Of a DNA stretch of 64,000 nucleotides, positions 1-64,000 are shown piece after piece. The position numbers were made by a program, and so were the translations under genes. A model generated the notes under the pieces. The model made no database searches and was not told the DNA's origin. It was given only the letters and a program-made list of their open reading frames with translations. Every line of letters begins with the position of its first letter. Positions within the stretch are counted from its first letter, which is position 1. The stretch is from Cryobacterium roopkundense (GTDB lineage Bacteria > Actinomycetota > Actinomycetes > Actinomycetales > Microbacteriaceae): contig NZ_JACHBQ010000002.1 of NCBI RefSeq assembly GCF_014200405.1, positions 15,224 to 79,223 on the forward strand, read 5' to 3'.

Positions 1-88
1 CAAATCGGCCTTGGCTGCGGCAGCCGCTGCACGCGCACCCGTCGGCGTACCGGTCACTCGGGAGGGTGTTCTCGTAGTCGTACGTCAT
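1..88 (-). CDS. Partial hypothetical protein (N-terminus only)
   Basis: Only the first 29 codons are inside the window. The protein begins MTYDYENTLPSDRY and has two close cysteines (CACSGC) that could bind metal, which is speculation. The ATG at 88 is preceded on the minus strand by a purine-rich GAGGAGAGAGAG ribosome binding site, the same one used by the DprA-like gene. It is the first gene behind leader-module copy 1. Family not recognised. Confidence 0.55.
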   Translation of the reverse strand, partial: MTYDYENTLPSDRYADGCACSGCRSQGRF

Positions 89-92
89 GATC

Positions 93-403
93 TTCTCTCT
101 CTCCTCGGACAACTTGTTTTTTTGCCTTCCGGCGAGAGAAATCGATAGCGACCGTGAGCGGCGAAGTGCAGGGTCGTGGAATACCGGAGGGAGCGAAGCG
201 AGTGAGGATATGCCGCGAAAGCCCGGAACGAAGCCGCGGAGGGAGCTACGATGACCAGCCGGAATGGTCAAAAAAGCACCAATAGAACAGCGCCGCAAAG
301 CGGCTCCGCCCTGGCAGGTCAGCAGGGCGGCCGCGCCGCCGTTCCATGACGGGGGAACGAAGCGGCGGCTGCGCCGCTGCTTCCGCTTGTCCGCCCCGCA
401 GGG
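93..403 (-). promoter_or_regulatory. Leader module copy 1 (long imperfect hairpin)
   Basis: About 311 bp nearly identical to 2519-2830. The arm at 117-133 (T7 then GCCTTCCGGC) can pair with 258-275 (GCCGGAATGGTC then A6). Inside it ATCGATAGC faces GCTACGAT with one bulged base. A second large inverted repeat follows, with CCGCCCTG facing CAGGGCGG. It lies directly upstream of the leftward gene at 88. A conserved TACGAT could be a -10 element. Candidate single-strand promoter; inference. Confidence 0.55.
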
Positions 404-458
404 ACGGCTTCAACGGGCCGCCGTGGTGGTCCCTCAGCGGCCGATGCGACGGGTCGTT

Positions 459-1340
459 CTAGAGAGTTATGTCCTCACCGGTCGTGAGGAGTACCCACAG
501 CGCCCGTCCAGCATGGCCCACTGCCCCGGGCACTGCCGGGGTCGGAAGCCGGTCCGCGTCGACGAGTTGACGCAGGTCGAAACCGGTGAGGGCGGCGATG
601 TCGGCAATGGGGACCTGGAATGTGCGAAACGGGCCCAGAGGAGGCGTGTCGCCGGCTTCGAGTGCACGGGCGGTTTGCAGGTCGAGGTCGTCGAGCTGCG
701 CGGTCTGGTCCAGAACGTAGCCGGTCGCTGCGAGAACGAGTCCCTCGACAGAGTCGTCCGCGTTCAGGTCAACGTTGGCCGGGACGTGAACCCAGACGGC
801 GATTTTCCAGAACAGTCGGGGGATCGCAATGTCCCGGTAAATCGGGTCGGTCGGATCGAAGACCGGGCCGGTGAAGACGTTGAGCTGTGCCCGGTGCACA
901 CGTGCGTGGTCAAGGACGTAGTTCTCCAACCCTGCCCACAGCTCGGGGCCCTGGTTGAATTTCTTCGCCTGGGGTGCCGCATTCGTGAACATGAAGGTCT
1001 CACTGTTGGCTCGCGCGGCGATCTCGGGGGCACCCCAGACGGGATCTCTGCGTCGGACGAGGTGGCCACGGTCGAGGTCGTTTTGCTCGTAGAGGCGAGG
1101 CCCGGCCTGTTCGCTTTCGGGCACTCGGGGATCGAAACGCCAGTCGTTGGTCCGGTCCAAATCCACGAGCGCCGCGCCATCGATATTCACCCCGGTTGCC
1201 GCGGCGAGCCGTCGGAACGGGTCCAGCAGCACAGTGAAGTGCGTGTAGTCGAGCTGTCGCACGACGTGTCCCTCCTGGGGAAGAGGCAGTGGAACATCGA
1301 TTGTGAGAAAGCTGGGGGCATATCCGAGTTCAATGGCCAT
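459..1340 (-). CDS. DNA/RNA non-specific endonuclease (NUC family)
   Basis: 293 residues. The NUC-family signature DRGH is at residues 90-93, with His93 the expected general base. It is followed by TNAAPQ near 119-124 and FNQG..W..LEN (about 128-140), where Asn is expected to hold the catalytic Mg2+. Known relatives cut DNA and RNA without sequence preference. No signal peptide is seen, unlike secreted relatives, so it may act inside the cell. The start at 1340 has only a weak RBS. It lies downstream of the dprA-like gene but beyond that gene's terminator-like hairpins, so it probably has its own promoter. The family is clear; the role on this plasmid is unknown. Confidence 0.85.
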   Translation of the reverse strand: MAIELGYAPSFLTIDVPLPLPQEGHVVRQLDYTHFTVLLDPFRRLAAATGVNIDGAALVDLDRTNDWRFDPRVPESEQAGPRLYEQNDLDRGHLVRRRDPVWGAPEIAARANSETFMFTNAAPQAKKFNQGPELWAGLENYVLDHARVHRAQLNVFTGPVFDPTDPIYRDIAIPRLFWKIAVWVHVPANVDLNADDSVEGLVLAATGYVLDQTAQLDDLDLQTARALEAGDTPPLGPFRTFQVPIADIAALTGFDLRQLVDADRLPTPAVPGAVGHAGRALWVLLTTGEDITL

Positions 1341-1477
1341 GCCTCAGCAAAGCACGTGCGGGGGGAGATGACCGCCACAGTCCTCACGCACCGTGTCGAC
1401 ACATCGGATATTCGGGGTACTGCCGATCCGGTGTCATGAGCTGGTTTTCCCGGCCCGACAGAACGCTAACGCCGGAT

Positions 1478-1504
1478 ATTCGACTAATTCACACGCCACC
1501 CATG
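1478..1504. repeat. Short sequence shared with 6878-6905
   Basis: ATTCGACTAATTCACACGCC and the following CACCCATG recur with few changes at 6878-6905. Here it is in the gap between the nuclease and the dprA-like terminator; there it is beside the rep relic. Function unknown. Confidence 0.4.
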
Positions 1505-1525
1505 CCGGTTGCCCTGGTGGGGAGC

Positions 1526-1568
1526 GCGAGGGGATACCCCTCGCCGGCCAGCCCGAAGGCTGGCCGGC
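1526..1568 (-). terminator. Tandem hairpin after the dprA-like gene
   Basis: Two adjacent perfect stems: GCGAGGGG/CCCCTCGC (1526-1544) and GCCGGCCAGCC/GGCTGGCCGGC (1543-1568) with a CGAA loop, UUCG in the leftward transcript. They lie 10 bp beyond the dprA-like stop. There is no long T run. Confidence 0.6.
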
Positions 1569-1577
1569 CCCACGCGC

Positions 1578-2513
1578 CTAGAGTTCGGCGGCGTCGGCGG
1601 TGTCGGTGATGATGCGTGCTCCATATTCTTTGATCAGGCGGTGGCATCCGGCGCTGGTGGGGGAGGTAACCGGTCCGGGGACGGCGCCGAGCGGGCGGCC
1701 GAGTGCTTTCGCGTGACCGGCGACGTTCAGTGACCCGGAACGCCAGCCCGCTTCGACGACGAGGGTCGCGTTGCTTCCGGCGGCGATCAGGCGGTTCCGC
1801 ATCAGGAACCGCCATTTGGTCGGCGCGGATCCACAGGGCATTTCGGAGGCGACGACCCCATCGGTGACGATGCGGGTGAGGAGGGCGTCGTGTCCGGTGG
1901 GGTAGAACCGGTCGACACCTCCGGCGAGAAACGCGACGGTCTGCCCGTCGCTGGCGAGGGCGGCGCGGTGCGCCATGCCGTCGATCCCGTACGCGGCCCC
2001 GGACACGATGGTGTGCCCTCGCCCCACGAGCCCGCCGACGATGTCCATGCACACGTGCTCCCCGTACCCGGTGGCGGCTCGCGCGCCGACGACGGCGATG
2101 CTTTTAGGGGCGACCAGTAGGGCGGTGTTGCCCCGGGCCCAGAGGGCGTGCGGGGCGCTCGATCCAAGGTCAGCGAATCCGGTCGGCCAGTGCGGGTGCT
2201 CCGACGTGATCAGCACCGCATCAACTTTTTCGGCGGCATGAACTGCCGTTACGATGCCGCTGTCAGCGACGCGGGGGAGTACGCGCCCCCTCAAGTTCGT
2301 CAGGTCCAGTCCTGCGGCGTTACCGTCGCCCTGGCACAGGAGCGTGAGCGCGTCGGCGGCTCCGACTGCGTTGATGAGTGCTCCGGCTTGGGTGTCGCCG
2401 GGTTCTCCGATGGTGGTCCAGACGGCGCGGGCGATCGCGTCGGGACTGAGGTTCTGGCTGGCCAGTGCGGCGGTCGCGGTGGTGAGGTGGCGGGTGATGG
2501 TGAGTGCGTTCAT
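1578..2513 (-). CDS. dprA: DprA/Smf-like DNA-processing protein
   Basis: 311 residues. The Rossmann-type DprA core is plain: VGARAATGYG, then SGAAYGIDGMAHRAAL, LAGGVDRFYP, and SEMPCG..P.KWRFLMRNRLIAAGS near residues 230-250. DprA proteins bind single-stranded DNA and load RecA during transformation. Plasmid or phage versions have been linked to handling incoming single strands, so a role after conjugative entry is plausible but inferred. The start at 2513 has a strong GAGGAGAGAGAG RBS just left of leader-module copy 2. Shorter than many chromosomal DprA proteins, with no clear C-terminal winged-helix domain. Confidence 0.88.
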   Translation of the reverse strand: MNALTITRHLTTATAALASQNLSPDAIARAVWTTIGEPGDTQAGALINAVGAADALTLLCQGDGNAAGLDLTNLRGRVLPRVADSGIVTAVHAAEKVDAVLITSEHPHWPTGFADLGSSAPHALWARGNTALLVAPKSIAVVGARAATGYGEHVCMDIVGGLVGRGHTIVSGAAYGIDGMAHRAALASDGQTVAFLAGGVDRFYPTGHDALLTRIVTDGVVASEMPCGSAPTKWRFLMRNRLIAAGSNATLVVEAGWRSGSLNVAGHAKALGRPLGAVPGPVTSPTSAGCHRLIKEYGARIITDTADAAEL

Positions 2514-2518
2514 GGTGT

Positions 2519-2830
2519 TTCTCTCTCTCCTCGGACAACTTGTTTTTTTGCCTTCCGGCGAGAGAAATCGATAGCGACCGTGAGCGGCGTAGTGCAGGGT
2601 CGTGGAATACCGGAGGGAGCGAAGCGAGTGAGGATATGCCGCGAAAGCCCGGAACGAAGCCGCGGAGGGAGCTACGATGACCGGCCGGAATGGTCAAAAA
2701 AGGCACCAATAGAACAGCGCCGCGAAGCGGCTCCGCCCTGGCAGGTCAGCAGGGCGGCCGCGCCGCCGTTCCATGACGGGGGAACGAAGCGGCGGCTGCG
2801 CCGCTGCTTCCGCTTGTCCGCCCCGCAGGG
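2519..2830 (-). promoter_or_regulatory. Leader module copy 2 (long imperfect hairpin)
   Basis: About 312 bp, differing from copy 1 at only a handful of positions. The arm at 2543-2559 pairs with 2684-2701 as in copy 1. It lies immediately upstream of the dprA-like gene. Confidence 0.55.
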
Positions 2831-2895
2831 GCTTCCCGTCAGGGATGGGGTCGTGATCTGAGGTTCCGGCCTCCGTGCCGGTGCCGGGGAAGGGC

Positions 2896-2927
2896 CCGGC
2901 GTGACAGTTGGGGCACTGTCACGCCGG
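2896..2927 (-). terminator. Hairpin after the parB-like gene
   Basis: Perfect 13-bp stem CCGGCGTGACAGT/ACTGTCACGCCGG with a 6-nt loop, 8 bp beyond the parB-like stop. No T run follows on either strand. Confidence 0.55.
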
Positions 2928-2935
2928 ACTGATCG

Positions 2936-4378
2936 TTACTCTAGGGGCTGGTCCTCACTCTCCGCATCCTCCACACCCTCGACGTTGTCTCCGGGTGCGT
3001 CGTCGGGTGTTTCGGTGGCGGTGGTTTCGGGTGTCACGACGACGAGCTGCTCCACGTCGCTGAGGCCGTAGCCCCACGCGGCCAACTGCTGGAAGTACAG
3101 TTCTTTGCTGGCGTCGGGGTAGCGCCACGTGCTCTTACTCGTGCTGTCTTCGATGCCGCCGAGGATCACGGCGAGGGTAACGTGCTGCGCCTTGGTGGGG
3201 GAGTGCTCCACCAGCGCAGCGAGCTTGTCCACATCCCAGAACCCGCCCCGCTCAATGCCCAGCAGCACGTGCGCGAGGACACTGCCGTTGGTGACGGCGC
3301 TACCGACAGCGGAGCGGTGCACGGTCAGGCCCTGCGCGATGACCTTGCCGGTGTCTTTCGGGAGCGTCTTCCGGCTGAGGAACTCGGCCAACCATTCCCG
3401 GCGCACGACCTCGGCGGAGGCCCATGCTTTGTTGTTGGCGATCAGGGTCTTCCGTTCGGTTTTCTGCTCCTCAGTCATCGGGCCGCTGGCCGCGCCACTG
3501 CTGGTTTCCTTGCGGAACCCGGCTGCCTTGAAATCGGTCAGGAAGTAACTCACGCTCGCTTCCTCACCAGCCCGGTACGCCCGAACATACGCGGCACGGC
3601 CCACGGTGTCTGTGATGTCCTCGAGCGTGACGCGTGCACCGTCCACTGTGACCAGTTCGCTAAGACGAACGGGCGCGCCTGCTTCGTAGTAGCTCGGTTC
3701 CCGGTCAAAGACGATGAACCCGCGCCCGATCAGGTCGGCGGTCGCTTCGGCCTTGATCAGGGCGACCGCGCGGTCATCGCGGGCGCGCTGCGTCGCGTGG
3801 GCGAACTGCTCGGGCCTGCTCGTGGCCACGTCGATCAGGTCACTGACCGTCTCGTCGTCACCCTCGAACTCAATCAACGCCGCCGCCTGATCCAACGTCA
3901 ACGAGTGACTGACGATCGCGGACGCCGCCGTGCTGCTCGCGGCGACGGCGATCCCGGCCTTCACCGTTGCGGGCTTGCTGCCGGTGCGCTTGGCGATCAC
4001 TGCCGGAGTCAGCCCTTCGAAGGCGAGTTGTTGGAACGCGGCGACCCGGTCCGCGTCGGTGACCGCTTCACGGTGGTCGTTTTCGACCATCTGCACCACG
4101 ATGCGGTCCACGGTGGCTTCGTCGGCGTCGACGATGTACGCCGGAATCGTCGCCAGTCCGGCCTCCCGCGCGGCGAGAGTGCGGCGCTGCCCGGCCCGCA
4201 CAATCACGGTGCCCTGCTCATCACGCCGGGCGAGGATCGGCGTCAGGACACCGTTCTGCTTGATGCTGGCGACGAATTCACGCGGCAAGTTCGCTGCGGT
4301 GCGCACGTTGGCCTCGACCACGATCAGGTTCGGGTCGAGGTGTTCTATGGTGCCCATCCGGGCGGTGCTGTTAGTCAT
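2936..4378 (-). CDS. ParB/Srx-domain DNA-binding protein
   Basis: 480 residues from the ATG at 4378, which has a GGAGAGAG RBS. An upstream in-frame ATG at 4516 lies inside the leader module and was not used. The N-terminal ParB/sulfiredoxin fold is visible: VVEANVRTAANLP, then AGQRRTLAAREAG (residues about 60-72), QMVENDHREAV and a helix-turn-helix (LTPAVIAKRTGSKPATVKAG). The C-terminal half is unassigned and ends in an acidic tail. No parA partner is adjacent, so it may not be the partition protein. F-plasmid leading regions encode a ParB-like protein of comparable type (YubM), and the leader module here supports a similar early-entry role, which is inferred. Confidence 0.85.
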   Translation of the reverse strand: MTNSTARMGTIEHLDPNLIVVEANVRTAANLPREFVASIKQNGVLTPILARRDEQGTVIVRAGQRRTLAAREAGLATIPAYIVDADEATVDRIVVQMVENDHREAVTDADRVAAFQQLAFEGLTPAVIAKRTGSKPATVKAGIAVAASSTAASAIVSHSLTLDQAAALIEFEGDDETVSDLIDVATSRPEQFAHATQRARDDRAVALIKAEATADLIGRGFIVFDREPSYYEAGAPVRLSELVTVDGARVTLEDITDTVGRAAYVRAYRAGEEASVSYFLTDFKAAGFRKETSSGAASGPMTEEQKTERKTLIANNKAWASAEVVRREWLAEFLSRKTLPKDTGKVIAQGLTVHRSAVGSAVTNGSVLAHVLLGIERGGFWDVDKLAALVEHSPTKAQHVTLAVILGGIEDSTSKSTWRYPDASKELYFQQLAAWGYGLSDVEQLVVVTPETTATETPDDAPGDNVEGVEDAESEDQPLE

Positions 4379-4384
4379 TGGTTC

Positions 4385-4580
4385 TCTCTCCATCAACTGA
4401 TTTTTTTGCCTGTCTGGCAAGAGAATCGATTGAGAGCGGGAGTGCCGTAGTGCACGGCTGGTCGGGGGAAATAAGGGAGCGTGCGACCGCGCCCGACCAG
4501 GTGGGCACGTAGGCACGGGAGCGAACTACGATGACCGGCCAGACAGATAAAAAATTCAAAAAACAGGTCGCGGAGCGACT
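4385..4580 (-). promoter_or_regulatory. Leader module copy 3 (long imperfect hairpin)
   Basis: The arm at 4401-4418 (T7 then GCCTGTCTGGC) pairs with 4538-4554 (GCCAGACAGAT then A6). An inner stem pairs CTGGTCGGG with CCCGACCAG. The arm sequence differs from copies 1 and 2, but pairing is kept by matching changes on both sides. CTACGATGACC is conserved. It is upstream of the parB-like gene. Confidence 0.55.
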
Positions 4581-4632
4581 CCGCGTCTTGGCTTACGTTT
4601 TGACTTGTTTATTGTGTCGATACGATCAAACA

Positions 4633-5022
4633 ATGTCATCAACTGCCTCTCAGCAAGCCCAAATTCCGGATCTGACCCCATCGGGAAAATTCGTGCGCAA
4701 ATGGGCGGCCATAGCCTCCTGGATTCTCGCTGCTGTCCTTCTCGTCGCCATCGCATTGCTTGCCCCCGACAAGATGGATGGAGCGATCGGAACTGCGCTT
4801 GCGATTTTCGCTTTCGGCATCTTTGCAGCGACAATTCAAACCTCAACGAGTTTCTGGATCGGCGTCTTCGCAATTCTTGGTGGTCTGGTCGCGGCGTTCA
4901 TCGTCAGTCTTAACGCCGAGGGCACGCTCCCGCTCGTGGTGACGATAGTGAACGCTGTAATTACAGTCGTTTCTGTCTGCTGGACAACATTCGGATCGAA
5001 CCAACAAACTCACCTGAGCTAG
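4633..5022 (+). CDS. Small multi-pass membrane protein
   Basis: 129 residues from the ATG at 4633; the upstream reading frame only runs through the leader module. About four hydrophobic helices are seen: WAAIASWILAAVLLVAIALL, then AIGTALAIFAFGIFAAT, FWIGVFAILGGLVAAFIV and LVVTIVNAVITVVSV. No catalytic motif. It runs opposite to the neighbouring leftward genes. Family not recognised. Confidence 0.6.
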   Translation: MSSTASQQAQIPDLTPSGKFVRKWAAIASWILAAVLLVAIALLAPDKMDGAIGTALAIFAFGIFAATIQTSTSFWIGVFAILGGLVAAFIVSLNAEGTLPLVVTIVNAVITVVSVCWTTFGSNQQTHLS

Positions 5023-5134
5023 GGCAAATTATGCGGCGCTCGACAACGAAGCGAGCTGCATACCGATCATGGCCCAATAACGAGTTTGTTTGTGATCGAG
5101 GATGCCTCTTTCGATCGAGTACCGCGCAGCGGTC

Positions 5135-5500
5135 CTAGGGCCGGAATGGCCTACCCGAAGGTGCCGCCGCGAGGAGCTCCTCGAGGCGGGTGTCAGCGTC
5201 GGTGCCGCCCTGGAGGAGTAGGGGCATAAATCGGGTGAGGGCGGCGAAGCCGGCGGCCTGGGTCGGATACACGCCGAGGGAGACCAGGTGAGTGCTGCCG
5301 TTCGAGGTGGTCAGCTCCGCACACGGATAGTGCTCTTCCGGCGCGATTCCTTCTCGAACCGCGTCGGTGAAGGTATTGCTGTCGAGCTGTTCTTCGATGG
5401 ACACGACCTGGTCGAGGTTGATCCAGATGTCGTCGGCGCCGATCGTCGGCCGTGAGCGGTCGTGCCCGTAGGTGGTGACGGCAAGTTTCAGGTAGCGCAT
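5135..5500 (-). CDS. Hypothetical protein, 121 residues
   Basis: Starts MRYLKLAVTTYGHDRSRP at 5500 with a plausible AGGACC purine stretch upstream. No signal peptide or membrane helix. The composition is soluble and mixed alpha/beta, with an acidic middle and a Gly/Pro-rich end. It is in the same leftward direction as the leader-module genes but does not carry the module itself. Family not recognised. Confidence 0.55.
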   Translation of the reverse strand: MRYLKLAVTTYGHDRSRPTIGADDIWINLDQVVSIEEQLDSNTFTDAVREGIAPEEHYPCAELTTSNGSTHLVSLGVYPTQAAGFAALTRFMPLLLQGGTDADTRLEELLAAAPSGRPFRP

Positions 5501-5603
5501 GATGGGTCCTTCCCGAGTTGGTAGGCCTTGACGCTATGGCGAACGTGGGCGTGGCCGGCGGCGATCGGGGTGTTCTGTGGATAACGCCGCGCTACCGGGG
5601 AGT

Positions 5604-5657
5604 GTGAGGGGGAAGTTCCCCCTCACGGCTGAGGCCGCCCGGCGGGCGGCCTCAGCC
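5604..5657 (-). terminator. Tandem terminator-like hairpins
   Basis: GTGAGGGGGAA/TTCCCCCTCAC (5604-5626, 1-nt loop) is followed directly by GGCTGAGGCCGCCC/GGGCGGCCTCAGCC (5627-5657, 3-nt loop). They lie 6 bp past the stop of the leftward 216-residue gene. Confidence 0.65.
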
Positions 5658-5662
5658 TGCGC

Positions 5663-6313
5663 TCAGTGTGTGGTCGGGCCGAGGGCTGCGAGGGCGATTT
5701 CCAGTGCGCGGTCGTAGCTGATTCCTGCGGGTCGAACCTTGTTCAGCACGAAGCGTTGGGCTTTGGGCCGTCGGAGCGTTCCGGCGTAGCCCTCGGGGGC
5801 GTCCTGCTGCGGCCCGTAGCCGGGGTGCAGGATCAGCCACCTCGGGAAGGGCACATCGTCTCTGAGCACGGCGGAACGGTATCGGGCGGACGGTTTGTGG
5901 CAGCGGTGCCAAAATAGTTCCGCTTCGGCTCGTGCAGCGAGTCGTTCGGCGACGGGCCGTGGCGTCACGCCTGCGGGGTGCATGCGCTTCGTGGTCGTCG
6001 CGTGGACGTAGGGGCGGAGCTGGGAACCATCGCGGGCGGGGATCTCGTTCGCGACGGCCCGTTCAGCCCGTGCAGCGGCCCGCCTCGCGGCGGTGTCGTG
6101 CACGTGGGTTAGTGACCATTGGCTGGCCTCAATGGCGCAGCAGATCAGGTTCCAGTCGTGGCTGTAGAACTGGATGACTCGGTCGAGGTCACGCTGGGCC
6201 GTGGTGCCGTTTGTCCGCATGTATCGGGCAAAGAACGCGTTAGCGGCTTTGCGATCGGCGGCTATGTCATCGCTGGTGCGTTCGGGACGGGTGACAACGA
6301 GGAACTGGGGCAT
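5663..6313 (-). CDS. Hypothetical protein behind leader module copy 4
   Basis: 216 residues, starting MPQFLVVTRPERTSDD at 6313. It is rich in Arg, Ala and His, with helical stretches (DRKAANAFFARYMRTNG and AARRAAARAERAVANEI). No signal peptide, membrane helix or recognised catalytic motif. The basic composition would suit nucleic-acid binding, but that is only suggestive. Its position directly behind a leader module puts it in the same putative early-expressed set as the DprA-like and ParB-like genes. Confidence 0.6.
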   Translation of the reverse strand: MPQFLVVTRPERTSDDIAADRKAANAFFARYMRTNGTTAQRDLDRVIQFYSHDWNLICCAIEASQWSLTHVHDTAARRAAARAERAVANEIPARDGSQLRPYVHATTTKRMHPAGVTPRPVAERLAARAEAELFWHRCHKPSARYRSAVLRDDVPFPRWLILHPGYGPQQDAPEGYAGTLRRPKAQRFVLNKVRPAGISYDRALEIALAALGPTTH

Positions 6314-6322
6314 GAGACTCTC

Positions 6323-6500
6323 CGCTCAACTGATTTTTTTGCCTGTCGGCAAGAGAATCGATTGAGAGCGGGAGTGCCGAAGTGCACGGCTGGCCGGGCG
6401 AAGTAAGGGAGCGTGCGACCGCGCCCGACCAGGTGGGCACGTAGGCACGGGAGCGAACTACGATGACCGGCCAGACAGATAGAAAATGGAAAAGGGCCGC
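6323..6500 (-). promoter_or_regulatory. Leader module copy 4 (long imperfect hairpin)
   Basis: The arm at 6334-6350 (T7 then GCCTGTCGGC) faces 6470-6486 (GCCAGACAGAT then AGAAAA). The interior is closely similar to copy 3, including CTACGATGACC. Pairing is slightly poorer than in copy 3. Confidence 0.5.
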
Positions 6501-6553
6501 CGCGAAGCGGTCTCAGGACCCGCAGGGTCTCCCCACCGGGGTGCATCTGGTGG

Positions 6554-6825
6554 TTAGGCGGCGTCTTCGAGGTACTGCCAACGATTCTCAGGGTTGAGTA
6601 CGCCCAGGTCGACGAGCTCCCGCGCCGAGCGGTGGTCACCGCGCTGGTCGCTCGAGCGCGGGTAACGCGGCCACACCCGCTCACTAGGCGCATCCGCATC
6701 ACGAAACAACGGCCGACTCGACACATCCACCCGTTTAGGACGGCGCCGAAGGGCAGTGTTCATCGTCGCTACCTCGGCCTGCCACCATTCCCACACTTCG
6801 CGTTCGGCTCGATAACGATCCATTC
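6554..6825 (-). pseudogene. Relic of the rep gene 3' end
   Basis: The encoded stretch from YRAEREVWEWWQAEVATMN to NPENRWQYLEDAA is almost identical to the last 85-90 residues of the Rep protein at 10039-12021. The similarity also covers the hairpin after the stop. Upstream of about 6825 the likeness ends and the frame runs into unrelated sequence, up to 6961. It is therefore a partial duplication, not a working replication gene. It marks a recombination or deletion event between two rep-linked segments. Confidence 0.85.
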
Positions 6826-6877
6826 GATCTGGGCGAGGACTCCCGCCGAGATCGCGGCGTAGGCCTTCGTGTGGGAC

Positions 6878-6905
6878 ATTCGACGAATTCACAAGCCACC
6901 CCATG
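6878..6905. repeat. Second copy of the 27-bp shared sequence
   Basis: Matches 1478-1504 with about four differences and one extra C. It sits where the rep likeness has already ended. Confidence 0.4.
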
Positions 6906-6995
6906 GCGGCCGCGGTGCTGGCAGCGATCAGTTGATTGTGCAGCAGGACGCTTCTGCGCACTAGCTACATCAAATTCACTCTGTGCGGACCATGG

Positions 6996-7625
6996 CTAGT
7001 TGACGAGGTACCTCTTCAGGAACGATGTCGAGCGCGCGAAAGCTTGAGTTGCAGATGCAGCCGTCAATGTGCGGGGAGCGATTGCGTGTGCGGGTGTTTG
7101 CTCTGACCCGGCATAGTTAAAGCGTTCCAGAGTCGTCCCGTCATCGAGGAGACGGACGATGAAAGCCGCACAATCAGGCGTGTCCACCCCCGCAAGATGT
7201 AGTTGAACTGGGCAAGGCAGCACACCTTGATCAGCGTCGCTGAGTATCGCGTCATAGACCACGATCGCGTTGACGTTCCCGGATCGGGCCAAAAGAAGAG
7301 CGAGCCAGCCACCCATCGAAAACCCAACCACGCCTATTCCTGGCACGTCGTATGCCCGTCCGATGCGCACTATCTCGTGAAGAGTGTTCAATGCCATTGG
7401 AAGATTGATCTCGACAAGAACTGCCGCATCCTCCTCGTCGGTGGCAGCCCACCCGTGGTAAAGATCCGGGATGAGCACGTGAAAGCCGCGCCGAGCGAGA
7501 GAAACACCATAATGTTCCATACCGTTCAGCCGCCCGAACCAATCGTGCAGCAATATAACCAACGGCTGACTTGGCAGGCCATATTCGAGGGTCGTCCCTC
7601 GAAATGGAATGGGGACGATGGCCAT
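6996..7625 (-). CDS. Dienelactone-hydrolase-like alpha/beta hydrolase
   Basis: 209 residues. Alpha/beta-hydrolase features: VILLHDWFG (oxyanion region, residues 23-31), nucleophile elbow GFSMGG (101-106, Ser103 where classical dienelactone hydrolases have Cys), a following YDAILSD acid region and a late His in AHAIAP. DLH-like enzymes hydrolyse lactones or small esters; the substrate cannot be told. It stands alone, and the next rightward gene starts beyond 8300. Likely metabolic cargo. Confidence 0.8.
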
Positions 7626-8300
7626 GCCAACACCCTAACCATCCCGTCTACCTTGTCGATAGCTCTTGAAATTCTGACTGACCTCGAGGTACTCGGCCAA
7701 GCAATCACAGCACTTCCGCCATACCCGGAAGATACCGCCGGTACCAGCCCGGACTCCGCAACCCCGCGCACCCCTCGGACACCGCGTATCCCACGGGCGG
7801 GTGCGCAGATCCCACTGTCGTGCCCACCCCCGCTCGTGGCACCCGACTACCCGCGCACCCGCGCCACCCCCACCACGATCGGCCAAATCCACGATCCGCA
7901 CTACCCGGCCGTCACCCAGCGTGAGCGCGATCTCGTCGCAGCAACCGAAGGCCGACCATTCCGGCGCAAGCAGCTACAGCAGCGACACCGTCGTGAGTGC
8001 CACGGTTCTCATTGGCGGCGGCACAATTGCTTCCGGTCTTCTGACCATGCCGGTGGGCACGGAGATCACCGACCTGGCCGCCACACACTGTGAGCCGCAC
8101 TCGGGCCGGCAACCGTTCAGCTCGAACTGCCGCCTCGATGCTCACGAATCAGCGCGTTCACCGCACCGCATACGTCACGAAAGCACATGCCCGCATCGAC
8201 GTCGTGTCGTGCCAACGGTCTGGCCAGTTCTCACAGATGTCGTCGGACTTTTCGTGATAGGAGTATGGTGGCGCTGCAGGGCAGGGTGCAGGAGGTAGTC
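7626..8300. other. Gene-poor gap
   Basis: Open frames here are proline- or arginine-rich and show no family features. The last about 30 bp carry the RBS of the next gene. No repeat or RNA gene recognised. Confidence 0.4.
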
Positions 8301-9125
8301 ATGGCGATCGAGGCCATCACGCTCGAGACTGGTGCTCACGTCGTCCATTTTCACCAAGACAACGCGGACCTCATCACCACAGTGGGCGGCTATGCGGCCG
8401 CGGCGATCAAAGCTGGTGATGCTGCGCTCGTCGTCGCAACCCGTGATCAGCGTGTTGCGATTGCCGCCCATCTCGAAGCTGCCGAAATTGATGTCGTTGA
8501 GGCCCGGCGGGTCGAGACATTTGTAAGCATCGATGCGGCCGCTACCCTTGCCCGTTTCTACGCCGACGGGCAACTCGACGCCGGCAAGTTCCACACCGTG
8601 ATCGGCGGCATCATTGCCCACATCGCCGCGCGGACCGGGCGGACAGTTCGTTGTCACGGCTCGATGGCGGCGCTGCTGTGGGACGCCGGTGCCATCACCG
8701 CCGCGATCGAGCTTGAAAAACTGTGGAATGACCTCACCCGCGAACTGGACTTCTCGCGGCTGTGCACCTACCTGAGCCTGTCCGTCGCCGGGGCCGAGCA
8801 CTCCCAGGCCCGACGGGTCATCTGTGGGCTGCACTCCGATGTGGTCGATAACCGCCACCAGGCCAAGCGGAATTTTCGGCCCCGACAACCGTCCGCGGCT
8901 CGGATGTCTGGAACCTTAGCCCCCTTGACCGCACTAACCCTGTTGCACTTGCGGCCCGAAGTACACCAAGCCTCGGGCATGGTGTCGGTTCAACTCGGAG
9001 TCGACCCGGCCCGCGCCCTAGACCGACTCCGCGTCTTCGCCGCCAGTCGCGGCCAAACCCTAGAGGAAGTTGCCAAAGAAGTTGTCAGCCGACAGCTGCG
9101 GTTCAACGGCCCGGAACCACAGTAG
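8301..9125 (+). CDS. MEDS-domain sensor with ANTAR RNA-binding output
   Basis: 274 residues from the ATG at 8301, chosen because AGGAGG lies at 8290-8295. Residues about 8-170 resemble the MEDS (DcmR sensory) domain: HVVHFHQDNADL, DAALVVATRDQRVAI and HGSMAALLWDAG. The C-terminus (about 215-265, HQASGMVSVQLGVDPARALDRL...A...G.TLEEVAKEVV) matches an ANTAR domain, which acts by binding paired hairpins in leader RNAs to prevent termination. Ligand unknown. It is one of two ANTAR proteins in this window. Confidence 0.8.
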   Translation: MAIEAITLETGAHVVHFHQDNADLITTVGGYAAAAIKAGDAALVVATRDQRVAIAAHLEAAEIDVVEARRVETFVSIDAAATLARFYADGQLDAGKFHTVIGGIIAHIAARTGRTVRCHGSMAALLWDAGAITAAIELEKLWNDLTRELDFSRLCTYLSLSVAGAEHSQARRVICGLHSDVVDNRHQAKRNFRPRQPSAARMSGTLAPLTALTLLHLRPEVHQASGMVSVQLGVDPARALDRLRVFAASRGQTLEEVAKEVVSRQLRFNGPEPQ

Positions 9126-9369
9126 ATCCACCGCAACAGCCGACCCGCGCGCTGCACCGGCCAGGCAATGGGCTGCTCTTCTCAAGCACTCGAAGCCGAC
9201 GCCCGCAACTGGGTAAAAGCGTAGAACGAAAACCCGAAGCCATTCATCTGGACCAAATCCGCAGAACAAATCCTCGAATCCCTCAAACGACTTCTCAACC
9301 GAACGTCCGTCGCAGGACACTAAAGTGCCCTAAAACTACGTGTGATGATCTGGCCCAGATCACGTAGCG

Positions 9370-9618
9370 TCACGGATCCCCACTCAGCCCCACTGAGTCG
9401 AAATACGCAGTTAGCCACCGATACGTCGTTCCGTCGACCGTGAAATCCTGAGGATCGCCCAACCAGATACCGGGGACAATCCGACCATGCGCGCTCCTCG
9501 GATTGACGAGAACGGTGGGCAGTTGCCCAAAATCATTCACTCTCAACCAGATCTTCGTCGACCTCTTCATCACACTCCGCCCGAGCAATTTCACACGCGT
9601 ATGGCGCTCAAATTTCAC
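9370..9618 (-). CDS. Small hypothetical protein, 82 residues
   Basis: A GTG start at 9618 is favoured over upstream codons because GGAGG is placed five bases before it (9624-9628). The sequence is basic at the N-terminus (RHTRVKLLGRSVMKRSTK), then has WLRVNDFGQLPTVLVNP and a C-terminal GTTYRWLTAYFDSVG. No known domain recognised. A short soluble beta-rich fold is plausible. Confidence 0.5.
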   Translation of the reverse strand: MKFERHTRVKLLGRSVMKRSTKIWLRVNDFGQLPTVLVNPRSAHGRIVPGIWLGDPQDFTVDGTTYRWLTAYFDSVGLSGDP

Positions 9619-9630
9619 AATGTCCTCCAA

Positions 9631-10016
9631 TCAGCAGGGACGATTGCTCCATTTTGTGACGCAACCCCTGCATTGCCAAGGACCCCAAAAGAGGCTGCAG
9701 CCCTCGAACACAGCGTCACTGTATGAGTCAACCAAGCCTCACCAACAACCCACACCCAACCACAACTCTCACGCCGTCAACGATGCCCCGGCCGCTCCAC
9801 TTCATCACGCTGCACTGCCCTGACCAATGCTTGGCCGAGCGATTCGCCGAGACCCTCCAATCCAAGCGGGCCTACCGGCAACACTTCACCGACCGCACCA
9901 ATCCCTTAAATCCCGTCCCAACCACCACAACACTGAACGTATCAACACCGCCATCGAAACGACCCCGATCCAACGCGTATCACCAACCTGATAGCTCGAC
10001 AGAGACCAAGGGTCTC
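9631..10016. other. Gap with no supported gene
   Basis: A short rightward frame (9723-10082) runs into the rep gene and is Thr/Pro-rich with no family likeness. Nothing else seen. Confidence 0.4.
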
Positions 10017-10038
10017 CCACCAGGGGTACACCTGGTGG
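10017..10038 (-). terminator. Hairpin directly after rep
   Basis: CCACCAGG/CCTGGTGG stem with a 6-nt loop, touching the rep stop codon. A decayed copy accompanies the rep relic near 6530-6552. Confidence 0.6.
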
Positions 10039-12021
10039 TTAGGCCGCGTCTCCGAGGTACTGCCAACGATTCTCAGGATTGAGCACGCCCAGATCGACGA
10101 GCTCCCGCGCAGACCGGTGATCACCACGCTGATCGCTCGAGCGCGGGTAACGCGGCCACACCCGCTCACCAGGCGCATTCACATCACGAAACAACGGCCG
10201 ACTCGACACATCCACCCGTCTCGGACGGCGCCGGGGAGCGGCGTTCATCGTCGCGACTTCGGCTTGCCACCATTCCCACACCTCCCGTTCGGCTCGATAC
10301 CGGTTCGCTCGATCAAGGAGCAGCCCTGCGACGCCGACGATACGAGCAGCTAGGTCTCGGAGATCCCGTTTCGCCCGAGCCCACCCATCCACATGCTTGA
10401 CGATCAAGCGGTGGTGGCGGAGACGACTGAAGATCGTGGCGATGTGGCGGGTACTGACCCCAAGTAAGCGGGCAGCCGTCTCGAGGGTCAGGGCGGGGTG
10501 CTGGGCGAGGAGAGCGTAGACCTTGCCGGCGAGGTGCCCGAGCCCAGGACGGGTGAAGAGATCGTGCCGGCCGTCGGTGAGCTGGCGTTCCAGGTTGGTC
10601 ACCAACGACGTGCGGAGATTGAAGAGCTCGGAGGGGGGGCGGGGGTTATTAAGTGGTTGTGACGCAACCGTACGAGAGGCTGTGGAAAAGTCTGTGGAGA
10701 GCCGCCATTCAGCGGCATTGCCACTGTCACTCAGCGACACCCGGACGAGGAACCCGTCCTCCGCGAGGGCGGTGAGGGCCCGCCTGGCGGTGTCGCGACT
10801 GAGGCCGACCATCAGGGCCAGATCCCTGATGGACGCCGCTACCGTCCGCTTACCGGTCTGCAAGGTCAGGTACGCCACCGCGGACAGGATCGTACGACGA
10901 GACGTCGCCGCTTCGCTCTGGCCCCACCGTCCGGGGGAGGCCCGGAACCGGGTCAGGAGGTCATCGACAGTGTCGACGATGACGCCAAGCTCCGCGAGAT
11001 CGGCGGGAGTCCGCGAGGATCCGAGCGGTGCTTGTAGTGCCGAGTACTGCTGGGCTTTGGCCCACTGGCGCTCCAGGCGCGCGGTGGCCTCGGCCTCGGT
11101 GCGCGGTTTGCGGGCTCCTCGGCTCATGTTCTTGGTCCGGTAGTGCTCCATCCCCGGCGCCGTACGCGCCTCCTGGGAGGCGTCGGCGAGGGTCCACCCG
11201 GCTGATGCGGCCGCGAGCAAGCACATGAACCCCGTCCAGCTCGGGTTGCTGCCGCCGTTGACGGTCGCCATGTGCCCTTGGCCCCACGCGCTCAGGGGGC
11301 GGTGCGCGCTGTACCGAGCATCGATGGGGCCCGACGGTGTCGTGTCGGAGGGCCTCGAGGCCGGCTTCGCCTGGTCGAGGACTCGGGTGAGGGTGTCAAG
11401 GTCGGTGCTGGTCGCCGTCGGCGACAGAAGGTCCTCGACGGCGCCGCGGAGGATCGTCGAACTGCTGCCGTCGCGGTGCGGAGCCAGCGGAGGGCGTGCT
11501 CCACCCTCCCGCGGGTTGCAGAGCATCCCATGGTCAAGAGTCGAATAGTTGGCGTGCGCCGCGCCCGCGAGAGCGGCCACGACGGCGGCCGGCGCGCCGC
11601 CGTGCAGGGCGACCCAGATGTGGCGACCGCCGGTGCCAGAGGACTGGCAAACCACGTGTGCGATCGCGAGGCGGTCGAGGAGCCCGGAGAGGGCGTCGCA
11701 GTCGTCGACGGCGCGTTCCATCAGATCAGGAGAGACCACGCCGGCTTCTTTGCCGTCGAAGTCAAAACACAACAGACGGAAAATACCCGCGTCGTCGGCC
11801 AGACGCACGAGCCACGGCGTCGTGGGCTCGGTCGGCCCGACGCGGTAGATGAGGGGGTAGCTGTTCTCGTCCAGACGGCCGTATGCATCGCGCTTCATCA
11901 CGCGCACCTGGTCGCGCGGGCTCAGCCGGCGCGACAAATCCCAGGGCGTCCACGCAGAAGCAGACACGCCGAACGCACCTTCAAGTGCGTCTACTGTTTT
12001 GTGCGCTATGCTCTGTGGCAT
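10039..12021 (-). CDS. AEP primase-like plasmid replication initiator
   Basis: 660 residues. The N-terminal third has archaeo-eukaryotic-primase features: LLCFDFDGKEAG (residues 84-95, metal-binding DxD) and SSGTGGRHIWVAL (127-139, sxH motif). The middle carries winged-helix signatures (TVAASIRDLALMVGLSRDTARRALTALAEDGF and LTLETAARLLGVSTRHIATIFSRLR). The C-terminus is Trp/Arg-rich. Such primase-HTH fusions initiate replication on several actinobacterial plasmids. The start at 12021 follows an AGGGGAGG RBS. Its last 90 residues are duplicated as a relic at 6554-6825. It is the most likely replication gene here; the origin was not located. Confidence 0.75.
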   Translation of the reverse strand: MPQSIAHKTVDALEGAFGVSASAWTPWDLSRRLSPRDQVRVMKRDAYGRLDENSYPLIYRVGPTEPTTPWLVRLADDAGIFRLLCFDFDGKEAGVVSPDLMERAVDDCDALSGLLDRLAIAHVVCQSSGTGGRHIWVALHGGAPAAVVAALAGAAHANYSTLDHGMLCNPREGGARPPLAPHRDGSSSTILRGAVEDLLSPTATSTDLDTLTRVLDQAKPASRPSDTTPSGPIDARYSAHRPLSAWGQGHMATVNGGSNPSWTGFMCLLAAASAGWTLADASQEARTAPGMEHYRTKNMSRGARKPRTEAEATARLERQWAKAQQYSALQAPLGSSRTPADLAELGVIVDTVDDLLTRFRASPGRWGQSEAATSRRTILSAVAYLTLQTGKRTVAASIRDLALMVGLSRDTARRALTALAEDGFLVRVSLSDSGNAAEWRLSTDFSTASRTVASQPLNNPRPPSELFNLRTSLVTNLERQLTDGRHDLFTRPGLGHLAGKVYALLAQHPALTLETAARLLGVSTRHIATIFSRLRHHRLIVKHVDGWARAKRDLRDLAARIVGVAGLLLDRANRYRAEREVWEWWQAEVATMNAAPRRRPRRVDVSSRPLFRDVNAPGERVWPRYPRSSDQRGDHRSARELVDLGVLNPENRWQYLGDAA

Positions 12022-12108
12022 AGAGAAACCTCCCCTAGGGGCTGGTGATCTGGATTAGCTCTAACCTCGGTGCCGGGAAGCTGTGAGGGTTTGAGCTACG
12101 AAACTTGC

Positions 12109-12140
12109 AAAAGCCCGTCGCGAAAGCGATGGGCTTTTTT
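12109..12140. terminator. Bidirectional Rho-independent terminator
   Basis: The stem AAGCCCGTCGC/GCGATGGGCTT with a GAAA loop is followed by a T run on the plus strand and a short T run on the minus strand. It separates rep from the small leftward gene ending at 12143. Confidence 0.8.
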
Positions 12141-12142
12141 CG

Positions 12143-12379
12143 TTAAGCGGCTGGGATGGGCAGCTCCTCTAGCTGAGGTCGGCCGATGTCGAGAACGGGC
12201 AGTCTTCCGCCCGTTGCGGCGAGGTCGTGGAGCAGGGTCTGCATGTACAGAGCCTTGGCAGCGCCGCTGGCAGCGGCAGCTTCGTTGACAAGCTCGAAGA
12301 TTTCCGGGTCAACGCGCACCTGCAATAACACGGTCGGAGCGTTGACTCTCCGCCGGGCACGTCCTGGTTCCATTGCCAT
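12143..12379 (-). CDS. Small ribbon-helix-helix-like protein
   Basis: 78 residues from the ATG at 12379. A basic N-terminus leads to a strand-like VLLQVRVDPEIFELVNEAAAASG, which resembles the strand-helix start of CopG/Arc-type DNA-binding proteins. The rest is helical. It sits 60 bp downstream of a winged-helix gene in the same direction and upstream of rep, a place where plasmid copy-control proteins are often found. That role is inferred. Ribosome binding site weak. Confidence 0.5.
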   Translation of the reverse strand: MAMEPGRARRRVNAPTVLLQVRVDPEIFELVNEAAAASGAAKALYMQTLLHDLAATGGRLPVLDIGRPQLEELPIPAA

Positions 12380-12440
12380 GATTGCAAGGCTGGCAGAGAG
12401 CGACAATATTAATACATACCTGCGTCGGCGTGTTGCTTTA

Positions 12441-12761
12441 TTATCCGAGCAGGTATTCTTCGTAGCCGGCCAAGGCTGAGCGAACAGCATCTCGGTTGGC
12501 CACGTAGATGACTCGCTGCCCCTGCCTCTTCTCGCCGGCGTCTGTGGTGACGGCGCCAGAGGACTCCAGCTCTTGGAGGTGCCGTAAGACTGTTTGATAC
12601 GTCGCGTTGAGCTCTCTGTGGATTGCACCTGAGGTCATCCCTTCTGGATGACGAGAGAGAAGATGAATGATCGCCCCACGAACTGGGTTCACGCCGAACA
12701 CCATCATCGCCCTCGTCGCGGTAAGCGGCGGAGGTCCTGCAGAGGATGCATAGCGCGGCAT
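12441..12761 (-). CDS. ArsR-like winged-helix regulator
   Basis: About 106 residues from the ATG at 12761; an ATG at 12785 is possible. It contains a winged helix: NPVRGAIIHLLSRHPEGMTSGAIHRELNATYQTVLRHLQELESSGAVTT, with a wing strand RVIYVANRDAV. No metal-binding cysteine motif is seen, so it is probably not a metal sensor. An inverted repeat at 12802-12818 upstream suggests autoregulation. It likely controls the rep-side operon with the small gene downstream. Confidence 0.72.
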   Translation of the reverse strand: MPRYASSAGPPPLTATRAMMVFGVNPVRGAIIHLLSRHPEGMTSGAIHRELNATYQTVLRHLQELESSGAVTTDAGEKRQGQRVIYVANRDAVRSALAGYEEYLLG

Positions 12762-12801
12762 CCCATCATTCTGCCGTAATTGCATAAGACACCAGCTCAC
12801 A

Positions 12802-12818
12802 CTAACACTTAATGTTAG
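12802..12818. promoter_or_regulatory. Inverted repeat upstream of the winged-helix gene
   Basis: CTAACA (12802-12807) and TGTTAG (12813-12818) are separated by 5 nt. Likely operator for the adjacent regulator. Confidence 0.5.
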
Positions 12819-13057
12819 GGTGCGGGCGGAGGTCAAGCATGAGCCGCCTGAAGCACGCTCAAACTACGAGTGCGGGGACCTGCCCGCAGGAGCAGAGGAG
12901 CGCGAGCGATTGGGCGCGCGGGGGAGTGTTTGGCGACCACTCGGTCCAGGTTGTTTTATCCGAGAGGTATCGCCATGATCACTGCGTACAGAGCGAAGAT
13001 GCACCCGCGTCGCTCGTCTCCGCTTCACACAAGACGCGCCGGGCCGATCGCCGCAGC

Positions 13058-13381
13058 TCAGCCGAGGACGTATTCGAGTGCCTGGCCGAAGTCGTGAGTG
13101 ATGCGATCGCGACGCGCAGCGAGCTTGGTCGTAGAAGGCCTGCGTATGACGTCGTCAGGCGCATCGTCCTCGATGTAGCCCAGCGCTCGAAGATCGACCA
13201 GTGCGCCATGAATAGCGGGACGGCTCATGACATCACCCAATGCTGCAAAAAGCTCGGCGTAGTTGAGGGGCCGGGGGAGCAGCGCGCGGAGAACCAGGAC
13301 ACGAGCGGGAGCAGCAAACAACTCCTGAAACACTTTGACCCGCGCCGGGGCGTCCTTCATCAAAATCTCAGACCGTGCCAT
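13058..13381 (-). CDS. Second ArsR-like winged-helix regulator
   Basis: 107 residues from MARSEILMKDAP at 13381; the open frame extends to 13453 without a better start. The core PARVLVLRALLPRPLNYAELFAALGDVMSRPAIHGALVDLRALGYIEDD is a winged helix of the same broad type as the gene at 12441. No cysteine pair. It lies between that gene and the divergent conjugation operon, so it is a candidate repressor of transfer genes. That is inferred from position only. Confidence 0.68.
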   Translation of the reverse strand: MARSEILMKDAPARVKVFQELFAAPARVLVLRALLPRPLNYAELFAALGDVMSRPAIHGALVDLRALGYIEDDAPDDVIRRPSTTKLAARRDRITHDFGQALEYVLG

Positions 13382-13701
13382 GGCACCAATTGTGGCGCAG
13401 TTCCGCGTGAGACGGTCATTTCGCGCATCTCCGCGTGTTGAATGCGAACGCATTTATTTATTTATAGAAAATACCGTCCAGTAATGTCAGTGGCCGGCGG
13501 TACAGTTCGCATCGCCACTTAAGACACCGACCAAAACCACTTAAAACAGCATCGAATCAAGGAAAATTGCAGCGTTAAACAATCGCGGCGGGGTTTTTCG
13601 GGGGGTAGAATCACGGGGCAGATGGTGGGAAAATTATGTCACCTCTGGGTGAGATTAGGTGCCTTGAGTGTATAACAGCTACTCGAGAGGAAATAATACC
13701 C
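13382..13701. promoter_or_regulatory. Divergent control region before the transfer operon
   Basis: Contains the palindrome ATGCGAACGCAT (13442-13453) and AT-rich TTATTTATTTATAGAAAAT just right of it, within an otherwise GC-rich region. GAGAGG at 13685-13690 is the RBS of the first transfer gene. The region probably holds promoters for both the leftward regulator and the rightward operon. Confidence 0.5.
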
Positions 13702-14898
13702 ATGAGTAACACCAGTCACGCGAACGCAAGCGGCGTTTTCGGTGCCGCTGATCGCGCCGGAGATTACATCGAAGACGACACCACCCCCTTCGCCCCGACA
13801 CTTCCTCGCCGGCGTGCAGAAACCACGCTCGTCGCCGATACGGAACGTGTTACACCGGAGACCACGCCCACTCCTGCATCACCTATCTTCCCGGAGGCTG
13901 TCGACCGGTCGAGCACGTCCGTACTTTTCAGCAGTCCGGCCGCGGGCCTCGCGGCAGCGTCCCGCATGAGTAACCCCGCGAAAGCGAGCGTCGGTTTCCG
14001 CGGTGTTCTGGCCAGCCTGGGACTACCGGTGGCCCCAGGGCCAGCGGAAGTCGTTGAACGGCAGCGCGTTGATTTGCGTACCGCTGACGAGACCACAGTC
14101 CGGCAGGCGACGTGGACACGCGCGGTGTCGATCCTGATCAACAATCCCAAGGGTGGCACAGGCAAAACCCCTACCGCCCTACTACTCGGAGGAGTGCTCG
14201 CCGCGATCCGCGGCGGATCCGTCGCGATCCTCGAAGTGTCCGACGACCCCGGCGCACTAAACTTCCGCGCCGAAGGCAACCCGCAGCTCGGACTGGGGGA
14301 GCTGGTACGCGACGTCACCCAGATTCGCACGGCCGGCCACCTCGCCGGCTACACCGCCCCCCAAACGTCGTTCGCATCGGTGATCGGCTCCACCGGTCGC
14401 CGCGAACGACTGACGGGAGATTCCGTGATCGCTGTCACCAGTGTTATCGACGAGTTCTACGGAATCCGCGTCATGGACTCAGGCAATGTCACAACGTCCT
14501 CAGCTTTCCAAGGCGCAGTGTCCGTGTCCGACGTGCTCGTGATCCCCGTCATGAACGCCGGCGACTCCGTCCTCGAGGCGATCCAACTGCTCGACGAGCT
14601 GCGCTCCGCAGGTGGCGACTCAGCGAAGCTGGCAGACACAGCAATCGCCATCCGATTGACGGACGGTCGGCCGGAGAACGACGCGGTACGCCAGGAAGTC
14701 GAGCGACTACTGAAGGACGCCGGCGTGAGCGCCCTGCACGAAATCCCTTATGACGCCCACATCGCCGAGCGTGGCCAAATCACCCTCGGCAACCTGAACC
14801 CAGCGACCCGGGACGCCTTCACCTCCGCCGCCGCAAGCGTGGTCCGTTCTCTGCAATCCGCCGTATCGGCCGCACCCTCACAAAACCGGAAGGCCTAA
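13702..14898 (+). CDS. ParA/MinD-like ATPase, first gene of the transfer operon
   Basis: 398 residues from the ATG at 13702 (RBS GAGAGG). A disordered N-terminal 130 residues precedes a deviant Walker A, NNPKGGTGKTPTALLL (about residues 149-164), then VAILEVSDDPGA and a Walker B-like GIRVMDSGN. ParA/MinD-type ATPases position DNA or protein complexes at the membrane. Being first in the T4SS operon, it may place the transfer machine rather than partition the plasmid, although it is also the only ParA-like protein seen. The following gene starts 2 bp after its stop. Confidence 0.8.
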   Translation: MSNTSHANASGVFGAADRAGDYIEDDTTPFAPTLPRRRAETTLVADTERVTPETTPTPASPIFPEAVDRSSTSVLFSSPAAGLAAASRMSNPAKASVGFRGVLASLGLPVAPGPAEVVERQRVDLRTADETTVRQATWTRAVSILINNPKGGTGKTPTALLLGGVLAAIRGGSVAILEVSDDPGALNFRAEGNPQLGLGELVRDVTQIRTAGHLAGYTAPQTSFASVIGSTGRRERLTGDSVIAVTSVIDEFYGIRVMDSGNVTTSSAFQGAVSVSDVLVIPVMNAGDSVLEAIQLLDELRSAGGDSAKLADTAIAIRLTDGRPENDAVRQEVERLLKDAGVSALHEIPYDAHIAERGQITLGNLNPATRDAFTSAAASVVRSLQSAVSAAPSQNRKA

Positions 14899-14900
14899 CC

Positions 14901-15233
14901 ATGCACGAGCTCATCCTCCTCGCCGCGATAGACAACCCACTGGACGGGATCCTCCCCGACTTCTCCTTCGGCGGAGCCGAGTTTACGGCCCTGTGGCAGA
15001 AACTCATCGCGGCCCTCTGGGCCATCGGAATCCTCGTTGCCATCGGGTACCTGATCTTCGGAATTGTGGCGATGTCAGGAGCCTCCGGTGAGACCAACCC
15101 CAACCCTCAAGCGCATTCACAAGGGCGCCGCAAAGCAGTGTGGGCAGGCATCGCACTCGCCTCTCTAGCTGGCCTGGCCATCATCGTCGGCGCAGTCCTC
15201 ACCTTCGCTTCCCCCGCCGTCGCCTCGATCTAA
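14901..15233 (+). CDS. Pilin-like two-helix membrane protein (VirB2-like)
   Basis: 110 residues with two hydrophobic segments: LIAALWAIGILVAIGYLIFGIVAM (about 35-58) and AGIALASLAGLAIIVGAVLTFA (about 82-104). A small basic, Gly/Ser-rich loop lies between them. Size, topology and place in the operon fit the small membrane subunit found in Gram-positive T4SS operons. The direct family was not verified. No classic signal-peptidase site is evident. Confidence 0.6.
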   Translation: MHELILLAAIDNPLDGILPDFSFGGAEFTALWQKLIAALWAIGILVAIGYLIFGIVAMSGASGETNPNPQAHSQGRRKAVWAGIALASLAGLAIIVGAVLTFASPAVASI

Positions 15234-15244
15234 AGGACACACGC

Positions 15245-15967
15245 ATGCGAATGGTTACAGCATCAGGGCGCAGCCGCTGGCCCCACGTGATCGGGGCCGC
15301 CATCCTCGTCATCGCGATCAGCGGAGGCATCGCCTACACCGTGACCCGCCCCGATTCGAAATCCAACGCCGCCCCCACCTCAAGCACCCCAACGCCCACA
15401 GCGGCAGCGTCTGGAGGAAGCTCGGGTAGCGGGGACGACGAGGACGACGTGGCCCCTACAGGCTGCCTCGGTGGTCCGGACCGCACAGCTGCCATGGTGC
15501 TAGCCGCGAAAGCAGAAGCCAAACACACGACCTTCGGAGCCGTCGAAGTCGCAACGGCCTTTTATCGGTGGGGCTGGCAGTACCCACATCCTGTGTCCGC
15601 TGACGCCGACGCTGTGAGCGCGGGCATCATGGCCTCGACTGCCAACGCCTCGTTTCGAGACCTCTCATCTGCCTACGAGGGTTTCGCTGAGGCAGACATG
15701 ACCTCGGGTCAAGTTCCCGCCAGCACGCCGTTCCACCTTTCAACAACGAATGGACTCTGGATGGTCTCTGAGGGTTCTACCGCCGACAAGGTCGAAGTGA
15801 ACCTGGCCGTGGGATACGTCATCAATGGCGAGCTCAGCCCCACGAAGGCCGCCGTCATCTCACTAACGATGGTCTGGGAAGAGGGAGCGTGGCATCTCGA
15901 GAGCGGTGGAACTCCCGATCAGGCAAAGCTCAGTAACGGTGGAACTCGCTATACCGGCGGTTGCTGA
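15245..15967 (+). CDS. Single-pass transfer protein, VirB8/TcpC-like
   Basis: 240 residues from the ATG at 15245. One N-terminal membrane helix (HVIGAAILVIAISGGIAYTV) is followed by a Thr/Ser/Pro linker and an extracellular domain with Trp- and Tyr-rich strands (AVEVATAFYRWGWQYPH, LAVGYVINGELSPTKAAVISLTMVW) of NTF2-like appearance. VirB8/TcpC proteins have this layout and scaffold the secretion channel. Its stop overlaps the next start (ATGA), so the genes are translationally coupled. Confidence 0.55.
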   Translation: MRMVTASGRSRWPHVIGAAILVIAISGGIAYTVTRPDSKSNAAPTSSTPTPTAAASGGSSGSGDDEDDVAPTGCLGGPDRTAAMVLAAKAEAKHTTFGAVEVATAFYRWGWQYPHPVSADADAVSAGIMASTANASFRDLSSAYEGFAEADMTSGQVPASTPFHLSTTNGLWMVSEGSTADKVEVNLAVGYVINGELSPTKAAVISLTMVWEEGAWHLESGGTPDQAKLSNGGTRYTGGC

Positions 15968-17403
15968 TGATTCCCACGATCGCGTTTGCCGCCATCGAGG
16001 ATCCCGACTGCGTAGACACCTGGATCGTTTGTGGCGCGGTGCGCGCGGTCGAGGGTGTGGGTGGCGCCGTGAACACGGCGAAGGGGATCGCGGATTTCTG
16101 GTCCGATCCCGCAGGCAACTCTTTCATCATGTTGCAGGACGCGGCCAAGGGCCTCTCCGATACGGTGTTGCCAGCTCTCACTCATGCGACTCTCCCCGAC
16201 CTCACGGCTGATTGGTTCATCAGCGCCTACAGGGTGTCTTTTGCCTTGTCGATCTTCGTGCTCGTCGCCCTGCTCATTCCTCAGATCGTCCGAGTCGCAC
16301 GCGGTACGCAGTCCGGCCGTGAGCTGGGGGAGTCCCTGACGTTGTACGCCCCGGCGTTCATGATCGGCGCAGCGTTCGGCCCCGCCCTCGGCGCATTCCT
16401 GGTGAGGTTTTTCGGCGCCCTGTCGGACTCACTGATCGCTTGGGGTGTCACCAACAACTCGCAGAGCATCGTGGAGAAGTTTTCCACGATGCTTTCAGAG
16501 GACGACGGGTCCGGCCTGGCCGGCGGCGCCGTGCTCGGTGTCATCCTCATGTTCTTCATGATTCTGGGTTTGCTGATCGTGCTGCTCATCCTGGTGGTGC
16601 AGCTCATCACCCTGTATTTCTCCGGCGTGCTGTTCCCGCTGGGTTTTGTGTGGATCGTCGATCCCAAGAAACGGGCCTTCGGGTCGAAGATCGTCTATCT
16701 CTGGTTCGGCGTCCTCGCCTCCCACCCGCTGCTGTTCTTCCTGCTCGCGATCGCGTACAGCATGATGACAGCGCAGCTGAATGCGCTCTCCGATACACCC
16801 AGCCTCCAGAAGACGGTGACGCTGGTCGTGTCGATCCTGGCGTTGTTCATGGCCGGGCTCGCCCCGGTCGCCCTGACGAAGTTCGCCCCGATCATCCCGA
16901 GCGGCGGCATCGGCAACGCGCCCACCGGTCCGAACATCGGCGCCCAGTCGATGCAGGAAGCTGACGCGAAGTATGACAACAGTGGGGGAAGCAAGCCGTC
17001 GACTGGTGACAAGTCCTCGTCGTCTTCGGACGACTCGGACAGCTCGCCTGTCACGACCGGCGGCAAGGGCAGCCCGGTCACGGCGTCATCGGAGGGGACA
17101 CCGGCGACGTCGTCTATTTCTGAGGCAGCGTCCATCGGCGGTAAAGCCGGCGCTGGCGCGTCAACTGCTGGGGCAGGGGCCGCAGGTAGGGCGGCTGCCG
17201 CTGAGGGTGGTCTCGCTGCTGCGGGTGCGGCCGAGTCCTCGACCGGTGTCGGGGCGGCCATTGGCATTCCGACGATGCTCGCCGCTGGTGCCATGGCGAG
17301 CTTTGACGCCACGAAGAAGGTCACCGATTCGGTGAGTGAAGCGGCCGTGTCGCCGGTCGATGACGAAGAGGCGCACTACGGAAAGGATTCGACTCATGAG
17401 TGA
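15967..17403 (+). CDS. VirB6/TrbL-like polytopic membrane protein
   Basis: 478 residues from the ATG at 15967, overlapping the previous stop by one base. About six membrane helices lie between residues 75 and 310 (for example FALSIFVLVALLIPQIV and LGVILMFFMILGLLIVLLIL). A long Ser/Gly/Ala-rich cytoplasmic or surface tail follows. This is the usual form of the channel-forming VirB6/TrbL component in actinobacterial conjugation operons. The tail is low-complexity and probably disordered. It overlaps the next gene by 8 bp. Confidence 0.7.
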   Translation: MIPTIAFAAIEDPDCVDTWIVCGAVRAVEGVGGAVNTAKGIADFWSDPAGNSFIMLQDAAKGLSDTVLPALTHATLPDLTADWFISAYRVSFALSIFVLVALLIPQIVRVARGTQSGRELGESLTLYAPAFMIGAAFGPALGAFLVRFFGALSDSLIAWGVTNNSQSIVEKFSTMLSEDDGSGLAGGAVLGVILMFFMILGLLIVLLILVVQLITLYFSGVLFPLGFVWIVDPKKRAFGSKIVYLWFGVLASHPLLFFLLAIAYSMMTAQLNALSDTPSLQKTVTLVVSILALFMAGLAPVALTKFAPIIPSGGIGNAPTGPNIGAQSMQEADAKYDNSGGSKPSTGDKSSSSSDDSDSSPVTTGGKGSPVTASSEGTPATSSISEAASIGGKAGAGASTAGAGAAGRAAAAEGGLAAAGAAESSTGVGAAIGIPTMLAAGAMASFDATKKVTDSVSEAAVSPVDDEEAHYGKDSTHE

Positions 17404-19111
17404 CACCCGGGCGGCGTACCTGCGGTACCTCGGCGGCGAGTCGGGTCACCGCGGGTTTTTTGGAGGCACGGCTTCCAAGACCCGGGTGATGCTCCTGGGG
17501 TTTTTCATCGTCGGCGGCATGGTCGGCATGGTGCTGGGGTTGGGCCTTCCGGCCCTGGTCGCCGCCGTGGCGGGGGTCGGGATCACGATGTTGGCTACCG
17601 CGCGAACGCATCGCGGCACGGTCCTAGAGCGCCGCCGCAAGCGTGCGCGGTGGCGCGCGCGCAAGCGCCTCGGCACGGACGAATTCGTGCCGTATGAAGT
17701 CGGCGCGTGGGACCAGCTGCAGGAAGCAATCACTCGCGGCACCAAGGATGAGAAGCGCAGTGCGGAGGGCCTCGCTTTGCGGATGCGGGCCAACCCGGAC
17801 GGTGCCGATGGCATGGGCTGGTTGCAGTACGGTGCAAACGTCCCCGGGATAGCGTGGCATGCCCCGGTGGGGGAGCAGCCGTACTTGTCGGTGGCTTTTT
17901 CTGTGTCTGGGCAGCTGCGCGGAATGGAGACCGCCGCGACGCTGACGCGGGCGGCCAACGGGTGGGGGCATTTCCTGGCCCGCCGTGCAGCGCCGTCGTC
18001 CCTCATCAGTGACGTGCAGACGCTCACCCGCGTGCTCCCTCCCGACTCAGCGAGGCAGCAGCTGTGGGTCAAGACGCGTCTGGAAACGGTGCAGCCCCAC
18101 TGGACATCCGCGCAGCGGGAGTCGTTTGAGGCGCAGAAGCTCTCCTATGACGAGGTGATCCGTAAGTCCAGTGTCGACTCGATGGTGCAGCGTCACTACG
18201 TCGTCGTGTCCTGGCCGCTTGATCAGCAGTTCACCGACGCTGCCGGAAAATTCGGGCGCAGCGAAGGCGGCCGGCGCGATTCGTGGCGGGAGCTGATGGC
18301 CACCCAGATCCGCGCCACGGAGCGCGGCCTGGACGAGGCCAAAATGGGCGACGTTCGCGCGTTGACGGCCAAGCAGACCACGGCGCTGATGCTGCACCAG
18401 CAGAACCCGCATCTGCCCATCGACCTCACCCGCAACGTCGACCCGCTGCGCGCGGGCATCGCCTCGCATGACGAGTTTTCCGCGCATATCGTGGAGGGCG
18501 TCGATTCGACGTCCGTCGTCGTCAACGAGGACGGCCCGACGTCGCCGGCGGTGACGTGGTGGCACCGCACTGCGGCGATCCACGGCGAGAATTTGGCCGT
18601 GGGTGGGCGCAGTCCGCTGTGGTGCTTGGACTTGCTGATCGGCCGGGAACTGACGTTCATCCGATCCGTGTCCTTCCACCTGCACCTGGTCCCGGCAGGT
18701 CAGGCGAAGTCGAAGGCTCGCGCTGACTTGGTGCGTGACCAAGCCGGTGTGCTCGCTGATCGGCAGAAGGGCCGGCTGATATCTGACGACAGCACCATGC
18801 GCATGTCGGCCGCGCAGCGCCGCTCCGCTGACCTTGCTGCGGGGTCGCATCATCATGGCGTCGATTGGATCGGGTTCGTGACGATCTCCGCCCCGACGCG
18901 CGATGACCTCGGGCAGGCGTCTCGCCAGCTCGAGGAAGTGTGCGCCACCGGCCTCGGGATCGAGCGCCTGGACTGGCAGGACTCTTTCCAGTCTGGGGCG
19001 TCCGGTTCCACCTGGCCGATCGGTCGCGGCCTGCGGCCCTCGGCCTCGACGCTGGCAACGCGCGCCATTAATCGTCTCGCTGGCCGTTCCGAGAAGGAAG
19101 CGATCTCATGA
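17396..19111 (+). CDS. SCO6880-family transfer protein (PrgI-like N-terminus)
   Basis: 571 residues starting MSDTRAAYLRYLGGESGHRGFF at 17396. Two adjacent hydrophobic helices near residues 30-65 (MLLGFFIVGGMVGMVLGLGL and ALVAAVAGVGITML) are followed by a large soluble part. The same order is seen in SCO6880 proteins of Streptomyces and relatives, which accompany VirB4-type ATPases. It probably tethers the ATPase to the membrane; this is inferred from architecture. Its last codons overlap the VirB4-like start by 4 bp. Confidence 0.8.
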   Translation: MSDTRAAYLRYLGGESGHRGFFGGTASKTRVMLLGFFIVGGMVGMVLGLGLPALVAAVAGVGITMLATARTHRGTVLERRRKRARWRARKRLGTDEFVPYEVGAWDQLQEAITRGTKDEKRSAEGLALRMRANPDGADGMGWLQYGANVPGIAWHAPVGEQPYLSVAFSVSGQLRGMETAATLTRAANGWGHFLARRAAPSSLISDVQTLTRVLPPDSARQQLWVKTRLETVQPHWTSAQRESFEAQKLSYDEVIRKSSVDSMVQRHYVVVSWPLDQQFTDAAGKFGRSEGGRRDSWRELMATQIRATERGLDEAKMGDVRALTAKQTTALMLHQQNPHLPIDLTRNVDPLRAGIASHDEFSAHIVEGVDSTSVVVNEDGPTSPAVTWWHRTAAIHGENLAVGGRSPLWCLDLLIGRELTFIRSVSFHLHLVPAGQAKSKARADLVRDQAGVLADRQKGRLISDDSTMRMSAAQRRSADLAAGSHHHGVDWIGFVTISAPTRDDLGQASRQLEEVCATGLGIERLDWQDSFQSGASGSTWPIGRGLRPSASTLATRAINRLAGRSEKEAIS

Positions 19112-20643
19112 CCCACACCGACCCGGTCACCCCCGGCACGCACACGCACGGCAAGCGTGCCGCTGCGCCGAAGGCGCCCTGGTATGCCAGCGTCCCGGGC
19201 CTCAGGCTCTTCATGACGCCCATGGCACCGGACACGACCCTGTTGACCGGTGAGGATGACACTGCGCCCGGCGCGACGGGCGTCGCCCGGCGTGCGGTGG
19301 ACGTGCCGCCGTTTTCCCGGCCCGGGTCGGTGCTGCGCTCCTCGACGGGCGCGGCGGCGCGCGGATGGTACGCGCCCAAGCTGGCGGGCGCTCCGACGAC
19401 GACGCGGCAGGCGGAGATCCTGAACACGGGGATCATCGGCGCTCCGACCGGGATTGAAGGGGTCGTCAACGGCACCGACAATCTCTCCTCGACGATGATC
19501 AGCCATGACGCACCGACCGCGTATAACGCCACGCCGCGGAAGGTCACGTCACCGAACGTGATCATCTTCGGCACCGTCGGGTCGGGGAAGTCCTCCTTCA
19601 CCAAGACGGTCATGGTCATGCGGCCGCTGCTCCTGAGGAACCACCGCGCGGTGGTGTTTGACAAGAAAGACGAAGGCGGCGAAGGCGAATACGCCCGCCT
19701 GACCCGGCGCATGGGCGCCGAACCGCTCCGGTTCGACCCTGACGGCTCCGGAACCCGGTTCAACCTCATCGACCCGCTCATTGTCCGCGGCACGGGCCTG
19801 CAGGGGCAGATGCTTCTCATCAACGCGGTGGCGCGTATCGCCCGCGATGACACCGCTGCGACGGAGTGGGAGGAAAAAGCCACCCGTTATGCCCTGCAGC
19901 AGATGTTCGAGCAGCGCCAGGACACCACCCGCGTCTCCACCACCACCGATTTGATGCCCTACCTCGGCACGGTGCCGCTCGATCAGGAGCTGTCGGAGGG
20001 AGCGCGCGAGCGGTTCCACCAGGCAGGCCTGTCGATCCGGTTCGGCCTGGAAAACCTGCTGGAGACCTACGCCGGCGTCTTTGACGGCGAGACCAGTAAG
20101 AGCGTTGACCTGTCGCACAAGCTCACCACGTTCGATATTTCCCAGCTCCCCGACTCCGGTCCTGCGATCCCGACGGTCATGGCGATCGGGAACATGTGGC
20201 TGATGGGCCGGCTCCGTGAGGAGCGCGGGTACATCACCAACGTCATCTATGAGGAGGGCTGGCACATGATCGGCGGTCCCTCCGCGCAGCTCGTGAAATC
20301 CAACCAGAAGCTCTCCCGCTCCTTGGGCATTTCGAACGTGTTCGTGATGCACAAGGGCACTGACATTCCGATGGACAGTCCCGGCTACGCCGTCGTGCAG
20401 GAAGCGCAGACGGTGTACGCGTTCCGTCAGGACCGCCCGGAAGACGCCCGGTGGGCGCAAGAGACCTTCAACTTCGCCCCCGACACCGCCCAGACACTGA
20501 TGGGGCTAAACCCCGGGAACTGCATTTTCAAAACCGGGTCCAAACCCGAAGCTCACATTCACCACGTCCGCTCGGACTGGGAAATCGAAGTGACCAACAC
20601 CGACTCCGCCATGGCCGCCGGCGAAGCCGCGGCCAAGGACTGA
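19108..20643 (+). CDS. virB4: VirB4-like conjugation ATPase
   Basis: 511 residues. Walker A GTVGSGKSSFT lies at about residues 154-164, followed by VVFDKKDEGGEGEYARL and RFNLIDPL, then the Walker B-like ITNVIYEEGWHMIGG (about 374) and a C-terminal ATPase half. Shorter than the roughly 800 residues of classical VirB4; the missing N-terminal domain may correspond to the preceding SCO6880-like protein. It supplies energy for substrate transfer or pilus assembly at the inner face of the membrane. Translationally coupled to its neighbour. Confidence 0.82.
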   Translation: MTHTDPVTPGTHTHGKRAAAPKAPWYASVPGLRLFMTPMAPDTTLLTGEDDTAPGATGVARRAVDVPPFSRPGSVLRSSTGAAARGWYAPKLAGAPTTTRQAEILNTGIIGAPTGIEGVVNGTDNLSSTMISHDAPTAYNATPRKVTSPNVIIFGTVGSGKSSFTKTVMVMRPLLLRNHRAVVFDKKDEGGEGEYARLTRRMGAEPLRFDPDGSGTRFNLIDPLIVRGTGLQGQMLLINAVARIARDDTAATEWEEKATRYALQQMFEQRQDTTRVSTTTDLMPYLGTVPLDQELSEGARERFHQAGLSIRFGLENLLETYAGVFDGETSKSVDLSHKLTTFDISQLPDSGPAIPTVMAIGNMWLMGRLREERGYITNVIYEEGWHMIGGPSAQLVKSNQKLSRSLGISNVFVMHKGTDIPMDSPGYAVVQEAQTVYAFRQDRPEDARWAQETFNFAPDTAQTLMGLNPGNCIFKTGSKPEAHIHHVRSDWEIEVTNTDSAMAAGEAAAKD

Positions 20644-20650
20644 ACCCCTC

Positions 20651-21724
20651 ATGGGAAAAGGGATCTTGGGGACCGGGGCGGTGGTGCTCCTCGTCATCCT
20701 CTTCACAGGGCTGCTGCTCATCACAAGCGGCGGGCCCAATTCCGCGTGCGCTGCCGTGGCGGCCAACGCCCAGGCGGCGGCCACGCACGAACCCGTCGAC
20801 GGGTACGTCGGCGACCAGCTCGTAAACGCCGCATCGATCATGAACGCCGGCGCCGCCCTCGGCGTCAACGTCCACGGTCAGATCATCGCCGTGATGACCG
20901 CCATGGGCGAAAGCTCCCTACGCAACCTCGAGTACGGCGACGCCGCCGGACCCGACTCGCGGGGCCTGTTCCAGCAGCGCGACACCTGGGGCACTCTCGC
21001 GGAGCGGATGAACCCCACCCAAGCGGCCACGTTCTTCTTCCAGCGCCTTCTGAACGTGCCCAACTGGGAAACTCTCACGCCCTCTGCAGCTGCTCACGCC
21101 GTGCAGATCAACAAGGACCCCGACCACTACACGAAGTACTACGGCGGCTCACAGTCCGTGGTGTCCGCACTCACCAACGCGGACGCGGCGTGCGCCGCAA
21201 CTCTCAGCGGGGACGCCCCGGTCCTCGCGCAGGCCCTCGTGCACAAGATCGACGCGGGGAAAATCACCGGGCTCTCACCTGACCACCTCCGCGAGATCCG
21301 GTGGATCGCCGACGGTGAAGTTCACCAGAACTGCGGCATCGACACCCGCATTTTGCAGGTGATCACCATTGCCACGAACATGTTCGACAGTGTCGGGATC
21401 TCCGACATCAACCGGGCCTGCACCGGCACGCTCCTCGGTGCGGGCGTGAACTCCCCGCACTACGCCAACGGCGGTGGGCATGCCGTCGACTTCTACGCCT
21501 TCAACCGCACACCCACCACCGGCGCCGACCCCAGCGCGCTGAAGCTCCTCAAAGCGCTCAGCCCGGTGATGCCCGCAGGCTCTGGCACCGGCCAGTCCCA
21601 GTGCCGCGCCGATGCCGGCGTCACCCTCGACCTGTCGATGACGCAATTCAGCGACTCCTGCAACCACGTCCACGTCGCCGTCGACCCGTACGGGACAGAA
21701 CCCATGAAAGAAGGCGAACAATAA
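20651..21724 (+). CDS. Cell-wall hydrolase of the transfer apparatus
   Basis: 357 residues. An N-terminal membrane helix (GAVVLLVILFTGLLLITSGG) anchors it. A lysozyme-like segment (VMTAMGESSLRNLEYGD..GPDSRGLFQQR) with a likely catalytic Glu near residue 88 follows. The C-terminus has metal-peptidase-like motifs, HYANGGGHAVDF (about 271-282) and CNHVHVAVDP (about 337-346), reminiscent of M15-like or ARB_07466-like domains. It likely opens peptidoglycan for the channel. The stop overlaps the next start by one base. Confidence 0.72.
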   Translation: MGKGILGTGAVVLLVILFTGLLLITSGGPNSACAAVAANAQAAATHEPVDGYVGDQLVNAASIMNAGAALGVNVHGQIIAVMTAMGESSLRNLEYGDAAGPDSRGLFQQRDTWGTLAERMNPTQAATFFFQRLLNVPNWETLTPSAAAHAVQINKDPDHYTKYYGGSQSVVSALTNADAACAATLSGDAPVLAQALVHKIDAGKITGLSPDHLREIRWIADGEVHQNCGIDTRILQVITIATNMFDSVGISDINRACTGTLLGAGVNSPHYANGGGHAVDFYAFNRTPTTGADPSALKLLKALSPVMPAGSGTGQSQCRADAGVTLDLSMTQFSDSCNHVHVAVDPYGTEPMKEGEQ

Positions 21725-23478
21725 TGGTCGACTGGAAAGCCCGGATCATGACGGGCCTGCTCGCAGTCCTCGCCATCCTCGGCCTGCTCGTGGCCGTGCA
21801 CGTCGGCGCGGCGATCACCCCGACGGGGACCGTGTACTCCTGGAACCCCGCCGCCTTGGCGGGCGGTTTCTTGCTCCACGGCGCACCGTGGCCGGAGGCT
21901 GCGACCTGGACCTCGTTCGCGGCCATGATCCTCGTCGTGGCCCTGTTCTCGTTCATCATGGCCAAGCAGGCCCAATGGGCCACGCGTAAACGCAACAATG
22001 GGGCGCTGGCGCACATGGCCACCAAACGCCAGTCCGCCGTACTGCGCGCGAAAGCCCGCGCGAAAGAAGCCACGTACCTCCACCCCGACGCGGAGCAGCT
22101 GCCTCCGGGTGAGCGCGTCGGGATTCTCGTCGGCCGCGGTACCCGCTGGGTTTACCAAGGGTGGCGCGACCTAGGCGTTTACGTATTCGGTACCGGGCGC
22201 GGCAAAACGTCCGGCCTCGTCATCCGGCACATGATCGAAGCCCCCGGCGCCGCCATCATGACCTCCAACAAAGTCGACGGCGTCCAGGAAACTCTCGCCG
22301 GCCGCGCCGGCCGGGGGACGTCATTCATCTTCGACCCGAACCGCATCTACCGCCGCGAGACTCTCCCTGACTTCGTATTCAACCCCCTCGACTACATTCA
22401 AAACGCTTCCGATGCCCGGGAGCTCGCCGCGATCTTTGAAGCGTCGACCCGGAAAGCTTCAGATCGGGGCGGCGATTCCCAGTTCGATACCGCCGGCCGT
22501 GACATGCTCGCCTACTTCTTTCTCGCCGCCGCCCTCGAACACGAACCGCTCTCTCAAGTCTTCGCCTGGTTCGCCCGAGCTGAAGGGCACCTCCCCGAGC
22601 AGATTCTCCGCCGGCACGGCAAGAAAGGGCCAGCAGCCACCATCGAAGGGATTCTCAGCTGGCCGGAAAAAACTAAGGGCAGCGTCTACGCCACCGCACA
22701 ACGTATGGCCTCGGCCTTGGCCGACGACGACCTGCTCGCCTGGACCGACACCCCCGGAATCCGGTCGTTCAACCCGGAAGAGTTCATCAACAGCTCCGAC
22801 ACGCTCATCCTGCTCTCCAAAGAAGGGGAAGGATCGGGCGGGGCGATCCTGACCGCGCTCGTGCGCGCGATCTGCAAGACCGCCGAACACACAGCTCAAA
22901 AAAACGGCGGCCGATTGCAAGTCCCGCTGGTGATGGAGCTGGACGAATGCGCCAACATCGTTCGCTGGCCTGAACTGCCCTCCGTGTACTCCTACTACGG
23001 GTCCATGGGCATCATGCTCAACTCGTACTTCCAATCACGGGCGCAGGCGATCGACGCGTTCGGCAAAGACGGCTGGCAAACCCTCTGGGACGCCGCCGCA
23101 CACCGCGTCTATGGCGGCGGCTCCGGCGACGACGACTTCCTCCGTGCTCTCGCAGCACTCATCGGCGACCACGACGAAATCACCTACGGCAGCTCCACCA
23201 GCCGCGACGGCCAAACCTCCACCTCAACCAACACCCGCAAAGTCAATACCCTCGACATCGCTGCCCTCGGTTCACTCCCCGAATGGAGAGCCGTCATCTT
23301 CACCTCCAAATGCCGCCCCGTCATGGTGGACACCATCCCCTGGTTCCGCGACAAGGCACTCAAAACCGTCATCAACCGCCCGCTCCCACCCACGACCGTC
23401 GCTGGCGCCATTCCACTGACCCCAGATGAACCAGGCATCGAGGACGTAGCCGCGGAGGAAGTGGCTACCCGTGGCTGA
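21724..23478 (+). CDS. Type IV coupling protein (VirD4/TraG-like)
   Basis: 584 residues from the ATG at 21724. Two N-terminal membrane segments, then Walker A VFGTGRGKTSGLV (about 154-166), IFDPNRIYRR, and Walker B VMELDECANI followed by LNSYFQSRAQAIDAFG, typical of TraG/VirD4 ATPases. It links the relaxase-DNA complex to the secretion channel. The C-terminal 40 residues are disordered. It overlaps the DUF4913 gene by 8 bp. Confidence 0.85.
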   Translation: MVDWKARIMTGLLAVLAILGLLVAVHVGAAITPTGTVYSWNPAALAGGFLLHGAPWPEAATWTSFAAMILVVALFSFIMAKQAQWATRKRNNGALAHMATKRQSAVLRAKARAKEATYLHPDAEQLPPGERVGILVGRGTRWVYQGWRDLGVYVFGTGRGKTSGLVIRHMIEAPGAAIMTSNKVDGVQETLAGRAGRGTSFIFDPNRIYRRETLPDFVFNPLDYIQNASDARELAAIFEASTRKASDRGGDSQFDTAGRDMLAYFFLAAALEHEPLSQVFAWFARAEGHLPEQILRRHGKKGPAATIEGILSWPEKTKGSVYATAQRMASALADDDLLAWTDTPGIRSFNPEEFINSSDTLILLSKEGEGSGGAILTALVRAICKTAEHTAQKNGGRLQVPLVMELDECANIVRWPELPSVYSYYGSMGIMLNSYFQSRAQAIDAFGKDGWQTLWDAAAHRVYGGGSGDDDFLRALAALIGDHDEITYGSSTSRDGQTSTSTNTRKVNTLDIAALGSLPEWRAVIFTSKCRPVMVDTIPWFRDKALKTVINRPLPPTTVAGAIPLTPDEPGIEDVAAEEVATRG

Positions 23479-23983
23479 CGACGCTCTTGCCGACGTTCCA
23501 ACTGACGAGGTCGAGCGCGAGAACTGGGACGCCGAAACGACTGAAAAGGATCCCAACGCCGACACCACCATTCCCGCTCAGGAACCGGGCGACGACGCAG
23601 AAGAGAGCAGCGACCAGGAAGACCCGGACGTTCGGGAGTTGTTTCTCGATTGGCTCACGCCGCACCTGCGCACGGTGGAAGTTGTCGGAACGAAACCCAC
23701 ACCGTGGTGCGCGCAGTGGTGGCTGCACCCTGAAGTCGTCGCGCGTTTCAAATCTCTCTGGCAAGCCAGCATGCAAGCCGATGCCAGCGTGCAAGACGGC
23801 GACGCCGGTGCAGTGTCGTCCTGGTGGATCAACCATTGGGACCGTCACGCTGCTGTGATCTTTGATAAGAGCACCGGACCATTCCGCGACTGCGACCCCG
23901 ATGAAGGGCACCTTCATCGCCGCAAAGACAAAACCTCAACGATCGTTTCGGCGATGAGGCCACCCGACAATGTGGAGCTTTAA
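23471..23983 (+). CDS. DUF4913-domain protein
   Basis: 170 residues from a GTG start at 23471. An acidic N-terminal 55 residues is followed by the DUF4913 pattern: WCAQWWLHPEVVARFKSLW, SSWWINHWDRHAAVIFD and GPFRDCDPDEGH. The domain is common next to coupling proteins on actinobacterial mobile elements. Function unknown; an accessory or regulatory subunit of the coupling protein is plausible. Last gene of the transfer operon. Confidence 0.8.
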   Translation: MADDALADVPTDEVERENWDAETTEKDPNADTTIPAQEPGDDAEESSDQEDPDVRELFLDWLTPHLRTVEVVGTKPTPWCAQWWLHPEVVARFKSLWQASMQADASVQDGDAGAVSSWWINHWDRHAAVIFDKSTGPFRDCDPDEGHLHRRKDKTSTIVSAMRPPDNVEL

Positions 23984-24107
23984 GGGAACCCCCAGCGGAC
24001 ACGGCGCCTTTAAGGTGAATCTAAGGGATATTTGTTGGGCATGACCAAATCCATTCAGGGAAAGAACGGGGGCGCGGAGCGCGGGACGTTTCAGTATTCT
24101 GTCGGGT

Positions 24108-24536
24108 GTGAAGGAATATTCGACATCGAAACGGGCGGCCGCCGTCGCACTGGCTGCGGCAGATGACATCCGGATTCGCTGCAGGGCTTTCGCGAGGGTG
24201 TTCTTGATCCTCGGGATCGGCTTGGTTGGCGGCTCGTTGGTCTTTTGGCCGCGGGGAATTTTCGATATCGTGTCGCACGGGACAACCGAATCGCTACCAC
24301 TTGTCGCACTTGGCGGTGCAGCCGGCATCGGCGGTGTCGCAGTCATTACTGTGGCGATTCGCCGGCTCGCTCGCCTGAGAAACTATCTGGTCGGTGTCGG
24401 GAAGCCCCACAGCGCCTTCGTGAATGAACCGGATTTCCAGGTGCCGACGATTGGAATGGGGCATGGCGGTCCTCTGGACGCGAGTGTCGCGAAGTTCGCC
24501 AATCCCGGAAAGTTACTTCCTGGACGCGAGCGGTAG
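24108..24536 (+). CDS. Small two-helix membrane protein
   Basis: 142 residues with a GTG start. The N-terminal helix is basic. Two membrane spans follow: VFLILGIGLVGGSLVFW and LPLVALGGAAGIGGVAVITVA. The C-terminus is soluble. No known family recognised. It sits between the transfer operon and the cassette-like region. Confidence 0.5.
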   Translation: MKEYSTSKRAAAVALAAADDIRIRCRAFARVFLILGIGLVGGSLVFWPRGIFDIVSHGTTESLPLVALGGAAGIGGVAVITVAIRRLARLRNYLVGVGKPHSAFVNEPDFQVPTIGMGHGGPLDASVAKFANPGKLLPGRER

Positions 24537-24676
24537 GTCGGGGGTCGGGTACACCTCCAGCGTTGCTGCCGGAGGCAAATCCGGTCCGGATTTGGCGTGA
24601 CGTGGCGAACTGAGACTTTCCGGGTCGGCAGGAAAACCCCGACCTCCGACATCTCGCCAATGGCAAGGATTTCAGC

Positions 24677-24702
24677 CCGTAAGCCGAACCCTCTGTGGGA
24701 CG
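24677..24702 (+). repeat. Cassette-border motif copy a
   Basis: CCGTAAGCCGAACC...TGTGGGACG. Close match to the consensus CCGTAAGCCGAACCCTC plus AGCGGGACCG; lies just before the Nudix gene. Confidence 0.6.
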
Positions 24703-24736
24703 CGTCTTGAGGGCGGAGGCTTGATAGCGTGACGGG

Positions 24737-25141
24737 ATGATTACTCAAACGCTCGTTGTCGCTGCGGTGTGCTTTCGCGACGGCGCCGGCAGGATACTCA
24801 CCGTCCGTAAGCGTGGTACACGCTTTTTCATGCTGCCCGGCGGCAAATCCGAGCCCGGGGAAACTCCCGGTGTGGCCGCTCTCCGGGAGGTTCATGAGGA
24901 GCTGGGCGTAACGGTCGCGAAGGAAGACCTCGCCCTGCTGGGCAGTTGGAGTGCCGCCGCCGCAAACGAGCTGGACACAATCGTCGACGCGACCGTCTAT
25001 CGCAGCGATGTCGTCATCGCGCCGGTAGCGTCGGCGGAAATTGTTGAACTGCGATGGGTAGATCCCACCGCCACGACCGAACTGGACGTTCCAGTCGCGC
25101 CGCTGCTCCTCGAATTCGTGTTCCCCGCCCTGGCCGCCTAA
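24737..25141 (+). CDS. Nudix hydrolase (MutT-like)
   Basis: 134 residues. The full Nudix box starts at GGKSEPGET (about residues 35-43) and ends AALREVHEELGV. Such enzymes cleave nucleoside diphosphates linked to another group; the substrate is unknown. Its TAA stop overlaps the ATG of the LOG-family gene, so the two are translationally coupled. That suggests a shared role in nucleotide clean-up or nucleotide-derived metabolites. Confidence 0.9.
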   Translation: MITQTLVVAAVCFRDGAGRILTVRKRGTRFFMLPGGKSEPGETPGVAALREVHEELGVTVAKEDLALLGSWSAAAANELDTIVDATVYRSDVVIAPVASAEIVELRWVDPTATTELDVPVAPLLLEFVFPALAA

Positions 25142-25734
25142 TGCAGGTCGCAATCTTCACCGGATCCGCATCCGGTCACCGTCCAGTGTTTGCTGAAGGT
25201 GCAGCCCTACTCGCTGGCACGTTAGCTGAGCAAGGCATCGGGATCGTTTATGGCGGCGGCAATGTTGGCTTGATGGGCGTCATCGCGACCGAGGCACTCA
25301 GCCACGGTGGTTCCGTCATCGGTGTTATGCCGGGATCTCTCGTCGACCGAGAATTGGCCCATCCGGGCCTCACTCGGCTGGAAATGGTTGAGTCCATGCA
25401 TGAGCGCAAAGCGCGGATGGCAGAGTTGTCCGATGCCTTCATTGCTCTTCCGGGCGGGACCGGAACCTTGGAGGAATTCTTCGAGGTCTGGACCTGGCAG
25501 CAACTGGGAATCCACAACAAACCAGTAGGCCTGTACAACATCGCTGGCTTCTGGGGTCCCCTCATCGCGACGATCGATGCCGGCGTGGATGCAGGATTTC
25601 TCCGGAGGACCTATCGGGACGCGCTGATCATTTCCGACAACGCTCAAGACTTGCTCAAACAACTCACGGTCTGGGAGCCAGCACCGCATAAATGGAATGA
25701 ACGAAGCACAACACCCGTGGTCCCTCTGCCGTAA
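25141..25734 (+). CDS. LOG-family nucleoside-5'-monophosphate phosphoribohydrolase
   Basis: 197 residues from the ATG at 25141. Motifs are typical of the LOG family: YGGGNVGLMG (about 38-47), then RKARM and PGGTGTLEEFFE (about 106-117). LOG enzymes release the base from nucleoside 5'-monophosphates, and in some actinobacteria make active cytokinins. The pairing with a Nudix hydrolase on a mobile cassette is notable. Cytoplasmic. Confidence 0.9.
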   Translation: MQVAIFTGSASGHRPVFAEGAALLAGTLAEQGIGIVYGGGNVGLMGVIATEALSHGGSVIGVMPGSLVDRELAHPGLTRLEMVESMHERKARMAELSDAFIALPGGTGTLEEFFEVWTWQQLGIHNKPVGLYNIAGFWGPLIATIDAGVDAGFLRRTYRDALIISDNAQDLLKQLTVWEPAPHKWNERSTTPVVPLP

Positions 25735-25818
25735 AGTCTCACCAAAGCGCCGAATGACATCCGACAGCGATAGGGCGACCGTGACGCCCATGCAGGCGTT
25801 CAATCTGTCTCGGCGACT

Positions 25819-25845
25819 CCGTAAGCCGAACCCTCAGCGGGACCG
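25819..25845 (+). repeat. Cassette-border motif copy b
   Basis: The best match to the consensus, reading CCGTAAGCCGAACC then CTCAGCGGGACCG. It follows the LOG gene by 84 bp. Confidence 0.65.
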
Positions 25846-25947
25846 ATGCCGGGCACGAAGTCTCGCGCGAACGGCTGCCGCGGTCCCGGGTCAACATCTG
25901 CTAGGAACGAAACGCTCCGGTCAGAACGGCGGAGAACGTCTCTGCGA

Positions 25948-26211
25948 TCACTGCTGTGACGGTTGCACGCGGTCTACGATATCGCGGAACATATCGACCT
26001 CGATCCGTAGCGCACTGGTTCCCTGCGGGGTGAGGCTCACCCGTGTGCGGGCTCGTCCGCCGTCGTATCCCCGCCGGGGCACTACGCGTTCGAGTTGCGA
26101 CGAGGCCCGAGCGATCCGCATTGCGCTCAGTATTAAGGGCAGGCCCGCATGAGCCGATTTGTCGGGCGGAACGCGGTCTCCGTCAACGCAAACTGGCACG
26201 CCGCTTTCCAC
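25948..26211 (-). pseudogene. Truncated winged-helix regulator
   Basis: The C-terminal part, YDGGRARTRVSLTPQGTSAL and following helix, resembles the wing and last helix of small MarR/PF13601-type regulators. The DNA-recognition helix normally upstream is missing; in its place is unrelated sequence. It is therefore probably a 5'-truncated remnant. Likeness to the family is judged by eye. Confidence 0.45.
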
Positions 26212-26363
26212 CGCAGATCAAACGTGGACCTCCGTCTTGAGGGTGTCTCTGGTGCGCAATCTATCGGAATCGGGCCGATGCACTGGGTCAGCACGATGCG
26301 GCCCCGCGCACTGACGTTACTGAGGCCCGGCAGTGATTGCTGCTGTCGGGACTCAGGTTCGCG

Positions 26364-26888
26364 TCAGCTTGCGTTGTTCGCGAGCCTGGCTGCCTCGGCC
26401 ACCTGATGGTGCAGCTCTGCGTGATCGGCGTCGGTGAGCGTTTCGTCGCCGTCAAATGAGTACGGCTTGCCTTCCCCGGTTTCGATAAACGCCTTGAGAC
26501 TACCGTTCACGAACATGCCCCACGCGTTCGAGCACACGTCGTAGCACTCGTCCTCGGGCTCGAGGCCCTCGTGGGTGAAGGTGACCAGCGTTCCGCCGTA
26601 TGCCTCCTCGATGTCGAACCGGACGGTCGTGCCGTTCCACTCCTGCTTGTCGGCGGTGAAGTCGAGGTAGCTGCCCGTGACGAGCCATGCGATGCGTCGT
26701 GCCGGTTCGATATCGGTGACCCGGAATCCGCTGTAGTGCAGTCCGGGGACGACGTAGACGAACTCGTCGCCGACTGCGGTGGTCGAGCCGGTGATCCGCC
26801 CCCACCACCCGGGGACGTCGTTGATCGCGTCGAACGCCTTTTGCGGCGTGGCATCTACAGTGATCGTCGTCGTGAAGTTCGCGTTCAT
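26364..26888 (-). CDS. SRPBCC/AHSA1-family protein
   Basis: 174 residues from the ATG at 26888, with an AAAGGAG RBS. It begins FTTTITVDATPQKAFDAINDVPGWW, the usual first strand and helix of START-like SRPBCC folds, with GTLVTFTHEGLEPEDECYDVC...W later. These proteins form a deep hydrophobic pocket for small ligands. It is divergently paired with an HxlR regulator across an operator, a common arrangement. Confidence 0.85.
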   Translation of the reverse strand: MNANFTTTITVDATPQKAFDAINDVPGWWGRITGSTTAVGDEFVYVVPGLHYSGFRVTDIEPARRIAWLVTGSYLDFTADKQEWNGTTVRFDIEEAYGGTLVTFTHEGLEPEDECYDVCSNAWGMFVNGSLKAFIETGEGKPYSFDGDETLTDADHAELHHQVAEAARLANNAS

Positions 26889-26966
26889 TTCTCTGCTCCT
26901 TTGCGTGCCTCCCTCGGTGGAGAGGCCTCCTGAACTTGGTTGATGCAAGTGAGCGTAACCCGAACA

Positions 26967-26983
26967 ACTTGCATCATGCAAGT
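26967..26983. promoter_or_regulatory. Operator between the SRPBCC and HxlR genes
   Basis: Perfect 8-bp inverted repeat ACTTGCAT-C-ATGCAAGT. A further half-site ATGCAAGT is at 26943-26950, one to two helical turns away. Probable HxlR binding site controlling both divergent genes. Confidence 0.75.
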
Positions 26984-26997
26984 GGTAGAGTCGAGCC

Positions 26998-27474
26998 ATG
27001 TTGGGGAAGGCTTATGACACGCAGGTGTGCTCGATCGCGCGATCACTCGAGCTCGTCGGCGAGCGGTGGAGTCTGCTCATCATCCGCGACGCCTTGTTCG
27101 CTCGCGTGACGCGCTTCAGCGACTTCCAGCACAACCTCGGGATCGCGACCAACGTGCTCACCTCGCGGCTGGATTCGTTCGTCGCGAGCGGCATCATGGA
27201 GCGCGAAGGTTCTGCCGACTACATCCTCACGACCAAGGGCCGCGCACTCGCGGTCGCGCTCATCGCCCTCACCGAGTGGGGCAACGCCTGGGCGTCCCCC
27301 ATCGAACCACCGATCCTGTACCGACACGCCGCCTGCGGTGACGGCGCGGTGCACGCGGTCGCGACTTGTGAGACGTGCGGCATCGTGCCCGCGGAGGAGG
27401 TCGCCGTCCGCATCGGTCCCGGCATGCCGGCCGACTACCTCGCCGGGCGACGCGGAGGAACCCGCGCGGGTTGA
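26998..27474 (+). CDS. HxlR-family transcription regulator
   Basis: 158 residues. The HxlR winged helix is clear: CSIARSLELVGERWSLLIIRDAL, then FSDFQHNLGIATNVLTSRLDSFVASGIM and YILTTKGRALAVAL. A C-terminal CETCG motif could bind metal. It starts 15 bp from the palindromic operator and most likely represses itself and the divergent SRPBCC gene. Confidence 0.9.
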   Translation: MLGKAYDTQVCSIARSLELVGERWSLLIIRDALFARVTRFSDFQHNLGIATNVLTSRLDSFVASGIMEREGSADYILTTKGRALAVALIALTEWGNAWASPIEPPILYRHAACGDGAVHAVATCETCGIVPAEEVAVRIGPGMPADYLAGRRGGTRAG

Positions 27475-27530
27475 TCAAACCCCGCGGCCGCTGGGACTCG
27501 TCCCGGAGAACCCACTCTCTCACCCTCGTT

Positions 27531-27557
27531 CCGCAAGCCGGACGACAAGCACGACAG
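27531..27557 (+). repeat. Cassette-border motif copy c
   Basis: CCGCAAGCCGGACGACAAGC and following ACGACAG, a diverged copy. It starts the left 82-bp direct repeat. Confidence 0.45.
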
Positions 27558-27615
27558 ATCTGGGACCAAATCAACCGGTGGCCGAAGGTGCCGACGTTGC
27601 GTCACAGGGGAACGG
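27534..27615 (+). repeat. 82-bp direct repeat, left copy
   Basis: Matches 27901-27982 with three differences over 82 bp. The two copies flank a single small gene (DUF2283). Confidence 0.9.
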
Positions 27616-27638
27616 CCATAGGACCGGGGGCCACTGGG

Positions 27639-27872
27639 TCAGCCGATTCGCTTGGCTTGTTTCAGGGTGGACGGGCGCAGCAGACACTTGGCACCGAGGA
27701 TCTCGACCCCTAGAAGCTTGCCGTCTTCATCGAAGTCGAGAATGACTTCGCCGCGGCCGTCGATTTCGTGGACGTCCTGCCGAACGGCCTCCCCGGCGTT
27801 TATCCGAGGTGAAATGTTGAAATAAGCCGCATCCGCAGACCGGTCATAAGTGCCTCGCCGCAATTTCTTCAC
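27639..27872 (-). CDS. DUF2283-family protein
   Basis: 77 residues from a GTG start at 27872. The pattern YDRSADAAYFNI....AGEAVRQDVHEIDGRGEVILDFDEDGKLLGVEILGA is the DUF2283 signature. Function unknown. The gene is the only content between two near-identical 82-bp direct repeats, so it looks like a unit that can be gained or lost by recombination. Confidence 0.82.
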   Translation of the reverse strand: MKKLRRGTYDRSADAAYFNISPRINAGEAVRQDVHEIDGRGEVILDFDEDGKLLGVEILGAKCLLRPSTLKQAKRIG

Positions 27873-27897
27873 GGCGCAAGAATACGGTAACAGGCAC

Positions 27898-27924
27898 CCA
27901 CAAGGCGGACGACAAGCACGACAG
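27898..27924 (+). repeat. Cassette-border motif copy d
   Basis: CCACAAGGCGGACGACAAGC and following ACGACAG. It starts the right 82-bp repeat and links copies c and j in sequence. Confidence 0.45.
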
Positions 27925-27982
27925 ATCTGGGACCAAATCAACCGGCGGCCGAAGGTGCCGACGTTGCGTCACCGGGGAACGG
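27901..27982 (+). repeat. 82-bp direct repeat, right copy
   Basis: Partner of 27534-27615, 367 bp apart. Confidence 0.9.
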
Positions 27983-27992
27983 TTAGCGGGCG

Positions 27993-28493
27993 TCAAAGAC
28001 GTGAGCCGTATACCGATCGGATATCTATTGCTCCGCCGTGATCATCCTCTTCGAATTCAAGCCCGATCTTTACTGCTACTCGTCTCGAAGCAGTGTTGTC
28101 GGGGTGGATGATCGCGACTAGGTGAGCGGTCTCCAAGACATCTCGCGCGTAGTCCCGGCAAGCCTGTGCAGCCTCGGTTGCATAGCCCCGTCCCTGCATC
28201 TTTGTCCGCACGTGGTAGCCAACCTCAAGTTCGGGTCGGCCGTTGACGTCCTGCCAAGTTAGGCCGCAGTCGCCGGCAAACTCATCTGCCTTCGTTTCGA
28301 TGATCCAAAGACCGTAGCCGTGTTCGGCGTAGTTGCTCTTGTTCCAGTCGATCCAGGTCTGGGTCTCCTCGCGGCTCTTTGGTCGCGGGTAAAACTCCAT
28401 TACATCTGGGTCAGCCAGCATGGCAGACATGACTTCGAGGTCGTCGTCGGTCATGTTTCGAAAATTCAACCGGTCTGAATGAGGGAACGCCAT
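27993..28493 (-). CDS. GNAT acetyltransferase (RimJ/RimL type)
   Basis: 166 residues. Begins SDRLNFRNMTDDDLEVMSAMLADPDVMEFYP and has the acetyl-CoA loop MQGRGYATEAAQACRDYARD (about 99-118) and HPDNTASRRVAVKIGLEF, typical of RimJ/RimL-like enzymes. They acetylate N-termini, drugs or toxins; the target is unknown. Single-gene unit between border motifs d and e. Confidence 0.9.
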   Translation of the reverse strand: MAFPHSDRLNFRNMTDDDLEVMSAMLADPDVMEFYPRPKSREETQTWIDWNKSNYAEHGYGLWIIETKADEFAGDCGLTWQDVNGRPELEVGYHVRTKMQGRGYATEAAQACRDYARDVLETAHLVAIIHPDNTASRRVAVKIGLEFEEDDHGGAIDIRSVYGSRL

Positions 28494-28564
28494 GGTTCGA
28501 GCTTAAGAGGTCGACGTACCCCTAGAGCGATCCGGCTGTTAATCGCTGGGAGTATCGGCCGGCC

Positions 28565-28591
28565 CCGTAAGCGGAACCCTGAACGGGAATG
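28565..28591 (+). repeat. Cassette-border motif copy e
   Basis: CCGTAAGCGGAACCCTGAAC and following GGGAATG, between the GNAT and VOC genes. Confidence 0.6.
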
Positions 28592-28600
28592 CGTTGGTGC

Positions 28601-28993
28601 TCAGTTTTGGCCCACAACTTCGACCTTGAAGCCGGCTTCATTTTCAAGATACGCGGCGTAGTGGTCGGGGCCTCCAGCGCGGGGGTAGCGATCCGCGTAC
28701 AGCGAATTCCAGCCGTTGTCCGCCGCTGCACCCAGGACGCGGTCAACGTCGGCCTCGGATCCTCCGTGAAGCGCGAGGTGGTTGATTCCTGGCAGCCTTC
28801 GGTCGTGTGCGCTACCAGAGAGGGCTGGCGGTCGCGTGGTCACGAGGTAGACGTCCCCGCATCGCCAGGAGGTTCCGTTGTCCCACTCCTGGTCAACGGA
28901 CCATCCGAGTTCCGCGAGAAGCCAGCCCCACGACATGCGAGCGCTGACCAGGTCTGCGACCCAAATCTCAATGTGGTGCATACCAATTGCCAT
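28601..28993 (-). CDS. VOC/glyoxalase-fold protein
   Basis: 130 residues from MAIGMHHIEIWVADLVSAR at 28993; the open frame continues to 29059 but the family starts here. VOC features: HIEIWV, GINHLALHGG and a late Tyr/Glu strand (HYAAYLENEAGFKVEVV). Members include glyoxalases, dioxygenases and antibiotic-binding proteins. Metal ligands (His6, Glu8, His and Glu later) appear present. Function not determinable. Confidence 0.85.
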   Translation of the reverse strand: MAIGMHHIEIWVADLVSARMSWGWLLAELGWSVDQEWDNGTSWRCGDVYLVTTRPPALSGSAHDRRLPGINHLALHGGSEADVDRVLGAAADNGWNSLYADRYPRAGGPDHYAAYLENEAGFKVEVVGQN

Positions 28994-29028
28994 ATCGCTA
29001 TCGTTCCACGAGCCTCGAGGGCCCTTTC

Positions 29029-29052
29029 CCACAGGGGAACCCCTACGGGACC
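29029..29052 (+). repeat. Cassette-border motif copy f
   Basis: CCACAGGGGAACCCCTACGG and following GACC, 36 bp upstream of the VOC start. Confidence 0.55.
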
Positions 29053-29295
29053 AGGACAAGGGGCAGCTGAGTGGCCGTGACCGACTGTTAATTGAGCAAC
29101 GTGTCGCGCACCTTTCGGGCCAGCTTTATTGGCTCAATGACTTCAGTTGATCGGCATTTCGAGATCAGTGGCGAAGAGCATGAGGGCAATCCTATGGATC
29201 TAGGCCCATCCGAACGACGGGCTGCATCCGGCGGTCGTTGTCGGACTGGGTTGCCGACCTGCTCCGACAAGCCCTTAAGTGGAAGCCATTGATAG

Positions 29296-29805
29296 CTAGA
29301 GTGCTTTCACCATTTCAAGTTCCTGCTTGCTGGGGTCGAGGTTGTACGCGGCGCTGTGTCCCGTGGGCACAAAGCCCCTGCGCTCGTAAGCCTTTCGTGC
29401 ACGTATGTTGTCTTCGTGTACGTGAAGAGTGAGCTGGTCGCACTCGGTTCGCGCCCAGTTCTCAACGGCACTCAGTAGCGCATCCGTCACGCCTATCCTG
29501 GTGCCGCGAAAATCCGGTGACACGTACACACCTACCAGGATCGCGCCGGTCTCTGCATCCGGCACGAAACCGGCCATGGTCCCGACCCAGCGTCCTGATT
29601 CAGTGATCGCGGCAAGTGCGACGCCGTGTCCGCTGGCGCCGCGCTGTCCGCGCATTCTCCACTCAGCCTCGTCATAGCCCAGCGCAGACTCCAGCGTCTC
29701 GGTATATGCCGTCGGGGTATCCCGAATCATTTCAAGACGTAGTTCACGGATCTCTTGCCAGTCGTCATCGGCTGTCGGTCGGATAACGAATTCTGATGTG
29801 ATCAT
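29296..29805 (-). CDS. GNAT acetyltransferase
   Basis: 169 residues. N-terminal FVIRPTADDDWQEIRELRLEMIRDTPTAY, then GAILVGVYVSPDFRGTRIGVTDALLSAVENWA (acetyl-CoA binding, about 88-119) and LHVHEDNIRARKAYERRGFVPTG, all classical GNAT. The substrate is unknown. A second GNAT in the same array, not closely similar to the one at 27993. About 240 bp to its right end (29053-29295) hold no gene. Confidence 0.9.
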   Translation of the reverse strand: MITSEFVIRPTADDDWQEIRELRLEMIRDTPTAYTETLESALGYDEAEWRMRGQRGASGHGVALAAITESGRWVGTMAGFVPDAETGAILVGVYVSPDFRGTRIGVTDALLSAVENWARTECDQLTLHVHEDNIRARKAYERRGFVPTGHSAAYNLDPSKQELEMVKAL

Positions 29806-29870
29806 CCCGTGAGCCTAGCGAAGCTAATTTGAGTCGATTCATCCGGCATCCTGGGCAGCTGGTTGAAACT

Positions 29871-29897
29871 CCGTGCGGGAACCCTCACCGGGACGTG
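29871..29897 (+). repeat. Cassette-border motif copy g
   Basis: CCGTGCGGGAACCCTCACCG and following GGACGTG. Confidence 0.6.
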
Positions 29898-29969
29898 CCG
29901 GCGGTGCGCTCACGGATCCCCGACCGAGTCGGCTGCGTCGCGATGTGGGCGTTGAACTAGCGTGGGGTT

Positions 29970-30521
29970 ATGACGCGCGTGTGGCTGACGGAATGGGAAT
30001 GGGCGTGCTGTGGCGATGCTTTTGCCATCGGCGATGAGGTCGACTTCGGTATCGAGACGCGAACGTCGCATGCTGCTCTCGCTGACATGCTCGGACCCGA
30101 ACTATTCGCCGCGGTGGAAGCGATGGAGTCGCACCATGAGGAAGAGTTCACCGATCGAGTGCGCGGCCGGGTAGTCGCGGTACACGAGGTCACGCAAGAC
30201 GTCATCGAGCGTTGGTCCCTACGTCGTCCCGGCCACGGTGCGCCGCCGGAATCGATCAAAGCGGCGGACGGCGACGAGCGGGCGGATGGCGGCCGCGAGT
30301 TCGGCAATGGAGCGTTCCTCGCCCGTTCCCCCTCTCGATACATGATCGAGATCGAGCCGGTGGCGAATTCAGCGAGGCTAACCTCTGCTCAGGGAGTTCG
30401 GCTGCGCATCGATGACGACGACGAACCGCTTCCTCGCGTCCAAGGGACCGCTAGTCCACCACCCGAGCAACGCCGACGCTCGCTGAAAGGGTGGCTCGTC
30501 GATGTCGAGGAGCACGCGTAG
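29970..30521 (+). CDS. Hypothetical protein, DUF6578-like
   Basis: 183 residues. It begins VWLTEWEWACCGDAFAIGDEVDF, which resembles the start of actinobacterial DUF6578 proteins as I recall them (Trp-rich, Cys-Cys-Gly, then GD.V). The C-terminus is charged and Pro-rich. No membrane helix. Function unknown. Single-gene unit between motifs g and h. Confidence 0.55.
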   Translation: MTRVWLTEWEWACCGDAFAIGDEVDFGIETRTSHAALADMLGPELFAAVEAMESHHEEEFTDRVRGRVVAVHEVTQDVIERWSLRRPGHGAPPESIKAADGDERADGGREFGNGAFLARSPSRYMIEIEPVANSARLTSAQGVRLRIDDDDEPLPRVQGTASPPPEQRRRSLKGWLVDVEEHA

Positions 30522-30526
30522 AGTTT

Positions 30527-30553
30527 CCGCTCGCGGAACCGTGTATGGGACGG
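30527..30553 (+). repeat. Cassette-border motif copy h
   Basis: CCGCTCGCGGAACCGTGTAT and following GGGACGG, 5 bp after the preceding stop. Confidence 0.55.
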
Positions 30554-30729
30554 CCTCGTCGCGCTCCAAGTGGGCAGAACACCCCCTCCGGGTACATCGC
30601 AGTCGTTCTTGCCATTCGAGTTCTATGAAGTTCCAGATTCAGAAACAGCAGCACGACGGAGCAGGGGCCCTTGGACTGACTTGGTATGACTAGTTAGGCT
30701 TGGACGAACAGGGATGGGAATGATCTGCG

Positions 30730-31107
30730 ATGCACGTAGTTGGCTTGGGCGTTTCGTGCTCACTAGACCACGCGTCTGAGGGCTCCCTCTCCTTTGCACT
30801 TCAAGAATTTGCATGCCTTGACGACTCCTCGCGAGTCGCCTTTCGAAGTGATCGCGGGTTTGGAATAAGCTACCGCCCTCACGGCGGTCAGGGAAAGCTA
30901 ACCGAATCCGAGCTTCGGCATCACGTCGCGATGGCAATGCTGCCCGATGAGGGAGTCACAGAGGATGCCGGAGAGCGGCTCCCCTGGCATGAATATTGTG
31001 AACTTCTGGAACGAATCGGAATAACCGCATCGGTCGAGATCCTGAAGGGAGGCCCCCATGTTATTCATTTCTCGCCCGAAGTACGGCGCCTATTTGACGA
31101 CGAGTAG
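30730..31107 (+). CDS. Hypothetical protein, 125 residues
   Basis: Starts MHVVGLGVSCSLDHASEG and ends HVIHFSPEVRRLFDDE. Soluble, mildly acidic. No motif recognised. The only gene between border motifs h and i. Confidence 0.5.
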   Translation: MHVVGLGVSCSLDHASEGSLSFALQEFACLDDSSRVAFRSDRGFGISYRPHGGQGKLTESELRHHVAMAMLPDEGVTEDAGERLPWHEYCELLERIGITASVEILKGGPHVIHFSPEVRRLFDDE

Positions 31108-31236
31108 TTGCGGGGGACATCTTCCGGTCAGAACGACACAATCTGAAAATCAACTACGAGCATTCCAGTGATGAGTGGTGAACAGACGACCGCCCTCGCG
31201 TCAGCCAGCTGCTGAACACTGCTCCACAGACGCATC

Positions 31237-31264
31237 CCGCGATGGAGGAACCCTCACCGGAGCG
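31237..31264 (+). repeat. Cassette-border motif copy i
   Basis: CCGCGATGGAGGAACCCTCA and following CCGGAGCG. Confidence 0.5.
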
Positions 31265-31363
31265 CCTCGCGTTGCCCGGTATCTGATCGCATAAAGAGTT
31301 GGGACTCTCGGGGTCGTCTCGCGGCGTGATGGCTGTCGTCACCATAGTCAATACACTTCAGTC

Positions 31364-32068
31364 ATGAGTGAGTGGTGGCGAGTTGCCGGAGCGCCGACAG
31401 CCGACGAATGGCAAGCAGTCTTTGCCGGCGCGGGAGTCGTGGTGACTGGGCTCGCTGCACTACTCGCGCTAATTCAGCTACGGAGATACATCAAGGAACG
31501 AGAGGATGCTGCTCGACCGTTCTTGGTTGTCGACTACAAGTTCCGGTCGATCCTAATGATGATCGAAATTAGGAACGTATCTGGGGCGGTAGCAAGCGAC
31601 ATTCGCCTGTCAGTGGACAAGCCTTTTGACGGGCATATGGCCGGCCGAGCGGACGTCCTAAACGGCCTCTTCAGCGACGCGTACCGCATCAAGCAACTTG
31701 GCCCGGGGCGGTCAATTCATTGGACGTTCGATAGGGCGCCGGACTACTACGCCGGCGACTACCCCCGCAACTACGAGGTCACCGCTTCCTACGATGACCC
31801 TCGAGTGCTGCGGCGACTTGCGTCGTGGAAAATTTGGACGCCCAAGATACCCGTGACCTACACGGAGACTTTCGAGCTGAACATCGAGCAATGGGGCGAA
31901 GCGAACGCCGACGTCGACTATGACGACAAAAACTGGAACATAAACAACCGCAACGAGAAACGCGTCGAGCATATAGCCAAAGGGATCGGGAATCTTGTTG
32001 ACGCTCTAAAGGAAGCCAACGACGCGCCGCGACGGTCAATGCCGATCAGGGGTCGACGTCGACGGTAG
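31364..32068 (+). CDS. Membrane-anchored beta-domain protein
   Basis: 234 residues. One N-terminal helix (VFAGAGVVVTGLAALLALIQL) is followed by a basic/acidic joint (RRYIKEREDAARP). A beta-rich domain follows (FLVVDYKFRSILMMIEIRNVSGAVASDIRL), similar to small Ig-like domains. The tail is charged. The topology suggests a cytoplasmic domain tethered to the membrane. Function unknown. Last unit of the cassette-like array. Confidence 0.55.
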   Translation: MSEWWRVAGAPTADEWQAVFAGAGVVVTGLAALLALIQLRRYIKEREDAARPFLVVDYKFRSILMMIEIRNVSGAVASDIRLSVDKPFDGHMAGRADVLNGLFSDAYRIKQLGPGRSIHWTFDRAPDYYAGDYPRNYEVTASYDDPRVLRRLASWKIWTPKIPVTYTETFELNIEQWGEANADVDYDDKNWNINNRNEKRVEHIAKGIGNLVDALKEANDAPRRSMPIRGRRRR

Positions 32069-32095
32069 GACAACAGATTGGCCCTCCTCACGCGC

Positions 32096-32122
32096 CCGTA
32101 AGGCGGACCCCAAGCGGGAACG
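32096..32122 (+). repeat. Cassette-border motif copy j
   Basis: CCGTAAGGCGGACCCCAAGC and following GGGAACG. Last recognised copy. Confidence 0.6.
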
Positions 32123-32264
32123 CCCCCGCAATGACGGGGCCGCGCGCCCCGCCTGAACGAACTTGTCGCGTTTGCCCTGTCGCGTAAGGAAATCCCGGTA
32201 AGGCACGTCTAATGCAACAACGTTGGCTGTCCTTAGTGAATTTGATAAAGACTTATATAACCGA

Positions 32265-32281
32265 GTAAACGATTCGTTTAC
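32265..32281. promoter_or_regulatory. Palindromic operator upstream of the ATPase gene
   Basis: GTAAACGA-T-TCGTTTAC is a perfect 8-bp inverted repeat. It is embedded in a larger imperfect one (TATA..CCGA on the left, TCGG.TATA on the right) in an AT-rich stretch ending 22 bp before the ATG at 32304. Confidence 0.65.
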
Positions 32282-32303
32282 TATCGGCTATATTCTTTTA
32301 GTT

Positions 32304-33488
32304 ATGGACCTTGCGACGAACCCCTTCAAGCCCGGCGCGGGCCGAGTACCACCGGTTCTGGCCGGCCGTTCCGACCTGCTCAGCGAATTCCGTACGCGGC
32401 TCTACCAGGCACGTGAGGCAGGCGAGGGGGAACGCCCCTGGATCCTTTCTGGACTCCGCGGGGTGGGCAAGACCGTATTGCTCAATCAGCTGGGACGCGA
32501 TGCGGCCGAACTTAAACTGATCTTCGTCAAAGTCGAGGCATCAAGCAGTAAGCCCTTGGCTGTTGCGCTAGCCAAGGAGCTCCACCTCGCACTCCGACGA
32601 GTCCTCTCAAGTTCTGACCGCGCCAAAGCGCTGTGGTCCAAAGCCGCAAGCGTGCTGCGGTCATTTCAAATTCGTGTCGATCCGTCAGGGACATACTCCT
32701 TCACTGTCGACGTGGAGCCCGAGCGCGGCGTGGCCGATAGCGGCGATCTCGCCGTCGATCTCCAGGAGCTGCTGGAAACCATCGGGTTGGCTGCGCGTGG
32801 GGCCAATACAGTCATTCTGCTGGCCGTCGACGAGCTCCAAGAGGCCTCATCCGGCGACCTCGCTGCCCTCAATGTCGCCCTGCATAATCTCGGGCAGGAT
32901 GTCTTCCCCGTTCCCGTCGTCTTCGTCGGAGCGGGGCTGCCGTCCCTCCCCGCGGTGCTCGCCGATGCGACCAGCTACGCGGAGCGCCTTTACGACTACC
33001 GCCAGATCGGCTTGCTCGACACAACCGCAACGTCTGACGCCCTCACTGCTCCGGCACGCGCCAACGGAGTCGACTGGGAGCCTGACGCCCTAGCGGCGGC
33101 GGTGACCGCGACCGGGGGATACCCATATTTCATCCAAGCGTGTGGAAGCCATGTCTGGGCGGTCAGGGCCACGGACACCATCAGTCTTCAAGACGCCCAG
33201 ATCGGCATCGAGTCAGCGCGAACTGAAGTGGAACAGGGTCTTTACCAATCGAGATGGGAACGGGCAACCCCAACCCAACGGGCCTTCATGTCCGCGATGG
33301 CGGTCGACGACGATGCCCCCTCATCAATGGCCGAACTCGTGACCCGTTTGCGAAAGAAGCGCACCACGGACCTCTCCGTCAATCGCCGAGACTTGATCCG
33401 GAGCGGTCACATCTACACGCCCGAACGCGGTTTCGTTGCGTTCACCGTGCCCGGCATGGCCGACTTCATCGCGAGGCAAGGCGAGTAG
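32304..33488 (+). CDS. AAA-type ATP-binding protein (Orc/Cdc6-like)
   Basis: 394 residues from the ATG at 32304. Starts LATNPFKPGAGRVPPVLAGRSDLL, then Walker A GLRGVGKTVLL (about 48-58) and Walker B VILLAVDELQEA (about 172-183). Sensor and lid follow, and a C-terminal winged helix (MAELVTRLRKKRTTDLSVNRRDLIRSGHIY). The architecture fits a STAND/Orc1-like AAA ATPase; related genes occur on mobile elements, some in defence. The role is undetermined. No second gene is coupled downstream; the next gene is convergent. Confidence 0.75.
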   Translation: MDLATNPFKPGAGRVPPVLAGRSDLLSEFRTRLYQAREAGEGERPWILSGLRGVGKTVLLNQLGRDAAELKLIFVKVEASSSKPLAVALAKELHLALRRVLSSSDRAKALWSKAASVLRSFQIRVDPSGTYSFTVDVEPERGVADSGDLAVDLQELLETIGLAARGANTVILLAVDELQEASSGDLAALNVALHNLGQDVFPVPVVFVGAGLPSLPAVLADATSYAERLYDYRQIGLLDTTATSDALTAPARANGVDWEPDALAAAVTATGGYPYFIQACGSHVWAVRATDTISLQDAQIGIESARTEVEQGLYQSRWERATPTQRAFMSAMAVDDDAPSSMAELVTRLRKKRTTDLSVNRRDLIRSGHIYTPERGFVAFTVPGMADFIARQGE

Positions 33489-33519
33489 CCCACCGAGGCA
33501 CCTGGGCCGAGGCCGGCAT

Positions 33520-33915
33520 CTACCCGTGCGCGATGAACGACCGTGCCGCTGCGACGACGTCCGGCCCGATTACGTCCAACCGCTCAGCGCGCAACAAGGC
33601 CGCAGGGGACTTGTCGCCTAACTCCGGGTTCATGCCCTGGAACCACGCCTGGATCACCGTCCCGCTCTCCCGTTCACTCAGAATGCCCGCCACGTAATAG
33701 GAGGTACGCAATCTCTGGACGACGTCCGCGCCCGGCGCACGGGAGCCTTCCGCCCATTCACGCACAGAGCGAGTGTTCGACACCCTGCCCAGACAAGCGA
33801 CGAGCTGGGCGCCGAGGATCTCGCGCAAGCCCGTGACGATCCCGCCGATGTCCAGCCGCACAGAGTCCTCGTACGCGCGGTGACCTGGTTGCGAGGCGGG
33901 GACGGGAATACTCAT
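33520..33915 (-). CDS. MbcA/ParS/Xre-like antitoxin, copy 1
   Basis: About 131 residues. A helical N-terminal region (IVTGLREILGAQLVACLGRVSNTRSVREWAEGSRAP) has an Xre-type helix-turn-helix. The C-terminal segment (VIQAWFQGMNPELGDKSPAALLRAERLDVIGPDVVAAARSFI) resembles the toxin-binding domain of MbcA/ParS/Xre antitoxins. No RES toxin is adjacent on either side, so it is an orphan. A paralogue is at 43166-43573 and shares the upstream control region. Confidence 0.72.
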   Translation of the reverse strand: MSIPVPASQPGHRAYEDSVRLDIGGIVTGLREILGAQLVACLGRVSNTRSVREWAEGSRAPGADVVQRLRTSYYVAGILSERESGTVIQAWFQGMNPELGDKSPAALLRAERLDVIGPDVVAAARSFIAHG

Positions 33916-34004
33916 GCCCACCAGTCTTCCGCGTCACGAACTTGGTAGCAAGAATCACTACTGTTTTCACGCCCAATATCACAGGTAATATAACACCCAA
34001 TATG

Positions 34005-34062
34005 CCCGATAATAGTTATTATGTCAATTGGTAGTGCATCTATTGCAGAAGTTGCAGAATAG
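34005..34062 (+). promoter_or_regulatory. Conserved antitoxin upstream region, copy 1
   Basis: Carries the palindrome ATAATA-GT-TATTAT (34009-34022) and about 40 bp beyond it that match 43636-43692. Likely antitoxin operator plus the start of a lost divergent gene. Confidence 0.6.
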
Positions 34063-34191
34063 GACTCCCCTGATAACTGCTCCACTTGACGTTGAAGGCC
34101 ACGCTTGCACGTGCGAAACCGCAGGCCGAGTACCGGTCGGACGCGTCTTGGACACGTTTCGAAGAGGGCTTTGTGAATGCATCAGTTTTGA

Positions 34192-34252
34192 GTACCCAGT
34201 AGGCTGCGAGTACCTCTCCGAGGCCGCTACGCGGTCGCAGCCTACTGGGTAC
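34192..34252. repeat. Perfect 18-bp inverted repeat
   Basis: GTACCCAGTAGGCTGCGA (34192-34209) and its exact complement (34235-34252) are separated by 25 nt. No T run follows, so a terminator is not the obvious reading. Confidence 0.8.
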
Positions 34253-34404
34253 AGAGGTGAATACCTGATCAAGTTGTATTTTTACCCGCTACGCTCGTTG
34301 TGAAAGACCTGCGGCCGAGCGCCGTCAGGGACTTGTGCTACATTGACATTAAGCAACGCGGGTAACTCGCTCGAATATTCTTATTCTTGCCGGTGAGGCG
34401 TTAT

Positions 34405-34443
34405 GCCCCAGATGTCTACGGACTGCCTGGGGCTGCTTTTTTT
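34405..34443 (+). terminator. Rho-independent terminator
   Basis: GCCCCAG/CTGGGGC stem followed by TGC and seven T. It ends rightward transcription just before the headless DUF3800-like ORF. Confidence 0.75.
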
Positions 34444-34452
34444 AACCGTTGA

Positions 34453-35082
34453 CGGTGGGGCCACATTCACGACAAGCTCGCGCGACTCTATGCAGACAAT
34501 GATGCGCCAGTCGCGTTCATTGACGAGAGTTTCGAAATTGACGGCGATCGAACGTTCTACATTGTTGGCGTTGCCGTTGTCGACTGCGATCAAATGGTTG
34601 CAACGCGAAAAACTCTCACAGATTTCTACAGCGGCGATGCCCTCCACGCCGGCCCGATGTACCGTCGTGGCGAATTCGAGACGCTGAGACAGGCGACCGT
34701 TCTCGTCGCTGCCGAGCATGACGGTCTCGATATTGTGGTCTGTGCGCCCATTCCTGAGCATGACGTGCATGGAGATGCCGCGAGGGCAGCGTGCCTTAGT
34801 TTCGTAATCCCAAAGATTCATGAGGAATTCGCGACTGGAGTCTTCGTCTTTGATAAGCGCACTACTCCAACCCAGAACGAGCTCGATCTGCGTACCATTC
34901 GCGATCTGCGAGCGGACCGGAAGATTGGGCGCGACGCGGTTGGCCACCATTGTCAGCCATCGCGGGAGCCCTTGTTGGGGCTTCCGGATGTTCTCGCCTG
35001 GTCTTACCGCCAGGAACACACTCGCCGGGAAACTTCGTGGTTCGAGCCCATGCGAGATTCAGCACAAGTCAAATTTCTTTAG
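34453..35082 (+). pseudogene. DUF3800-like ORF without a start codon
   Basis: The in-frame translation VAFIDESFEIDGDRTFYIVGVAVV resembles the first strands of DUF3800 (RNase H-like) proteins. About 160 more coherent residues follow, ending at 35082. The frame opens after a TGA at 34450, and no ATG, GTG or TTG occurs before 34594, which lies well inside the fold. A terminator sits directly upstream. It is therefore probably a 5'-truncated gene. The overlapping leftward frame (34381-35019) is judged a shadow. Confidence 0.6.
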
Positions 35083-35134
35083 TCGATCTCGGCCTGAACC
35101 GCTGCTTGGCTGGGATTTCCACCGGTTTGAAAGA

Positions 35135-35905
35135 TCAAATAAGACCGGATTGAGGGTACGCGGATCGCAGGTTCGAAATCGCGACTCTGAGGTCGTTGTC
35201 TATAGCTCCCAGCTCCTCCTTGCGGGCATACGGCGCCAAGCTATTGTCTGCCCGCGTACGTGAATACTCTCGCTGCAGCTCCTTGACCCGGCGCTCAAGA
35301 TTCTGCAGACGCTCCGCGTCGTCCTCGTCGGTTAGAACAAGAAGTCGGCGCTGCGCGACCGAGGCTCGTGCCGCGCGATCCCGGTCAGGTTCGGGAGCCA
35401 GCAGCGTCGGCGTTGGTCCGTCCCAGTCGATGCGTGCTCCGGTTGTGTCGGCGCCAATGAGGGCTCGAGCATGTCCCCACCTGGCTGCCGCCTGGACGAG
35501 ATCATCAAGCGACCGCCGGTAGTCGTCTCCTCTAACAATGCTTTGGTATTGGTTTTGGACCATCCGCCCAATTGAACTGCCGATGTCGACAGGAGCGCTT
35601 TGGGTCGGAAGAGCGAGTTGGGCGTTTGCAGCTTCCTGGAAAGGTCGCTCGGTTTCTGACTTCGCAACAAGGGAGTTTGTGTCCTCAACCTCTTTCCCCA
35701 CGCCAGCGCGTAATTCGCTCTCAATCTCGAGCAGGCCATCAGTCTCAATGGACACACCGGCGGCAGTCATCTTCCTCAGCCCGTTCAGAATCCTGCGGAT
35801 TTGCTTCCGGAACATGAAGATCAGGCCCAACACGATGAGCGGCCAAACAAGGATTTTCGTGAAGTCGAGGACAACTCCGATCCAATACGTCAATTCCTGT
35901 GACAT
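35135..35905 (-). CDS. Membrane-anchored coiled-coil protein
   Basis: 256 residues. One N-terminal membrane helix (WPLIVLGLIFMFRKQIRRIL), then a mostly helical cytoplasmic part with a C-terminal coiled coil (ERLQNLERRVKELQREYSRTRADN). No catalytic residues seen. Such proteins are common next to phage-defence or transfer genes, but no link can be shown here. Confidence 0.6.
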   Translation of the reverse strand: MSQELTYWIGVVLDFTKILVWPLIVLGLIFMFRKQIRRILNGLRKMTAAGVSIETDGLLEIESELRAGVGKEVEDTNSLVAKSETERPFQEAANAQLALPTQSAPVDIGSSIGRMVQNQYQSIVRGDDYRRSLDDLVQAAARWGHARALIGADTTGARIDWDGPTPTLLAPEPDRDRAARASVAQRRLLVLTDEDDAERLQNLERRVKELQREYSRTRADNSLAPYARKEELGAIDNDLRVAISNLRSAYPQSGLI

Positions 35906-36193
35906 TGAAGTGAGTCCTTTCCCGCAGCCAGCATGCGCCCACGCTATCGGACCCCGACCCTGCGGTCATTCGGCGCTCTACCGTTCGCGACCGTCATCCC
36001 TGGAGCGCGGGTCATCGGTCTGTGCATCCTTGTTCACCACGGGTGGCCTGTCTGGCCTTCACGGCGAGGCCGGCGGCTCGCTGCGCTAGCAGGCTGAAGC
36101 CCCACTGACGAGATAACAGCACCAGACTCAGGAATCACTCTCGCTCCGGACAGTAGACAACATGTCCGGAGGCAGACCAACATAATTCAACCC

Positions 36194-36688
36194 ATGAAAC
36201 TTCTCGGAACCATATTCCTTGGCGCGATAGCGACCACCATAATCCTGTCCGGTTGCTCGAGCACCGCTGGTGGCGACTCCAACCCGACCACTTCCGCCGA
36301 CGAAGCGCCTACCTCATTCGCGCCGCCTGAAACGCTTGGAGCTGCGCCGTCAACTCCCGCATCGAGCTCAGCTTCGGACGCAACTTCCGGGACGTTGCCC
36401 ACAGACCCACTCGATCCAGTCATGGTCTATGCACTCTGCAAGGCCCAGACGATCAGCTATGTCTCGAAAAGCTACTCCGCAACGTGGGCACCATTTGAGG
36501 AAGCGATCACCGCCGTCAGGGACGACGGCGTGATCGGCATTTACATAGAGACAATCGACAACGAGACAGCAAAAGAAATGGCCAGCGTATGTCAGATCGG
36601 CGGCACAGTCGGTTCCCCCGAGTGGGCCTCGTTCGGTGTAGATAGCCGGCCCTCTGATCGTGATTTCATCGTGGCTGATCGGATTTGA
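36194..36688 (+). CDS. Lipoprotein
   Basis: 164 residues. Signal peptide MKLLGTIFLGAIATTIILSGC with a lipobox (LSGC, Cys21), followed by a Ser/Thr/Pro-rich linker and a small soluble domain with one Cys pair (Cys at ALCKAQ and ASVCQIGG). It is anchored on the outer face of the cell membrane. Function unknown. Confidence 0.75.
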   Translation: MKLLGTIFLGAIATTIILSGCSSTAGGDSNPTTSADEAPTSFAPPETLGAAPSTPASSSASDATSGTLPTDPLDPVMVYALCKAQTISYVSKSYSATWAPFEEAITAVRDDGVIGIYIETIDNETAKEMASVCQIGGTVGSPEWASFGVDSRPSDRDFIVADRI

Positions 36689-36764
36689 ACCCGGACTGGA
36701 AGCGGCGCCTCAAGGCGCCCGACAGCGCGAAGAGCCCACCGAGACCGGCGAAGCGCGTGATTGA

Positions 36765-39700
36765 CTAACGCTCCCGGTCATCCTCACGCGTACGGGGATC
36801 CTCCGACCGCGGAACGCGGTGATCACCTCGGGTCTTCGACGTGCCTCTGACATTCAGGCCCGCCTTGCGCTGGGCTTCCTGCTGTTGCTGGGCTTTGGCA
36901 CGGTTCGCCTCACGCATCACATCCAGTGAGGTTCGGGTCGTGGGCACCCGGGGTACAGCACGCTCGACGGTGAGCGCGGTCGCCACGTCCCGCGCTGTCT
37001 GCGCAGCCGCAGCCGCCTCTGCCGCTGCCCGCTGCCGGTCGTCCCCAGTCTCGATCGGGCGGTCGCTGAGGGCCTGCGACTTGTGCAGCGCCGTCACCCT
37101 GGCCGCCAGCTCCGCACCGACGGGGCGCTCCCGGTACGCTGCCGGGATGGCCTGCGCCTCGGCCGGGTCGATCTTGTACCGGTCGCGGAACACGTCGACT
37201 TCGGCGGCGAGCCGCACCCACGCGTCACGGCGAGCACTGTCTGCTGGGACGTCGCCCAACTGGGTTGACCAGGCGGGCTGCTCTGCCGCGACACTGGTCC
37301 CACGTTCGTTGAGGCGCACCGCCAGGTACTCATACCGTTCGGTGAGGTGCTCCCGCCACGCCGGGTCAGTTCCCGGAGCGTCCAGGGCACTGCGGTCGGC
37401 GATCCAGGCCGGCACGACCGGGGCGGCCGGCGCACCCTGGTGGGTGGGTGCCGTTTCGATGCGGCGTTCCAACCGGTAGGACAGGACCGCGCCGATATCG
37501 TCGGCGTCGTCGAGGCCGCGTTCGTTCCGCGAGGCGCGCAGCACCGTTGCCGGGTCCAGACCGTGAGTCTCCGCGCGGCCGAGGGCCGCAGTGACCGCTC
37601 CCCAGCTGTCACAGCTGGTCAGATCGCGTGCGTCGGCATCGTCGAGAACCTCGTATACGAGCTGGCCGAAACGGATCTCGTTCGCCCGTTCGGCAACGTC
37701 ACCGTACTGGTCGATGAGGGTCGTCAGGTCATCAACGCGGGCTTGTTCGGCGCGGATGCTCTCGTGCGCGGACAGCATCCCGTCGCTGTGCCCAGCAATA
37801 GACTCCAGCACCTCACTCATCGGCTGGGCCTCCTCCGTCTCCACATACAGGCGGTTCTCTTCCCGGCCCCGGGTCAAACCCACATAAGCCAGCTCCCGGG
37901 ACGTGGATGCGTCGGCGAGGACGTGGGCGGTATCGGCGGTCATGCCCTGCGCCCGGTGGATGGTGGACGCGTAACCCAGCTCGACAGACGTCACCACGTA
38001 CTCAACTGGCAGGGTGATGCGGCCGCCGTGTCCGGTGTGCGTGACACTCAACGCACCGTCCGCTTGGACTCTGTCGACCGTCCACACGTCACCGTTCTTC
38101 ACCCGGTCCGTCCCGCGCCCGGTGCGGAGCGTCGCGTCGTTCAGGCGGGTGACGACCCGGTCGCCCCGATACGCGGCGAGGCCATCACGCAGCTGCGATG
38201 ACGACTTCCCGCGCACGATCCCTGAGCTCATTCGGTAAGCCTGCGCTCGGCTGTTGAGGTCAGCGACCGTGACGTTTTTCTGCGCGAGCATGAGGGCGTT
38301 CTTGCCGGCCTCACCGTCGTGCTGCCACGCCGCGAATACATCCCCGGTCATCCTCTCGATACTGCCACCAGTCACCCGCTCGTTATCGACGTACCAACGA
38401 AACGGGTCGCCCACCGTCGCAGGGTCACGGAGCATCCGTGATGCTTCGCCTTCCTCGGGCGCCGTGAACCGGTGAATCTCCTCCAGCTTGATCGACCCGA
38501 CCTCACGCTCGAGCAAGCGCAGTGCGCCGCCGGATTCAACGGCGGCCAATTGACGGTCGTCCCCAATCAGGCGCACGTGAGCGCCGTGCCGCTGCGCGAT
38601 GCCCGTGACTTTCGCCAGATTCATCGTCCCGGCCATGCCCGCCTCATCAACGACAACAATGTCGCCCGGGCGGAGCACCAGATCGTCCGGGTGGCCGCTG
38701 CCTGACGCCACATCTCCGTGCGTTTCGTACGCCCGGATGAAGGAGTGAATAGTTGCGGCTGGGACGTTGACGGTGTCACGGAACACCGCGGCGGCCGTCG
38801 CCGACGGCGCCAGACCAATCAGGCGCCCGCCGGCTTGTTCGGTGGCCCTGGCCGCCAACGCGAGGGCCGTCGTCTTCCCTGCCCCGGCAGGGCCCGTGCC
38901 GACGATGAGCAGGGTTCCCGATGTCGTGAAATCACGCGCGAGCGCGCGCTGGCCAGCGTCCAGTGGACCCGGGTGCGCCGCCGCCGTCCGGTCAAATTCG
39001 GCCACCGACACCGGCGACAGCGACCGGGTGCGCCCGGCGGCGAGGAGGGTGTCTTCGGCGGCGAGAAGGCCCGCGGAGGTGAACAGCATCCGGCCCTTGT
39101 GATCGTAAATACTCGCTCCGTCACTGCGGGTCAGCGGTTGGAACGAGCCGTGCGGTGCCGGCGGTGTCACGGCGATGGAGTCCGTATCTAGGGCGCGGCG
39201 TGTGATCAGCTCGACGGTTCCCTCTACGACCTGCCCATGAAGGCTTTCCTTCTGCACCCACCGCCGCGCCTCAGCTTCGATCATGTGCGGACCCCACACC
39301 GCATGATGTTCTGACACGGTTGCCACCACGTCCCGCGCCGCCCGGTCGACATCGACCAGGCGCGGCCCGCGCCCACGTGACTCATCCGCGACCACGCGGG
39401 CGCGGGCCAACAGCGCAGCCACGGTGTGCGCGCCGACGCGCGCAGTGGCTTCCGTTATCCAGTGCGCGCGCAGCGCAGCGAGGGATCGGGCGTGCGGTTT
39501 GGCGGGGCGTGTTTCGAGTGTGGCCTGGTCGGCAAGTTTGATGCGGGCAGCCGCGTCGGGGCTGCGCCCGTGACTGTCACGGTAGTCCTTCTCCAGCTCA
39601 CGGACGGCCTTCTTAATGTCGGCCGAGCGGGTCGAGAACTGGGACGTCAAGCGGTCGTGGATTCCCGCGATCTCCACCACGGGGCGCTTACCCGGGGTTA

Positions 39701-40658
39701 CTTCGCGCAGCTCCGTGACAAGGCCTAGAGCGTCGGTGACGTTCTCCATCACGCGCTGATTGTAGAACTCTGACGCGGCCACGCCCTGGCGGTGCAGGAG
39801 CTTGGAGTCGATCGTGCGCCACTTCCCGTCACTGCCCTTGACCTTGTTCGCCACCACCAGGTGATCGTGCAACTGCGGGTCGCCGTTTCGGGAATCGTAG
39901 TGCCGGAACCGCGTCGCAATCAGGCCACCCTCAACGTCGATCTGCGCGACCCCGTTCGTGCCGGCCCGGGTGGCGATCGCCTCACGCTCGAGGTACAGGA
40001 CAGTGTCCGCGATCGCGGATTCCTGGGCCTTCTCGATCACCGTGCGGGTATCGTCATCACCCAAACCCCAGAGCACAGACACGCTCTTGGCCGGGGAGAA
40101 AACCAGGTCGAACCCGGCGACGGCTTGCTGCGTCGGACGCGTCGCCGCGGTGATGAACCGGCCCAGCTCTTCCTTGTCCGCCGGCTGCCGACCCTTCGCC
40201 TCCCGAAACGCCTGCCCACCCTCACGAGCCCGAATCACCCGCCGCTCGGTCACGTTCGGCTCGCGATGATTCATCCGCGTGAAGTCACCGTAACCGGCCT
40301 CAATATTCGCGCTCAGGTCCGTGCCACCGGTGCTGTACCCGTAGTACGCGCGGCCCAGCTTCACCGCATCGTGCGCCTCCGCCGCCGTCTTCCCCTGAGC
40401 CTGCAAAGCGATGATCATCGCTTCAGCATCCGGGTGCAGACCCTCACCGTAAAGAGCCTTCATCTGCTCCTCAGTGACGACACCGGAAACACCCAGCGTG
40501 GCCACTCCCCCGCCGACCCATATGCCGGGAGGGTTACCGTCGGCGGTGTAGTAATCGCCCAGCTCGCGGCCGCTCTCGCGCCGGGCATCACCGGTCGCAA
40601 CCTCGTTCGTGTAGTAGGCATAACCGTCTCCCGCAGAGAGGATATGCACCGTCATCAT
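36765..40658 (-). CDS. traA: MobF relaxase-helicase (TrwC/TraA-like)
   Basis: 1297 residues from MMTVHILSAGDGYAYY at 40658; GAGGTAAAG upstream serves as RBS. The TrwC relaxase domain spans residues 1 to about 350, with the candidate catalytic Tyr cluster YAYY (13-16) and histidine triad HYDSRNGDPQLHDH (His253, His264, His266). The helicase half has Walker A GPAGAGKTTAL at about residue 590, the Walker B-like VVVDEAGMAG and a C-terminal UvrD-like motif (YASTIHRAQGMTADTAHVL). It nicks oriT, stays attached to the 5' end and unwinds DNA for transfer. The C-terminal tail is charged. oriT was not located. Confidence 0.95.
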   Translation of the reverse strand: MMTVHILSAGDGYAYYTNEVATGDARRESGRELGDYYTADGNPPGIWVGGGVATLGVSGVVTEEQMKALYGEGLHPDAEAMIIALQAQGKTAAEAHDAVKLGRAYYGYSTGGTDLSANIEAGYGDFTRMNHREPNVTERRVIRAREGGQAFREAKGRQPADKEELGRFITAATRPTQQAVAGFDLVFSPAKSVSVLWGLGDDDTRTVIEKAQESAIADTVLYLEREAIATRAGTNGVAQIDVEGGLIATRFRHYDSRNGDPQLHDHLVVANKVKGSDGKWRTIDSKLLHRQGVAASEFYNQRVMENVTDALGLVTELREVTPGKRPVVEIAGIHDRLTSQFSTRSADIKKAVRELEKDYRDSHGRSPDAAARIKLADQATLETRPAKPHARSLAALRAHWITEATARVGAHTVAALLARARVVADESRGRGPRLVDVDRAARDVVATVSEHHAVWGPHMIEAEARRWVQKESLHGQVVEGTVELITRRALDTDSIAVTPPAPHGSFQPLTRSDGASIYDHKGRMLFTSAGLLAAEDTLLAAGRTRSLSPVSVAEFDRTAAAHPGPLDAGQRALARDFTTSGTLLIVGTGPAGAGKTTALALAARATEQAGGRLIGLAPSATAAAVFRDTVNVPAATIHSFIRAYETHGDVASGSGHPDDLVLRPGDIVVVDEAGMAGTMNLAKVTGIAQRHGAHVRLIGDDRQLAAVESGGALRLLEREVGSIKLEEIHRFTAPEEGEASRMLRDPATVGDPFRWYVDNERVTGGSIERMTGDVFAAWQHDGEAGKNALMLAQKNVTVADLNSRAQAYRMSSGIVRGKSSSQLRDGLAAYRGDRVVTRLNDATLRTGRGTDRVKNGDVWTVDRVQADGALSVTHTGHGGRITLPVEYVVTSVELGYASTIHRAQGMTADTAHVLADASTSRELAYVGLTRGREENRLYVETEEAQPMSEVLESIAGHSDGMLSAHESIRAEQARVDDLTTLIDQYGDVAERANEIRFGQLVYEVLDDADARDLTSCDSWGAVTAALGRAETHGLDPATVLRASRNERGLDDADDIGAVLSYRLERRIETAPTHQGAPAAPVVPAWIADRSALDAPGTDPAWREHLTERYEYLAVRLNERGTSVAAEQPAWSTQLGDVPADSARRDAWVRLAAEVDVFRDRYKIDPAEAQAIPAAYRERPVGAELAARVTALHKSQALSDRPIETGDDRQRAAAEAAAAAQTARDVATALTVERAVPRVPTTRTSLDVMREANRAKAQQQQEAQRKAGLNVRGTSKTRGDHRVPRSEDPRTREDDRER

Positions 40659-40953
40659 GAAAATGACTTTACCTCGTTTATTACTAATGCCAGAGGTGTG
40701 ACAAAACGATAGACGAAGAATGAGGATTGAGATTGGCCACAATCGGAAAGATTGTGCGGTTTCGACGCGGAGACTGCAGGAGTGAGGAAAAGCTGTGAGG
40801 GACGATCAGCGACAACGAACGATGCAGTCGATGTGGCGAAACCGAGAGGCTTGCGCACGTGGGCCGGGCCACCCGACCTTGGGTGACCTGGCTGCCCTTG
40901 CGTCTTCGGGCGTGCCTGCATAATGGAGGTCCAGCCATCCGAAGGAGCTCATC

Positions 40954-41337
40954 ATGGCCGACGTTCGCAAGTCCGCAAAGCAAACCGCCGCTCGCACACG
41001 CGCACGCGAGAAGGCGGCCGAGTTCCGCGCAAAACAAGACAAGCTCGAACAACTCGCCACCGACTACTTCGTGGCCACCGACTCCCTCGAAGAAATCGAA
41101 GCGTCCGCACAGAAAGAAATAGCCGCAGTACGTGAACGCGCAGCGAAACGGAGCAAGGCTGCACAGACCAACGCTGACGCGGTGATCGCCTCCATGCTCG
41201 CACTCAGCACGCCTCGCGGTGAGGTTGCCGACCGCCTCGGCATCCCCGCCCGCGACGTCAAAAAACTCTCGGCCGGCCCGGATGAAAGCCTGCGGCAGGA
41301 GACCAAAGAGACAGAGACCATGTCGGCGGTTTTGTAG
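40954..41337 (+). CDS. Small helical transfer-accessory candidate
   Basis: 127 residues with RBS AGGAGCTCATC before the ATG. Almost wholly helical and charged (RTRAREKAAEFRAKQDKLEQLATDYF and SAQKEIAAVRERAAKRSKA), then a possible helix-turn-helix (TPRGEVADRLGIPARDVKKLSAGPDE). It is divergent from the relaxase across about 300 bp, the place where MobC-type or oriT-binding accessory genes are often found. The role is inferred from position and shape. Confidence 0.6.
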   Translation: MADVRKSAKQTAARTRAREKAAEFRAKQDKLEQLATDYFVATDSLEEIEASAQKEIAAVRERAAKRSKAAQTNADAVIASMLALSTPRGEVADRLGIPARDVKKLSAGPDESLRQETKETETMSAVL

Positions 41338-41473
41338 GGATACAGCTGGATCCCAGCGAATCACGCTGGGCAGTTTGCTCTCAACGTCTTGTAGCCCGTG
41401 GAATACAAGACGCCTCACACCGCGCGCCGCTGTTCAATTTTGTCGCCAGGTCGCGCCCGACCACCGTGCAGAA

Positions 41474-42520
41474 TTATCCGTGCTTGCCCTGCTCTTCGTC
41501 GGCCCAGCCAAAGGCCGCGGTGAGCTCATCGGCGGCCGGGAGCGCGTTCTTCTCCGACGGGGGCAAGGAGTCATATGTATATGTCGACACGGCCATTGGA
41601 GAGCCCGAGCGCCCGAGCGCGTACCGAACTGTGTGATCGTTGCGATCGCCGCAGATGAGTATGCCGACTGTGGGTGCGTGACCCTCTCGGCGGAGCCGAT
41701 CGTCCACGAGCGAGACGTAGAAACCAAGCTTGCCGGCATGTTCCGGTTGGAACTTCCCCGTTTTCAGTTCGATGACGACATATCGCATTTGATCAATGTG
41801 GAAAAAGAGTAGATCGAGATAGAAATCGTCGCCACCGACGTCGAAATGAACTTGACGCCCTACGAATGCGAACCCCGTTCCCAGCTCCCGAAGGGTATCG
41901 ACGATGCGGTCCATAAGTGCTTGTTCGAGGTCACGCTCAGCCGCATCTTCCGTCAGCTCCAGGAAGTCAAACACGTACGGGTCCTTGGAGAGCTGCTTGG
42001 CGAGCTCGGAATCCGCCGGGGTCAGCTCGGCATTGAAGTTCGACGGTGCTGAGCCTGATCGTTCAAGAGTGCGATTCTTGATCTGGTTGAGTAGTACGTC
42101 GCGGGACCAACCGTTTTTCACGGCCGCCGCGACATACCCATCGCGAGTGCTGGCATCGTTAAGCTTGTCGAGAATGAGACGAATGTGGCCCCAGGGTAAA
42201 AGTCCCACAAGCTGTGGGACTTTTGAATCAGCTGGCCAGGCTGTCGCAAGCGCCCGCATGTAGAACAGATTGCTACGCGATAAGCCCGTCATGTTAGGGA
42301 ACTCCCGTTGGAGATCCTGCGCCAGGCGATCAATGACTCCAGCACCCCACCCTTGTTCCTCTTGCTCGGTGAGGATAGCCCGGCCGAGGGACCAGTACAG
42401 CTCGATGAGCTGCGTATTAACCGCACGATGCGCGCGACCCTGAGCCACGCGAACGCGGCGTTTCAGCGCCCCTAGAAACTCGGGGTAACCATCCGGGAGA
42501 GATACTTCGCGACGCGCCAT
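41474..42520 (-). CDS. DUF1016/YhcG-family PDDEXK nuclease
   Basis: 348 residues. The N-terminal DUF1016 helical domain (LIELYWSLGRAILTEQEEQGWGAGVIDRLAQDLQREFP) is followed by SNLFYMRALATAWP. The C-terminal nuclease domain (DFYLDLLFFHIDQMRYVVIELKTGKFQPEHAGKLGFYV) shows the PDDEXK core with Asp, Glu and Lys in place. Related proteins are linked to recombination or phage defence; the exact role here is unknown. Confidence 0.88.
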   Translation of the reverse strand: MARREVSLPDGYPEFLGALKRRVRVAQGRAHRAVNTQLIELYWSLGRAILTEQEEQGWGAGVIDRLAQDLQREFPNMTGLSRSNLFYMRALATAWPADSKVPQLVGLLPWGHIRLILDKLNDASTRDGYVAAAVKNGWSRDVLLNQIKNRTLERSGSAPSNFNAELTPADSELAKQLSKDPYVFDFLELTEDAAERDLEQALMDRIVDTLRELGTGFAFVGRQVHFDVGGDDFYLDLLFFHIDQMRYVVIELKTGKFQPEHAGKLGFYVSLVDDRLRREGHAPTVGILICGDRNDHTVRYALGRSGSPMAVSTYTYDSLPPSEKNALPAADELTAAFGWADEEQGKHG

Positions 42521-43165
42521 GCCCTAATTGTCTCGTACGGCGGCGCCTCAACATCTCCCGGGCCAGATCGAGCCGAGGTCGTCTTCGGCATGAATTCTCG
42601 TGCTCGACCTGCCCGCTATACGTGGGCAGCAAAAGAGCGAGCAGCGCCCAGCAAACGGGGACGCGCATGCTCGTCTGTCTGCGCGTACAGCCACGCAGCA
42701 AGGGACCTTGTCAGGAGACGATTTGGTCCGTGCACGGTCGCTATGTCCAGGCTGTTGACACCGATTTCCGATAGAAGTCGAGAGCTGCATTCCTCGTTAG
42801 ATAGGTGTGGGTTGCCGGAGCGTAGATGTCCACAAAAGACAGCGGATTCGACAAGGTCAAGGCACGCAAACGCCTATCTAAACGCCATGACCGAGGCACC
42901 TCGCCCGGACCTGGCAAGCCGGCATCCATGCCAGCTGCCTAGAGCTTGGCCAAGAGCGAAGCGGACGGCCGAAACTACGCAAGGGTCTCGGCGTACGCGC
43001 CCTCCTGACTCGTAGCCGTATACAGGATTGGCACCCGCCACGTCGAAGCGATTCCCACTTCGTTCAAGCAGTGAGTGCATCGACAGCATTGATCTGCGAG
43101 AAACGCAGCTGTGGAACTTCACGCTCGACCCGCCACAACTGGTGCGGTGGTTCAACGAGGCGGGG
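42521..43165. other. Gap with no supported gene
   Basis: Short frames on both strands are Arg-rich shadows. No repeat or RNA gene recognised. Confidence 0.4.
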
Positions 43166-43573
43166 CTAGCCAGCATTGATGAAAGCCCGTGCTGCCGCCA
43201 TGACGTCACGCGCTCGCCCGGTGGACAGCACCTCGGCCGGCGACTCGTCATCCAGCTGAGGGTTCATCCCCATGAACCACGCACGAGCCACCTCGGGCGA
43301 TTCCGCCGACGTCAGCAACTCAACAACTTGGAACGCATCGCGAAGCAGTTGCTCACTCGCTTGCGGCGGCCGAACCGTTCCGTTGGCCCACCGCGTGAGA
43401 GTCCGCGCGTTCTTCGAAACGATCACTCCAAGAAGCGCCTGGCCCAGTTGGGCCTGCAAGGCACCAACAATGTCACTGATTCCAAGTTCCACAGCCCGAG
43501 CATGCGCCTCGCTGACGATGCGGGCACGCGGCACCGCTTGCACAGCAAGATTCGTCAAACTACCCACCTCCAA
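43166..43573 (-). CDS. MbcA/ParS/Xre-like antitoxin, copy 2
   Basis: 135 residues. Same organisation as the gene at 33520-33915: an Xre-like N-terminal region (IVGALQAQLGQALLGVIVSKNARTLTRWANGTVRPP) and a C-terminal toxin-binding-like part (VARAWFMGMNPQLDDESPAEVLSTGRARDVMAAARAFINAG). Shared blocks include W F x G M N P x L and A A R x F I. No toxin adjacent. Probably represses its own promoter through the conserved palindrome to its right. Confidence 0.72.
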   Translation of the reverse strand: MEVGSLTNLAVQAVPRARIVSEAHARAVELGISDIVGALQAQLGQALLGVIVSKNARTLTRWANGTVRPPQASEQLLRDAFQVVELLTSAESPEVARAWFMGMNPQLDDESPAEVLSTGRARDVMAAARAFINAG

Positions 43574-43635
43574 TGGTCCATTAACGGCAGTCTAACGTCT
43601 ATCTGTTTGTCGGGCAATATGTCGGGTGATATGAC

Positions 43636-43692
43636 CGATAATAATGATTATGTCAATAGGCAATGCATCTATTGCAGGATTTCCAGAATGGG
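43636..43692 (+). promoter_or_regulatory. Conserved antitoxin upstream region, copy 2
   Basis: Carries ATAAT-AATG-ATTAT (43638-43651) and then a divergent ORF start (ATG at 43650; MSIGNASIAG) matching the one at 34021 (MSIGSASIAE). Differences in the first codons are mostly silent. Confidence 0.6.
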
Positions 43693-43984
43693 CCTCTTTT
43701 ACGGGGGCTGCGCCGACAGCCCCGAGCGACCCGCTCACGGTCACTGGGTTACTACCCCCGACCTGCGCCTGCGTGAAATTCGTACTGAACACGAGGCCTA
43801 CGCCTCCGCAGCGGCAGGGTTGGCCAGGCGTTTGTGACGAATACCCAACGCGATGCTGTCAGAAATGTCGCGGACAAAGAACAGGTCACACAAACAGACC
43901 CATACAAACTACCAAGACGCTGATAGTCCTGTCGGATGCGCTAACGCTTCCATGTTCAGGGCCAAAATGGCCTCCATGGTACAC

Positions 43985-44689
43985 ATGTCACGAGCCTCGC
44001 TGGTGAGCGGAGCATTCGTAGAACTCGCTGACGCACTGGTCGGAAACTACGACGTGCTCGATCTCTTGCGCACTCTCGTCGATCAATGCGTTGTGTTGCT
44101 AGACGCCACCGCAGCGGGCCTGGTGTTGGTGGATCAAAGCGGCCACCTACAGGTTCTAGCCTCTACCAGCGAAGAAAGCTACATCGTTGAAATAATGCAG
44201 CACAGAGCCGGAGCCGGTCCCTGCGTTGACGCGTACCTATCCGGCGAGGTGGTCACACTGAGCGACATTGAAGCAGAAGGACACCGATACCCCGATTTTC
44301 AGGCGGCTGCGCTAGCCCAAGGTTTCCAATCAGTTCATGCAATTCCGATGCGCTTGCGCCCGAATACCATCGGAGCGCTGAATCTGTTCCGAACGCACAA
44401 AGGAGTGTTGAGTGATGAAGACGCGACAATCGGTCAGGCACTGGCAGACGTCGCCACCATCAGCCTCCTGAATGAGAGCACGGCTCGAGAGAATGCGACG
44501 GTGAATGAACATCTACAACGAGCACTGAACAGTCGTGTCTTCATCGAGCAGGCCAAAGGCGTCATCGCCGAACGCAATAGCATCAGCATGGACGATGCTT
44601 TCAAGCGCCTCCGCCAGCACGCCCGGTCACGCCAAGAGCCCATGCACACCAGCGCAGCAAACATCATCAATAACCTCATCATGATTTAA
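43985..44689 (+). CDS. GAF-ANTAR regulator
   Basis: 234 residues from MSRASLVSGAFVELADALVGNYD, chosen because GAF-ANTAR proteins often begin at this point; the open frame extends upstream. GAF domain about 20-160 (CVVLLDATAAGLVLVD, GPCVDAYLSGEVV). The ANTAR domain is at the C-terminus (LNSRVFIEQAKGVIAERNSISMDDAFKRLRQHARS). It senses a small molecule or redox state and would prevent transcription termination on target RNAs. Target unknown. Confidence 0.85.
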   Translation: MSRASLVSGAFVELADALVGNYDVLDLLRTLVDQCVVLLDATAAGLVLVDQSGHLQVLASTSEESYIVEIMQHRAGAGPCVDAYLSGEVVTLSDIEAEGHRYPDFQAAALAQGFQSVHAIPMRLRPNTIGALNLFRTHKGVLSDEDATIGQALADVATISLLNESTARENATVNEHLQRALNSRVFIEQAKGVIAERNSISMDDAFKRLRQHARSRQEPMHTSAANIINNLIMI

Positions 44690-45238
44690 GCTCCGGCCAG
44701 CTGGGCGGCCGGCCGGCCGATTTTCGGGGCCCTGCTGACGGTGCCGACAATTGACGTGATCCCGGCACTGGACCAAGAGCTTGGACAATTGTTCCAGCGT
44801 TTTCTGGTGTGGGCGTCAGGAAAAGTTCGGTTTGGCCGATCACGCACGTCGAGGCTGATTCAAGGCCACTGTGTTGTTGCTGTCGAGCTGCGGAGACAGC
44901 CACAAGCGTCAAGCACAGCCATGGAGCCGTGGTGGCCTTGACTGTGCCGGACCTGGCCGCGTTCATCTACCGCCAGCCTAAATAACTTGACCAGATCTCA
45001 ATCCAAAGTTGTTTCATTGCCTCACCCTTTCGGGGGGGGCGGCGCAGATTCAAACATCCGTAATATAGGAATTTAAAACTGTGATCAGACTGTGAAAACG
45101 TCCTAGCGCTGTTGGCTGGATTGCTTGGTTCCCGCGCGACCGCGTGGGTGAGAACCCCGAAATGACGGAGCATTCCATGTCAATGTTGAATCCTGATTTG
45201 GTTCTCCTATCCGTACACCGCCACCGAATCGCCCTCCG
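44690..45238. other. Gap with no supported gene
   Basis: GC-rich palindromic run near 44701-44720 (repeated CGGC) and a run of eight G near 45031-45038. No gene seen. Confidence 0.4.
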
Positions 45239-45970
45239 GTGACTTTCGATCCCCCCTCCGAGTCGCGTTTTGCGGCGGCCAGCCGGTTTATGACGGCGCA
45301 GACTTGGTGGATAGCCAGCGAATTAGTTCGCCGGCATCCACATCTACTCATGACGCGCATCACAGCTCAAGACGACGGCCCAATAGTGCTGCTGCATGAC
45401 GAGCAAGATGGCATGCGCATTCAATTCGATTTGGAACGCGGCATCAGATTTGTGGTCTTGGGTGAAGCCGTCAACATTGGGTGGCGACGCATTGTTAACT
45501 CGGACAGTTCGCACGAGATCGTAAAGATGATCGAGTTCGCCACGGGTCTTCAGGCACCCGGAGTCACGCCCAACACCACGCCTCGTGCCCTCGTATACAG
45601 ACTGATCAGTAGCTTCCTGACGTCGGTCGTAAACGACCCGAACGAATGGAACGTCGTACTGGCGCCCATGGCCATTGACGGCACCAACGAACCGAGCGCC
45701 GGGCAGTTTCTGCGCATGTTTCCGTCAACAAGAGCAGCTGTAGCACGCTACACAGCACTGACCCAGACCCGACTATTCAACGGTGGCACACGGCTCTTCC
45801 ACCAGCCGTTTTGGGCCCTTATCCGGGACCTTGAGCCTGTGGCCATTCTCGACACCGCCGGGGTCATCCACACACGCGAGGGCGCCGTGCCCTTGATGCC
45901 AATCTTCACAGAATCAGGCGGTCGGATGTCAACTACCACGGCGTTCGTGCTGGGAAAATTCCAGCCCTGA
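45239..45970 (+). CDS. TY-Chap-like (YbjN/CesT-fold) protein
   Basis: 243 residues from a GTG start. The stretch FMTAQTWWIASELVRRHPHLLMTRITAQDDGPIVLLHDEQDGMRIQFDLERGIRF resembles the TY-Chap2 type of T3SS-chaperone-like domain common in actinobacteria. The C-terminal half is unassigned. No membrane helix. The assignment is from memory of the pattern and should be treated as moderate. Confidence 0.55.
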   Translation: MTFDPPSESRFAAASRFMTAQTWWIASELVRRHPHLLMTRITAQDDGPIVLLHDEQDGMRIQFDLERGIRFVVLGEAVNIGWRRIVNSDSSHEIVKMIEFATGLQAPGVTPNTTPRALVYRLISSFLTSVVNDPNEWNVVLAPMAIDGTNEPSAGQFLRMFPSTRAAVARYTALTQTRLFNGGTRLFHQPFWALIRDLEPVAILDTAGVIHTREGAVPLMPIFTESGGRMSTTTAFVLGKFQP

Positions 45971-46262
45971 CTGACCACTCCAACCTTTCGCTGACCTTCA
46001 CGTCACGTTCTGCGATTAAACCTTTACACGCGAAGCGGTGAAGCCACCCATTCCACTGCGAGGACATTCAGGGCGGCACGGCTGATTCGCGGCCCTCATT
46101 CGAGATAATCCACGAGATTGTCGGGAAGGTGCACCGCAATCTGACGCCTCACGCCGCCAACATTCCACTCTGGAAGTCATTCAGGTGTGCCGTACTCGCG
46201 TGGACTGTTTGTCGAGGAAATAACAGGTCAAGCGGCAAAATGGCGACTGCTAGGCTGACTGC

Positions 46263-47407
46263 ATGTTACGCCGCAGCCTAATCACGCCGACCGTTTTGCT
46301 CGCCATCGCGGTTCTCAGCGGATGCACCGTGGGCCCCCGGTAGAACCGTCGCCGTCAGGCGCACCGACACCAGAGGCAGCGAGCGTTTACACCTGCGACG
46401 ACATTGCCGCCCTTGATGATGTGGCGCCCGTTTTCGTCACCGCCGACGGAACCACGCCGCCCCCGGTTGCCGCGATCCAGCCGGCCTTATCCCTTAACGA
46501 GTACGCCGTGCCAGCCCTGGGGGGTTTGTCCTGCTCCTGGCGGGTCGGCCCCGCGGTCGGCAATCCGATGCAGGACTCCCTTGCGACCGACTGGGCATAC
46601 GTCAGCGTCAAGGTCGTTCCCGGCGGCGCCGACTCTTGGGCGCCCTACGTGGTGGGCGACGGCTTCTCGCTCGGCGACGGCCCCTCCGGCACCCCGATGA
46701 CCATCGTAGGCATTGAAGCGGCGACTGGGTGCGGCATCGAACCCGGCTGCTTCATCAGCGCGCCGGTCGGCGATGACTGGGTCGAAATCGTGCTGAGCAC
46801 GCGCTGGAATAGCCTCGACGGTGGATATTATTCCGGGCTGACGCCCGACGCGATCCTGGCGCAGATGCAGCCGCTCGCGGCATCCGTTTTCACCGCTCTG
46901 ACGGATGCTCACCCCGGCCAGTTGGTTTGGCCGGCGGTCGATCTGGTCGAACGCGAACCGGACTGCACCGGCGCGCTCGGGTCGCAGGGCATCGCCACAG
47001 CCCTCGGCGTCGACTCACTCGAATACGAAGTCCGGTCCCAATCGACCGTCGGCACGACGTATTTCGACAACTACGTGGCGCAGCGGTCGGGAGTATTCAG
47101 CTGCTCCGTGCAGGTCGACGGCGTCCCGGTCGACTTGATCGCCGCCGGCCTCCTGGGTACATCGGTCACGGTCGGCTACGACCTGGCCGGACTCATCGAC
47201 ACGATGGTCTCCACGCCAGACAGCCAGGCCGCCCTGCCGACGGTTGCCCTGAAGGGCGCGGTCGAGGGTGAGCACGCCGTGCAGATCTGCACCGACATCA
47301 CGCATTTCTGCATCGTGTTTTTCTCACTCGGACAGTCGGCCTACCAGGTCCAGTCGAACAGTGACACAGTAGCGATCGCCGAAGCGATCATCGCAGAGGC
47401 CCGCTAA
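46263..47407 (+). pseudogene. Lipoprotein gene with a one-base frameshift
   Basis: The ATG at 46263 encodes a clear lipoprotein signal (MLRRSLITPTVLLAIAVLSG, then Cys in the lipobox) but meets TAG after VGPR. The rest of the protein continues in another frame from about 46330 to 47407 (PVEPSPSGAPTPE onward, with four spaced Cys). Adding one C to the run of five C at 46333-46337 would join both parts as VGPPVEPSP. Either a recent mutation, phase variation or a sequencing error. The mature part is about 350 residues and of unknown family. Confidence 0.75.
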
Positions 47408-47534
47408 AAGCGTGGAGGCGGCTTCAGACAACACAAACTGCATCCGCCGCCGTGCAGCCCGACCGCCCTCGCGCTTTCCCCGTCAGCGAAGCCGACGGCG
47501 CGGATGAAGTCGCGCGAGCGTGATACGGACAGCA

Positions 47535-48065
47535 TCAGCTCAGATAGCCGCTCATGTCGAACGGCTCAAGCGCGGCATCGCCCCGAGCGCGCGACGGATG
47601 ACGAGGGTACCCTCCCCCGAGAGGCTCCCCCAGTGACACCCAGTCACACCCCGCGGTGTCCGTCACCCGCACGATGTCCTCGAGCAGCGACGGCAGATAT
47701 CCCCTCGTGTCGATGAGCCCTCCCCATGCGGCGAGAAGCGTCAACGGCCGACCGTCGATCAACTTCGCAATGTGGCGCTCGTTCTCCATCTTGAGCAGCG
47801 GGTTGCACACGCGGTCAAGCCCCTTGGGGTCCGTCGAGATCTGCGGGTAGAGGTTCAACATGATCCAGCTGTCGAACCCATCGCGCGCTGCGAAGCTTGT
47901 CACGCGCCTGACGGTCGGGTCGGGATCTCCCGGCACCGCAGTGCTCGGGTTCACGCCAAAACAAATGAGGGTCTTCAGACCCACCGTGCCCAAAGCGAAG
48001 CGCGCGGTACCGTCCGCACTCCGCTCGTAGATCCATTGCACGCTATTCACGACCGGCGACATCAT
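47535..48065 (-). CDS. DUF1643-family protein
   Basis: 176 residues from the ATG at 48065. Typical pattern: TLICFGVNPSTAVPGDPDPTVRRVTSFAARDGFDSWIMLNLYPQISTDPKGLD, then LLAAWGGLIDTRGYL and CDWVSLGEPLGGGYPRHP. DUF1643 proteins are widespread on mobile elements; no function is established to my knowledge. Convergent with the lipoprotein gene. Confidence 0.85.
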   Translation of the reverse strand: MMSPVVNSVQWIYERSADGTARFALGTVGLKTLICFGVNPSTAVPGDPDPTVRRVTSFAARDGFDSWIMLNLYPQISTDPKGLDRVCNPLLKMENERHIAKLIDGRPLTLLAAWGGLIDTRGYLPSLLEDIVRVTDTAGCDWVSLGEPLGGGYPRHPSRARGDAALEPFDMSGYLS

Positions 48066-48308
48066 GACCGGCCTTTCCCGGCGTCCATCGATCGATAGAA
48101 TGGCCCCGCATATCGGACTCCGTCGGGACGTGACCCGGGCGAAAGGCTTCAGCATATTCAATGCAGTTCATACCCCACATTCCCATATCAGGGAGCCTCC
48201 GGTCGTCGGACGCGGTTCGCGCGCTCACCTAGTGCCTCGAAACTCACGTGTTTCGAGGCGCTTAGGTTTCGAGACAACTGTCAACGCATCGTGCGCGAAC
48301 GGGCGAAC

Positions 48309-50825
48309 TTATGCTTGGCGGATGGCACGGGTGAAACCTGCGGCGAAGAGGGCGGTAAGCGCCCAGCCGGCGACCGTGAGGAACACCCCGATCCAGCCGA
48401 CGGCTTGACCGCCGACGGTAGAGGTGAGGCGGCATGCTGATCCGGCGCCGGTCGACACCAGCGGGATAGTCGTGTCAACAGCGATCTGGAATGTCTGGAT
48501 GCTGGTGCACGGAGTGCTAATTAGCTCGTGTGTCGTGCTAGTCGTGACCACAGCCAACGCCCCTGGCACGAAGGACGTGACAAGGACCGCGATCAGCAGA
48601 ATACCGGCGACGCCGATCAGTGCACGCCAGGGCTGGTACCCATACCCGAGGGTGAGTTTGGTGAACCGGGCCCATGCTTTCGCGCGACCGGTCAGGGTGC
48701 TGCGTTGGACCTGGTCGTCACGTTGGGCGATGAGGGCACTGCGGGCGTCCGCATCGTGGCCGGCAGCGCGCGCAACGGCAGCTAACTGCTGGTACGGTTG
48801 CGCCGCGTAGGAGGCCGTGCCGTCCCGCAGGAAGTCCAGCCACCTCGTAAACCTCGCCGTCGGGTACCCGTCATAGGTGAGCCCATCAACCACCCACCCC
48901 GTGCCGCCGATGGCCCGGCCCACAGTCTCATCAGCCACCCATAGCCCACCGGTGATCTGCGCACCCACGAAACGCACCGCACCCCTATCGCCGTGCCCGG
49001 TCGCCGTGAACCCGTCATCAAGGACCATGTCGCCACCGACACTCACCCCGTCGGCGGCAAGGGCGGGACCGGTCTCATTGGTCAGAATCGCACCACGCAA
49101 ACTCAACTGCGTGGTGATCTGCGCACCCAAGAGACGCACCGCACCGTCATCGCCGTGCCCGGTCGCCGTGAACCCGTGATCAAGGACCATGCCGCCACCG
49201 ACACTCACCCCGTCGGCGGCAAGGGCGGGACCGGCCTCATTGGTCAGAATCGCACCACGCAAACTCAACTGCGTGGTGATCTGCGCACCCAAGAGACGCA
49301 CCGCACCGTCATCGCCGTGCCCGGTCGCCGTGAACCCGTGATCAAGGACCATGCCGCCACCGACACTCACCCCGTCGGCGGCAAGGGCGGGACCGGCCTC
49401 ATTGGTCAGAATCGCACCACGCAAACTCAACTGCGTGGTGATCTGCGCACCCAAGAGACGCACCGCACCGTCATCGCCGTGCCCGGTCGCCGTGAACCCG
49501 TGATCAAGGACCATGCCGCCACCGACACTCACCCCGTCGGCGGCAAGGGCGGGACCGGTCTCATTGGTCAGAATCGCACCACGCAAACTCAACTGTGTGG
49601 TGATCTGCGCACCCAAGAGACACACCGCACCTCTATCGCCGTGCCCGGTCGCCGTGAACCCGTGATCAAGGACCATGCCGCCACCGACACTCACCCCGTC
49701 GGCGGCAAGGGCGGGACCGGTCTCATTGGTCAGAATCGCACCACGCAAACTCAACGGTCCGGTGATCTGCGCACCCAAGAGACGCACCGCACCGTCATCG
49801 CCGTGCCCGGTCGCCGTGAACCCGTCATCAAGGAACATCTGACCGCCGACACTCACCCCGTCAGCGACGAGAGCGGGACCGGTCTCACTGGTCAGAATCG
49901 CACCACGCAAACTCAACGGTCCGGTGATCTGCGCACCCAAGAGACACACCGCACCATTATCGCCGTGCGCGGTCGCCGTGAACCCGTCATCTAGGAACAT
50001 GCCACCGCCGACATTCACCCTGTCGGCGGTCAGGACGGGACCGGTCTCATTGGTCAGAATCGCACCATTCATACTCAACTGTCCAGTGATATGCGCACCC
50101 AAGAGACGCACCGCACCATCGTCGCCGTGCCCGGTCGCCGTGAACCCGTCATCTAGGAACATGCCACCGCCGACACTCACCCTGTCGGCGGTCAGGACGG
50201 GACCGGTCTCATTGGTCAGAATCGCACCACGCAAACTCAACGGTCCGGTGATCTGCGCACCCAAGAGACGCACCGCACCGTCATCGCCGTGCCCGGTCGC
50301 CGTGAACCCGTCATCAAGGAACATGCCGCCACCGACACTCACCCCGTCAGCGGCAAGGGCGGGACCGGTCTCATTGGTCAGAATCGCACCATTCATACTC
50401 AACTGTCCGGTGATCTGCGCACCCAAGAGACACACCGCACCGTCGCCGGCGTACTGGTCGGTGACGTCGACGACGGACCGACTCAGGTCCAGGTCGGGAA
50501 TCTGACACCTTTCACCGTTGACTCCGTCGAGCAAGTGACACGATTTTAGGCTGAGTAGGATTGGGGAGATCAGGTGATCCAAGTCGAGCCGTCCGATAAT
50601 CCTGGCACCACGCAATTGCAGACCGTGCGGGTCCGCCCCGCCGTCAGGTAGGTGACGGCCACGAAGAATGTCCCGAATAACCTCCGCACGGATCTCGTGT
50701 TGTGTCCCCCACGAGCCCATTACGGCGGCATCGATCGCGTCGTCGACGGCGCCGGGGGCAAGATCAAAAATTGTGCCCACAGCCACGTGCTTGACTAACA
50801 TCTGTTCCAAGTCGGTCAGCTTCAT
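48309..50825 (-). CDS. Membrane protein with nine 54-residue beta repeats
   Basis: 838 residues from MKLTDLEQMLVKH. The N-terminal 110 residues contain LRGARIIGRLDLDHL, which announces the fold. Then come nine full and one partial copy of a 54-residue unit (GAV.LLGAQIT..LSLRGAILTNETGP.L.ADGVSVGGGM.LDDGFTATGHGD). At least two membrane helices follow (LIGVAGILLIAVLVTSFVPGAL and AVGWIGVFLTVAGWALTALFAAGF). The repeats likely stack as a beta-helix, as in bactofilin- or pentapeptide-like proteins. Similar Streptomyces proteins are often labelled membrane oxidoreductases without proof. Confidence 0.75.
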   Translation of the reverse strand: MKLTDLEQMLVKHVAVGTIFDLAPGAVDDAIDAAVMGSWGTQHEIRAEVIRDILRGRHLPDGGADPHGLQLRGARIIGRLDLDHLISPILLSLKSCHLLDGVNGERCQIPDLDLSRSVVDVTDQYAGDGAVCLLGAQITGQLSMNGAILTNETGPALAADGVSVGGGMFLDDGFTATGHGDDGAVRLLGAQITGPLSLRGAILTNETGPVLTADRVSVGGGMFLDDGFTATGHGDDGAVRLLGAHITGQLSMNGAILTNETGPVLTADRVNVGGGMFLDDGFTATAHGDNGAVCLLGAQITGPLSLRGAILTSETGPALVADGVSVGGQMFLDDGFTATGHGDDGAVRLLGAQITGPLSLRGAILTNETGPALAADGVSVGGGMVLDHGFTATGHGDRGAVCLLGAQITTQLSLRGAILTNETGPALAADGVSVGGGMVLDHGFTATGHGDDGAVRLLGAQITTQLSLRGAILTNEAGPALAADGVSVGGGMVLDHGFTATGHGDDGAVRLLGAQITTQLSLRGAILTNEAGPALAADGVSVGGGMVLDHGFTATGHGDDGAVRLLGAQITTQLSLRGAILTNETGPALAADGVSVGGDMVLDDGFTATGHGDRGAVRFVGAQITGGLWVADETVGRAIGGTGWVVDGLTYDGYPTARFTRWLDFLRDGTASYAAQPYQQLAAVARAAGHDADARSALIAQRDDQVQRSTLTGRAKAWARFTKLTLGYGYQPWRALIGVAGILLIAVLVTSFVPGALAVVTTSTTHELISTPCTSIQTFQIAVDTTIPLVSTGAGSACRLTSTVGGQAVGWIGVFLTVAGWALTALFAAGFTRAIRQA
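48975..50440. repeat. 162-bp tandem repeats inside the beta-repeat gene
   Basis: Nine full units of 162 bp. Units between about 49090 and 49570 are almost identical in DNA, pointing to recent expansion. Confidence 0.9.
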
Positions 50826-50867
50826 GGCGTTGAGCATCCCACACCCCAGCTCCCGGTCGCAATCGCA

Positions 50868-50890
50868 ACTAGACGTCAACGACGTCTAGT
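50868..50890. promoter_or_regulatory. Perfect 10-bp inverted repeat
   Basis: ACTAGACGTC-AAC-GACGTCTAGT, 43 bp upstream of the beta-repeat gene start. Probable operator. Confidence 0.55.
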
Positions 50891-51000
50891 ATCCCTAGGG
50901 AAACGCGGCGTCTCACACTCCGTCTGCTGCGCCTTTCGACGACGCAGAATCTCGCGGTGCGGCTCATCTCAGAACTACGTCGCATAACCTGCAGGCTGCG

Positions 51001-51107
51001 TGACGGTACTCACCATCAGTTCCGAGACAACCTGTACGGCCCCGATAGGCCCAGAACTCGAACGGACTTCTACTTCTTGGCGAGAAGCTTCTCCACGTCA
51101 GGCCGCA
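51001..51107 (-). pseudogene. Relic of a resolvase gene 3' end
   Basis: Encodes LRPDVEKLLAKK followed by a stop, matching the end of the resolvase at 57650 (LRPDGQRLLSKK). Similarity continues about 70 bp past the stop (51001 onward matches 57583 onward). A leftover of a second related transposon end. Confidence 0.75.
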
Positions 51108-51233
51108 GTAACCGCGGTCGATAAGCAACAGGCGGGCCACTCTGCAGAACTGGACCACGACTCCTGATCTAGACCACTCCCCCGGCTGCGCCGCCTGTCG
51201 GAATTTGTCAAGGTGGATGAGGCCAGTGGGAGT

Positions 51234-52241
51234 TTAGGCGGCTAGTTCGAGCCCTTCATTCTCGATCGGTTTGGGGGCTGGTTTATTGATCCATGCCGTC
51301 TTGGGAATGGACAGGATCTGCGGCGCCTTGTTGGTGCTGAATCGCTCTGGGAAGCGTGCGCGTGCCGCGTCCAGCGTCGCTGCCCGTTCGATGGCCTTCG
51401 CCTGGGCGAGGCCGTAGTGGACGTCTGCTGGCGTGTTGAGGCCGATCCCGGAATGGCGATGCTCGTGGTTGTAGCCGTCGACGAACGAGGCCATGAACGT
51501 CTTCGCGTCGGCAAGGGAGCCGAAGCGTTCGGGGAACGTCGGAGCGAACTTCAGGGTCTTGAACCAGGCCTCGCTGTAGGGATTATCGTTACTCACCCGA
51601 GGCCTCGAGTGCGATTTGGTGACCTCCAAGTCAGACAACAGCGCCGCGACGGTCTTGGACGTCATCGACGTGCCGCGGTCGGCGTGAACGACCTGAGGGA
51701 CGCCGTGAATGCCGAAGATCTCCTTCATCATCTCCACCGCCAGCTCGCCGGATTCCGACGCGTGAACATAGGCGCCGACGATGTAGCGGGAGTAAATATC
51801 GATCATCACGTAAGCATCGAAGTACTTGCCCTTGATCGGGCCGGCGAGTTTCGTAATATCCCAGCTGAGTACCTGGCCGGGTCCCGTCGCCGTCAGTTCC
51901 GGGATCGCCCGGGCAGGATGGTGCGCCTGGCGGCGGCGGTCCTTGACCTGCTGATTCTCGTTCAACACCCGATACATCGTTGATATGGAGCACAAGTACG
52001 TGTCCGCGTCGAGCAGTTGGGCGTAGATCTGGATCGGCGGCAGGTCAACGAACGGCTGTGAATTGACGACGTCAAGGATCTCGCGGCGGCCTTCATCGCC
52101 GATCTTGTTCGCCGGAATCGTCGCCGGCCGGGCCACGGGAATGCGTCGTTTCCTTGTGGCTGTCGCTCGAGGGATCCCGACCAGGTCGGCCGCGACGCGA
52201 GTCGAGATCCCTCGACTGGCCAGTTCGCGGTACGCGGTCAT
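51234..52241 (-). CDS. IS3-family transposase OrfB (rve integrase core)
   Basis: 335 residues. HTH_21-type start, then the DDE core: VLSWDITKLAGPIKGKYFDAYVMIDIYSRYIVGA (first Asp), VPQVVHADRGTSMTSKTVAALL (second Asp) and SDNPYSEAWFKTLKF-like RVSNDNPYSEAWFKTLK (Glu). Its ATG overlaps the OrfA stop (TAATG), so it can be made by coupled re-initiation rather than only by frameshift. Confidence 0.92.
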   Translation of the reverse strand: MTAYRELASRGISTRVAADLVGIPRATATRKRRIPVARPATIPANKIGDEGRREILDVVNSQPFVDLPPIQIYAQLLDADTYLCSISTMYRVLNENQQVKDRRRQAHHPARAIPELTATGPGQVLSWDITKLAGPIKGKYFDAYVMIDIYSRYIVGAYVHASESGELAVEMMKEIFGIHGVPQVVHADRGTSMTSKTVAALLSDLEVTKSHSRPRVSNDNPYSEAWFKTLKFAPTFPERFGSLADAKTFMASFVDGYNHEHRHSGIGLNTPADVHYGLAQAKAIERAATLDAARARFPERFSTNKAPQILSIPKTAWINKPAPKPIENEGLELAA

Positions 52242-52675
52242 TACGGCTTCGTGTGCGGTGTTTCGTCCCGCGAGCTCTTCGAAAGACTTTCGAGTAGCTC
52301 GTGCATTTTTGACATGATCTCCAACGCCACCCCCGTCGTTTCCAACCGCTGCTCGGTCTTGCTCAGCTGGCGGCGCAGCCGGGCGATTTCAGCTTGCTCC
52401 GGTGTTAACCGGCCAATCTTCTCGCCGGGCTTCTTCCCCGCGAGGACACCAGCGTCACGCAGCTTTCGCCACTCGGTGATCTGTGAGGAGTAGAGCCCTT
52501 CGGTGCGCAGATAAGTGCCGCCCTCGTTGTTCTTGATGGCCGTGTCGTACGCGGCGAGGTAGGCAAGCTTCTGCGCTGGGGTGAATGACCTTCTCGAGGT
52601 CGGACCACCAGCTCGGGGTCCGGGACTACTCATATGACTATCGTCGCGCACTGCGCTCAAAGACGGACTGGACAT
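52241..52675 (-). CDS. IS3-family OrfA (helix-turn-helix)
   Basis: 144 residues. SRRSFTPAQKLAYLAAYDTAIKNNEGGTYLRTEGLYSSQITEWRKLRDAG is the usual N-terminal HTH of IS3-type OrfA, followed by a leucine-zipper-like ARLRRQLSKTEQRLETTGVALEIMSKMHELL. It binds the element ends and pairs with OrfB. Confidence 0.9.
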   Translation of the reverse strand: MSSPSLSAVRDDSHMSSPGPRAGGPTSRRSFTPAQKLAYLAAYDTAIKNNEGGTYLRTEGLYSSQITEWRKLRDAGVLAGKKPGEKIGRLTPEQAEIARLRRQLSKTEQRLETTGVALEIMSKMHELLESLSKSSRDETPHTKP

Positions 52676-53131
52676 GGTGATGATTCCTGATTCTCGCCCT
52701 ACGTCAAACGGCGGACTTGCTCTGAGCTACTGGCCTCACACAACCCTGACACGTAGGGTGTGCGCCCGCAGGGCGTGCCTGTGACGGGGTCCACCTGCAG
52801 GGCGAGGCCACTCCCAACGGTCGTGGTCATTTCCGGAGATATCACTTTCGCGAGAGAGTTGCCCAATGCGTCGTCGTTATGCCGGTATTTTGTCGAGCTG
52901 TTCTGTGCACTGGGGACACGATGGAAGCCTTTCGTGATCCTGCCTCGGAACGAAGAACGCCCCGCAGAGTGCGCGCACCCCCGTGCCCTCGATGGTGCTA
53001 CCGGCTAGGTGCTTCGTGTGTGTGTAATGTGCCTTCTGCCCCGGTTGAGACTGTGCGAGTTCCCCGCTTGCCGTGATGGTCTCCAGTAATTGAACACGCC
53101 GCTGCCAGGCACCCGGCTCAGCAATATTGGT

Positions 53132-53139
53132 GAATTCAC
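53132..53139. repeat. Target-site duplication, left
   Basis: GAATTCAC, identical to 54580-54587. Confidence 0.85.
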
Positions 53140-54579
53140 GGTCACGTCCCTCTGAGTGGTGTAATTCCCAGGGTTCGATCGTTGGAATAACAACGTAACG
53201 AACCACCGTGCGATGGTCAGTGAGAACCGTTCAAAGTTCCTCACAGAAAGACACATCACACGATGGCTCTAGACCAGTCTGCCCTGCTCGCGCTCCTCTC
53301 TGAACTCAAGCTCACCAATGTCACCGATCGAATCCGAATGGTGACCGAAACGCTCTACCAAGAACTCATCAACGCGGAGGCCACCGCCCACATCGGCGCG
53401 GCCCCGTTTGAGCGTTCTGACGATCGCACCAACCAACGCAATGGGACCCGCTCGCGCGTCTTGACGACCACGGCCGGGGACCTGAATCTGAAGATCCCCA
53501 AGCTGCGTCAGGGCTCATTCTTCCCGGCACTTCTGGAGCGGCGCCGGCGCGTGGACCAAGCCCTGTTCGCCGTGGTTATGGAGGCTTACCTCCACGGCGT
53601 CTCGACCCGCAAAGTCGACGACCTGGTCAAAGCACTCGGCGCGGACACCGGCATCTCCAAGTCCGAAGTATCCCGGATTTGCGCCGATCTTGACGGGGAA
53701 GTCGCCACGTTCCGTGGCCGTGACCTCGGCGTAACCGGCTACCCCTACGTGTTCCTCGACGCCACGTATTGCAAGGCCCGCGTCAACCACCGCGTCATCT
53801 CCCAGGCGATGGTCGTCGCCATCGGCGTGGCCGCTGACGGCCGCCGCGAGGTCCTTGGTTTCGACGTCGGTGACAGTGAGAATGAGATCTTCTGGACGGA
53901 GTTCTTGCGGTCTTTGAAGGCCCGAGGGCTGGACGGCGTGAAGCTCGTCATCTCCGACGCTCACTCGGGGTTGAAGAAGGCGATCAGCACCGTTTTTCAG
54001 GGTGCCGCCTGGCAACGCTGCAGGGTCCACTTCATGAGAAATGTTCTCTCGATCGTGCCGCGGGCGAGCCAGGACATGGTCGCTGCCGTCATCCGCACCA
54101 TCTTCGCCCAGCCCGACGCGAAGCACGTTCAGGCCCAGTTCGACGAGGTCACCCGGATGCTCGAGCGCTCTCACCCGAAGGTCGCCACGATGCTCCACGA
54201 CGCGCGCGCCGACATCCTCGCATTCTGCGGATTCCCGCCCAAACACTGGCGACAGGTGTGGTCCACAAACCCACTCGAGCGCTTAAATAAGGAAATCAAG
54301 CGCAGGACCGATGTCGTCGGTGTGTTCCCCAACCCAGCCGCCCTGCTCCGCCTCGCAGGCGCCGTCCTCGTCGAGCAACACGACGAGTGGGAAGCCGGCT
54401 CCCGGCGCTACCTCTCCGAGGACTCCATGCGCCAGCTGACCGCCTTCAACGCCGCCCTCACCCTCCCCGACGCGAACGCCCTGACGGGGGTGATTCCCGT
54501 TCCCGAGCTCATTGCCGCATAATCAAATCAGCTGACCCGCACGGTGACGATGAATTACACCACCCGGCGGGACGTGACC
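53140..54579 (+). mobile_element. IS256-type insertion sequence, 1440 bp
   Basis: The ends carry an inverted GGTCACGTCCC (53140-53150 and its complement 54569-54579), with further imperfect pairing through GTGGTGTAATTC. It is bounded by 8-bp direct repeats GAATTCAC. One transposase gene. Intact ends and duplications suggest recent insertion. Confidence 0.9.
53263..54522 (+). CDS. IS256-family (Mutator) transposase
   Basis: 419 residues. TETLYQELINAEATAHIGAAPFERSDDRTNQRNGTRSR, then LDATYCKARVNHRVISQAMVVAIGVAADGRREVLGF (first Asp), VKLVISDAHSGLKKAI (second Asp) and WSTNPLERLNKEIKRRTDVVGVFPN (Glu). These are the Mutator/IS256 DDE residues. Full length and apparently intact. Confidence 0.95.
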   Translation: MALDQSALLALLSELKLTNVTDRIRMVTETLYQELINAEATAHIGAAPFERSDDRTNQRNGTRSRVLTTTAGDLNLKIPKLRQGSFFPALLERRRRVDQALFAVVMEAYLHGVSTRKVDDLVKALGADTGISKSEVSRICADLDGEVATFRGRDLGVTGYPYVFLDATYCKARVNHRVISQAMVVAIGVAADGRREVLGFDVGDSENEIFWTEFLRSLKARGLDGVKLVISDAHSGLKKAISTVFQGAAWQRCRVHFMRNVLSIVPRASQDMVAAVIRTIFAQPDAKHVQAQFDEVTRMLERSHPKVATMLHDARADILAFCGFPPKHWRQVWSTNPLERLNKEIKRRTDVVGVFPNPAALLRLAGAVLVEQHDEWEAGSRRYLSEDSMRQLTAFNAALTLPDANALTGVIPVPELIAA

Positions 54580-54587
54580 GAATTCAC
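54580..54587. repeat. Target-site duplication, right
   Basis: GAATTCAC, identical to 53132-53139. Confidence 0.85.
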
Positions 54588-55376
54588 TCTCGAGCCTGTC
54601 CCATCCTTGCTCGGGCGGCGAGAGCGAGATAAGGGCCCTCAACGTGAGTTGCCATTCGAGGTTTGATCCTTTGAACTGCGATTCGGTCTCCACCGTCAGC
54701 TGAATCTCATCAGCTTCGTAGTCAGAGTCACGCACAGGAGTCACTTCGATTGTCAGCTGTGCCAAGATTCCCTTCGCTGCGAGCGGATGGGAAACAACCA
54801 GGCGCGCGGAACCACCGTCGGCTACCGCACGGAGCGCGCCGAGTATTTCAAGCTGCACCGATAATTCCCACTCGGTCAGAAGCCTTGCCGATGTCTCTTG
54901 CTTCAGCAGTCGGAGATCTTCGTTGCTGGGCAGCCAATTACTCGTGCTGCCCGCAGCTTCGGCACGTTCAATCTCAACGTAGAAGTCACCAAAAGCCGTG
55001 TGGTTGTTCTTCGCGAGTCCGGCTACTACGAGCCAGTTGACACCGGTTTTGGGGTCACACCAAACACCTCCACGCCACTGCGAAATCTTGATCTCGCGGA
55101 GATGCAAGAGCGTGCTACCTCTGATTCGGCCCTCATCCGAATCCTCGCTTGGGTCGGTACCGATCGACTCAGTTGCTTTGAGGATGAGTGGGTGATCTAG
55201 CTCACTCAGCGGGTGAAGTTGCGCTAATTGACCATCAGCAAGCACCCGCCGCGGAAAGGGCGAAGCCCATCCGGAGGTCAAATCGTCGCGCATCACTCGG
55301 AGTGTAGGACGAGCTCGACGACTATGCACAAAGTCAGTCTGCCCTACCGGAGGTGTCCGGGCCGCGGATAATCGCT

Positions 55377-55775
55377 CTAGAGCAGATCGGCGAGTTCGTC
55401 GATGGCGCCCATACGAGTTTTTTGCTGAGTGGCGAAGCGTTCCGCAAGCTCGCGTCTGTCACGCTGACGCTGGGTTTCAAAAGAGATGATGTCGCGGATA
55501 CGAATACGGCGATCACGTCCAACATGATGGGACACAATCTCACCTCGATCCAAGAGTTTGTATAAGTAAGTACGGCTAATCCCGAGGCGTGTCGCTGCCT
55601 GGTTCGGAGTGAGAGCAGCTGCTTCATCAAGAATCACAAGTTCAGCGCCGTCACGTAGGCAGCGCTGGAGGCTAAGAATGACATCACGAAGTTCAGGGCC
55701 TGCTTCCGTGGCCGCAAAACGCTCAAGTGCGTCGAGTTGATCTGCCGGGATCCCTGAAATCTGAATAGTCTGCAT
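55377..55775 (-). CDS. Excisionase-type HTH protein, first gene of the split operon
   Basis: 132 residues from MQTIQISGIPADQLDAL. The HTH_17 (MerR/excisionase-like) domain is ALTPNQAATRLGISRTYLYKLLDRGEIVSHHVGRDRRIRIRDIISFE (about residues 56-102). It is preceded by a small antitoxin-like region. Such proteins often precede PIN or other toxins and repress their own operon. Here the partner is the IS-disrupted gene. Confidence 0.82.
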   Translation of the reverse strand: MQTIQISGIPADQLDALERFAATEAGPELRDVILSLQRCLRDGAELVILDEAAALTPNQAATRLGISRTYLYKLLDRGEIVSHHVGRDRRIRIRDIISFETQRQRDRRELAERFATQQKTRMGAIDELADLL

Positions 55776-56189
55776 AATGCCCACCTACGGCATCTCTCAC
55801 TATCTGAAGTGTCACAGATGATTTATCTGTCACAGGTGACACTACCACTCGATCACTCGGTGTCAACCTCGAGCGAATACGACATCACGCGGACCTTTTC
55901 ATCCTTTGCGTCTCACTCAGCCATCCAGCGGGAGCGGACCAATCCCCGCCAAATGGAACGCTGACCTATCCGCAACACAATCAACGCGGGTGGGCTCGGC
56001 TTAGATTGCCCTAGTGGGTCCGAAATTCCTTAACATAGTCACCCAGTTGCCGGTCGTTTCACCCTTTACTGTGAAACGGATAACGCGCTTCACCACTAGA
56101 GGGACTCCATCCGGCTTGACCGCGGTCAACGCAATCAGTGGGGGGTGTCGCGAAACTGCACCCCGCCTGGCCGTGACCGCGCGGCCAGC
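55776..56189. other. Gap holding an operator, no gene
   Basis: The operator at 55809-55842 is the only clear signal; frames on the plus strand are shadows of the HEPN gene. Confidence 0.45.
55809..55842. promoter_or_regulatory. Operator with repeated TGTCACAG
   Basis: GTGTCACAG (55809-55817), TGTCACAG (55828-55835) and GTGACAC (55836-55842) make two direct copies and one inverted copy. Probable site for the HTH protein starting at 55775. Confidence 0.6.
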
Positions 56190-57521
56190 CTACGTCGTCG
56201 GTGAATCCTGTCGAAAAATGAGTTCATCCCAGTTGGGCGGCCAGTCCCCTTGCTCCGAGGCTTCGAGGGCTTTCCAGCAAGCCAGCTTGAGCACGCGGAG
56301 CACCTGGTCATTTATCTCCTGGAGTGTCACAGCCACCCCGTCGTACTTGAGGTCTTTCGAGGTCGGGGTGTTCCCGTGCGCGACCTTGCTCCTCACCGAG
56401 TACGCCGTCGTGAACAGGTTCTTTGTCCGCACGCGGTCCCCAAGCGAGGAAGTGTCGAGCCATAGGCCGGCGCGCGTCGAAAGTCGATACGACAATTCAC
56501 CATTTCCTAGCTCGGATAGATACAGTGCCTCAGCCGCAATCATCAAGTCAATTGTTGTATCCTCGGGCGCGCTCCTCTCTGCCGTTCGAGCGAGTCGTCG
56601 GAGAGCAAGGTCGATCGCTTTTGGAATCGAACCCTTCTGGACCAAGTGCCACGCCTTTGCAAATACCCCAATCTCAGCTTTGGTCCACTGCGGGAGCGAG
56701 CGCGACAGGGCTCCGTGACGAGAACTACTAAGCGACCCAGACGGCGGGGGCGTCAGTCGAACCGTCTCGAAGTACCCAACTGGCAATACGTGCGACGTCC
56801 GAGACAATACGAGAGCCAACTCGAGTACCCTTTCGTAGCGCTCAATTTGACCGCCACCTGCGCCCTCATGCAAAACTTCCAATGCCCCGTATTGGTATTG
56901 CGAGCGGGCTACCGCGAATTCCCTATAGTTTTTCGGCCACAAAACGTTGAGGTTGAGTGCCCACGCAAGATCTTCGGGCGACAGCGGCGTCACGAACACA
57001 TTGGGTTCCAATTCGACAGGGCCATCAATGTCGGGCGATAGAGGAATAACCCATCGCGTTGAGTACCGCTTGGTGGACCGTAGGAAGTTGACTACCTCTG
57101 TCACTCGCGAAGGAAGGCGGTCGCGATCTACCGACACTTTCAATTGGCTCCCATCAAACCCGTCGACAAAGCGCAAGACAAGAACTAAGGCGATCGTCAT
57201 CTCGATTGACACCCCCTCGACCTGGACAGGCGAGGGACCGTCATCCAACAGCGTGCTGATGGCCGCCTCGGCAGCCGGCCAGCTCACCAGTTTTCCAAGC
57301 TCATCCGCGACAGTGACATTCCGATGCCACTCGATACTCGCCCGGACGGGGATGTACTGAACGATGGCCGTTTCCTGTATCTCTGACTTCTTCCCTACCT
57401 CCCAACCCGAGTGGAAATCGCGCACTGTGAAATCATTCGAGTGAGAATCGAGGTAGTCACCTGCTTCCCTCCCCCAGGTTGAGATCGCGATCTCGATTTC
57501 CTCAATTGATGCGCGGGACAA
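56190..57521 (-). CDS. HEPN-domain protein (ApeA-like)
   Basis: 443 residues. The N-terminal 280 residues are beta-rich and unassigned (VFVTPLSPEDLAWALNLNV, GPVELEPN). The C-terminus is helical, with DLMIAAEALYLSELGNGELSYRLSTRAGLWLD and the HEPN signature RSKVAHG (Arg-X4-His) near residue 385. ApeA-type HEPN proteins are RNases in abortive anti-phage defence. Whether this one is active is unknown. No obvious partner gene. Confidence 0.7.
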   Translation of the reverse strand: MSRASIEEIEIAISTWGREAGDYLDSHSNDFTVRDFHSGWEVGKKSEIQETAIVQYIPVRASIEWHRNVTVADELGKLVSWPAAEAAISTLLDDGPSPVQVEGVSIEMTIALVLVLRFVDGFDGSQLKVSVDRDRLPSRVTEVVNFLRSTKRYSTRWVIPLSPDIDGPVELEPNVFVTPLSPEDLAWALNLNVLWPKNYREFAVARSQYQYGALEVLHEGAGGGQIERYERVLELALVLSRTSHVLPVGYFETVRLTPPPSGSLSSSRHGALSRSLPQWTKAEIGVFAKAWHLVQKGSIPKAIDLALRRLARTAERSAPEDTTIDLMIAAEALYLSELGNGELSYRLSTRAGLWLDTSSLGDRVRTKNLFTTAYSVRSKVAHGNTPTSKDLKYDGVAVTLQEINDQVLRVLKLACWKALEASEQGDWPPNWDELIFRQDSPTT

Positions 57522-57649
57522 GCTGCTCCTCCATTGAACGTCGTGGCCTGAATCTATCCATTTAACTAGCGGCTAGGCCATGACGGTACTCACCGTCAGT
57601 TGCGAGACATCCTGCATCGCAACGAAAGACCCAGGCCTCGAACGGGCTT

Positions 57650-58264
57650 CTACTTCTTGGAGAGAAGCCTCTGACCGTCAGGTCGCAGCTCCCCCGTCGG
57701 GGAAACATGGCGATACAGCGTCTGCCGTGTAATCCCGAGCTCCACGCAGAGAGCGCCGACCTTCGTCTCCTTCTGCCCCATCGCCGCCATGGCCAGGCGA
57801 ATCTTGGCCGGCGTCATCTTGAACGGGCGCCCGCCGGTCCTCCCCCGCGCTCGCGCCGCGGCCAGCCCGGCGACGGTGCGCTCAGAGATGAGGGCCCGCT
57901 CAAACTCGGCCAGGGCAGCGAAGATCCCGAAGACGAGCTTCCCGGACGCGGTTGTGGTGTCGATCGCTGCGCCCTCCCCCGTGAGCACTTTGAGGCCGAT
58001 GCCACGGTCTGTGAGGTCATGGACGGTGTTGACGAGGTGGCGCAGGTCTCGACCGAGTCGGTCGAGTTTCCAAACCAGAAGCGTGTCGCCCTCGCGGAGG
58101 GCCTTCAGGCACGCCGCCAACTGCGGGCGGTCATCCTTCTTGCCGGAGGCCTGGTCCTCATAGAGTTGATCCGACTCGACACCGGCAACCAGAAGCGCAT
58201 CGCTCTGGAGATCAGTGCTCTGCGACCCGTCAGCCTTCGATACCCGCATGTATCCGACGAGCAT
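57650..58264 (-). CDS. Serine resolvase/invertase (Tn3-type)
   Basis: 204 residues from MLVGYMRVSKADGSQSTDLQ; the catalytic Ser is at the first motif (VSK), with DRLGRDLRHLV later. The usual long E helix and C-terminal HTH (TKVGALCVELGITRQTLYRHVSPTGELRP) follow. No Tn3 transposase is seen in the window. A relic of its 3' end is at 51001-51107, 6.5 kb to the left. The AT-rich 58265-58400 region probably holds the res site. Confidence 0.93.
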   Translation of the reverse strand: MLVGYMRVSKADGSQSTDLQSDALLVAGVESDQLYEDQASGKKDDRPQLAACLKALREGDTLLVWKLDRLGRDLRHLVNTVHDLTDRGIGLKVLTGEGAAIDTTTASGKLVFGIFAALAEFERALISERTVAGLAAARARGRTGGRPFKMTPAKIRLAMAAMGQKETKVGALCVELGITRQTLYRHVSPTGELRPDGQRLLSKK

Positions 58265-58561
58265 GCTGACCCCTGTCATTTATACGTTCGATTACGTGAC
58301 AACACAATAGCATCGCGCAGAAAACCAAAAGTTGTCATGTAACCCGTCAAATATTCTAAGTGTTGCAAAGGCAGAAGGTCACAATTTATGTGATGAACGT
58401 TGTTAGTGTCGCGTAGGTGCTGAAACTGAGGCCACCTCCGGCGAACATCAAGCCATTTCTCGCGCGTCTCTCATAACAAATTGGTGAAAAATTCCCGCTA
58501 GCCTGACACGAGACGACCTCACGCCGCGCTGCGGGCCATTGCTGGGGTCTAGGGGGCAACA

Positions 58562-58945
58562 ATGACGAACGCTTCACCACCTGCGGGCTGGTACCTCGAT
58601 CCAAGTGATGGAAGATTGAACCGGTGGTGGGACGGGAACGCTTGGACCGAGCACTCCGCTCCGATTCCACAAACGATCGCCATGCAGCCGTTGCGTGCGG
58701 GTAAGTCGATGCAGACCACCTATCTGCTTGCAATTTTCCTCGGTGGGTTCGGCGTCCACCGCTTCTACTTGGGTCGCCACGTCTCCGCTTCGATTCTCTT
58801 GGCTATTACCATCGTCGCGGTGATCGCAGGCACCACGAGCGACTCGGGGACGAGCCCTTTGCTGGCGGTGGTGTGGATCTGGACCATCGTTGACCTGTTC
58901 CTGATTCCGGCAATGGTGCGTTCAACTAGGGCTCCACGAGCATGA
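58562..58945 (+). CDS. DUF2510-TM2 membrane protein
   Basis: 127 residues. The N-terminal DUF2510 (PPAGWYLDPSDGRLNRWWDGNAWTEH) is followed by a TM2 domain (TYLLAIFLGGFGVHRFYLGRH and two membrane helices). Function unknown. Its stop overlaps the ATG of the next DUF2510 gene by 4 bp. Confidence 0.88.
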   Translation: MTNASPPAGWYLDPSDGRLNRWWDGNAWTEHSAPIPQTIAMQPLRAGKSMQTTYLLAIFLGGFGVHRFYLGRHVSASILLAITIVAVIAGTTSDSGTSPLLAVVWIWTIVDLFLIPAMVRSTRAPRA

Positions 58946-59496
58946 CAAGTCAGTATCCACCTCCGCCCCCAGGCTGGTATCCAGAACAAACGCAGCGTGG
59001 ACTTATGCGCTGGTGGGATGGCGCGCAATGGACCGACCATCAGCAAGCAGTAGCTACCGAGCCACTACCCCCGCCAAAGATCAGGGCCTCAGGTTGCCTC
59101 GTCGCATTCCTCGTGGTCTTGGGGATCACGGTTGTCGGCATAGCTGCCTTCATCGGGGTGGGCGCGTCAACCGGTGGCGCCGTTTCAGAACAACAGGACG
59201 AGGGATTCAAAGTCGTGTACCACGCAGGCGGCTCAGCAACGGGCGGGTCAATCACGATGTCTACTCCAAACGGCATTCAACAACATGATGTCTCGCTCCC
59301 ACTGAAGTCGACCTCTGGTGAGACCGGAGTTCACTTCACGGTGGGCAATGGCGAGTTCCTTTCCATCATGATCCAGAACCAGGCCGACACCGGCACCGTG
59401 ACGTGCGAGATCGTCGTGGACGGAGCGACAGTCGCGCAAAACACAACGAGCGCTGCGTACGGAATAGCGAGCTGCGACTACGGGATCCCCTATTAG
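58942..59496 (+). CDS. DUF2510 membrane protein with MmpS-like ectodomain
   Basis: 184 residues. DUF2510 at 9-33 (PGWYPEQTQRGLMRWWDGAQWTDH), one membrane helix (CLVAFLVVLGITVVGIAAFIGV), then an exported beta domain with VTCEIVVDGATVAQNTTSAAYGIASCD, resembling MmpS-type accessory proteins. Probably partners the preceding protein. Confidence 0.78.
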   Translation: MTSQYPPPPPGWYPEQTQRGLMRWWDGAQWTDHQQAVATEPLPPPKIRASGCLVAFLVVLGITVVGIAAFIGVGASTGGAVSEQQDEGFKVVYHAGGSATGGSITMSTPNGIQQHDVSLPLKSTSGETGVHFTVGNGEFLSIMIQNQADTGTVTCEIVVDGATVAQNTTSAAYGIASCDYGIPY

Positions 59497-59499
59497 AAC

Positions 59500-59782
59500 T
59501 GCACGATCGCCGGATCATATCAGGAGGCTGTCCGCGTCCACTTCTCGAGTCTTTGCCACCACGAAGGCACGCACCACTGCCACTGGTCCTCCACTCAAAG
59601 TTGTCAGGTAGACCCGCAGTGAGTGCGAGCGGAAACTTGACTACGACTGTCATACCGTCATTGGTCACATCAAACTCACCACCCTGAGTTCGGTCCCACC
59701 CTTCAGACGAGTCAGCGAGGTGCCATTTTGAGCCGTCACTAAGGAAAGCATTGAGGGTGACATAGCTGGTCTCAGATCCTGT
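59500..59782 (-). pseudogene. Leftward gene fragment cut by the CRISPR array
   Basis: The leftward frame encodes a coherent beta-domain stretch (SYVTLNAFLSDGSKWHLADSSEGWDRTQGGEFDVTNDGMTVVVKFPLALTAGL). It begins where the last CRISPR repeat ends, with no start codon or 5' part. Likely a truncated lipoprotein-like gene. The family is not identified. Confidence 0.5.
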
Positions 59783-62738
59783 TTCTCGCAGGGCGCCTAC
59801 GCGGGGAGGGGGCCAACACCACTTCGGCGTACTGCCCTGCAATGGGAACACCCCGCCTACGCGGGGAAGGGCTGATCGGCCTGTGCGATGACCGGACATC
59901 TGTGGGAACACCCCCGCCTACGCGGGGAAGGGGTCTTCGGAGCCACGTCATCCTCCGCCTGGGCGGGAACACCCCCGCCTACGCGGGGAAGGGGACATTG
60001 GCAGAATTCATTCCGGCCATAGTGGGGGAACACCCCCGCCTACGCGGGGAAGGGTCGTACCAGCCGGCATCAGCCACCGTGTTGCTGGGAACACCCCCGC
60101 CTACGCGGGGAAGGGCGGTGATCGACACTCAGGGCAACAACACAAACGGGAACACCCCCGCCTACGCGGGGAAGGGTCGAGACTCATGCCGACAGCGTGG
60201 GCGGCATCGGGAACACCCCCGCCTACGCGGGGAAGGGTCAGGCAGGTACAGCCCCGTGGTGATGGAGCGGGGAACACCCCCTCCTACGCGGGGAAGGGTG
60301 AAACCCGCCACCGTGGACCGGGCATCCATTGGGAACACCCCCGCCTACGCGGGGAAGGGGTCTGCGACACCCGGCCGGCGAGCATGATCATGGGAACACC
60401 CCCGCCTACGCGGGGAAGGGGGCTTCGACACCAGTGGGCTTGTGCAACTGAAGGGAACACCCCCGCCTACGCGGGGAAGGGCAAGCGCCCGTATTCGAGT
60501 CTCCGTTGTACACGGGAACACCCCCGCCTACGCGGGGAAGGGATCGAACCAGAACACGACCACGGCGCGCCTGAGGGAACACCCCCGCCTACGCGGGGAA
60601 GGGGCGTCTGGGCTCGCCCTGACCCTCGAAAACTCGGGAACACCCCCGCCTACGCGGGGAAGGGACCCCACACCCGCATGCTCGCCGTCATGCCGCGGGA
60701 ACACCCCCGCCTACGCGGGGAAGGGCGCCGGCCACCCTTCACCGCCCACTGGGTTATGGGAACACCCCCGCCTACGCGGGGAAGGGCCAGCGCACCGGAC
60801 GGCACGAGGGAAGAATGAGGGAACACCCCCGCCTACGCGGGGAAGGGGATACCAAGCCGTGTGGGTGAACGGCGCGTGGGGGAACACCCCCGCCTACGCG
60901 GGGAAGGGTATGGTGTGGATGCGCCACTATTGCAGGTGGCGGGAACACCCCCGCCTACGCGGGGAAGGGCTTACCTGAATGGGCGGATAGCTCGGTACTG
61001 AGGGAACACCCCCGCCTACGCGGGGAAGGGCCTCATGATTGGGAGCGACGGCCAGCCAGTCACCGGAACACCCCCGCCTACGCGGGGAAGGGAGCTCAGG
61101 GGAATGGTGATCCACGGCTTCGGGGGGAACACCCCCGCCTACGCGGGGAAGGGTTCCGAGAACCGACGAATATCACCACGTCAGGGGGAACACCCCCGCC
61201 TACGCGGGGAAGGGCCCGGTCAACCCTGTCTCGTTTCGTCGCCCGGGGGAACACCCCCGCCTACGCGGGGAAGGGTCCGCACACGTCATCAGGCCAGTGC
61301 GGTGATTGGGAACACCCCCGCCTACGCGGGGAAGGGTTCGGCGTGAAGGCCCCGCGGTTCGTACTTGAGGGAACACCCCCGCCTACGCGGGGAAGGGCGT
61401 AATTGCGGGGCGTGCATTGCCGCGCCGGGGGAACACCCCCGCCTACGCGGGGAAGGGCGTAATTGCGGGGCGTGCATTGCCGCGCCGGGGGAACACCCCC
61501 GCCTACGCGGGGAAGGGGTGAGGTCATCGACCCGAACGAAACCGGACTTGGGAACACCCCCGCCTACGCGGGGAAGGGCGCAGATCCCCGCAACGCAGCC
61601 CGCGTCCATCGGGAACACCCCCGCCTACGCGGGGAAGGGCGTGATCGACACGAGCGAACCCTTGCGGACGGTGGGAACACCCCCGCCTACGCGGGGAAGG
61701 GCTTCGAGGAATGGTCGGCGGGCAAGCGCGACAAGGAACACCCCCGCCTACGCGGGGAAGGGTCGGGAGTCATGCCCGCGACCATCTCAACGGCGGGAAC
61801 ACCCCCGCCTACGCGGGGAAGGGGTGTCCGGGGCATCTCCAAATCCGTGCACACTGGGAACACCCCCGCCTACGCGGGGAAGGGTCCGGTCACTTCATCC
61901 ATGAGCACATCGCAATGGGAACACCCCCGCCTACGCGGGGAAGGGTACAGCATCCCAAGTGGAGGTGAGCGCGTCGCGGGAACACCCCCGCCTACGCGGG
62001 GAAGGGTCCTGACCACCGTAGATAGCCAAATCAACGGCGGGAACACCCCCGCCTACGCGGGGAAGGGCCGCCGTTGATGCCTACACAGTCACCCGCATTG
62101 GGAACACCCCCGCCTACGCGGGGAAGGGTGATCGGCCTGGGCGATGACCGGACATCTGGTGGGAACACCCCCGCCTACGCGGGGAAGGGCCGAATTGCGT
62201 GCGACTCAGGATGGTCTGTCAGGGAACACCCCCGCCTACGCGGGGAAGGGGGCATCCTTGTCGAGACCGACACGGTGCCTTCGGGAACACCCCCGCCTAC
62301 GCGGGGAAGGGTTTGCCTACGGCACCGGTCGATTCGATAATGAGGGAACACCCCCGCCTACGCGGGGAAGGGCCCCACGATGATGTGGGGGCCTTCGTTA
62401 TTTAGGGAACACCCCCGCCTACGCGGGGAAGGGAGTCGGGGAAGCCACCAGTTGCAGCCGGGGGAGGGAACACCCCCGCCTACGCGGGGAAGGGTGACCA
62501 CTGAGCAGGTCGCAGAAGCCGCCGAGGGGAACACCCCCGCCTACGCGGGGAAGGGTTGCCGTCCCAGTCCGGTCCGAACTCGAGTGCGGGAACACCCCCG
62601 CCTACGCGGGGAAGGGGCGAAGTCCCACCCGACACAACCGTCTGCCACGGGAACACCCCCGCCTACGCGGGGAAGGGCCTCGCCCACGGCGTTGAAGATG
62701 TCGGCGGCAGGGAACACCCCCGCCTACGCGGGGAAGGG
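59783..62738 (-). CRISPR. Type I-E CRISPR array, 49 repeats and 48 spacers
   Basis: 29-bp repeats beginning GGGAACACCCCCGCC and ending GCGGGGAAGGG on the plus strand, with spacers of 31-33 bp, mostly 32. The first unit (59783-59811) is badly degenerate and the second (59844-59871) lacks one C, marking the distal end. Read leftward, the repeat has stem CCCCGC/GCGGGG and an 8-nt tail GTGTTCCC, as for I-E crRNA handles. Transcription is therefore on the minus strand and the newest end is at 62738, beside cas2. Repeats near 60270, 61064 and 61734 carry single changes. Confidence 0.97.
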
Positions 62739-62756
62739 ACTTCCTGACCAGGGATT

Positions 62757-63074
62757 CTAATCTGGAAAAGGCTCCGAATCGTAATATGCTCCTTCTGGAA
62801 TGCTCCTAAGGAGCTCGAATCCATCCATGTCGACCACTTCTTTGCCCCGGCCTTGATGGAGACGGACTTTGAAACCTTGTTCGTTGGTTGCTTCACTTGT
62901 CACCAACACAATTTCGCCCTCTCCGGCGGCGTCCGTGACTCGGGACCAGAGAGAATCAACGATTCGTCTGGACACATTTCCCACGTAAAGTCCAGTGCCA
63001 TATTCGACAAGGAACCTGCTGAGGTATCCGCGGAGATGGTCTGGAACTGCGGTGATTCGCAAAGTGACGAACAT
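62757..63074 (-). CDS. cas2: Cas2 (type I-E)
   Basis: 105 residues from MFVTLRITAVPDHLRGYLSRFLVEYGTGLYVGNVSRRIVDSLW; RBS GGAGG lies inside the end of cas1. The pattern matches I-E Cas2 (YgbF type), which forms the Cas1-Cas2 integration complex. Its stop lies only 18 bp before the first repeat, so any leader must overlap the cas2 coding sequence or be very short. Confidence 0.93.
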   Translation of the reverse strand: MFVTLRITAVPDHLRGYLSRFLVEYGTGLYVGNVSRRIVDSLWSRVTDAAGEGEIVLVTSEATNEQGFKVRLHQGRGKEVVDMDGFELLRSIPEGAYYDSEPFPD

Positions 63075-63078
63075 CGGA

Positions 63079-64000
63079 TCACACCTCCGGCTGCCCGTAG
63101 TTGGTGTGCCCGGCGACCGTTCCAATGTCGTCAAGCAAGACGTCGCCGTCGATGTCGCTGAGATGTGGCGAGAGTATCCGCATGGTCATGGTCAACATGT
63201 CTTCAAGGGTGCGTCGTTGGGTGATCACTGACCTCACCTTTCGTCGAACAAACCCCTGAGGGTCCTTTTCCTTCGCGCTCAAGAACGCTACGGGCAGAGT
63301 GATGGTCTGCTTGTAGACATCTGCCAGGTCGTAGAAAAGCGCTCGAGCGTCGCCCTGGTGGATGACACCCAATGCCGGGTTGAGCGAAAGGGCGGAGCAA
63401 ACCGAGGCGGCGACCCCATAGAGAATGGAGTTCCCGAGGTTGAGCCCGACGTTGACGGGGTCCTCGGCGGCCGTCTCGCGTCGAAATTTGATTCCGTGCT
63501 TCAGTGCAAGGCGCTTGTACTCGGCCCTCATCATCTGGCCTTCGAGACCACGTAGTGTGGCAATCCGGGCATTGACCGGGAGGGGCATCCCGCCCAAGCG
63601 CGCCTTGTAGAGTTGCCGCGCGGCCGCCACGCGATGGGATGAAGAGGCCCAGAGCCGAGCCTGTGCTTCTGCCCAGCGCGCTGAACCTGTCAACGGTCGA
63701 GCTGTGGCGTACGAGTTGATGCCTCCTCCGCCGGTGAACATGAGAGTCGTTCCAGCGGCAGCCAGAGATGATGCCGCGGCGTGACTGAGAGATGTTCCCG
63801 GGCCGAGCATGACGACCGCGATTGATCCGATGGGCACGCGGATCTGCCCACGAGTGTTGCCCGTTTCATCCGATTGAAGGGCGATAACTCCCGTCTTATC
63901 CTGGATGATTTGCGCGTGTTCGAGATAGAGGTAGCTGACTCGGTCTGTGAGGCGAACCTGTTCTCCCGCGCCAATGTTGGCGAATTCCAGTGCCCGCTCC
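63079..64000 (-). CDS. cas1: Cas1 (type I-E), N-terminus beyond the window
   Basis: The frame stays open to the right edge and adds an N-terminal part (RLTDRVSYLYLEHAQIIQ) before the 63837 GTG, so the true start lies outside. Catalytic features of Cas1: RGLEGQMMRAEY (Glu), VIHQGDARALFYDLADVYK (His and Asp). It integrates new spacers together with Cas2. Spacing to cas2 is 4 bp, so they are co-transcribed. Confidence 0.95.
   Translation of the reverse strand, partial: ERALEFANIGAGEQVRLTDRVSYLYLEHAQIIQDKTGVIALQSDETGNTRGQIRVPIGSIAVVMLGPGTSLSHAAASSLAAAGTTLMFTGGGGINSYATARPLTGSARWAEAQARLWASSSHRVAAARQLYKARLGGMPLPVNARIATLRGLEGQMMRAEYKRLALKHGIKFRRETAAEDPVNVGLNLGNSILYGVAASVCSALSLNPALGVIHQGDARALFYDLADVYKQTITLPVAFLSAKEKDPQGFVRRKVRSVITQRRTLEDMLTMTMRILSPHLSDIDGDVLLDDIGTVAGHTNYGQPEV

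Follow-up and report, generated by a model that had tools for sequence, protein, structure and literature searches.

To our knowledge, the single-stranded promoters known so far come from the enterobacterial F and IncI plasmids. Frpo1 and Frpo2 of F and ssi1-3 of ColIb-P9 are described as hairpins of the transferred strand that are situated upstream of leading-region genes, hold -10- and -35-like letters in their stems, and let the incoming strand serve gene transcription. Later surveys are described as having widened this set through BLAST searches, for which known or putative sequences served as queries, and through a -35/-10 consensus in a few islands. The CUP elements of the IncN plasmids R46 and pKM101 likewise recur upstream of several genes of the leading region. 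Hairpins start the second strand at the complementary-strand origin of M13, and the sso types of rolling-circle plasmids include RS-B and CS-6 elements. According to the available part of PMC4595007, the sso hairpins of rolling-circle plasmids and ICEBs1 start the second strand and are orientation-specific in ICEBs1. Finally, in the Gram-positive plasmid family of pLS20/p576, establishment genes have conserved upstream sequences, the EGeRS, for which the authors, in the part of their report available, state no evidence for a single-strand requirement (PMC8708921).

The window analysed here, i.e., a 64,000-nucleotide stretch of a 79-kb Cryobacterium roopkundense plasmid, contains four modules, each located just upstream of a leftward gene (Table 1), as the original prediction had stated. 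That prediction understated their number, since the same plasmid carries three further copies to the left of the window (C2:11047, 13148 and 14404), giving seven modules in total that each directly precede a different gene. It also took no account of two different conserved tips, i.e., type A in copies 1 and 2 and type B in copies 3 and 4. The existence of the hairpin tip in two exchangeable versions is new here.

Table 1. Modules, type A core elements and genes of the window (positions in the window).
Feature	Position	Strand	Remarks
Module copy 1, type A tip	117-275	+ (hairpin)	TACGAT 247-252, ATCGAT 141-146
Type A core element of copy 1	162..233	+	model R1, 67.5 bits
Module copy 2, type A tip	2543-2701	+	TACGAT 2673-2678, ATCGAT 2567-2572
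Type A core element of copy 2	2588..2659	+	model R1, 68.3 bits
Module copy 3, type B tip	4401-4554	+	TACGAT 4527-4532
Module copy 4, type B tip	6334-6486	+	TACGAT 6459-6464; long hairpin only suboptimal
DUF3846 gene start, under copy 1	1..88	-	continues beyond left window edge
DprA-like gene, under copy 2	1578..2513	-	PF02481
ParB-like gene, under copy 3	2936..4378	-	PF02195
216-aa gene of unknown function, under copy 4	5663..6313	-	no Pfam match
TrwC/MOBF relaxase	36765..40742	-	PF08751

Folding of the modules as ssDNA yielded the predicted long hairpin, in which a T-run and GCC at one end pair with GGx and an A-run at the other, for copies 1, 2 and 3, while the minimum-energy fold of copy 4 was a local hairpin in its left arm. 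When cut at the module ends, the copies had 44, 42, 40 and 9 arm-to-arm pairs (copies 1-4; shuffle means 5.8-8.0), numbers that were reached by 0, 0, 0 and 72 of 200 shuffles. The TACGAT of the right arm, which had been proposed to face a bulged ATCGAT in all four copies, did so with a one-base bulge in copies 1 and 2 and with an internal loop in copy 3. The matched changes in both arms stood up (TTCCGGC/GCCGGAA vs. CTGTCTGGC/GCCAGACAG), and further versions occur in related plasmids. Compared with shuffled sequence, folding was in excess when the modules were cut at their ends (z of -3.45, -2.54, -4.76 and -3.07 for copies 1-4), and generous ends gave z-scores of -0.11, -0.07, -3.50 and -3.82. 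Since copies 1 and 2 show no excess with generous ends, folding energy alone is not decisive for them and was dropped as an argument.

The type A element comprises ca. 72 nt with the make-up C-GTGGAATACCG-[stem-loop]-GAGGATATGCCGCG-AAAG. It occurs on filamentous-phage contigs as well as on plasmids from Actinomycetota, Bacillota and Pseudomonadota, F and ColIb-P9 among them, so that the earlier designation as an actinobacterial equivalent of Frpo was too narrow. F was first reached via short pattern matches, after which model R1 confirmed its copy as the one site in F (at 54.0 kb); ColIb-P9 likewise has one, both within the stretches searched. The type B tip is mainly actinobacterial, and two patterns found none in IMG/VR. 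The 1,935 pattern-match records, many of which are 21-base matches near chance level, are not a count of elements. Instead, 165 type A copies were listed, of which 129 were kept after removing near-duplicates and cut ends, and 125 of these were aligned and 125 folded. The search pattern itself accounts in part for the invariance of the core in this alignment (A2), whereas AAAG, the stems and the loop were outside that pattern. Moreover, ten sites were found by the model alone, several of which have broken core pairs. A literature search for the core letters gave no related paper, as judged by titles and abstracts. Thirteen putative Frpo sequences, the source of which is presumably Samuel et al. 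2024, form a further point of comparison. They are named in the available part of PMC12826799 as coming from an earlier large-scale analysis, and one of them may be this element.

Covariation across the related plasmids backed single-strand pairing. In the 125 copies, 86.7% of cells were paired and double-change cells numbered 373 against 146.7 (sd 9.8) in shuffles; since clade members are related, neither these counts nor those given below are independent. The covariation score was 0.326, compared with 0.129 in shuffles and at most 0.128 when slid. When given no structure, RNAalifold called 19 pairs, all of which (19/19) were within the 23 that we had named. One core pair varies: most copies have C-G, F and L150 have T-A, and four model-found sites (Bacillota sample) have G-C. 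The first two apical pairs contained G.T 47 times vs. A.C 3 times, and the outer stem showed a weak difference (67 vs. 52). Since the outer and apical stems covary and apical G.T far outnumbers A.C, the motif strand appears to be the one that folds. A conserved single-strand hairpin, as in Frpo and ssi elements, is thus present here, in copy 4 only suboptimally.

Covariation and G.T tolerance would suit RNA as well as ssDNA, and the zot-bearing phage contigs have the motif in mRNA sense. That the motif strand is transcribed into a structured RNA element is nevertheless highly improbable. Of the 18 annotated plasmid records, 15 have the motif antisense to the 5′-side genes, a microvirus has it on the non-coding strand, and its strand tracks the one predicted to be transferred, not the sense of the genes. 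Moreover, Rfam returned no match at gathering score for the window and its left neighbour (L007), and none up to E = 1 for window positions 1-7000.

Since the TrwC/MOBF relaxase gene is on the minus strand, the usual oriT layout makes plus the predicted transferred strand. The claim that the plus strand of this conjugative plasmid would enter as template of the leftward genes agrees with this relaxase direction, the strand being a prediction from an assumed oriT position. With the transferred strand likewise deduced from relaxase gene direction elsewhere, copies away from the relaxase were on that predicted strand in 23 of 24 contigs bearing a relaxase over cut-off (MOBF, 12/12; MOBP, 11/12), a set from which two weaker matches were left out, i.e., W03 (for) and W02 (against). 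Contig G261:C109 breaks the rule; B. cenocepacia J2315 and ColIb-P9, examined later, agree with it. In ten MOBP contigs, a copy lies 0.8-1.3 kb upstream of the relaxase domain, in each case on the strand opposite to the rule (10/10); the data had already been seen when this relaxase-adjacent class was set up, and when it is pooled with the others the rule holds in 23 of 34. Among phage contigs with zot nearby, the zot strand carries the element in 7/7; in contig G291, a second zot lies at greater distance on the opposite strand, and contig G296 was excluded from these seven, its zot being 74 kb off and on the other strand. In the microvirus, the element is on the non-virion strand.

Retention of the pairing while the stem letters drift, and the tracking of transfer direction by the strand, also argue against an ordinary double-stranded promoter or a protein-binding repeat of an establishment-gene regulon like EGeRS or CUP. 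Such an element would account for repeated upstream regions before several genes, and in duplex form the 3′ arm would be an outward promoter, which the relaxase-adjacent copies aim at mobC. However, since the -10 is on the side away from the genes, its orientation in the duplex would be wrong for transcribing them, and we consider this explanation more improbable still than a structured RNA.

The possible -10 in the right arm found support in the wider set, where a -10-like hexamer (TAnnnT at offsets 26-32) is present in the 3′ arm of 66/129 copies, compared with 4/129 that have it at the mirrored place in the 5′ arm. This directional -10 was present in 30/42 actinobacterial and 14/22 Bacillota copies, and was rare at that offset in proteobacterial (1/17) and viral (2/18) ones. 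A -35-like sequence was seen in 64/129 copies, and both sequences together in 29/129. The window copies have a poor -35 (ca. 2/6 by eye), and 1 of 42 actinobacterial copies had a -35 matching at least 4 of 6 positions.

With regard to gene context, the nearest 5′-side gene points away from the hairpin in those 15 of the 18 annotated records, encoding 7 DNA methyltransferases, 3 ParB proteins, 1 ArdC-like protein, 1 DUF932 protein and 3 unknown proteins; the left genes of pWW0 and pCCK381 are oriented the other way. The element stands directly before a DNA-methyltransferase gene in F, ColIb-P9 and Burkholderia. According to the available part of PMC7736820, the recipient has to produce the M.EcoGIX of pESBL, and inversion of the pESBL oriT leads to restriction of similar magnitude to a methylase knock-out. 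Mechanical ORF calling around all 165 copies revealed no leftward bias (left, 79 plus and 64 minus; right, 78 minus and 64 plus). As ORF calling is unreliable in GC-rich DNA, this result was set aside and annotated records and relaxase or zot strands were used in its place, yet it still counts against a promoter.

That same null result would fit a site for second-strand start only, at which DnaG, PriA or RNA polymerase makes a short primer on the incoming or virion strand, the genes nearby being transcribed from other promoters. In the filamentous-phage contigs, where the element is on the zot (virion) strand, the same polarity would moreover give antisense RNA, which could only prime, and most proteobacterial and viral copies miss the -10-like letters at the fixed offset. 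We regard this as unlikely given that one plasmid has seven modules directly before different genes, that the 5′-side gene points away in 15/18 annotated records, and that the -10 is directional in Actinomycetota (30/42) and Bacillota (14/22).

In the preferred reading, to which we assign a probability of roughly two in three from the sequence evidence, the modules would be start sites that work specifically on single strands and lie on the transferred (plus) strand. We infer a model in which the module of the incoming single-stranded plasmid would fold into the long hairpin in the recipient. The 3′ arm would be the non-template strand, with a -35-like sequence near the tip and the TACGAT -10-like sequence nearer the base, and the 5′ arm the template, the bulge or internal loop serving to open the -10. 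RNA polymerase would then start near the hairpin base and proceed onto the ssDNA 5′ of the hairpin, and its product would be both the mRNA of the gene there (DUF3846, DprA, ParB, etc.) and a second-strand primer. Since the letters point the other way in the duplex form, expression from the module is proposed to stop at that stage. The conserved tip, of type A or B, may be a plug-in recruitment or stability element for a putative partner.

Like Frpo and ssi elements, the modules are hairpins on the predicted transferred strand with a gene on the 5′ side pointing away; unlike these, the tip is common to several phyla and to filamentous-phage contigs. Blastn of Frpo1/2 of F against the window plasmid yielded no homology, and the sole F site of model R1 lies elsewhere; F and ColIb-P9 thus carry the type A element besides Frpo/ssi, upstream of a DNA methylase gene. 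The F copy is presumably ca. 12 kb from oriT. The modules of the window are ca. 29-45 kb beyond the probable oriT, the position of which is itself an estimate, and hence probably outside the first-entering kilobases. Related modules precede genes known from leading regions. The modules share repeats in front of several genes with IncN CUP, and conserved sequences upstream of genes with EGeRS. In R46 (bases 1-50000 of 50969), neither model R1 nor blastn with modules 2 and 3 gave a match, and pLS20 (bases 1-50000 of 65774) gave no match. From sso and the M13 origin, as described, the element differs in that it also precedes genes it would express. An Frpo-type single-strand promoter, as originally proposed, is partly supported, namely by the predicted strand, the pairing, the -10-like hexamer and the gene context, and lacks support from Frpo homology, the window -35 and the probable position relative to oriT, the actinobacterial scope being too narrow; as best reading, the modules would work like Frpo without Frpo sequence, i.e., as an ssDNA promoter/primer.

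More tentatively, with the odds near even, the type A tip may give host machinery one and the same point of entry to ssDNA in different phyla. The same fold would start RNA on the incoming strand of conjugative plasmids (Actinomycetota, Bacillota and Pseudomonadota) and, in filamentous phages, on the virion strand. This would imply a host factor that is conserved between these phyla and recognises a particular fold of DNA. In plasmids, what had been a priming site for the second strand would have become a gene switch acting on entry, type B being an exchangeable alternative. Because laboratory F carries a copy, the element is testable at once. If true, early plasmid expression would become predictable where no Frpo homologue exists, and conjugation would be linked to the second-strand start of filamentous phages.

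Single-strand folding of copies 1 and 2 (numbered from the left of the window) gave one long imperfect hairpin from T-run to A-run, in which the right-arm TACGAT lies opposite ATCGAT with one bulged A, as the original prediction had proposed for all four modules. Copy 3 adopted the same long fold, but with an internal loop at the TACGAT place, and copy 4 preferred a local fold, so that the predicted long hairpin is retained for three modules and its bulged TACGAT for two. The z-scores of folding energy against shuffled sequence varied with the module ends chosen. The expectation that pairing is kept across related modules was borne out by the outer arms, which change together across 12 full-length modules with the type A tip (four from C2).

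C2 is the second contig (79,223 bp) of the 4.53-Mb genome, and the window comprises its bases 15224–79223. Its gene content (relaxase, TraG/D coupling protein, ParA, ParB, DprA, DUF3846 and type I-E Cas) suggests a conjugative plasmid. C2 holds seven modules, four within the window and three in L007, the C2 stretch to its left. The adjoining leftward genes encode, in order, an NrdH-like glutaredoxin (called by eye from the translation), 163-aa and 313-aa products, DUF3846, DprA, ParB and a 216-aa product, the three proteins named by length being without assigned function. Inside the module region, a DNA/RNA non-specific endonuclease gene (PF01223; w459-1340, minus strand) has no module of its own upstream. 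Plasmid-borne type I-E Cas genes (Cas6e, Cas5, Cas7, Cse1 and Cas3 by Pfam; L007:21-7446) come, in transfer order, after the probable oriT and before the modules.

Features located on C2 and type A matches in reference plasmids (w, window coordinates)
Feature	Position	Strand	Basis	Context
TrwC/MOBF relaxase	w36765-40742	minus	profile match	
TraG/D coupling protein	w21601-23478	plus	profile match	
Module, type A tip	C2:11047-11197			left of window (L007), upstream of NrdH-like gene
Module, type B tip	C2:13148-13300			left of window (L007), upstream of 163-aa gene
Module, type A tip	C2:14404-14565			left of window (L007), upstream of 313-aa gene
Type A in F	53,996-54,072		R1 match	
Type A in ColIb-P9	23,709-23,785		R1 match	

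The modules share a base that includes TACGAT and carry one of two tips, i.e., type A (copies 1 and 2, C2:11047 and C2:14404) or type B (copies 3 and 4 and C2:13148). The conserved part of type B in relatives is CGAAATAAGGGAGCG...GCGACCGCG, with one or two changes in the C2 copies. With a type B query, 90 plasmid records matched at E up to 10. Most bear actinobacterial names, and some are 18-base matches near chance; no IMG/VR contig matched. In Clavibacter pCM2, a type B tip lies directly upstream of an ArdC-like gene, with an SSB gene further on.

A two-halves pattern of type A was present in 23 IMG/VR contigs and at least 119 stretches of GTDB genomes, and module 2 as blastn query matched 230 plasmid records (E up to 1e-5). 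A covariance model built from 125 copies (R1) also matched F, ColIb-P9 and a B. cenocepacia J2315 plasmid stretch (twice). The Herbiconiux plasmid pL3i23 has three matches, at coordinates identical to those on a contig of a genome from the window host's family. In evenly drawn samples, R1 hit 38 of 249 host-family genomes at E up to 0.01, own genome counted. At E up to 1e-4, and with the centre genome left out of the count, it hit 5 of 198 for the phylum of a Lachnospiraceae genome (G258), 2 of 199 for that of a Burkholderia genome (G263) and 0 of 197 for the window's own. Filtering was stricter in these large samples. On the window's own chromosome the best R1 score was only 15.3 bits (E 2.5). 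Such patchy occurrence is as expected of mobile elements. Copies on two Vibrio cholerae 35D contigs (L105 and L119) resemble those of Arthrobacter plasmids, and these contigs may be contamination.

RNAalifold, run on the type A alignment with no structure supplied, predicted two stems, one outer and one apical, together with an inner helix in the core. In this structure 86.7% of cells pair, and both-side changes occurred in 373 cells vs. 146.7 (sd 9.8) in shuffles; the covariation score was 0.326 vs. 0.129 for shuffles and 0.128 for the best slide. The first two apical pairs held 47 G.T vs. 3 A.C; in eight outer-stem pairs the excess of G.T was weak (67 vs. 52). The search pattern fixed the core save three positions; even so, most copies have C-G at one core pair, F and the record L150 have T-A there, and R1, used without the pattern, found G-C in four sites from three Bacillota-sample genomes. 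These four sites have breaks in some of the remaining core pairs.

Among 129 dereplicated copies, TAnnnT occurred at offsets 26–32 after the core in 66, vs. 4 at the mirrored 5′-arm place and 4 apiece in two further 3′-arm offset ranges. It was found in 30/42 Actinomycetota, 14/22 Bacillota, 1/17 Pseudomonadota, 2/18 viral and 19/30 ungrouped copies, and a TTGACA-like hexamer (at least 4/6) in the outer stem in 1/42, 22/22, 10/17, 13/18 and 18/30, respectively, all these counts being inflated by kinship within groups. The groups therefore keep different halves of the promoter-like letters, both halves coinciding in 29/129.

On contigs holding both a relaxase over the cut-off and a type A copy, the copy was opposite to the relaxase coding strand, and therefore on the predicted transferred strand, in 12/12 MOBF contigs (window plasmid included). 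Among MOBP contigs this was so in 11/12 when the copy was not next to the relaxase (exception, G261:C109). J2315 and ColIb-P9, examined later, followed the same rule. A further class, recognised only after the strand data had been seen, has the copy 0.8–1.3 kb upstream of an actinobacterial MOBP relaxase domain and on the relaxase coding strand (10/10 contigs; e.g., W04, W07, G250, G260, G265 and G267). Here the promoter-like letters of the 3′ arm point at mobC and are placed farther outward; of ten flanks, several show TTGCCA-N16-TAnnnT. A zot match was present in 8 of 24 phage-contig records. Type A and the nearest zot shared a strand in 7/7 contigs with zot nearby, and one of these (G291) carries another zot in the opposite orientation; in one 80.5-kb phage contig the two are on opposite strands, 74 kb apart. 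The microvirus PQ006669, without zot, carries the element downstream of its rep gene (4023-4099, minus), opposite to its genes and on the non-virion strand, which counts against a single-strand rule.

The nearest 5′-side gene pointed away from the hairpin in 15 of 18 annotated type A records. This count disregards ORFs annotated across the element in F (53784-54089), ColIb-P9 (23491-23802) and pGUE-NDM, which may be spurious; the F and ColIb-P9 ones are annotated as hypothetical. The outward genes comprised seven DNA methyltransferases (F, ColIb-P9, pGUE-NDM, Serratia, Stenotrophomonas and two Burkholderia), three ParB, one ArdC-like, one DUF932 and three without assigned function; the exceptions were pWW0, pCCK381 and a 2.6-kb plasmid lacking a 5′-side gene in its linear record. 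Mechanical ORF calling on 165 copies revealed no outward bias. Fomenkov et al. 2020 invoke an upstream Frpo (ssi) (PMC7736820). In ColIb-P9 and on the J2315 plasmid, type A lies immediately before the DNA methylase gene and the methyltransferase gene, respectively; from plasmid type and position, these genes are probably the orthologues examined in that work.

Samuel et al. 2024 ran BLAST with five known Frpo/ssi sequences and looked for the -35/-10 consensus in a few islands; a 2026 NAR study took those five plus 13 putative ones. Core letters in literature text gave nothing relevant, no title among papers containing the word Frpo names such an element, and further literature searches brought up no description of it. 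Single cases may already be among the 13 putative sequences.

Since the -10-like letters are in the 3′ arm, RNA polymerase on the folded single strand would exit at the hairpin base, from where it would copy the DNA 5′ of the hairpin, where the genes lie; on duplex DNA the same letters would point to the opposite side. The Frpo logic reportedly stems from a 1997 paper. Type A modules would follow this logic, as described in later work (PMC9849209, PMC11541004), with a different sequence. In filamentous phages, RNA made with this polarity would be antisense and could serve only as a primer for the second strand; on this reading, priming may be the element's older function.
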